Assembly (NCBI GenBank): GCA_014084085.1
Contig: NPFB01000040.1
Coordinates: 607,594 to 639,068 of the forward strand
Length of the DNA stretch: 31,475 nucleotides
Reading direction: 5' to 3'
Source of the DNA: Hondaea fermentalgiana
Taxonomy: Eukaryota > Sar > Bigyra > Thraustochytrida > Thraustochytriidae
The notes under the pieces are model-generated. The model saw only the letters and a list, made by a program, of their open reading frames with translations. It did not search any database and was not told where the DNA came from. A program made the translations under genes and the position numbers. This document shows, piece after piece, positions 1-31,475 of this stretch (within the stretch, counting starts at the first letter, position 1; the number at the start of each line of letters is the position of its first letter).

Positions 1-336
1 GCGGCGCGGCGCGGAGGAGCGGAGGGCGCGTCGCGCCGCGCGCGGGAAAGGCGAGGAGCGCGCGCGAGGGGATGGATGCATGGCGAGAGGACGAGATGAT
101 GGATGCGCGCGCGGCGCGCGGCGAGAGAGCAAAGCAAAGGCGAGGCCACGCAACGCAACGCAACGCAACGCAACGCAACGCCGAGCCTTGCTCCCGCACG
201 TGACGCGCTGGAGCGTCTCGTGTTTGTGATTGTGTTCGTCTCCGCGCGCGTCGGGCGAGGAGGAGAATGGCGCGGATGATGAACTTTGCAGGTGACTGAC
301 GTGAACTTTTCAATGGTGTGCCATTTTGGTCTGTAG
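1..336 (+). promoter_or_regulatory. 5' region of the eL42 gene
   Basis: This stretch is very GC-rich, with runs of alternating GC, and contains a CGCAA pentamer array at about 148-181. It most likely holds the promoter, 5'UTR and possibly an intron of the eL42 gene. No ATG here opens the eL42 reading frame by an ordinary intron. The ATGs at 267, 276 and 279 could join through a donor at 292-293, but that gives the wrong phase. The only ATG directly followed by GT is at 313-315. Confidence 0.5.
148..181 (+). repeat. CGCAA pentanucleotide tandem array
   Basis: There are about six and a half uninterrupted copies of the unit ACGCA/CGCAA. The array lies about 130-165 bases upstream of the likely start of eL42. 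The same unit, in the same orientation relative to the gene, recurs upstream of the dienoyl-CoA reductase gene at 3996-4037. Confidence 0.9.
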
Positions 337-835
337 GTGAACGTCCCCAAGGAGCGCCGCACCTTTTGCAAGGGCTCGAAGTGCCGCAAGCACACGGTCC
401 ACAAGGTGACCCAGTACAAGGCCGGCAAGGCCTCGAACTTCGCCCAGGGTAAGTCATTTTTCTTCTTGACAAATCGATCTGAAAAACGAGGCTTGTTTTC
501 CATTCTCTCCAATCAATCCACCAACAAGCTAGTCAGCTAGCTTGTTTGGATGAGAGCAGCATGCTTGTCGTGTCGACTTCGAATGAAAATCGCGGAAACT
601 GACAATATTTCGTCTCCAATGTTGCATAAAAACAGGCAAGCGACGATACGATCGCAAGCAGAAGGGCTACGGTGGTCAGACCAAGCCTATCTTCCACAAG
701 AAGGCCAAGACCACCAAGAAGGTGACCCTGCGCCTGGAGTGCAAGGAGTGCAAGACCAAGTGCCAGATCGGCCTTAAGCGCTGCAAGACCTTCGAGCTCG
801 GCCAGAAGAAGGAGGCCGGTGGCCACCAGTACTAA
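337..835 (+). CDS. RPL36A/RPL44: 60S ribosomal protein eL42 (L44/L36a)
   Basis: This is a component of the large cytosolic ribosomal subunit near the E site. Two exons are clear: 337-448 and 636-835, with a phase-1 GT-AG intron at 449-635 (donor GGTAAGT, acceptor AACAG). The spliced product begins [11 protein letters not shown] and continues through [45 protein letters not shown] and KRCKTFELG, which matches eL42 almost end to end, including the two zinc-ribbon cysteine pairs. The product is about 104 residues, the normal family length. In the family the initiator Met directly precedes this Val. Exon 2 starts straight after an acceptor AG at 335-336, so the ATG must be in an upstream exon. 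The only ATG directly followed by GT nearby is 313-315, which would imply a 21-nt intron; otherwise the first exon is left of the window. Identity is certain, the start is not. Confidence 0.95.
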
Positions 836-1877
836 ATCTATTGGGTCCATTGTTATCCTTTCTTCCCTCAAACTCTTTCCTTTTCTCCTTTTGTCTGTGC
901 TCCTTGCCAGTCTCTTGTTCCTTTGCGAAAGTTGTTTCTTTTCTTGAGGTCAGGTCTTGTTTGCGATTCGCATCTCGCGTCTAAGCTATCTCAGTCTTGG
1001 TGCGCCTGCTAGCGTCAGATTGTGAGGATCTTGACACTTGCGGTCATGAGTCTGCAGAAGAATTTGAAGAGCAAATGACTTGTCTAATTCTCATCATTGA
1101 TCGATTGCGTACGCCAGACACTAGATCTTTTCGCATAATACTTTTTGTTTTGGCTTTCACAGCATGGATGACACGGAGGACTCGGTTTTATTTTCGTAGA
1201 CCTTGCGAGATCAACAGCAATCTATGTATACGCCTTCTGTGTAGCCGATGCCCTTTTTTTTCCTGGTGAGTTGAGCGAAAACTGTCAACAAAGTCAAGAC
1301 GAGCCAGACTTGCACGAGGCAAATTGACAAATTTCGGCAAATGACAATGCCCTGTCCGTTTTGCAAACTTGTTTGACCACAAGAAAGAAAAAAACCTTGC
1401 TTGCAAACGTGATAGAGTCGCTCTTGCCGTCATCGCTGGCCGCTTGATTCCCCCAAATTGATTGCAACTAGTACTAGTAGCCAGCCTAGTATTCTATCTA
1501 TACAACTGTAGTGGCGAATCCAAACTCGCAAAGCTGTCACTTCGCGCTGCGCACGCAACAACGCGCTGCGCGCGTGACGCGCGCAGACCACGCGCAGGCA
1601 GGCGGGAAGCGCCGCGACGTGACCCCTGCCTCCGCGAGGAGACCTTTTGCGGCGCGAGACAACTGTCGCTCCATCGAAAGGGAGTGGAGAGAGCTCGGGA
1701 AAGAAAGAGCTTGGGCGGGAGTTAGAACGCGGTGGCCAGCGGCCGTGGCACCTCGCGCCACCCACCTCGAGCCGCTCAACACTACGCTACGCTACGTCAC
1801 GTCACGCCGCGCCGCGCCGCACTGATCCCCGCCGACGTCCAAACGAGCGCGTTTCCCGACGGACGGGAGAGAGCATA
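836..1877. other. Intergenic region, no supported gene
   Basis: The left part (836-1500) is relatively AT-rich and should hold the eL42 3'UTR. The right part (1540-1877) is GC-rich and should be the promoter/5'UTR of the next gene. It includes a degenerate pentamer array (CTACG/TCACG units, about 1783-1807) followed by CCGCG repeats to about 1820. Open frames here have biased composition and no recognisable domain. I see no RNA gene. Confidence 0.6.
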
Positions 1878-2744
1878 ATGGCGGGCGGAAACAAGTCGCC
1901 GGCGCCTCGATCGCCTGCAAGCACAACAGCAGGATCGAAAAAGTCGTCGAGCAAGAAAGCAAGCGCAGCATCGAAAAAGAAAGCTAGCGCGCCCCGAAAA
2001 GCGACCACCAAAAAGGCCACGAAAAAGCCACGCAGCGCCGAGCCCCCTCTTTTGCATCAACTCCAAGACGTGCCCGAGTTCAAAGTCCTCGAAGTTGGAG
2101 GTCGAGGCGTCATCGAGGACAATGAGAACGATGTGCTGCACTGCACGGACGTGAACATTGACGACGAAGAACGCAAGATGGCTATTAGCACGGGTCGTAC
2201 GAGCATGACCGCAGCCGAGCAAGACCTTGCATACTGGCCCAACACCCACGTTGTAGAACGCATGACCACCAAACGAGTCCTCGCAAACGCCGGATCCAAA
2301 CTCACGCCACCCATCTCTCTTCCCAAGGGCAAGGAGGCGGAAGATCAAGTCGAGTACTTGGCGCGCAGTTTTCAGGAGTTCCTTTGTTCGGTTCTCCCCG
2401 AAGTTGCAGCGATCGCTCGGCACAGAGAAACGCAGCGCAGGCAACGCGACGCCCAGCGCGCAGAGCGCGAAAACGAGACCGACGGCGATGTGGAAATGAA
2501 GGAGGAACCGACCCAAGCAGTGGACGCAAAGGGCGGCGAGTCTGGCAAGTCCAATGCTGAGAAATCAAAACGCGAGGGCGCCAACGACGTCGCTTCAAAG
2601 AAAATTCTCGTGACCATGGCCGATCTCGATGCTCTGCGTCAAACCTCAAGAACGCTTCCAGCTCCCTTTGAGCGAAGAATTGTAGAGGCAATGCTCACGC
2701 CGAACTCTCCACCGCAACAAGGTGCAACGCCCGCTCAGTCATGA
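1878..2744 (+). CDS. Hypothetical basic-tailed, probably nuclear protein
   Basis: I do not recognise a family for this 288-residue protein. The first about 55 residues are almost all Lys, Ser, Ala, Thr, Pro and Arg, like a linker-histone tail (clusters such as KKSSSKKASAASKKKAS and KKATKKPR), which suggests nuclear location and nucleic-acid binding. Residues about 60-175 look globular, with conserved-looking segments around FKVLEVGGRG, DVLHCTDVNID and AEQDLAYWPNTHVVERM. A charged helix rich in Arg, Gln and Glu follows at about 185-210, then an acidic/lysine-rich linker. The C-terminus (about 245-275) holds a second structured stretch, KKILVTMADLDAL to FERRIVEAML. The ATG at 1878 was chosen because the open frame upstream has no other ATG and is GC-rich low-complexity sequence. 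The helical segments could be a divergent histone-fold-like unit, but that is a guess. Confidence 0.75.
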   Translation: MAGGNKSPAPRSPASTTAGSKKSSSKKASAASKKKASAPRKATTKKATKKPRSAEPPLLHQLQDVPEFKVLEVGGRGVIEDNENDVLHCTDVNIDDEERKMAISTGRTSMTAAEQDLAYWPNTHVVERMTTKRVLANAGSKLTPPISLPKGKEAEDQVEYLARSFQEFLCSVLPEVAAIARHRETQRRQRDAQRAERENETDGDVEMKEEPTQAVDAKGGESGKSNAEKSKREGANDVASKKILVTMADLDALRQTSRTLPAPFERRIVEAMLTPNSPPQQGATPAQS

Positions 2745-2940
2745 GACATGGAACCTAGCTAGTGGGATGAGCCCAATATAGTGCGCCTCATCGCTCGGGT
2801 GTTTGTAAAAAATAGATCAATGCAGAGAGCCCATCTGAACTGTCGCGAATACAACAAAACACGCCCACATACGCACACGTGCACGTTGTAGAATTGCGAG
2901 TATACGTTGAAGAAACGAAACAGCATTATAAAGTATAATC

Positions 2941-2976
2941 TTCTTCTTCTTCTTCTTCTTCTTCATCATCATCATC
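2941..2976 (+). repeat. TTC/ATC trinucleotide microsatellite
   Basis: About eight TTC units run directly into about four ATC units. The array lies between the convergent 3' ends of the basic-tailed protein gene and the reductase gene, probably within or near a 3'UTR. Confidence 0.9.
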
Positions 2977-3019
2977 TTTGTTTGTCTACTTTCTTTGGAT
3001 TTGCTTTTATGGGAAAATA

Positions 3020-3916
3020 TTACATCTTCGCACGCTCGACGCCGCCCTTGTGCGTCTGGCGCTCCTTGTCCGAAGCTTCGGCGATCTTACGCTTGGCCAA
3101 AAGATACCGCCCACTCGCCTCGTGGTACTGTCCGCCATCGACAACGATCGTCGTCGCGTTAATGTACGAGCCAGCGTCACTTGCCAAAAAGAGAATCGTG
3201 TTGCCAATGTCATCGACAGTTCCAAAGCGGCCGATTGGCACGAACTCGCGCAGATCCGGACCTCCATCAGCACCAAGCATCTTGCCAAAAACACGGCCGC
3301 CGGGTCCGCCAACAGTATTCTCAATTGGACCAGGCGCCACCGAGACAGCGCGGATGCCATAGTCGGTGCCCCATTCCACACCGATATTCTTGGTCAGAAC
3401 GTCAATGGCAGACTTGGCACTCGAAGCCGCCATCTGGAAAGGAAACGCCTTGTAATGCAACGTGGCACTAATGTTGACAATGAGACCCTTGCCACTCGTC
3501 TTGAGGTAAGGAAGCGCAGCCTTGGACATGTTAAAGCAGCCCATCAAATCAATCTGCATGATGGTGTTGAAGCCGTTTGGGGAAAGCTTCTCGATGGTCG
3601 TGGAAAAGTTGCCCGCCGCGTTGTTCACAAGCACGTCCACCGTGCCGAACGCCTCGACAGCCTTCTTGATAAAGTCTTCGCAGCGCTTCGGGTCCCGCAC
3701 ATCGCAAGGGAAGCCCTCGATATTCTTGACGCCGTCTTTGCGTAGAGCCTCGCACGCCTCCTGCAACTTGGCTTCGCGGCGTCCACCAATCACAACCTTG
3801 GCGCCGTGCAGGCCGCACGCGCGCGCGATGCCCAGGCCGATCCCGGACCCGCCGCCGGTGATGACAACCACCTTCCCCTCGAGGAGGTCGGGCCTAAAGT
3901 CTGACTTGAACGTCAT
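3020..3916 (-). CDS. DECR2: Peroxisomal 2,4-dienoyl-CoA reductase-like SDR
   Basis: This short-chain dehydrogenase/reductase should reduce 2,4-dienoyl-CoA with NADPH during beta-oxidation of unsaturated fatty acids (DECR2/SPS19 family). The 298-residue length is typical. The nucleotide-binding motif TGGGSGIG is at 20-27 and NNAAG at 98-102. The classical YxxxK tyrosine is absent: the motif reads SSAK with Lys168, as in dienoyl-CoA reductases, followed by VEWG and VAPGPI, which are characteristic of this subfamily. The protein ends in AKM, which fits the peroxisomal PTS1 pattern (small, basic, Leu/Met). The ATG at 3916 was chosen because it gives MTFKSDF directly before the Rossmann fold. The frame is open further upstream but only through a CGCAA repeat. 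The gene is intronless. A generic trans-2-enoyl reductase is the main alternative. Confidence 0.9.
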   Translation of the reverse strand: MTFKSDFRPDLLEGKVVVITGGGSGIGLGIARACGLHGAKVVIGGRREAKLQEACEALRKDGVKNIEGFPCDVRDPKRCEDFIKKAVEAFGTVDVLVNNAAGNFSTTIEKLSPNGFNTIMQIDLMGCFNMSKAALPYLKTSGKGLIVNISATLHYKAFPFQMAASSAKSAIDVLTKNIGVEWGTDYGIRAVSVAPGPIENTVGGPGGRVFGKMLGADGGPDLREFVPIGRFGTVDDIGNTILFLASDAGSYINATTIVVDGGQYHEASGRYLLAKRKIAEASDKERQTHKGGVERAKM

Positions 3917-4360
3917 CCTGCTACGCTGCTCAACGTCGCTGATCTGCCTCTGCTCTATCGTCGCGCTGCTGTCTCGTCCTCGCGCGCGCTGCGTCGCGTT
4001 GCGTCGCGTTGCGTTGCGTTGCGTTGCGTTGCGTTGCAAAGGTTTTTGCTTGCCTTGCGGAAACGGATCAAGGCAGTGAGCGAGTCCCAAGCCAGGCTTT
4101 CCTGAATCGGACTGACAGAAAACTCACCAAATGACAGGTCCGACGCACACACTTGCGCGAAGGGGGACCAAGACATGACTCGTGTGCGGAGGGGCGTCTT
4201 CCAAGGAATGATCGAAATCGATTGATGTGAGAGCTTACTGTTAGGCTGTTGAGGGACAGACAGAGAGACAGACAGATCCCAGAAGAGAACTGACCGAGAA
4301 ATGTGATGCATTATTTTTTCATAAAATCAATGTCATGTGGAACGAAGGAAACGAGAACCA
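3917..4360. promoter_or_regulatory. 5' region of the reductase gene and 3' flank of the TrmO-like gene
   Basis: On the minus strand this stretch is upstream of the reductase and downstream of the TrmO-like gene. It contains the CGCAA array at 3996-4037, about 80-120 bases upstream of the reductase ATG, and a short GACA-rich stretch at about 4256-4276. I see no coding region in it. Confidence 0.6.
3996..4037 (-). repeat. CGCAA pentanucleotide tandem array
   Basis: On the + strand this reads as GCGTT units with one GCGTC interruption; on the gene's sense strand it is CGCAA/AACGC. Unit, orientation to the gene and promoter-proximal position all match the array at 148-181 upstream of eL42. Confidence 0.9.
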
Positions 4361-5632
4361 TCATGAGTGGGAGGCGGAAGTTTTTGCGCCATCTTGATCT
4401 TGGACAGAATTGACGTCCTCACTATTGTCGCCATTGCTATCTTTACCTTCTGCAGCTTCTTCGGTCTCACGAAAACGGATGCGCCCATCCACGAGGTGCA
4501 CAACGCCGATTGGATGCACATCAGTGCAATGAACAACTCCAGGCGCTGGGTACTCGAGACTAAAATCCATGCCAAGCATTTCAAAAAGCCACTCCCCATG
4601 GCCTTGGCGATCGTGCATTTGCCGAATGTGACGCTTACGGCCATCCCACCGCAGAATTTCCGAGAGAACTTGTACGACGCCCTCTGGACTCTGATATAGG
4701 CCACCTCGTTTGACTTTGCGGGGCAAGCGACGAAGTTTCTCAAGAACCTTGGGGTCAATCTCCACACTCGCAAAATCAGGCTCCAGCGCAGATGAGGCAG
4801 CGATCCATTCCGGTACACGCACTTCGCCCCCCGGCTGATCGTGAATTGGAATGTATGGCTTGATGTCGAGTATAGGAGTTCCTTCCAAGATATCCACACC
4901 ACTCACAAGGAGCTTGCGGTTGTCGGGATCCACGTGCTCGATGCGCACGATCGAGAGTCCAATCGGATTTGGCCGATTGGGACTTCTGCAGCTGAAGACG
5001 CCAACCTTGCGTCGATCTGGCTTACGCGGGGGAAGAATTTTTGACTTGACAAAGTCGGTTGACTCGTTGTCGTGAAAGACAAAGACAAGCCATGCATGGC
5101 TGAAAGAGTCCAAGTCCTCAAGGCAGCCCTTGTCGCAATCTCGCAAGTCGATCATAGCGCGACTTGAAGGGACGCGCGTCGGCTGATTTGGTGTGTAGTT
5201 CCTGGCAGAGTACACGGACCGCGCGTATCCAACGTAACGCGTGCGCAGCCCGTTCTCGAGAAATTCAGACCATACCCGTTGTTTCTGTTGTTGCAGTTGC
5301 TGCTTGGCTTTGGCTTTGGCCCTTGCGTCATCATTGTTGGACTTTGCAGGGCGTACGAGACTATCGTCGCATGCATTTATAGTTGCCTTTGATGTCTGCG
5401 CTGTGGTTGTGTTTGCATGCACGGTCCGCTGCACCGTTGCTGTGGCACCGAGTGCGCGGCGTCGCAGCACGTGCGCTGTCGCCAGCGATGCGACGGCAGC
5501 ACCGGTGGCCGCTGCCGTAACGCAGAGTCCGACGACCACGGGTAGAGAAAAGTCTTGCGTCATCCAAGACGTGGCCCAGCCGCACCTGCGTCCCGATGTC
5601 GTGCCTGCGTCGCCGCTCCCCGATGCGCTCAT
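4361..5632 (-). CDS. TRMO: TrmO/TRMO-like tRNA (N6-threonylcarbamoyl-A37) methyltransferase, N-terminally anchored
   Basis: Members of the TrmO (TsaA/UPF0066) family methylate t6A37 in certain tRNAs using S-adenosylmethionine. The 423-residue product carries the domain at about 130-265. It has the family hallmark RSPNRPNPIGLS at 216-227, preceded by GVFSC, and the second conserved block GVDILEGTPILDIKPYIP at 245-262. The C-terminal part (about 315-385) includes VLSEILRWDGRK, the place where eukaryotic TRMO proteins have a conserved extension. Residues about 29-54 are a hydrophobic Ala/Val/Leu segment followed by RRR, so the protein looks like a signal-anchor membrane protein or an organelle-targeted one. 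The ATG at 5632 was chosen because starting further upstream would translate a CCA microsatellite as a run of Trp. The tail is acidic and disordered. Confidence 0.88.
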   Translation of the reverse strand: MSASGSGDAGTTSGRRCGWATSWMTQDFSLPVVVGLCVTAAATGAAVASLATAHVLRRRALGATATVQRTVHANTTTAQTSKATINACDDSLVRPAKSNNDDARAKAKAKQQLQQQKQRVWSEFLENGLRTRYVGYARSVYSARNYTPNQPTRVPSSRAMIDLRDCDKGCLEDLDSFSHAWLVFVFHDNESTDFVKSKILPPRKPDRRKVGVFSCRSPNRPNPIGLSIVRIEHVDPDNRKLLVSGVDILEGTPILDIKPYIPIHDQPGGEVRVPEWIAASSALEPDFASVEIDPKVLEKLRRLPRKVKRGGLYQSPEGVVQVLSEILRWDGRKRHIRQMHDRQGHGEWLFEMLGMDFSLEYPAPGVVHCTDVHPIGVVHLVDGRIRFRETEEAAEGKDSNGDNSEDVNSVQDQDGAKTSASHS

Positions 5633-5670
5633 GATCAGCAGCTGACGCTCGCCCGTCGCCGATCGCGGCG

Positions 5671-5699
5671 ACCACCACCACCACCACCACCACCACCAC
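5671..5699 (+). repeat. ACC/CCA trinucleotide microsatellite
   Basis: There are about nine to ten uninterrupted ACC units, lying 40-65 bases upstream of the TrmO-like start codon on the other strand. It is probably in the 5'UTR or promoter. Confidence 0.9.
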
Positions 5700-5767
5700 T
5701 CGGACGGCAAGTCCTCGCCAGAACTGCACTTGACAGAGAGGGAGCGAGCGAGCGAGTAACGAAGAGT

Positions 5768-7666
5768 CTATGCGCCGCGGGGACCCTGACACACAGCGCA
5801 GCGCGATGCCGACGCTGCAACTTCGTCTTCGAGCGTCTCCGTTTCGTTGCGCTTGTGGTTTTGGTCCTGGTCCTGGTCCTTGTCCTTGTTCTTGTTCTCG
5901 TCTTGATCTTCTTTTTTCTCCTGATCATCGGTGCCGTCGCTGTGGGTCCCTCCAAGCGCTTTGGCGAGGTCTGTGCCTGGCTCGAGCTTGAGCAGCTTGC
6001 GTAATCTGTACTCGTCAAAGGCGACGGCGTCCTCGCGCGCACTCTTGCACAGGTTTTTCGCGATGCTTTCGAGCCCCACGTTGCGCGTGTACAGAGTAAT
6101 TTGTCGACAGCGTGAGCATGCGCCGACAAGATCAGTGTCGACGCGGCGTAAGAGTCCCGACTCACTTTCGCCGCCAGAGTCCTCTGCTCTTTCGCCGTGC
6201 ATAGCGGCTGGCTCGGGCTGCAAACCAAGCACGGGATTGGTCGGACCTGGAAGCTCAACCTCAATCGTGAGACGATGCAAAACCAGGTACGATCCGCTGG
6301 GAACCTTTGCTTCGCGCCCTTGCAGCAGACGGCGCCGCGAAAGCTTTGCAAGAGCCTTTCGCTGCTTGCTTACCTGCTTACGAAGCCGCTTCTCACTACC
6401 AAAGGTCTCGATGACCTCTGTGTTGGCTGTTTCTCCATTCGTTTCGAGTTCGTAGCGCTGTCGCTCCAGCTTGGCCACCCGCTCTTCGAGATCAGCTAAA
6501 ATTGCCCGGGCGCGATGAAAACGATCTGCTTCAGCGATGGCCTTGACGACTTGCGACATGCGGTCCGAGGTGTACGGGTCGTGACCGAGCCACACGAGAA
6601 CGGGGGCGAAGCGAATTCTTCCTGGTGCGTCCGGGCTCTCGAGCGCCTCAAGCTCTGCATTTACGCAAGCCAATTCGCTATCGAGACGCGTGCGGAACTG
6701 CTGCCAGCATTTCCGTATGTAAGCAGCCTTCTTGCGACGAAAGCGGCGGATGGGCACTGTGAACCATACGAGCAGGCCAGCACATATGCCCAAGTCAATG
6801 AGCCTCCCGCTCGCAACGTCGACAATTGTCCATCCTAGGATCAAATAGAGAAGTGCGGGAACCGCGCCAAGCGCTAGAACGCAAGCAAGACGCATGGCCA
6901 CGAGCTTCCAAAGCTTGGGCAAATGATCTCTGCACAATGGCGTCAGTCTCTCTGTGACAATACCGTTCAGTGTTTCAGGACGCGTCTTGTACGCAGCAGC
7001 AAGCAGCGGGTTCAAAAGCTCGAGATCCAATTCCGCAAATCGTCGCTGCTTGTACAGTAGTCGGCACGAGCTTTGTCGAAAGGGTCGAGAGTTCGCTTCG
7101 AGACGAACCACGCGAAAACTTTCGGCTGGAGTCACGGGTCGTTTGCGGTATCGGCGCCAGTACCCTTGCGCTTGTTTACGATGCTGTTCTTCATCTTCGA
7201 TTTCTTTCTTGCCACGTTGCACGACTGTAAAACGCCCGTACGAGGCTTCAACCTGGACATTTGGTCTCGTCAGCGCCCAATCCTCGAAATCTCTCTCAGG
7301 AGTGAGCATTTCAGGAACAACGCTTTGCGGAGACAAAGCAATGAGCTTTCGCTCCTCCATGAGATAGTCGATGGCTCGGGGCATGAGTGAGGCCTCAAAG
7401 TTGATCTCACTGTACGACTTTTTCGTCGTTCGCAAGTTCACCATGTGTTGGTTTTCCTCGGCCGCGGCCAAGGCTGTCACGGCTGCATCGGCAGTCTCGG
7501 CATGTTCTTGCCCCCGTGCTTTCTCTTTGGCGTTCTCATCGCGCACGAGCAGCTCGGCATATGGATCTCGCACGCCCGCCGTGTCCACCAAGACCGCCTT
7601 GGTGTAGCCCTTGGGCGGTACAGCGCGCGAGAGTCGCTTTTCTCGCGGTGCTTGCATCTTGGGCAT
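5768..7666 (-). CDS. Hypothetical two-TM protein with coiled coil and two CxxC pairs
   Basis: I do not recognise a family for this 632-residue protein. Two adjacent hydrophobic segments, at about 256-283 and 287-307, would form a membrane hairpin. They are preceded by a long charged N-terminal region and followed by a very basic stretch (RRFRRKKAAYIRK), suggesting that both large parts face the cytosol. Residues about 373-448 are strongly helical and charged, probably a coiled coil. A CxxC pair at 517-520 (CSRC) and another at 623-626 (CAVC) could together bind one zinc. Between them is a low-complexity DQ/NK/DK stretch (about 577-605) encoded by a hexamer-like repeat. The first ATG, at 7666, was taken as start, giving MPKMQAPREKR; the frame upstream opens only with a non-ATG codon. 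The gene appears intronless. Confidence 0.8.
   Translation of the reverse strand: MPKMQAPREKRLSRAVPPKGYTKAVLVDTAGVRDPYAELLVRDENAKEKARGQEHAETADAAVTALAAAEENQHMVNLRTTKKSYSEINFEASLMPRAIDYLMEERKLIALSPQSVVPEMLTPERDFEDWALTRPNVQVEASYGRFTVVQRGKKEIEDEEQHRKQAQGYWRRYRKRPVTPAESFRVVRLEANSRPFRQSSCRLLYKQRRFAELDLELLNPLLAAAYKTRPETLNGIVTERLTPLCRDHLPKLWKLVAMRLACVLALGAVPALLYLILGWTIVDVASGRLIDLGICAGLLVWFTVPIRRFRRKKAAYIRKCWQQFRTRLDSELACVNAELEALESPDAPGRIRFAPVLVWLGHDPYTSDRMSQVVKAIAEADRFHRARAILADLEERVAKLERQRYELETNGETANTEVIETFGSEKRLRKQVSKQRKALAKLSRRRLLQGREAKVPSGSYLVLHRLTIEVELPGPTNPVLGLQPEPAAMHGERAEDSGGESESGLLRRVDTDLVGACSRCRQITLYTRNVGLESIAKNLCKSAREDAVAFDEYRLRKLLKLEPGTDLAKALGGTHSDGTDDQEKKEDQDENKNKDKDQDQDQNHKRNETETLEDEVAASASRCAVCQGPRGA
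5865..5912 (+). repeat. Hexamer-like in-frame coding repeat
   Basis: Degenerate tandem units of GGTCCT/TGTCCT/TGTTCT lie inside the two-TM protein gene. On the coding strand they encode alternating Asp, Gln, Lys and Asn. This is a typical length-variable coding microsatellite. Confidence 0.75.
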
Positions 7667-8547
7667 GTTCTTTTGTTGTGCCGCGTCAAGCCAAGCCAAC
7701 CCAGGCCGGGCCAGGCCAGGCCGGGCCGGAGCTCGTGGCTTTGAGCAAGAGCAAGAGCAAGATCAAGATCAGAATCCCAGCCGCGTCGCGCGCCTCAGGT
7801 GCGCAGCGCGACTCTTGTCTCTCTTAAAATTCACTCCAGATGATCCGTTCATCGGGAAAAAAATAAAAAATGATAAAGCGCCAAAACGGTGTGTACCAAG
7901 CCCGTACAAGACAACCACACAATAGTACTGGCTTGATGGGATATTGCGTCGAGTGCCACGGGTATGAGCCTGAGCATAGGCATGAGCATGGGCATAGATA
8001 GACGTGGCCCCATCTGTGCTGACGAATCGTTTGAACCAGAAAAGACGGTCACGTGTGTGTTAGTCAACGACGATCACAAAGCGTGGTATGTATGGGCCCT
8101 ACACTTCTCTGCTTTGCGGGACCAACTCTAGCAAAAGGAAACCTGAGGGGCCCTTGCCGGCCGCAGGGTGCGCAGTGCGCTCAAGGGCGGCCGCGCAGAC
8201 AATCTTGCCCAGTCCAGCTCTTGACCGAAGCTGCATTGAACATGGTCAACGACTCGGATCGCTGGTTTGCGACGCCAACTGGCATGGAGGGTCCGCCAGT
8301 CGACTTGCCATCGCCGTGGGCTGATGTACATATATCTCATGACATCGGGCAAACAGGGGCATTCCTTTTCACATATGATTCCGCAAACTTTTCCATGATA
8401 TGTCATGTCATGCCATGCCATTTGTCATGTACCATCCCATCCCATACCAGATCAGGCCTAACCACACCCTACCATCGCGACACCCAAACTTACGCATCGT
8501 ATCGGCTGTTCGAAGAGGTGCGGCCCCTCTCTTTGCCTCCTTCTCTC
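7667..8547. other. Intergenic region with several degenerate tandem repeats
   Basis: On the minus strand this lies upstream of the two-TM protein gene and downstream of PEX12. It holds a CCAGG/CCGGG array (about 7700-7730), a GAGCAA/GATCAA array (7742-7772), an ATGAGC/ATGGGC-type array (about 7961-8000) and an ATGTC/ATGCC/CATCC array (about 8399-8450). Open frames across it follow the repeats and show no domain. I see no gene. Confidence 0.6.
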
Positions 8548-9878
8548 TTAAGACTCGAAAATGCGGCGAATCTGTGACACTTGGCAAGGCGTGCCCGTCA
8601 CAGGACAGGCGCCATGCTCCAGGACGTGACGGTGAATACATATGAAACAAAAGGCGATCCCGCTTGACGAAATGGCTGGATTCACACGCGGCTCATGACA
8701 AAGGGGGCACTGGCGCGGATGGCGCGGCAACCCAACGCCCATGGACGAGGGCCGTGGCGGCATGGGCGGCGGTGGAATAATCTGCGCATTCTTGTTTTGT
8801 TCCCGCTGACTCTGGTTTTCGGGCGAATAGTACCACTCCAAGAGCTTGAAGATGAGAGCCGAGGCTACAAGAGCCGTTCGCAAGAATGAAATGCCCTTTG
8901 AAGCAATCTTGCCCACAATGCCACGGTGCGAGTCCCGAAGCTCTTCTGCAAGCGCTTGCGCGCGCATGTCGTCTCCCGTGACACGAGCGAGAAATATACC
9001 CTGCAGCCATTGAGGCGGCGAAAAGTGCTCCGTGCGCTGGAACATGAACAAAATCTTGAGGTAAAAGCCCCAAAGCTCGTAGCCGGCAAGCGTAAGCGGT
9101 ACTCCCTGCAAAAACATTTGGCGCAGTCGCTTGTAGAGTCTCGGACGGCGGCCAACGGCGCTCGAGGTTCCTGATGAACCTCGTGCCACCATTGCTGCTT
9201 CATTCTGCCCATGTCCCACATGTTCATCGTTGGAGCTACTACCCTCTCGCTGCTGCCGCTGTCGTTCTTGCATCTCTTGCTGTTCTTCTTGTTGAGCCTC
9301 TACTGCGAGCACCTCATGGGCCTTGACGGTTTTCATGCGCAAGTAAGGGATCAATGTCACGAAAAAGAGACTCACGAGTTTGTCGCGAGGACTCAGCGGG
9401 ACTTGTGCGCCCTGGGGGCCGGCCCGTTTGACCCGTTTTAGCGCATAAAAATTCTCCGAGAAGCACGCGTCGTATACCTGCAGGTAATGCCGCTCAATGA
9501 TCCCGAGCAGCAGATAGTAGAGCTCATCCTGCACAACGAAAGTAAATGCATTAGTATGTCGGACTTTCCTTTGGCTGACGACGAAATGACGACGCTTGTG
9601 ATGCGCGCATTTCACATTTCGAACTCACCTTCCAGGCGCAAAGGCGGAAAAAAGTTGCATATCGCTCGCCGAGGGTCACGAGAAGATAATCAAAGGCCGG
9701 CTGTGTCAAAGTACGGAGTCGTGGGTTGTTTCATCGGAAGTGAGTCATTCTGGCCACATAGAAAAGATCATGAGTGGCATGCACGAGCACGTACCTGCAA
9801 TGCGGTAGTGAGTCCCCCTGCCATCGACAGCTCGAACACCGTCGGATTAGGTGAGTTGAGCAAGTTGGAAAGAAACAT
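8548..9878 (-). CDS. PEX12: Peroxin-12 (PEX12), peroxisomal RING-type ubiquitin ligase subunit
   Basis: PEX12 works with PEX2 and PEX10 in the peroxisomal membrane to ubiquitinate the import receptor PEX5. The gene has three exons on the minus strand: 9878-9795, 9700-9629 and 9528-8548, with GT-AG introns of 94 and 100 nt in phase 0. Exon 1 encodes MFLSNLLNSPNPTVFELSMA and exon 2 PAFDYLLVTLGERY; both match the family's N-terminus. The spliced protein is 378 residues, close to the usual 350-400. Exon 3 carries FSENFYALKR, hydrophobic segments (SLFFVTLIPYL, GFYLKILFMF, RTALVASALIFKLL) and the partial RING with Cys326, Cys329, Cys346 and Cys349, then ACPVTGTP. As in other PEX12 proteins, the RING lacks the second zinc-site ligands. 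A Gln/Glu/Ser-rich insertion lies between the first and second membrane segments. Confidence 0.95.
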
Positions 9879-10445
9879 GGTCGCCCGCGGATGTTTTATT
9901 CGTTGCAAGCGTCTGTGCGTCCTTGTGTTTTACCCTGTTCTGCGCTTTCGCCCTGTCCTGCTCTAGTCGAACGACTGGGCGTGCCGTGGTCAAACAGGTT
10001 TGCTGCTTCTCCACCTCGTGCGAGAATGCCAGGATTCCCACCTCGCCCTCCCGCTTCCCAACTCCGATTCTGCGCTTGCTGCGAGGAGCCGCGAAAAGAC
10101 AAGAGAATAGCGAGCACGCAGGGCCGCGCGCGCCCTCGCCAGCAAGCGTTCGGCCTGGGCCCGCTCCGGTCGTTGCTCCCGTCGCAAGATCCCGGCGTGG
10201 TCGAGACAACCTGAATAATGGTCTGCTGCTGCGAGGTCTGCCGCCGCAGACACGATCAAAGTCAAGTTGGCTGCCGGCAGAAGCCACTTGCGACGCGCAC
10301 GTGCGGCGGGCAGGCGCACTGCGCAGACAGGCAAACGGATAGAGGTGCCGCGAGCTAGCAAGCAAGAGTACGTCGCGCGCACAACGAAGCGAGCGGCGAC
10401 GCGAAGGCTGCGAACTCGGGCACGGTCGCGAGAGCCGGAGATACC
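9879..10445. promoter_or_regulatory. Bidirectional promoter region between PEX12 and the phospho-lyase-like gene
   Basis: These 567 bases separate the start codons of two divergently transcribed genes, so both promoters and 5'UTRs must lie here. The sequence is GC-rich, especially 10000-10445. Open frames exist on both strands but show no recognisable domain and have arginine-rich, GC-driven composition. Confidence 0.6.
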
Positions 10446-12035
10446 ATGACCTCACGACAGAGCCCGGCGAACCAGCAGCAGCTGCACGTCGTAGGCCTCG
10501 TGGCATGCGGCACGATTTTGGGCGCGACGCTCGCACTGGGAGCCTCGTGGGTGCGGGAGAGAAGACAGGAGAAGAACTCCTCTTTGCTGGCGTGGAGATC
10601 AACAGTGACAGCAGAACCAGTACCCGAGAAAACCTCAAAGATGGCGAAGGAGATCCTTGCGTTTGAAAACGAGGCAGAACACATGAGCAAGGAGGAGGTG
10701 TATGCGCTGAGAAAGCAACTCTTTTGCGATGCGCAAAGCATCTCGTACGAGAACTCGGACCCGCTCATGATTGTCCGGGGCGAGAGCCATCACCTTATTG
10801 ATGACCGAGGCTTTCGCTACCTGGACTCGCGCAACAACCCGGCGTGCGTCGGCTGGCAGCGACAAGCGGTCGTTGACGCTGTCTCGCGTCAACTTGCCAA
10901 AACCAACTCGAACACAAGATACCTCCATCCTTATCCAGTGCTCTTGGCTCGAGAGCTCATTCGCACAATGCCAACTGGATCAAGACTGAAACGCGTGTTT
11001 TTCGTCAACTCTGGCAGCGAAGCCAACGACCTCGCGCTGCGCCTTGCGCGCACGCATACTGGAGCCACAGATGTAGTGGTTGTAGAACGTGCGTATCATG
11101 GCCACACAGAGGCCGTGCTTGCTATTTCTCCGTACAAGTTTCTCGGCAAGGGCGGCAAAGGTTGCCCAGAGCAAACGCATGTGGTCCCTTGCCCAGACAG
11201 CTATCGAGAACGAAGCGATCACGAATCGGAGCAGGAATTTGCATCAAGAATGGCCGCCTACGTGGACGAAAAGCTTGAATATGTAGAGGGCCAAGGTCGT
11301 CGAACCGCTGCGTTCTTTGTAGAGTCTGGAATGTCAGTCGCCGGCGTCATCATGCCGCCTCGCGGGTATTTGACCTCTGTGTACGCGTCGGTGCGTGCGC
11401 AAGGGGGCGTCTGCGTGGCAGATGAGGTGCAAGTGGGTTTTGGTCGTCTTGGTGGGCATTTCTGGGGCTTTGAGCAACAGGGCGTGGATCCGGACATTGT
11501 CACAATGGCCAAACCTTTTGGCAACGGCGTTCCCCTTGCCGCGGTGGTGTGTTCTGACGCGGTTGCAAACTCGTTTACGAATGGAATGGAGTATTTCAAC
11601 ACATTTGGTGGCAATCCTGTTGCATGCGCTGCAGGTTTGGCGGTGCTCGAGATCATTCAATCGGATCGACTACAGGCACACGCCGCAGAAACAGGTGCAT
11701 ACTTTTGCGAGCGTCTCCACGCACTCATGCAAACCAGGGCGGGGTGTCTGATTGGCGACGTACGTGGGAGCGGTCTTTTTTTGGGCATCGAGTTCGTACG
11801 CGACCGTGTCTCCAAAGAGCCTGCGAGCAAGGAGGTCTCTTTCATCATTACGCAACTCTTGCACCAGCACCGTATTCTCACAAGTTGCGATGGCAAACAT
11901 AGCAACGTCCTCGTCATCAAGCCGCCCTTGACTTTTGACAAGTCTAGTGTGAACACTTTTGTCGATGCGCTTGAGTTGGCGTTGCAAAGCGTTCACGACG
12001 CAGACTTATCCAAGGTCCAACACACTCCAACCTAG
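10446..12035 (+). CDS. Class III PLP enzyme, ethanolamine-phosphate / 5-phosphohydroxylysine phospho-lyase type
   Basis: This 529-residue protein belongs to the class III aminotransferase fold and resembles ETNPPL/PHYKPL (AGXT2L1/2). Those enzymes use pyridoxal phosphate to eliminate phosphate and ammonia from phosphoethanolamine or 5-phosphohydroxylysine. Visible hallmarks are [16 protein letters not shown] (187-202), AYHGH (216-220), the PLP-contacting Asp in [11 protein letters not shown] (Asp326), the Schiff-base lysine in TMAKPFGNG (Lys356), [26 protein letters not shown] and the C-terminal [10 protein letters not shown]. The block order and spacing are those of the phospho-lyases. The first about 70 residues are extra: residues 13-35 are hydrophobic and followed by RERRQEK, so the enzyme may be membrane-anchored or targeted to mitochondria. 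It starts at the first ATG and has no intron. Which phospho-compound it uses cannot be read from the sequence. Confidence 0.9.
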
Positions 12036-12206
12036 CCTCGACGTGGCTTTCCGAGTCACACTTGTAACGTGATTGCCAAGAGCGCTCGCAGAGTGAGACA
12101 ATCCGCGCTCTTGATCAAAGCAGAGAATCTGAGTGTCCTCAACGTTGAACATGTAGAGTTCCTGTGTTGTTATGTATTTAGGCAAAAAGAAAGACTATCG
12201 TGTTTG

Positions 12207-12657
12207 TCATGCCGGTTCGTTAAAGTCCCAGATTTCCGGGTCAGTGAGCGGCACAAAGTCGCTTTCCTTTTCGAGCTTCTCGTTAATTTCTTTTTCGTAT
12301 GTAGCTCGGTCAACCTCCTTGAGCTTGGAACTCGCTTCCTTGTCCTGATCCTGCGCACGAGACACCGAGAGAGTCAACGAGAGATAGGTTAGATGATCGA
12401 AGGGAGAGAACATAACGGCGAGCGAGTAATCTAAAAGTTCTCGCTCGCAAGCGACGTGACTATTTTCGCTTGCAGGCAACGTACCACTTGCCCGACGAGA
12501 ACAATATTGTCGGATCGCACAATAATGACTTCGTTGCAAGGCTCTTTGAAGACGCTCGTGCCGGCAAAAGCATAATCGTATGCGTCCTCGAGCACAATGT
12601 TGGCTGCGTCAAGTAAGCGAGCAAGCAAGTGCACCATGCGTTGCGTGAGTATTGCTG

Positions 12658-12709
<52 letters not shown>

Positions 12710-12931
12710 GCCCGTTCGTTGAAAAGATCCTTGTAGAAGGTCGATGAACAACGTCTTGCGCTACTTTTCGAGACGGTCTGCGCATAATGCCAACTCACAG
12801 TACTTGTCGATGGAGCTCAGGATCCCCACGAGGTGCCTACCGTCGCGCAAGACGACCATGACGCGTCGATCGAGCTCCTCGATGAGCGACGAGGCGCCCG
12901 GCAGGTGATAGTTTTCCATGAGCTTGCTCAT
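12207..12931 (-). CDS. LSM1: LSM1, Sm-like protein of the mRNA decapping complex
   Basis: LSM1 is the defining subunit of the cytoplasmic LSM1-7 ring, which binds deadenylated mRNA 3' ends and promotes decapping. Three exons on the minus strand are 12931-12799, 12603-12485 and 12350-12207. The donors GTGAGT and GTACGT and acceptors CGCAG and GCGCAG give introns of 195 and 134 nt. Exon 1 encodes MSKLMENYHLPGASSLIEEL then VMVVLRDGRHLVGILSSIDKY (Sm1). Across the junction comes SNIVLEDAYD, and exon 2 has VIIVRSDNIVLVGQV (Sm2, with the RxDN variant of the RG motif). Exon 3 supplies the charged LSM1 tail ending in PEIWDFNEPA. The spliced length of 131 residues is that of LSM1 in other eukaryotes. 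A second in-frame ATG lies 12 bases downstream of the chosen start. Intron 1 contains a large TCTG microsatellite. Confidence 0.93.
12659..12710 (+). repeat. TCTG tetranucleotide microsatellite in LSM1 intron 1
   Basis: There are thirteen perfect TCTG units inside the first LSM1 intron. On the transcribed sense strand they read CAGA, so every unit supplies a CAG that resembles a 3' splice site. The acceptor I infer lies about 55 bases further downstream. Confidence 0.95.
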
Positions 12932-13673
12932 GTTGCCCGTGCGCTTCGTCCGTATCTATCAGCAGCGCTGCAGAGTCGAAGCGCGGCCCGGCGTTTCCTT
13001 CGGGCTACCACGCGCGTGCTCTCGCGCTCGCTCTTCTCGCCTTCAGCTTGCGTGTCTGCCCCAACGCAAACCGGTCTGCGCTGGCGCTGTCAGTGTTGCT
13101 GTCGCGCGCGGTACTATAACAATGGAAAAGGTCTCGCGAGCAGAAATACAAGGTGATTGCGGTGAGTTGCTGGAGCCTATTTGCGCAGGGAGGTGAGCTG
13201 CCTGCCGCCCCTGTAGCGCGTCTAAAAAAAAACCAAATGCAAGTCCGAACGGCAGTAATGGCCACTCCTTTGATGACCGCCGAGCAACTACTCGTACGTT
13301 AGGCCCCAACTGTAGACGTCCATCAACCTCAGTGGTACTGCCTGCAAAAGAAGTGCAAGAGTTTGCGCGGAAAAGGGGGAAAGAAAAGATGGGATTTCGT
13401 ACGAACTACTGGGACTGGCCCATCTATACTGGTGATTGAAGCTCTTTTGGAAAAAATTGAAAATGAGAAAGATAAGATGCGAAACAACTAGCCGTCATCA
13501 AGTTGAATACCAGTGCATGTAGACAGTCTTTAAAAATTCCTCCTCTCCCTAGTTTTTACTTTTTGAGCACCAGCAAATTTCATAATTCATACATTCAAAC
13601 ACAGAAATCACATGATTAGATCGTACAACTCGTCGTTTTTGCGAGTTTTACACATATTTTTTTGGTTCTCCTA
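12932..13673. other. Intergenic region between LSM1 and the LRR-NEL gene
   Basis: The part next to LSM1 (12932-13200) is GC-rich and should hold its promoter. The part from about 13400 to 13673 is notably AT-rich and probably holds the 3'UTR and terminator of the LRR-NEL gene that ends at 13674. I see no coding region or RNA gene. Confidence 0.6.
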
Positions 13674-16187
13674 TCAACGAAGACCGAAAAAGGAGCGCCG
13701 AGTAGAGCTCCGACGTTCCGATGCGTTGATGGGCATACCATTTTTGTAAAGTCTGCATACATTAGTGAGAAAGGACTCGCTCGAGAGCTGATTATTGGAA
13801 AAGTCAAGGCCCGTCCTGACCCAATGCACGCAAACGTCTTGATACGACCATATATTGGCTACGTCCGGGAGAACGACGACAGGATCTGAAATTGCGTCGC
13901 CCAAGAGATCGGTGGCAGTCGCCGCATCGGCTTCGATGCGCAATTTGTGGTCTGGCACCTTGAGATCTTCGTACGCAACAACGGCCTCCCCGCGCAGCTG
14001 CTCCTGCCACGGAGCCCACGACAAGAGCCAAACGTCCAGATCCGCATCGGTGATTGCGAGGGCCTCCGCGCGGGCAGCCTCGATATCTTCGGGGGTAACG
14101 TCGACATACTGCTCCCATTCCATAGCCCGAGGGGACACTGGAAGACCAAGGTCGTCCCTCAGCTCGAGCTCAAATTTTAGATATACACAAACGTCATCGA
14201 CGTCGAGGTCGCTCAAATTGAGCAGATTACTTGCATGTTGATGTACGACTCCAAGTCGCATTACACCTAGCCCGAGCTTGCGCAGGGCCGTGCGGTCGCC
14301 TCTGGCGTGAGCAAGCGCAGCCACAAGTTGCATCTGTCCAAGAGCCCAGACGGGTTTGTCCACACATGTGTCCACGGCGTCGGCCATGCGCATGAGAATC
14401 TCTTCTCGCGCCACCTCGTCCGTTGCTGCAGTCTCGAGCACATCTCGCAGTCGTTCCAAGAGACTCTCTCGAAGGTCCGGGACGCGATTTTCTAAGCTCG
14501 AGGCGAGGAGTTTCAGGAACTCAATAATGTCGCGAACGTACGCGTTTTCGACAAACGGAGCAAGCTCAATGTCCTCGGCGCCAAAGAGAGCCAACGCGTC
14601 CTCTATTGTATTGATCGAGTTCAAATCGCCCACCTCGCGAAGACACTGTGTCTTTCGCCGCGGTTTGGGCACCGCTTGATCAGAATTTTTCTTGGACGTT
14701 TTTGAGTTTGGACGCATCGCTGTCGCCCCAAGTCTTGCCTCGTGCCCTTGCGACTGCGCCATGAGCTTGCCAGAGGCAGTGCCGGTGACTGAACCCGTAC
14801 TTGCACTTCTCGATGTCCCTGTCGCGCTTCTCCGCGGTTCAAAGTCCGTTGTGTTTGCCCTCCGACTGTTTTCGAGCAGCGTCAGTACCGACGCATCAAA
14901 AGAAAACTTGAGCACATCAGTCTCGATGCTTTGAAGAACCTCGTATGAGTCAGGCTCGAGGTTTGTCGCGCGCACATCGACATGGAGCGTCTTCCTTCGC
15001 TGTTTCTCGAGAGCGACCACGGGAAGTCGGCGGAGCGAGGAGCAGCCACGAAGATCGAGCTTGGAGCCTTGAAAATTTGCAGTGACGGGAATCTTTGTCA
15101 AGGACCACGCATCTTGAAGCCACGTGTTTCCATGTACCGTCAACAAGTTCGGGAGCGTGGTGAGCGAGGTGCAGCTGCGCATGTCAAGATTGCCTTCGAC
15201 AATAAGGTAGTCGGGCAATTTGGACAACCGGGAACACCCTGCCAAGCAAAGTTCGCCACCGACACGTGCTAACGAGTCCGGTAAGCTCTCGAGCGACGAA
15301 CAATCCTCCAGATAAAGGCTCTCAACGTGCTCCAAATTGGAGGGGAGCTTCTCCAGCAGTCTGCATCCCCTGCAGTCCAGTGCACCGCCGAGCTCGGCAA
15401 ACTCCGGGAGCTCCGTGAGCCGATGTCCTCCCTCACGGACCGCGAGGTCTCCTCCGATGCGAATATTCGCGCCCCAGTCCTTGACGTCGATATTGAGCAG
15501 CATGAGGCTTCCGCCGACGTGAAGCCGCTCTGGGACCTGTAGTGGTGCAGGATCAAGAAACTCGCCCTCGGGGCTAATTTCTGTCATGATGACGAGGTTG
15601 CCATGGACATACAGCCCACTAGGTATCCTGGGTGGCGGCGAAGGTTCAGCGCGACTCGTGCTGGTACGTCGTGATCTCTGCGCGCCTGGCACGAGAATCA
15701 AGGCATTGCCACGCACGATCATGCGCGGAAAGTTTTCCACCAGGTCGACGACGAGAACTTCTTCAAAGGGTAGTGACACGCGCAGGGTTCCTCTGTTGGC
15801 AAGCCAATGCAGGGTCACATTGCTCGCCTCGAGGCTGCGTCGGAGGACCGAATCTGGCGGCAGTTTGCGCAGTTCGCGCGCGACCATGGCCCTTCCCGCG
15901 GGCCCAGCGCCGATGGACATCCTCCGAGTGCTCGGTCTTGCCGTCGACTGGGCGGTGATACACGCCATGGCCCTCTTGAGGGCGCGCGCGCTCGCGCCTG
16001 CGCTCTCGCGCAGCGTGCGGCCGCGCTCGCCGTCCTCGCCGACAGCCCCATTTGCGGCCCCGAGCGCCGGCAGCCCCGCGGCCTCGCGCGCGAGCCCCAG
16101 CACGCGCACGACCGCCGCCTCCATGCGCGAGTCCCGCCGTACCCACGTCGACGCCGTCACCTCGGCCACCGCCGTAGCGCTCTCCAT
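13674..16187 (-). CDS. LRR protein with NEL-type E3 ubiquitin ligase domain (copy 1)
   Basis: The 837-residue product has leucine-rich repeats at about 187-395 (units of about 22 residues built on LPxxLxVxGNLxLxxCxSL). A Ser/Thr/Lys/Arg-rich linker follows at about 440-515, then a domain at about 525-740 that I read as NEL, the novel E3 ligase domain of IpaH/SspH-type bacterial effectors. It has the catalytic CxD motif (Cys608, Asp610; codon at 14364-14366), then DDVCVYLKFELELRDDLGLP, then a helix ending in WLLSWAPWQEQL, all in the family order. NEL enzymes form a ubiquitin thioester on that Cys, and the LRR picks the substrate. Residues about 757-803 resemble a U-box. No signal peptide or TM is seen. 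The ATG at 16187 is the first in frame; the frame is open a little further up with no ATG. Composition is like that of its neighbours. NEL assignment is by motif reading only. Confidence 0.8.
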   Translation of the reverse strand: MESATAVAEVTASTWVRRDSRMEAAVVRVLGLAREAAGLPALGAANGAVGEDGERGRTLRESAGASARALKRAMACITAQSTARPSTRRMSIGAGPAGRAMVARELRKLPPDSVLRRSLEASNVTLHWLANRGTLRVSLPFEEVLVVDLVENFPRMIVRGNALILVPGAQRSRRTSTSRAEPSPPPRIPSGLYVHGNLVIMTEISPEGEFLDPAPLQVPERLHVGGSLMLLNIDVKDWGANIRIGGDLAVREGGHRLTELPEFAELGGALDCRGCRLLEKLPSNLEHVESLYLEDCSSLESLPDSLARVGGELCLAGCSRLSKLPDYLIVEGNLDMRSCTSLTTLPNLLTVHGNTWLQDAWSLTKIPVTANFQGSKLDLRGCSSLRRLPVVALEKQRRKTLHVDVRATNLEPDSYEVLQSIETDVLKFSFDASVLTLLENSRRANTTDFEPRRSATGTSRSASTGSVTGTASGKLMAQSQGHEARLGATAMRPNSKTSKKNSDQAVPKPRRKTQCLREVGDLNSINTIEDALALFGAEDIELAPFVENAYVRDIIEFLKLLASSLENRVPDLRESLLERLRDVLETAATDEVAREEILMRMADAVDTCVDKPVWALGQMQLVAALAHARGDRTALRKLGLGVMRLGVVHQHASNLLNLSDLDVDDVCVYLKFELELRDDLGLPVSPRAMEWEQYVDVTPEDIEAARAEALAITDADLDVWLLSWAPWQEQLRGEAVVAYEDLKVPDHKLRIEADAATATDLLGDAISDPVVVLPDVANIWSYQDVCVHWVRTGLDFSNNQLSSESFLTNVCRLYKNGMPINASERRSSTRRSFFGLR

Positions 16188-17044
16188 CCCGCCCGTGCCG
16201 CGCGCGCTCGCGCTATCCGCGCGTGCACAACGCGAGCGAGCAATTGCCTCTGCCCAGCTTTGCGGATGCTCGCTCACGATACCGCCCAGCCAGGTCTCTA
16301 GTACCTCACCTAGTAGCAGCAGTCACAGCTACTAGCACTAGCACAGTATGGCAGTGCTCGTGTACACTGCGAGTCCGCGCGTGCACGCAGCTCCACTAAT
16401 GTGCCATTTAATGTGGGGCCGCGCAGCGCGTGCGGCACGTGCCGCTGTGTCTCCTCGTTTTGCTCTCTCCCCCCTCGTGCTCGCACTCGCTCGCAGCACT
16501 GCAGCTGCAGCTCGCAGCCACGTGGCGGTACCCGCTGGCCCCGGCCCGCCCGCACGCACGCACGCTCGCTCGCTCCTCCCGCCCGCCCGCCCGTGGCAGC
16601 TGGGGCCTGCGGCCCTGGGCACCGGTGCCCAGGCAGGGCCCGCCGCCGCTGGCTCGTGTCGCCCTTCCAGGCGTGCTCTGCTCTTCTCGCTTGTGTCGCG
16701 CGCTGCTTCGCGTGCTTGCTCGCTTGCTTGCTTGCTTGCCGCTTGCCTCTCTGAGCAGTTACCTCTGCCAGTGCCTGCGACGCGAGCGCGGCCGAGTGTG
16801 CGCGCGGCCTCAGCGGCCAGCACGGGCGGCTGAGCTGCGGCGAGCGGGGGAGAACGGCCGGGGAGGCGAGGCCGCAGACTCTGACAAACGCGCAGCCTGC
16901 TGCTGTCTGTGCTGCGCGCAGGCGGGCGAGGCGAGGAGAGGCGAGGGACGGAGGCCGGGCGCGGGAGGCAGGAGCGGCGCGTAGTGCGCACGCGCGGTCG
17001 CAAGCGAGGGGAGGATAGAGGGCAAGCGAGCTCGCGAAGGCAAG
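16188..17044. promoter_or_regulatory. Shared divergent promoter region of the two LRR-NEL genes
   Basis: These 857 bases separate the two start codons. The sequence is extremely GC-rich, with pyrimidine-rich and GCAC/GCTC/GCCC tandem patches (about 16551-16592) and a GCTT array (about 16719-16740). It must contain both promoters. Open frames on both strands are Ala/Arg/Pro/Ser-rich artefacts of the composition. Confidence 0.55.
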
Positions 17045-19912
17045 ATGGACCTTGACAACCTGCTGCGCGAACTGGTGACGCGCGCCCTCGCCGCGGGTGA
17101 CCCGTTTGCTGGGACGTGGATGGCCGCGGACCGAAGACGCGATGGGTTTGCGACGGAGACGCGGCGACTTCTGACGGCCTCGTCGCCAACACCAGAAGGA
17201 GCGGATGAGGAGGTCTGCTGCTGCTGCCACCCCAGCAAGTGGGAGCCCTATGTCACCACAGACGAAGACGAGCCCGTGTCGCTGAGTTTGACTCCCGTCT
17301 GGTGCTACAATCTCGATAACCGCTTCAGCTGCCGACTCGACACCGTTTGGGTCCGAAGCATGGATTGTCTCATCTACCTTGGTGCCTGCGCGATTGTGAC
17401 CCCGATTGCACTTGTCACAACGCCTTTCTGCATCCCTTCCATTCCGGATGATGACGAGGAAGCCTGCGCCATTCATTGCCGGAGCGGCCAGGAGATCCAC
17501 TTTTCCTCCGGTATGGCGGACTGCGCGGCCTCGACCACTGCGCTCCTCTTGACGCTTCCAATCTGCCCACTCCTTTGCGTAACACCCATTGGTCTCGGTG
17601 TCTTGCGCGCCATCCAAGGCACGAGCGGACTTGCTTTGCACACAGGACGAAAAGCCTTCGAGGCACTCACGTGCAGCAAATACGGTTCAGTAGGAGAGGC
17701 GCTCGCGCCGCTCTCCGAAACCTCGCAAGTGCGCGAAGAGCTCGCAAAGGCCGTGATTCACTGGGATCCGCGGCACCATGCCATCAGCGTTTCTCATCCG
17801 CGCAGAGGCTACGTAAAACTTGCAATTCTGGATAATTTGCCCCCTCTTCGCGTACATTCGAGTCTTCTTCTTATGGTTACGGAACTCGATCCAGGCGAGA
17901 TTCAAGATGGTCTTTACGTCCGGAACGACCTCGTGATTATCCCCGAACCGCGCTCGACGACTCCCGAGGACGACCTCGCGCTTCCCGACGGTCTCTGCGT
18001 CGATGGCAATGCCCTCGTTGCTCGGCTTACGGTGACCTCCTTTGGCCGCAAAATGCGCTTCAAAAAGGACCTCGTACTACGCCTGGAGAACACAGAGCCT
18101 TTTCATCTCCCCGATGACATGATTGTGGAAGGCAACCTCAATTGCTCCACGTGCAGCGCTCTGGCAGGGCTCCCGTCGTCATGGACCTCGACCAAATCTC
18201 TCAACCTGTCCGGCTGCAACGCGCTCGAGACGCTGCCACCTGGCCTGAGTCTTGTGGAAGGAAACTTGGTCCTCATCGAATGCATCTCTCTGACAAGTCT
18301 TCCAGAGGGGCTCACCGTCAAGGGCGACCTCGTGCTCCACGGTTGCACGGCACTTGAGGCCCTCCCCGAGGACCTTACAGTTACCGGCAACATTTTGGCA
18401 ATAAATTGCAGGTCATTGCGGACGGTTCCTGCTTCACTGCGCTGCTTGGGATTCGAATTCAATCTCTCTGGCTGCACGGCGCTCTTTTCACTTCCACTCG
18501 AGCCTTTTCAGCAGCCTCGTGGCAATTACCTCATGGTCAACGTGGCTGACACTAGTATTGTCGGCAACGAGCTCGAGCAGCTGCAAAACGTCGAGAACGC
18601 GAATGTGCGTTTCTTTGTGGGCCATTTTGCCAGCGAAGAAGGCTCCAACGCAATTGAGCTCAGCACGCTCTACGACGTCGCTCGCGAATTCGACGTTCAG
18701 GCCATCGACCTTGAAAAGTACATTGATGCTGCATACGTGTATGGCGTGCTCAAATTCCTCGGGATGCTGCTCTCGTCGAGCGAGTTCAAGAATGAAGATT
18801 ATCGGGACGATCTCAAAGCGCGCGTCAAGGAGATTCTGGAGACCATCATCGCAGACCCAATTTCCCGCGATGAAATCGTCATCCGTATGCTTGATGCCAC
18901 GGACGCCTGTGCGGATAAGCCCATTTGGGCACTTGGGCAGATGCAGCTGGTCGTTGCCATTTCTCACGCCCGCGGGGACCGTGCAAAGCTTCGCGAGCTT
19001 GGTCGGTCCATCATGCGTCTCAATATTGTGCATGAGCACGTGGAAAGCTACATCAATTCGCTGAACAGAGCTGTAGACGACGTTTGCGTGTACCTGCGTT
19101 TCGAAATCGCCTTGCGGGAACCACTAGGACTTCCCGTGTCTTCCAAGGAAATGCTGTATGCCAACCACGTGCAAGTGAGCGACGCAGATATCGACAAGGC
19201 CAAAAAGGCTGCGCTTGCAATCCCAGAGGAAAAGTTCGAGGCTTGGCTCGCGGCGTGGCCTGAGTGGCAGCGTCAGGGGCGCCTCGAAAAGATCGTGCCA
19301 TATCTGGAGCTGCCCCGTTTCGCGTCCGAAGTCGACCCGCAGGCCATTACGAGCGCAACAAACCTTCTTGGCGACGTTATTACAGATCCAATCTATGTCC
19401 TTCCGGATACTTCTAACGTTTGGTCGTACAATGACTTTTGTGCTCACTGGGTTCGCACGGGTCTCGACTTCTCCAATGCCTCCACAGATTTTGCCGCTGC
19501 GCAGCGGCTTCAGGATACGAAACCTACGACCGCGGAGAGTCCTCGCCGAGCCTCCTTGGCTCCGCGCCGGGTGTCTCTACGTGCGGGCACAGACGCTTCT
19601 GCAGCTCGACGCCGTAGCTCGCGCATGAGCGAGGTTATTGACGACACCTTATCTACGGTCCTGATGCGGGCCATGTCGACTTGGCTTCCTTCGTCGGCGT
19701 CATCGGTCATCGGGTCAAGTGCTGCTCCAACACCAGAAGCTACTTTTTCGCGCGATGCTGACGCTCAATTGTCGGTGAGGCGTGGCATGGACAGCGACTC
19801 AGAAGAGCATGGCGGCGAAGAAGAAGAAGAAGAAGAAGAAGAAGAAGACTACGACGGGGACAAGAGGAGACTCGATTTTCCAGATTTTGACAACCTCGAA
19901 AGCAAGCCGTAA
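17045..19912 (+). CDS. LRR protein with NEL-type E3 ubiquitin ligase domain and N-terminal membrane segments (copy 2)
   Basis: This 955-residue paralogue of the gene on its left is read in the opposite direction. The N-terminal about 230 residues are unlike copy 1: a four-cysteine run at 58-61 and two hydrophobic segments at about 107-130 and 159-190, so it may sit in a membrane. LRRs of the same type lie at about 310-485 (for example LPEGLTVKGDLVLHGCTALE). The NEL-like domain spans about 540-755, with the CxD motif at Cys622 and Asp624 (codon at 18908-18910), then DDVCVYLRFEIALREPLGLP and WLAAWPEWQRQ. The U-box-like segment is at 771-812. The C-terminus is a Ser/Arg-rich then acidic tail with a run of 12 Glu. 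It starts at the first ATG and has no intron. The paralogues match best in NEL and the C-terminal segment, less in the LRRs. Confidence 0.82.
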   Translation: MDLDNLLRELVTRALAAGDPFAGTWMAADRRRDGFATETRRLLTASSPTPEGADEEVCCCCHPSKWEPYVTTDEDEPVSLSLTPVWCYNLDNRFSCRLDTVWVRSMDCLIYLGACAIVTPIALVTTPFCIPSIPDDDEEACAIHCRSGQEIHFSSGMADCAASTTALLLTLPICPLLCVTPIGLGVLRAIQGTSGLALHTGRKAFEALTCSKYGSVGEALAPLSETSQVREELAKAVIHWDPRHHAISVSHPRRGYVKLAILDNLPPLRVHSSLLLMVTELDPGEIQDGLYVRNDLVIIPEPRSTTPEDDLALPDGLCVDGNALVARLTVTSFGRKMRFKKDLVLRLENTEPFHLPDDMIVEGNLNCSTCSALAGLPSSWTSTKSLNLSGCNALETLPPGLSLVEGNLVLIECISLTSLPEGLTVKGDLVLHGCTALEALPEDLTVTGNILAINCRSLRTVPASLRCLGFEFNLSGCTALFSLPLEPFQQPRGNYLMVNVADTSIVGNELEQLQNVENANVRFFVGHFASEEGSNAIELSTLYDVAREFDVQAIDLEKYIDAAYVYGVLKFLGMLLSSSEFKNEDYRDDLKARVKEILETIIADPISRDEIVIRMLDATDACADKPIWALGQMQLVVAISHARGDRAKLRELGRSIMRLNIVHEHVESYINSLNRAVDDVCVYLRFEIALREPLGLPVSSKEMLYANHVQVSDADIDKAKKAALAIPEEKFEAWLAAWPEWQRQGRLEKIVPYLELPRFASEVDPQAITSATNLLGDVITDPIYVLPDTSNVWSYNDFCAHWVRTGLDFSNASTDFAAAQRLQDTKPTTAESPRRASLAPRRVSLRAGTDASAARRRSSRMSEVIDDTLSTVLMRAMSTWLPSSASSVIGSSAAPTPEATFSRDADAQLSVRRGMDSDSEEHGGEEEEEEEEEEDYDGDKRRLDFPDFDNLESKP
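19816..19849 (+). repeat. GAA microsatellite encoding poly-Glu
   Basis: A run of GAA/GAG codons inside the LRR-NEL copy 2 gene encodes a stretch of Glu in its acidic tail. It is probably length-variable. Confidence 0.85.
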
Positions 19913-20263
19913 CCGCAGGGTCCGACAAAGCAGGTGTCGCATTGCAACTCATATTTGAACATCATCTGATCTTTCCGATTTTCCTCTCTGTCTCTCTCTC
20001 TTCCTTTCTTTTTCCAGACATGAGCTTTGCCAAGACCACCCTTCATTGTATGCTGGCTGCCGAGTCCTGCCTGGGTGAAAAGTTGGGCCTCGTTGTCCCA
20101 GCATCCTCAAAATCCGGTTTCTCGAATGCAAAGGAGCGAAGGCGGCACCTCGACAAGTGTCTAGCTTGTTCGTATCGTAGCAGACCAAAAAATCAAAAAG
20201 TCAATCCAAAAAGGAGAGAAACCCGTTTGCCTGCCTGCCTCTTGAGGCGAGCGCGGGCAGCGT

Positions 20264-20299
<36 letters not shown>

Positions 20300-20352
20300 T
20301 TCACTTTCTGCCCCTTGGCGTGAACTAGGACAGCCTGCACGTGCGCTGCGCG
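19913..20352. promoter_or_regulatory. Intergenic region upstream of delta-tubulin
   Basis: This holds the 3' end of LRR-NEL copy 2 and the 5' region of delta-tubulin. A CT dinucleotide run (about 20263-20286) passes straight into a CG run (to about 20300), only about 50 bases upstream of the delta-tubulin ATG. An open frame from 19942 translates through these repeats and shows no domain, so I do not call it a gene. Confidence 0.6.
20263..20300 (+). repeat. (CT)n(CG)n compound microsatellite
   Basis: Twelve CT units are followed by about seven CG units, just upstream of the delta-tubulin start. The alternating CG run could adopt Z-DNA. Confidence 0.9.
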
Positions 20353-21837
20353 ATGGCCGCAGTCGTCTCGGTGCAGATCGGTCAGTGCGGCAATCAGCTT
20401 GGCGAAGCTGTTCTCGATGCCCTCCACGCGACCTGCATCAAGGGCAACGTCCAGGACTCCACTCCTCCACGAACCGAGTCATCATCATCTTCTTCCTCGT
20501 TGTCTTCGTCTGCCTTCTCAAATGCTCGAGGTGGACGCAGCGGCGCTCATGATGATACAGGTTTGCAACACGCAACTGACGCGGCACTACAACGTCGATC
20601 AGATGCTCAGATTCGCGCCTTTATAAGCGCGAGACGTCGTCGCGAGGTCTTCTTTCACGCCAACTCTAAACTCGACGAACAAGAAGAGATCGTGCTCGAG
20701 GAGCTCCGTCGAGACACTGACGCGAGCTCTCGAAAACCACCTCGACTGCCAGACCGCCGCGTTGCTCGTGCAGTCCTGGTCGACATGGAGCCTCGCGTTG
20801 TTGATTCTTGCGTCGCGCGACGAGGACTTTGGCGCTACGCACCCGGGCGAAGACTCACGTTTGAGGGCGGCTCCGGAAACAATTGGGCGCAAGGTTTTGT
20901 GCAAAATGGCCCGCTCGTCGCCTCGCGCTGTGTAGAAATGCTGAGACGCGAAGCCGAGGCCGCCGATAGTCTGAGTGGCTTCCTCCTTATGCAGAGCGTT
21001 GCGGGTGGTACAGGGTCTGGCGTTGGATCTCATGTGACGCAAGTCCTTCGCGACGAGTTTCCTGGCGCTTCGGTGGCAAACGTTGTAGTTTGGCCACACA
21101 AATTGGGCGAGGTTGTCGTTCAAAACTATAACGCCATTCTCACACTTGCAGAACTTCAGCACACCTCGCATGGCATTATTAATTTGTTTAATGACGAGGC
21201 ACGGGCAGTCTGCCAGCGAGCCCTTCGAGTCGAGCGCCCTGAGATGCAGCATCTCAACCGGGTTCTTGCGCGCGATCTCTGCGCGAGCGCTCTCATTCCG
21301 TCGCGAAGTACTGATTCGAGCTGTCGCTGGCGCGACGATGACATTCTTGATGCCTCTGTGCGTGAGCTGTGCGTTCGCCCGGCGCTCAATTGTTTACGCG
21401 CGGCAATTGTACCACAATTATCCGAGGAAGCTGTCTCCTTTTCGTCGTTTTCCTGGGCTGCGCTCGGGAAAGAGGCCGCGACGAACGCACGAAAAAACTT
21501 TCGTGGAACGATTGCTGCAACCTTTACATACCGAGGCAAGGGCGCGAGACTAGCAGCAACAGAGGCCGGGCCTTATTATGAGCAACGAACTCGCTACGAC
21601 GAGTCGAGCTCGCCATTGCAAGGAATTGAAAAGACGATCGCATGCTTGAGCAACTCGGCGAGTATTGCGGACCCTGTGCACGCCGCTCTCGCGCGTGCGA
21701 ATCGGATGTTTGCCGTGGATGCCTACATGCACGAGTACGCGCGCGCGGGCCTCGAGCGCGATAGCATTCGCGAATCTCTCATCCGTGTGCAGCAGCTCGC
21801 TCAGGACTATGACACAGCGGTCGGTCCAGACACTTGA
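20353..21837 (+). CDS. TUBD1: Delta-tubulin
   Basis: Delta-tubulin is needed for the triplet microtubules of centrioles and basal bodies. The 494-residue protein opens with the tubulin nucleotide-site motif QIGQCGNQLG (8-17) and carries the tubulin signature GGTGSGVGS at 218-226. The context is FLLMQSVAGGTGSG followed by VVVWPHKLGEVVVQNYNAILTL, which is the delta form and not alpha, beta or gamma. DMEPRVVD at 144-151 matches the conserved loop. Residues about 38-75 are a Ser-rich, low-complexity insertion in the N-terminal domain, and the C-terminus lacks the acidic tail of alpha/beta tubulin. The ATG at 20353 places the QIGQCGNQ motif at the normal distance from the N-terminus. No intron is seen. 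Its presence implies a flagellate stage with triplet basal bodies. Confidence 0.92.
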   Translation: MAAVVSVQIGQCGNQLGEAVLDALHATCIKGNVQDSTPPRTESSSSSSSLSSSAFSNARGGRSGAHDDTGLQHATDAALQRRSDAQIRAFISARRRREVFFHANSKLDEQEEIVLEELRRDTDASSRKPPRLPDRRVARAVLVDMEPRVVDSCVARRGLWRYAPGRRLTFEGGSGNNWAQGFVQNGPLVASRCVEMLRREAEAADSLSGFLLMQSVAGGTGSGVGSHVTQVLRDEFPGASVANVVVWPHKLGEVVVQNYNAILTLAELQHTSHGIINLFNDEARAVCQRALRVERPEMQHLNRVLARDLCASALIPSRSTDSSCRWRDDDILDASVRELCVRPALNCLRAAIVPQLSEEAVSFSSFSWAALGKEAATNARKNFRGTIAATFTYRGKGARLAATEAGPYYEQRTRYDESSSPLQGIEKTIACLSNSASIADPVHAALARANRMFAVDAYMHEYARAGLERDSIRESLIRVQQLAQDYDTAVGPDT

Positions 21838-22182
21838 GCAAGGAAGATCAGGACAACTTGTAAAATATGAATATTACGTGCGCACGCACGCACGCACGCA
21901 CCCAAGCAAGCACGCATATACACACCACCAAAGCGCTCAAAAGTTTCTCTTTCCCCTGCTTCGCCTTGAAAGTCATGTGCACTAACTGTGGGGTCTGTGT
22001 GGGGGGGCGCGGAGTCCATCACTCGAGGTCACACCCCTTCTCAGGCCCTTTCTCCCCCGGGCCCAACCCTTATATGAAAGTTGATGGGAATCACCCGTCG
22101 TTCCCCAGGCAAAACGCAAAGCCTTCATGGCCCGGTGGATGTGCGCGCATGAAGCAGCGAGAGAACGAGCGACATTGAGCGA
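21838..22182. other. Intergenic region with GCAC repeat
   Basis: This holds the 3' end of delta-tubulin, a GCAC tetranucleotide array (about 21879-21901) and the promoter of the next gene. A guanine run lies near 22000. I see no gene. Confidence 0.6.
21879..21901 (+). repeat. GCAC tetranucleotide microsatellite
   Basis: Nearly six perfect GCAC units, followed by degenerate CAAGCA/CGCA units. It lies in the 3' flank of the delta-tubulin gene. Confidence 0.85.
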
Positions 22183-23730
22183 ATGGGTGCGTCCGCATCC
22201 ATTGCCGATGGCGATGAGGCTCTTGTAGAGATCGCACAGCATCTGACGCCTGAAGCTATCCAAGAGCGCCCCTTTTACGTTCTGCTCTGTCCCGATGAAG
22301 TAGAGCGAGACCGGGTTTGGGCGCAGGCACACGCCCTCAAGTACGATCGCCATGTTGACGGGAGCGTCTCCGTGGAAGAAGCCGCGACGTGCGCTCGTGC
22401 GACCGCCGTGACCCAGGCGCTTCTCGACGGTCAGAGCAACATGGAAACTCTACAGACGCTGTATAACGATTTCGGAAGTACAAACTTGGCTGATATCTTC
22501 ATTGGAGCAGTCGTTTCTGGAACTTTGAAAGGTGCTTTCGACGTAAATGAGGTGACGGCCAGTCGAGCAGCTCTCGCTGCTGACCTAGCAATGCAAATGG
22601 GCTTGGCGTTTGCGGCCGGGAGCGGCCCTCCGGGCATTGCAGTCGCTGCTGGAGCTGTCGCATTCAACGTGGCAGCTGGCGTTGCACTCAATGGCATGTT
22701 TGGCTCCGAAGGCAATTGCGCCGAAGTCCTCGTTTACGACTCTTGCGTGACATGCCGAGCATACAAAGGTTCTGACACACTAAAGTTCATTCCCTATTGG
22801 AAAGAACGTCTCGGCTCCTGCGATGGCTCGCTCTTGATAAGTGCCGGACAGCGTTGCTCAGAGAGCTTTCAGGTTGACCTTTGTGTAAAGGGTGCCGATG
22901 GCGTGCTTCGTCTCGACACAGTGCATTGTCATGATCTCATCTTTATTGCGACAGTGCAAGACGACTGCACGCACGTAGTTTGGTGCAAAGGCTCCTTCTC
23001 CGAGCCGGCACAGCGAGGAAAGACCGCAATTTACAAACTCAAGCATGGTCTTTCGAAGCGAGACATGCTGAGCTCGAGTTTGTCTCATGGCCAAGAGGCA
23101 ATGGAAACATTGTCAAAGCGTATTGCAGAGGACTTAGGGGCTCCCGCGCAGCGCGCGTTCTATAGCGCTTTGCGCAGCGTCGATGCCAAAGTTGCTATGC
23201 TCACTCCGCAAACGATTTGCAGCTCAAAAAGTTCTGCTGTCGCAAAAGAACTCGGAGATCTCATTGAAAATATTGGAAGCACGAGCGATGTAGCGGGAAA
23301 GGCTGAGACTGTCATCGAGCAAGCTGCTTTAGTCGGGAAAAAGATTGCGAGTGGGGACCTTGCTCAGGCCAGAGACATCATCACAGGTGTCTGCGCAGAG
23401 AGTCAAGAGGCCGTCAGCGCAGGCATGACGGCCGCCAAGGCTCAGGCAGCAGCGATTCCTGTCACGGAAATGGTGCAAGCCCAAAGTGCAAATGTGTCGG
23501 GCCTTGCGGTACGAACAGAGGGAGCGCTGCAAAGTACAATTGAGGATTGCAAGAAGAGTTACGATGCAGCCAAAAAGAGCGCGACCACCACCGCGGACCA
23601 TATCGAGAAAGACATAATCCCTGACGCGCTGGCGAAGGGCGAAAAGATGGTCAACAATCTGCGCGATCGAATCTCGGACGTGTCCAAGACCCAAGCCGAG
23701 AAATTTCTCAAGAGAACACCTAAATTATAA
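22183..23730 (+). CDS. Hypothetical, probably N-myristoylated membrane-associated protein
   Basis: I do not recognise a family for this 515-residue protein. It begins MGASAS, with Gly2 and small or Ser residues at the positions favoured by N-myristoyltransferase, so the N-terminus is probably lipid-modified. Residues about 100-175 are rich in Gly and Ala with a long hydrophobic stretch (GIAVAAGAVAFNVAAGVALNGMF) in glycine-zipper style, which could insert in a membrane. A Cys-rich, beta-like part follows at about 178-290 (for example VDLCVKGADGVLRLD, then HCHDLIFIATVQDDCTHVVWC). The last about 210 residues look like long amphipathic helices rich in Ala, Lys, Glu and Ser, with little Pro, resembling apolipoprotein-like or coiled-coil sequence. 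It starts at the first ATG and has no intron. It could be a lipid-droplet, flagellar or membrane-remodelling protein; nothing in the sequence decides this. Confidence 0.78.
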   Translation: MGASASIADGDEALVEIAQHLTPEAIQERPFYVLLCPDEVERDRVWAQAHALKYDRHVDGSVSVEEAATCARATAVTQALLDGQSNMETLQTLYNDFGSTNLADIFIGAVVSGTLKGAFDVNEVTASRAALAADLAMQMGLAFAAGSGPPGIAVAAGAVAFNVAAGVALNGMFGSEGNCAEVLVYDSCVTCRAYKGSDTLKFIPYWKERLGSCDGSLLISAGQRCSESFQVDLCVKGADGVLRLDTVHCHDLIFIATVQDDCTHVVWCKGSFSEPAQRGKTAIYKLKHGLSKRDMLSSSLSHGQEAMETLSKRIAEDLGAPAQRAFYSALRSVDAKVAMLTPQTICSSKSSAVAKELGDLIENIGSTSDVAGKAETVIEQAALVGKKIASGDLAQARDIITGVCAESQEAVSAGMTAAKAQAAAIPVTEMVQAQSANVSGLAVRTEGALQSTIEDCKKSYDAAKKSATTTADHIEKDIIPDALAKGEKMVNNLRDRISDVSKTQAEKFLKRTPKL

Positions 23731-23779
23731 CATAGCTGAATCACATCGTCAACCTGAGTCAGGTCATACACTTTCAGTT

Positions 23780-26700
23780 TCATGACTCATCTTCTTGCGC
23801 GGGCACTTCGGCGCCCCCCTCCGGAGTAGTAGTGTCCTCTGAAACGTCCTCGTGGGCAACAAAGTAGGTCACAACCTCGTCAGAGGCAAGCTCGAGTGCG
23901 GATGCGCCACTCTCGTCGCGCGCATTCTTATCTGCGCCCAAACCTACGAGGATCTCGATGCAGGGAATGCATCCACCCGCGCAGGCGATATGCAACAAAG
24001 AGGTCGTCTTGGACTCATCGGTTTCGTCTACCTTCAGCGCGGTAGCTGTCGGCAGATTCCGGTCGACTTCGCAGAGGAAACTAAGACACTCCGCCTTGCC
24101 TGCCTTGGTTGCAAGAACTGCCAAACGTCGCACGAGACTTGCGTCAGCACTTTCAATGCCCAAGACCGCAAGAATCTCGGGCACGTCGAGAGTATCAGCA
24201 GAGCAGGCAATTGTGGCCAAGGAGTCGACATCGATCTCGCGAGGTGCTCCGGTGTCTGCATCGTGTTCACTTTTCGCGATTCTGAGAAACGCTGCGAGAA
24301 CTGGAGCGCTTCCGCTCTGAGCGGCTAGCTCGAGATCGCGATCGAAGTCTAGCACCTCGGGGCGAGCCCTGAGAAGGGCGTCAACAATACCAATGCAACC
24401 CACGGCAATGGCCTCTTCAAATATCTTGCGGAATCCCAACTGGCGCACAATTGTTTCCTCGTCGGGGATATCGTTCTTGGCATCACCATCTTGATTTTCG
24501 GTTTCCTCCCCACCAGCTTCTGCTTGGACATCGCCATCTCTGCTCTCGTGATTTTGCGATGCTTTGTTTGCGTTGCGAATTAGCTCAAGAGACGAATCCA
24601 GAAGGAGATCAAATCCCACATCGAACTCCTTGGCCACGGCCACGAGCGCAAGCCCGTGTAAATCTTCTGCAGTGCACTGGCAGCGCCTCAACAAAAGTTC
24701 GAGACAGGCTTCATGCGAATTGGCTGTAGCGAGATGAAGAGAGGACTGTCCTTTGGCGTCTGGAAGTCGAGCGTTGGCTTTGCTTTCCTTATCCGTCTTT
24801 AGAATACATTTGAGAATTGCGGCCGACCCGCTTGCTGCTGCGACGTGGACGGGAAGCTGGCCCTCTTTGTTTGCAAGGGTCAAACAGGCAACGAGATGAG
24901 CGAGGAGATCGGAAGCTCCAGCAGCAATGGACGGATTGCTGCAAGCCACGTGCAGAGGAGAATCACCTGCGTAGTTGAGTACTGTAGGCTCCAGACCCAG
25001 CTGTAGCAGCCGCGGAATTGATCGAAGGGCGCAGGTGTGGGCAGCGCTGTGGAGCAATGTATTGCCTTCTTTATCGCGAACAGCGCCTAGCACAAGATTG
25101 GAGGACTGCAGGGTGCGAAGTAGGTTGCCGGTGAGGCAGTCCTTGGCACAAAGCTCGTGAAGGGCCGTAACACCGGCCCCGTCAGGCTCGGAGAGACAGT
25201 CTCCAAGATCTGCCTTAGCTCGCTTGAGTAGCAGCTCGAGAACCTTTTCGCTATGGGCAGCATAATGAAAGACGTTTTTGCCAAAGGAATCGTGCTGGTT
25301 GGCAATGAGATCTGGGTTTGCGACGAGGCGGATAATGTCGACAGCACCAGCGCTTGCTGCTGCCATGAGAACGGATAGGCCCGATTCTGGATCCTGGTAC
25401 TCGACGGGAAAGCCAGCTTCAACGGCGGCACGAGTTTTGAGAAAAGCGCGATCCCCTCGCGTGCGGATAACGTGCACAAGCTTTTCCGGTCCGTCAAGAA
25501 TGCGTTTGAGCTCGTCGTCAGTGACCGCATCATTCTCAATATCAATTTGCCATCCACTTGCGAGAAGCTCGGCACACTCATCCTCGTCGACTTGAACGGC
25601 AACCTTCCATGGTGTGCGGCCTCGAAGGTCTTGCTTGTGCACATCGGCTTTTGCAACGTCGACGAGATAACGCACAATGTCAGTCAGGCCACGAGCAGCC
25701 GCCATGTGAAGTGGCGTGGCGCCGTGGCGATCCGCAAGATTGACGTCGGCGTGGCCAGCCTCTATGAGACTCTGAACGAGCTCGATGCTTGGGGCGCTCC
25801 CGGCGATGGCAAGGTGGAGTGGGGCGCGATTATCTGGGTCTTCGGGTGCCACTTGGTTGGCGTCCTGCTCGCAAAGAAGCAGCGGGAGGATGAGCGCCAC
25901 AAGACCTGCTTCACATGCATCGTGCAGAATAGTCCTGCCCTCAGAAGAAACCTTGCAGCGTTTGGAGAGAAGGAGTTCCGCAATTTCGACGTGGCCGCCT
26001 CGAGTGGCAAGCATGACCCCAGTTTCTCCTGCGTCATTTTCGTGATCAATGTCGAGGCCCCACTTGATGGCTTTGCGCACGAGCTTACGGTATCCGAATC
26101 GACAGGCAATGGTGAGCACGGAGTCTCCGTTGATATCCTCCATGTCGACGCAGCTTTCAAGCTCGTGGAGGTCTTCCACCTCTTGCCGACGTCCAAGCCG
26201 GGCCTGAAAGAAGATGTCTGTAAGCTTTTCGTCAAGAGCAGCAGCCGTGCGTTTCCGCGCCAAGCGGCCACGCACGATGCGTTGAATGTCAATTGCGGCC
26301 CAGATTTGACACGTACAAAGCCTGCGAGCCCGAATGAAACGAACGCGTGCGCGGCCATACAACCACCCTCTGCACACACGCTGGATGCTCAGCGCCATGG
26401 CTTCTCGGACAAGCGCCTCATGCTCGTTCTGGATTTTGCCAATGCGCATCCTACAAGCCACGCCACGCGCGATTCCCTGCATCAGGACTGCTGCACGAAC
26501 CTGATCACGTTGCACGACGCGATTTTGCATGCGGATGCGTTGGGCATACGCCGAGACGCGTCGCCAGGCACATTGTATACGCACTGCGCTCATTCGTGCT
26601 CTCCGATGCTGAAGCGCTCTTGCCTTTTGTTTGCCGAGATGCCACATGCGGTAAGAAGCTTGGATGGTGACAGTTGCGCGCAGGATCCGCTCTGCATTTT

Positions 26701-27586
26701 GACGATCACGCAAGGCAGCCACCGTGCGCGCAGAGATGACTCGACGCACAAATGCGCAGAGTTTGGTCGCAGCCTCGTTCAAAAGCTCAACGAAGCGGGT
26801 GCGGCGCTCTTTTTCGACTGCTCGAGCGGCCAAGAACATACGTGTGGCGGCCTGAATTTTGATGCTCGAACGCTCGCGGTACTCCTCGGCGCGCTTGGCA
26901 CTTTCTGCAAGCTCGAGTTTCAATCGGATTTGACGCGCGATGACCTGGTACGACCGCTTCATCTTGCGTTGCAGGCGAAGGCGGCCAGCGTTTCGTTTGA
27001 GCCATCTTCGCATGAGAAAGCCTCGAGCGGTACGTTGAAGGACGACGGCTGCCGAATTTTCGAGCGAAGATCGCTTTTCTCTCCGGATCCCTAGCTTGGT
27101 CAGAAAATGCGCCTCTTCGCAGCGTAGGTCTTTTTGCACCTGCAGAGACGCAGTGAGGTCCTTGGCTCGAGGTCGCCTTGACTCAAAGGGCGACTTAAGA
27201 CTGCCAAGCCTCGTCACATCTGCCGTGCTTGCACGACGCCCTCGCACGCTTTCGTCGGAGGAGAGCGCATTTTGCCACTTTGCGTTGGCCGTGGTGCGTA
27301 TTGTGCAAATGACGGAGACCACGTTGCTCTGCGTAGTGCGTCTGGTAGTGAACCATAGCTTGCGATCGGGTGTGACAATCTTTTGCTGTTTAATTTGTTT
27401 ATCTGCATCTCCGGAAAGCAACTCGTCGAGCTGAAAGTCGTCGAGGACGCTCCGGAACAAGCTTTGGTTCGCGTCGTCTTCTTCTTCGTTGATACCCATT
27501 GCTGCAACCTCTGCAGCGGCTCGTGGCGTCAGCGGCGCTTCGGCAAGGACTCTCATGGCCATCTTGGCCGGGTCCGTCGCCGCCAT
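23780..27586 (-). CDS. IQ-motif and ankyrin-repeat protein
   Basis: This large 1268-residue scaffold-type protein has two blocks. Residues about 178-450 hold at least seven IQ-like motifs, the binding sites for calmodulin or EF-hand light chains, starting at AAVVLQRTARGFLMRR and including SIKIQAATRMFLAAR, VTIQASYRMW, AVRIQCAWRR, ALSIQRVCRGWLYGR and IDIQRIVRGRLARKR. From about 470 to the end come many ankyrin repeats of about 33 residues (for example GATPLHMAAARGLTDIVRYLV and ATALKVDETDES before TTSLLHIACAGG), which bind protein partners. The tail is acidic and ends in EDES. The start at 27586 (MAATDPAKM) was chosen because the frame above it opens only at a non-ATG codon and crosses AAGCA-rich repeats. 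No catalytic domain is seen. The layout recalls IQ-ankyrin proteins and cytoskeletal or ciliary scaffolds, but a precise orthologue cannot be named. Confidence 0.88.
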   Translation of the reverse strand: MAATDPAKMAMRVLAEAPLTPRAAAEVAAMGINEEEDDANQSLFRSVLDDFQLDELLSGDADKQIKQQKIVTPDRKLWFTTRRTTQSNVVSVICTIRTTANAKWQNALSSDESVRGRRASTADVTRLGSLKSPFESRRPRAKDLTASLQVQKDLRCEEAHFLTKLGIRREKRSSLENSAAVVLQRTARGFLMRRWLKRNAGRLRLQRKMKRSYQVIARQIRLKLELAESAKRAEEYRERSSIKIQAATRMFLAARAVEKERRTRFVELLNEAATKLCAFVRRVISARTVAALRDRQNAERILRATVTIQASYRMWHLGKQKARALQHRRARMSAVRIQCAWRRVSAYAQRIRMQNRVVQRDQVRAAVLMQGIARGVACRMRIGKIQNEHEALVREAMALSIQRVCRGWLYGRARVRFIRARRLCTCQIWAAIDIQRIVRGRLARKRTAAALDEKLTDIFFQARLGRRQEVEDLHELESCVDMEDINGDSVLTIACRFGYRKLVRKAIKWGLDIDHENDAGETGVMLATRGGHVEIAELLLSKRCKVSSEGRTILHDACEAGLVALILPLLLCEQDANQVAPEDPDNRAPLHLAIAGSAPSIELVQSLIEAGHADVNLADRHGATPLHMAAARGLTDIVRYLVDVAKADVHKQDLRGRTPWKVAVQVDEDECAELLASGWQIDIENDAVTDDELKRILDGPEKLVHVIRTRGDRAFLKTRAAVEAGFPVEYQDPESGLSVLMAAASAGAVDIIRLVANPDLIANQHDSFGKNVFHYAAHSEKVLELLLKRAKADLGDCLSEPDGAGVTALHELCAKDCLTGNLLRTLQSSNLVLGAVRDKEGNTLLHSAAHTCALRSIPRLLQLGLEPTVLNYAGDSPLHVACSNPSIAAGASDLLAHLVACLTLANKEGQLPVHVAAASGSAAILKCILKTDKESKANARLPDAKGQSSLHLATANSHEACLELLLRRCQCTAEDLHGLALVAVAKEFDVGFDLLLDSSLELIRNANKASQNHESRDGDVQAEAGGEETENQDGDAKNDIPDEETIVRQLGFRKIFEEAIAVGCIGIVDALLRARPEVLDFDRDLELAAQSGSAPVLAAFLRIAKSEHDADTGAPREIDVDSLATIACSADTLDVPEILAVLGIESADASLVRRLAVLATKAGKAECLSFLCEVDRNLPTATALKVDETDESKTTSLLHIACAGGCIPCIEILVGLGADKNARDESGASALELASDEVVTYFVAHEDVSEDTTTPEGGAEVPAQEDES

Positions 27587-29022
27587 CGTGGCCTTGCTCT
27601 GATGTGCGTCCGCGCGCAAACTCGCAAGCAACCAAGCAACCAAGCAAAAATGCAAGCAAGCAAAAATGCCAAGGCAAAAGAAGACTAAGCCTTGATCTAG
27701 AGAGGAGACGGCACTACTTTTTCGCCAGCGCCCTTGGCTCTGCTTATTCGTGTGAGCCGTGATCTGGCCAGACAGACACACAAGAACCAAGCAAGGTCAA
27801 CGCTAGCTACCTCAAGCATATGCGCGCCGCTATTCTCCCCTATTCTCTATCTTGCCTGCCTTGCCTGCCTTGCCTGCCTGCCTGCCTTCTTGCCTACCTG
27901 CGCCCATCACCATCACTACCACGACCGCCTTCATCGTCCTGTCACCGGGGACTCCCCTCTGAACGGATACCTTCACAGAACCAGCTCGGAACCTCTGCAG
28001 AACCGAGCTGGACGCCTGGCCGCTCGGCCCGACTCTTTTCCCTTTTCTTTCTTAAGGCGGCAGGCGCGGCCTGTCGCGAGGATGCCACAGGCCTCGCCCC
28101 GGATCTTGCTTGCCGCCTCCCCGCGCCGCGTCGTGCTGTGCTGAGCTGCGCGGTGCCGGCCGAGTCGCAGTCGCCGCCGCCGTGGCGAGCTCGGGCCGTG
28201 GCTGCGGGGCCGCAATTGGACTCGAGAGAGCAGAATCTCGGAATGAATGGCACGCGGCACGCCGCGATGCCACAGTTGCAGAGCAGACGTCACGCCGCCT
28301 TGGGGCGCGTGGGTACCAGAAGGGGACGCTCGCGAGCCAGGTGACTCGCAACGTCAGCGGCACGGCGAGCTGCGACGTCGGTTGCGATGGGTCGTGAGCA
28401 GTGCTCGCTGCGCTTGTCTTCCCTGTCGTCGACGGCGAGGCGATTGACGTGAGCAGGTCTCTCGATCCGGTCGTGAACGTAGGCGGCGGTAGCAGCAGCA
28501 GCAGCTGCAGAAACATAGGAGGAATAGACCCACGTCGGCCTCACACCAAGCCGGCGTCGGTGCCAGCGGCCACGGCAGCGGCGGCAGCAGCGGCTGTGCT
28601 GCAGCAAGCGAGCCGGCGAGCGAGCCCACAAGTTGTCCAGGAGCTTCCTGAGGTATGAAGAAGTAGACTGGGAGGAAGAGCCTGTCATGGAAGGCTGGAA
28701 AAAAAGGGCCGGCCCGGGCTCAGCGATCGATCACCGTGATCGACCTACCACCTTACCTGCCATACGATGCAGCATACCACCGCACATCGTCCTAGGCCAG
28801 TGAGGTGAGGCGTCATGCATGGAGAAGCCAGGCAGCTTTTTCTTCATCTTCATTGAGCTTGGTCGTGCTTGCGATTGAGACTATGGACTCTCTCTCTCGT
28901 CACTTGCAGGCGAGAGCAGGCCAGCATGCAAGATTGCAAAGCAAATCGCAAACGGCCTTGGGTCTTGAGAAGGTTGGTGATCTGGGACAGCGGAGGAGGA
29001 AGCAAAGGCGGCGAGGAGGACG
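27587..29022. promoter_or_regulatory. Divergent intergenic region between the IQ-ankyrin and transporter genes
   Basis: These 1436 bases separate the two start codons. The IQ-ankyrin side contains AAGCAACC/AAGCAAAA repeats (about 27625-27665) and a TTGCC/TGCC array (27852-27896). The middle is GC-rich, with a CAG/GCA run near 28492-28508. Next to the transporter, a pyrimidine tract followed by CACTTGCAG at 28901-28909 is a strong-looking splice acceptor, so the transporter may have a 5'UTR intron. I found no convincing coding region. Confidence 0.55.
27852..27896 (+). repeat. TTGCC/TGCC tandem array
   Basis: Imperfect tandem units of TTGCCTGCC and TGCC in the IQ-ankyrin/transporter intergenic region. 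Short repeats of this kind recur throughout the non-coding parts of the window. Confidence 0.85.
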
Positions 29023-31475
29023 ATGGCGGTCCCCTTTGGTTGGGAAGGATGGTTCACGCTGGGTTGCCTCGCGGTCATGTTCGTCGTCCTCGTGCGCGAA
29101 TGGATGCCCGCAGACTTTGCGCTCGTCGCCACACTCGGCGTGCTCATGGCAGCGCAGATTGTCACAACATCGGAAGGTCTCGAGGGATTCTCAAGCTCGA
29201 GTGTCCTCACTGTTGCGATCCTCTACGTGGTTGCCGCAGGCATCAACTCCACTGGTGCGCTTGACCATATCTTTGGCAAGGTGCTCGGAAACCCCAAGTC
29301 GCTCACGGTAGCGCAGCTACGTCTCATGGTGCCCATCGTGCTGGCGTCAGCCTTTCTCAACAACACGCCTCTTTGCGCGATCATGATTCCGCTCGTGCAA
29401 CGCTGGGCCCGACGCATCAAGCAACCCGTCTCGCAGCTCATGATTCCTCTGTCGTTCGCGTCCATTCTTGGTGGCACCATTACGCTCATTGGCACGAGCA
29501 CCAACCTGGTGGTCGCAGGCAAGTTCTCTGCTCAGTTTCCTGGTCAAAGTATTGGTCTCTTTGACATCGGTGCTGTCGGCGTCCCTGCTGCAATGACTGG
29601 CATGGTTTACATTCTGCTTTTTGCGCCAATGTTGCTTCCAGGGTTCGAGGAGTTGGAGCGCCGGTCTCGCAAAGCTCTTGGACTCGACGTAAGCGAGACC
29701 TCGAGCAACCCTTCGTTCGCAAACACAGGCGAAGAGAGTGCGCCGAGCGTTCCTGGCCAGCGCAGCAATTTTACCGTCTCATGCATTGTCACGCCATACT
29801 CACCCGCAGTCGGCAAGGCTGTCGATGAAGCTGGTCTACGTGGTCTCAACGGCCTCTTCCTTGTCAGCGTCCAGCGCGGCCAGCGCATGCACAATGCTGT
29901 CGGTCCCGAGTTTGTCATCAACGAGGACGACGTTCTGTTTTTTACAGGCATCGTCGACCACTTTGGTGAGTTCTGCATCAGACACGCCTTTGAGCTGGTT
30001 ACGACAGACCTCGAAGACGATGATGATGTGGTTTCGCTTGACAGTAGCAGCAGTGAGCACATGAGCCCAGCACGTCCCTCGCAGCAACACCTTCGCGATC
30101 GACTGCTGGAGCCCCAGTCAGTGAGACTGGAGCCGCTGGGATGGGACATTGAGAGCGGCGCGACAGTGGCATCCGTAGCAAGTGTCCGCGCAGCGGAAGC
30201 AGACGCTGCAAAGAAGGGAGTTCCCACTCGAGAGCGAGTCGTGTCCGACCGTCGGTACACTTTCCGCGAGCGCATCACGCAAGTCGTTGTTCGCAGCGGC
30301 AGCACGCTCGAGGGGAAGACGGCCAAGGAGTGCAGGTTCCGCAAACGCTACGACGCCGCCATTCTATCTCTCTATCGTGCTGGCGAGCAGCTTAGCGTCC
30401 GCGGAAATCTTGGTCGCATTCCGCTCAAGGTTGGCGACGTTCTCTTACTCGTCACCGGTAACGACTTTGATTGGAGTGTACCAGAGATCGAACGCGATCT
30501 CAAGCCTTTTCTGGCAGAGGAAGCAGCGCTCGTAGAAGCTTCTCCGGTGCGTCAGCTTCAGGCTGTGTCACAACAAGAGCTTGAACGCGAGTTTCTCATT
30601 CCCATGCGCGTCAACGAAAACACACAGCTTCGCGGTGCCCGCAGTCTCGTTGGCCAGACTGTCGAGAGCGCTGGTCTGCGTGGTCTGCCAGGTCTCTTTC
30701 TTGTCGCTGTGGAACATAGTGATCGCAGTGTCGAGCACGTCGTTGGTCCCGAGATGGTTCTCGCTGCCAACGACATGCTCTGGTTCGCTGGCGAGCGCGA
30801 GGCTGTCGCCACCTTGCGTCGCATTCCTGGTCTTCACCCACCCGATACGCAAGCGCAAAAGCTCAAGGTCCAGCCCGTACAGCGACGCCTGGTAGAGTGT
30901 GTGGTGAGCATGCGCTCGCACTTGGTGGGCAAGACGGTGCGCGAGTCCAAGTTTCGCACCCAGTATGAAGCGGCCATTATTGCTGTGCATCGTCAAGGTC
31001 GGCGCGTGCTGTCCAAGATTGGCGACATCGATCTCCGTGCAGGCGACGTGCTTATTTTGGATACGGGTCCCAACTTTGTGCAGCGGTACCGCGACAACCC
31101 GAATTTTCTGCTCGTGACGGAGATTGACGACTCGTCGCCGCCGCATTTTGACAAGTTCTACATTGCGCTCGTCTCGGTGATCATCATGCTCGTCGTGTAT
31201 GTCGTCTTTTCTGACTACATTAGTCTGATTGTGCCCGCGATCTTTGTCTCGGGGATCATGCTTGTCAAGGGAATCCTGACGCCAGAGCGTGCGCGTAGGG
31301 CTGTTTCGTGGGACGTGATTGTCACGATTGCCGCCGCCTTTGGCCTGAGCAATGCTCTTTCCAAATCGGGCGTTGCAAGCGCAATTGGCAATGCGCTCGT
31401 CGACCTCGCCGCTCTGACGGGAACAGGCTACGTGGGCGTGCTGACGGCCGTGTACTTTGCGACCTTTTTGCTTTC
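29023..31475 (+). CDS. SLC13/DASS-family transporter with four TrkA-C domains (partial, runs off the right edge)
   Basis: The frame is open from the ATG at 29023 to the last base, 817 codons without a stop. It encodes MAVPFGWEGWF, hydrophobic helices (LGCLAVMFVVLV, VLTVAILYVVAAGI) and the DASS substrate/sodium-site motifs SAFLNNTPL and GGTITLIGTSTNLV. Four TrkA-C (RCK_C) domains follow in the large central loop, at about 247-313, 417-481, 521-591 and 625-685. Membrane helices resume at about 713 (IALVSVIIMLVVYVVF). Repeats 1 and 3 share AGLRGLxGLFLVxV; repeats 2 and 4 share GKTxxExxFRxxYxAAI, so the block looks duplicated as a pair. This layout is that of SAC1/SLT-like and bacterial SLC13 proteins, several of which carry sulfate with sodium. 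The substrate here is inferred. The second half of the membrane domain lies outside the window. An out-of-frame upstream ATG at 28926 could influence translation. Confidence 0.9.
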   Translation, partial: MAVPFGWEGWFTLGCLAVMFVVLVREWMPADFALVATLGVLMAAQIVTTSEGLEGFSSSSVLTVAILYVVAAGINSTGALDHIFGKVLGNPKSLTVAQLRLMVPIVLASAFLNNTPLCAIMIPLVQRWARRIKQPVSQLMIPLSFASILGGTITLIGTSTNLVVAGKFSAQFPGQSIGLFDIGAVGVPAAMTGMVYILLFAPMLLPGFEELERRSRKALGLDVSETSSNPSFANTGEESAPSVPGQRSNFTVSCIVTPYSPAVGKAVDEAGLRGLNGLFLVSVQRGQRMHNAVGPEFVINEDDVLFFTGIVDHFGEFCIRHAFELVTTDLEDDDDVVSLDSSSSEHMSPARPSQQHLRDRLLEPQSVRLEPLGWDIESGATVASVASVRAAEADAAKKGVPTRERVVSDRRYTFRERITQVVVRSGSTLEGKTAKECRFRKRYDAAILSLYRAGEQLSVRGNLGRIPLKVGDVLLLVTGNDFDWSVPEIERDLKPFLAEEAALVEASPVRQLQAVSQQELEREFLIPMRVNENTQLRGARSLVGQTVESAGLRGLPGLFLVAVEHSDRSVEHVVGPEMVLAANDMLWFAGEREAVATLRRIPGLHPPDTQAQKLKVQPVQRRLVECVVSMRSHLVGKTVRESKFRTQYEAAIIAVHRQGRRVLSKIGDIDLRAGDVLILDTGPNFVQRYRDNPNFLLVTEIDDSSPPHFDKFYIALVSVIIMLVVYVVFSDYISLIVPAIFVSGIMLVKGILTPERARRAVSWDVIVTIAAAFGLSNALSKSGVASAIGNALVDLAALTGTGYVGVLTAVYFATFLL

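Follow-up and report, generated by a model that had tools for sequence, protein, structure and literature searches.

Two divergently arranged genes of the thraustochytrid stramenopile Hondaea fermentalgiana encode proteins in which LRRs are followed by a NEL-type ubiquitin ligase domain, and we consider both to be resident nuclear genes that belong to a host-encoded family of NEL-type E3s with 14 or more members (probability about 0.82). The best reading of this family is a set of cysteine-dependent ligases with exchangeable recognition modules, for which catalysis is predicted from the conserved active site. In the parts consulted, reviews present NEL as bacterial (PMC9320238, PMC11354881), and the relevant section of one from 2014 describes NEL ligases, unlike most bacterial ligases, as structurally dissimilar to eukaryotic E3s while raising the idea of related enzymes encoded by eukaryotes (PMC4133400). 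The Hondaea proteins supply an actual example of such enzymes, as a family in an identified protist; they make the origin of NEL testable, provide a native setting outside pathogens for the study of NEL regulation and substrates, and join NEL to a U-box-like domain. To a preliminary description of this DNA the present analysis adds the size of the family, the variety of its N-terminal modules and the tail resembling a U-box.

Database rows already assign PF14496 to these proteins, some of which are named after SspH1 or ipaH7.8, so that as far as we have seen the domain call is public yet undiscussed. The accessible portions of the open-licence literature on NEL in eukaryotes, in thraustochytrids and in their neighbours yielded no description of a Hondaea NEL family; the part consulted of a Giardia inventory (PMC7029713) names PF14496 only within the list of accessions searched, and the whole word NEL is absent from PMC11453091 and PMC3423634. 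A NEL-like domain has been claimed for NLR-like genes of the green alga Klebsormidium nitens (PMC7145615); this too is a claim of eukaryotic NEL similarity but, in the passages available and by description, it was argued through an LRR-type (ODAL) domain.

The window genes and their NEL domains

The window, by which we mean the whole 31,475-nucleotide stretch analysed, sits on a 934-kb contig, and its principal features are collected in Table 1. The preliminary description had placed two genes within 13674-19912, among eukaryotic neighbours of similar base composition, and each of these statements holds; the open reading frames lie at 13674-16277 (minus) and 17045-19912 (plus). The neighbours include an LSm1 piece, a tubulin piece and Pex2/Pex12, and GC3 is 0.65 and 0.63 in the NEL genes against 0.56-0.70 in seven neighbouring ORFs. 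The frame of protein 1 extends to 16277 on the minus strand, giving 867 aa from a GTG, with the first ATG at codon 31; the predicted catalytic cysteine previously called Cys608 is correct as counted from that ATG, and equals Cys638 of the GTG-start ORF. The stretch between the start codons likely holds the promoters of both genes. NCBI gene models for Hondaea fuse the NEL genes with the neighbouring tubulin and LSm1. In the genome the LSm1 and tubulin pieces occupy places separate from the NEL genes, and because the LSm1 join deletes about half of a tail that is conserved in relatives, we read the fused models as annotation errors, likely chimeras.

Table 1. Positions in the window of the two NEL genes, their domains and flanking pieces
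Feature	Position	Strand	Remarks
LSm1 piece	12764-12925	-	neighbour of NEL gene
NEL protein 1 (P0001)	13674..16187	-	837 aa from first ATG; NCBI model P0008 starts at same Met
U-box-like C-terminal domain, protein 1	13740..13907	-	from residue 791; predicted fold
NEL domain, protein 1	13989..14540	-	residues 580-763; Pfam PF14496, E 6e-24
Predicted catalytic Cys638 of C-V-D, protein 1	14364..14366	-	aligned with bacterial CxD
LRR region, protein 1	14958..15410	-	residues about 290-440, limits approximate; LP motifs at 290-418
Stretch between divergent start codons	16188..17044		G+C rich, 0.72 over 16001-17000
NEL protein 2 (P0002)	17045..19912	+	ORF, 955 aa
N-terminal region, protein 2	17366..17596	+	two hydrophobic stretches, residues 108-126 and 166-184
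LRR domain, protein 2	17975..18604	+	residues about 311-520; ten-residue pLDDT means 90-98
NEL domain, protein 2	18746..19273	+	residues 568-743; Pfam PF14496, E 3.6e-30; all-helical model
Predicted catalytic Cys622 of C-A-D, protein 2	18908..18910	+	aligned with bacterial CxD
U-box-like C-terminal domain, protein 2	19364..19531	+	residues 774-829; predicted fold
Tubulin piece	20329-20472	+	neighbour; named delta-tubulin by a source of NCBI record P0003

The assignment to NEL had been made from motifs, which are legible in the translations (C-x-D-K-P, GQMQLV, MRL, DDVCVYL and W-x3-W-x2-W-Q), and it is sustained by profile and structure. Scores against the Pfam NEL profile are 85.1 bits for protein 1 and 105.4 bits for protein 2, where the cut-off is 24, which excludes a chance match. 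In an AlphaFold2 model of the 955-aa protein 2, residues 542-749 consist of helices only, in agreement with the all-helical fold expected, and the seven best Foldseek rows obtained with this model are solved bacterial LRR-NEL enzymes, although the whole-model TM-scores are low. Sequence matches of protein 2 to the PDB are SlrP (E 6.9e-18, residues 352-752, covering LRR and NEL), several IpaH proteins, SspH1 and SspH2, as well as proteins with LRRs only; the set for protein 1 is similar, with LRR-bearing chains matching its residues 216-399 and 300-380. The claimed order, LRR before NEL, is thus seen in both proteins from PDB matches, LP motifs and the AlphaFold2 model. NCBIfam effector models gave weak matches, far under their cut-offs, in the five proteins scanned, as expected of homologues that are not those effectors.

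SlrP, SspH1, SspH2 and IpaH are the best matches of the window proteins in both sequence and structure, and share with them the LRR-then-NEL order, the CxD motif and an all-helical catalytic domain, which in Hondaea is predicted. They differ in that the Hondaea NELs are a multigene family in a eukaryotic nuclear genome, carry D-K-P-[IV]-W-A-L after the cysteine in most copies together with a terminal U-box-like domain, and may have other modules replacing or joining the LRR. Nor are the Hondaea proteins bacterial LRR-NEL effectors in the sense of Gram-negative proteins injected by type III secretion, their genes being a eukaryote's among eukaryotic genes.

A family with varied N-terminal modules

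Across a Hondaea genome of 36.0 Mb in 238 contigs we found 13 NEL matches on 12 contigs, all above the Pfam cut-off and none containing an internal stop, which bears out the earlier proposal of a host-encoded family. A fourteenth member is the NCBI Hondaea protein P0018; the best match of this protein in the searched genome reaches only 40% identity, and so the family is counted as at least 14. The searched assembly lacks an identical copy of P0018 and may be incomplete or filtered.

The N-terminal modules of these proteins are diverse. Pfam recognises SPRY and other LRRs in two copies (C173 and C69), SAM in another (C221) and, weakly, armadillo repeats before NEL in a copy with no Pfam LRR match (C96); the remaining copies have LRR-like repeats, few of which Pfam recognises, as judged from visual inspection and from their resemblance to protein 2. 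The SAM copy (L047:1887-9899) lies in an open frame of 3546 codons, of which 2671 were read, with SAM, LRR-like repeats and NEL, and is unusually long for a single-frame eukaryotic gene. A further frame of 716 codons (C30, L050:2134-4281) has LRR-like repeats resembling those of the NEL proteins with no NEL match, and from its repeats is possibly a recognition-only relative.

Three protein searches and the Hondaea genome together gave 55 NEL sequences, of which 49 are distinct; P0003 and P0008 (the window genes) and six NCBI Hondaea models that duplicate genome ORFs were left out. These are counts of sequences rather than species, and comprise Hondaea, one Durusdinium trenchii row and others including jgi, lgn and mmetsp rows. 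The search with the NEL region of protein 1 returned five hits, P0027 being new. Both window genes have likely orthologues in other sources, protein 2 with P0004 (support 97) and protein 1 with P0027 (support 100), and the pair therefore probably split before those lineages did. The D. trenchii row, P0010, is an armadillo-repeat NEL protein on an 11-kb contig, lies close to thraustochytrid sequences, and may be a contaminant of the dinoflagellate assembly.

NEL is the best-kept of the parts compared: its identity is 73% in both likely-orthologue pairs, where the LRRs reach 43% and 56%, and this fits a selected, active enzyme coupled to changing recognition, as far as identity values can indicate. 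Such a pattern might point to a protist innate immune repertoire, in which recognition domains that vary and change faster would direct ubiquitination to invading proteins. Such a repertoire is a special case of the host-encoded ligase family and not opposed to it, and we regard it as a tentative possibility: modules vary while NEL is kept, several NCBI Hondaea models bear names borrowed from plant disease-resistance proteins and structural hits include LRR chains of plant NLR complexes, but the borrowed names and the LRR hits show no more than that the repeats are similar, and relaxed constraint can also lower LRR identity.

The same conservation bears on whether NEL has lost catalysis and is retained as a scaffold for binding. 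The preliminary description held that the catalytic cysteine and aspartate are kept in both copies, with Cys622 of protein 2 at exactly the position given, and this extends to the whole alignment, where all 49 distinct eukaryotic rows and all 24 bacterial rows have the CxD Cys and Asp. Of 190 trimmed columns, 11 share one residue across at least 90% of the eukaryotic and of the bacterial rows; the CxD Cys, its Asp and the leading Asp of DDV are among these. Some residues flanking CxD differ from bacterial NELs, as a dead scaffold might allow, yet the invariance of Cys and Asp while many other positions vary, and the slow change of NEL relative to the other compared parts in both orthologue pairs, make this reading unlikely. 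In bacterial NELs, as described in the sections consulted, the CxD cysteine carries the ubiquitin thioester, the aspartate is required for transfer, and the active site can be blocked by the LRR (PMC9320238).

It is still less likely that the proteins are secreted effectors used by the protist on prey or hosts, after the manner of bacterial NELs. PMC11642839, in the part consulted, calls thraustochytrids decomposers and parasites, which would suit such a role; however, no 19-mer of protein 1 exceeds a mean hydropathy of 1.6, in protein 2 the first hydrophobic stretch begins at residue 108 and not at the N-terminus, and the paralogues with SPRY (1828 codons) and SAM (3546 codons) look intracellular. 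The region at window 17045-17734, which contains cysteines as well as the hydrophobic stretches, is common to protein 2 and its subclade (P0004-P0007). It may serve as a membrane anchor or a site of lipidation; of the proteins checked outside the subclade, only P0003 (the same gene) and P0033 passed the threshold.

The U-box-like tail and a proposed mechanism

Beyond the NEL domain, eukaryotic NELs bear a conserved C-terminal domain, newly described here, with a predicted U-box-like fold; in the model of protein 2 the tail (E782-785, E788-794, H795-805, E819-821) has the predicted form of a U-box/RING domain. One tail query against the Hondaea genome found 12 places, all 12 behind NEL and none elsewhere, and no bacterial NEL match examined extends over this region. 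The tails differ from the U-box/RING E3 domains of Prp19, CHIP, Ufd2/E4B and AvrPtoB. The Pfam U-box (PF04564) has no match, with E up to 10, in the 10 of 13 Hondaea tails that were scanned, where the sole Pfam match is a weak and unrelated one (MDHAR3-like_C, E 0.24). The loop-2 proline, an E2 contact position in U-boxes, is found in 1 of 48 tails and replaced by Leu, Phe or Tyr in 47. Six of the 49 tails were left out of the tail alignment (A6).

Taken together with the bacterial precedent, a mechanism may be proposed in which the N-terminal module binds a protein of the cell itself (or of an invader), the host's own E2~ubiquitin charges the CxD cysteine, and the CxD aspartate assists the passage of ubiquitin to a substrate lysine. 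By analogy with bacterial NELs, contact with the LRR may keep the enzyme off until substrate binds. The tail, without the usual loop-2 proline, would be an accessory site at which E2~Ub docks, or which serves dimerisation or positioning, and not a complete second ligase. The hydrophobic N-terminal region of protein 2 may hold that protein at a membrane.

Relation to bacterial NELs and origin

Across the domain, eukaryotic NELs are homologous to bacterial ones (profile E 4.7e-21), and an unrooted tree places the two on either side of a branch 1.13 substitutions per site long, with 100% support. For this tree 24 of 29 bacterial loci were used; L153, a 60-residue partial match without CxD, was dropped, and L141, L144, L149 and L108 were judged repeats of other rows. 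From a set of 79 loci, 11 were used. With 70% support the bacterial branch attaches beside C76, a divergent copy, a placement that may result from long-branch attraction. By tblastn, 157 bacterial plasmid records match, all below 60% identity, and the best among the 40 listed is about 31%. A search centred on genome G003, itself a known match, matched 8 of 397 other genomes. Patterns drawn from the eukaryotic alignment gave 113 matches in bacterial and archaeal genome contigs and 23 in viral contigs, among which no relative was confirmed.

That the NEL genes are bacterial DNA, through assembly contamination or a very recent, unintegrated transfer, is most improbable: the best-known NELs are those of Gram-negative effectors and the 157 plasmid records do match, but these are all below 60% identity and fall across a fully supported split with a branch of 1.13, the genes lie on a 934-kb contig between LSm1 and tubulin genes with GC3 that fits their neighbours, the 13 matches are spread over 12 contigs, and none of the bacterial matches examined covers the U-box-like tail. 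The 100% split, the plasmid identities and the lack of a confirmed relative in prokaryotic contigs suggest instead that the separation between eukaryotic and bacterial NELs is old.

For the resident nuclear family, transfer into an early labyrinthulomycete followed by gain of the tail is a plainer story than transfer from eukaryotes to bacteria. The reverse would make NEL an old eukaryotic ligase class, fused with a U-box-like domain so that thioester and RING-type E2-handling modules occur in one chain, and expanded as a labyrinthulomycete recognition repertoire; proteobacteria would have captured a eukaryotic gene, from which the bacterial effectors descend. We regard this as doubtful.

Among the bacterial relatives, rhizobial NELs of the NopM type (Sinorhizobium, Bradyrhizobium), annotated as the type III effector NopM or as NEL-type ligases of legume symbionts, align with five Hondaea NELs at 23-26% identity. 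As in Hondaea, CxD and a second Asp are kept; about 70 residues lie past the core and look unlike the eukaryotic tail. A record titled Mycobacterium sp. KBS0706 (L134), with a NEL frame of 1004 codons, groups with the rhizobial NELs in the tree, and its organism name may be wrong.
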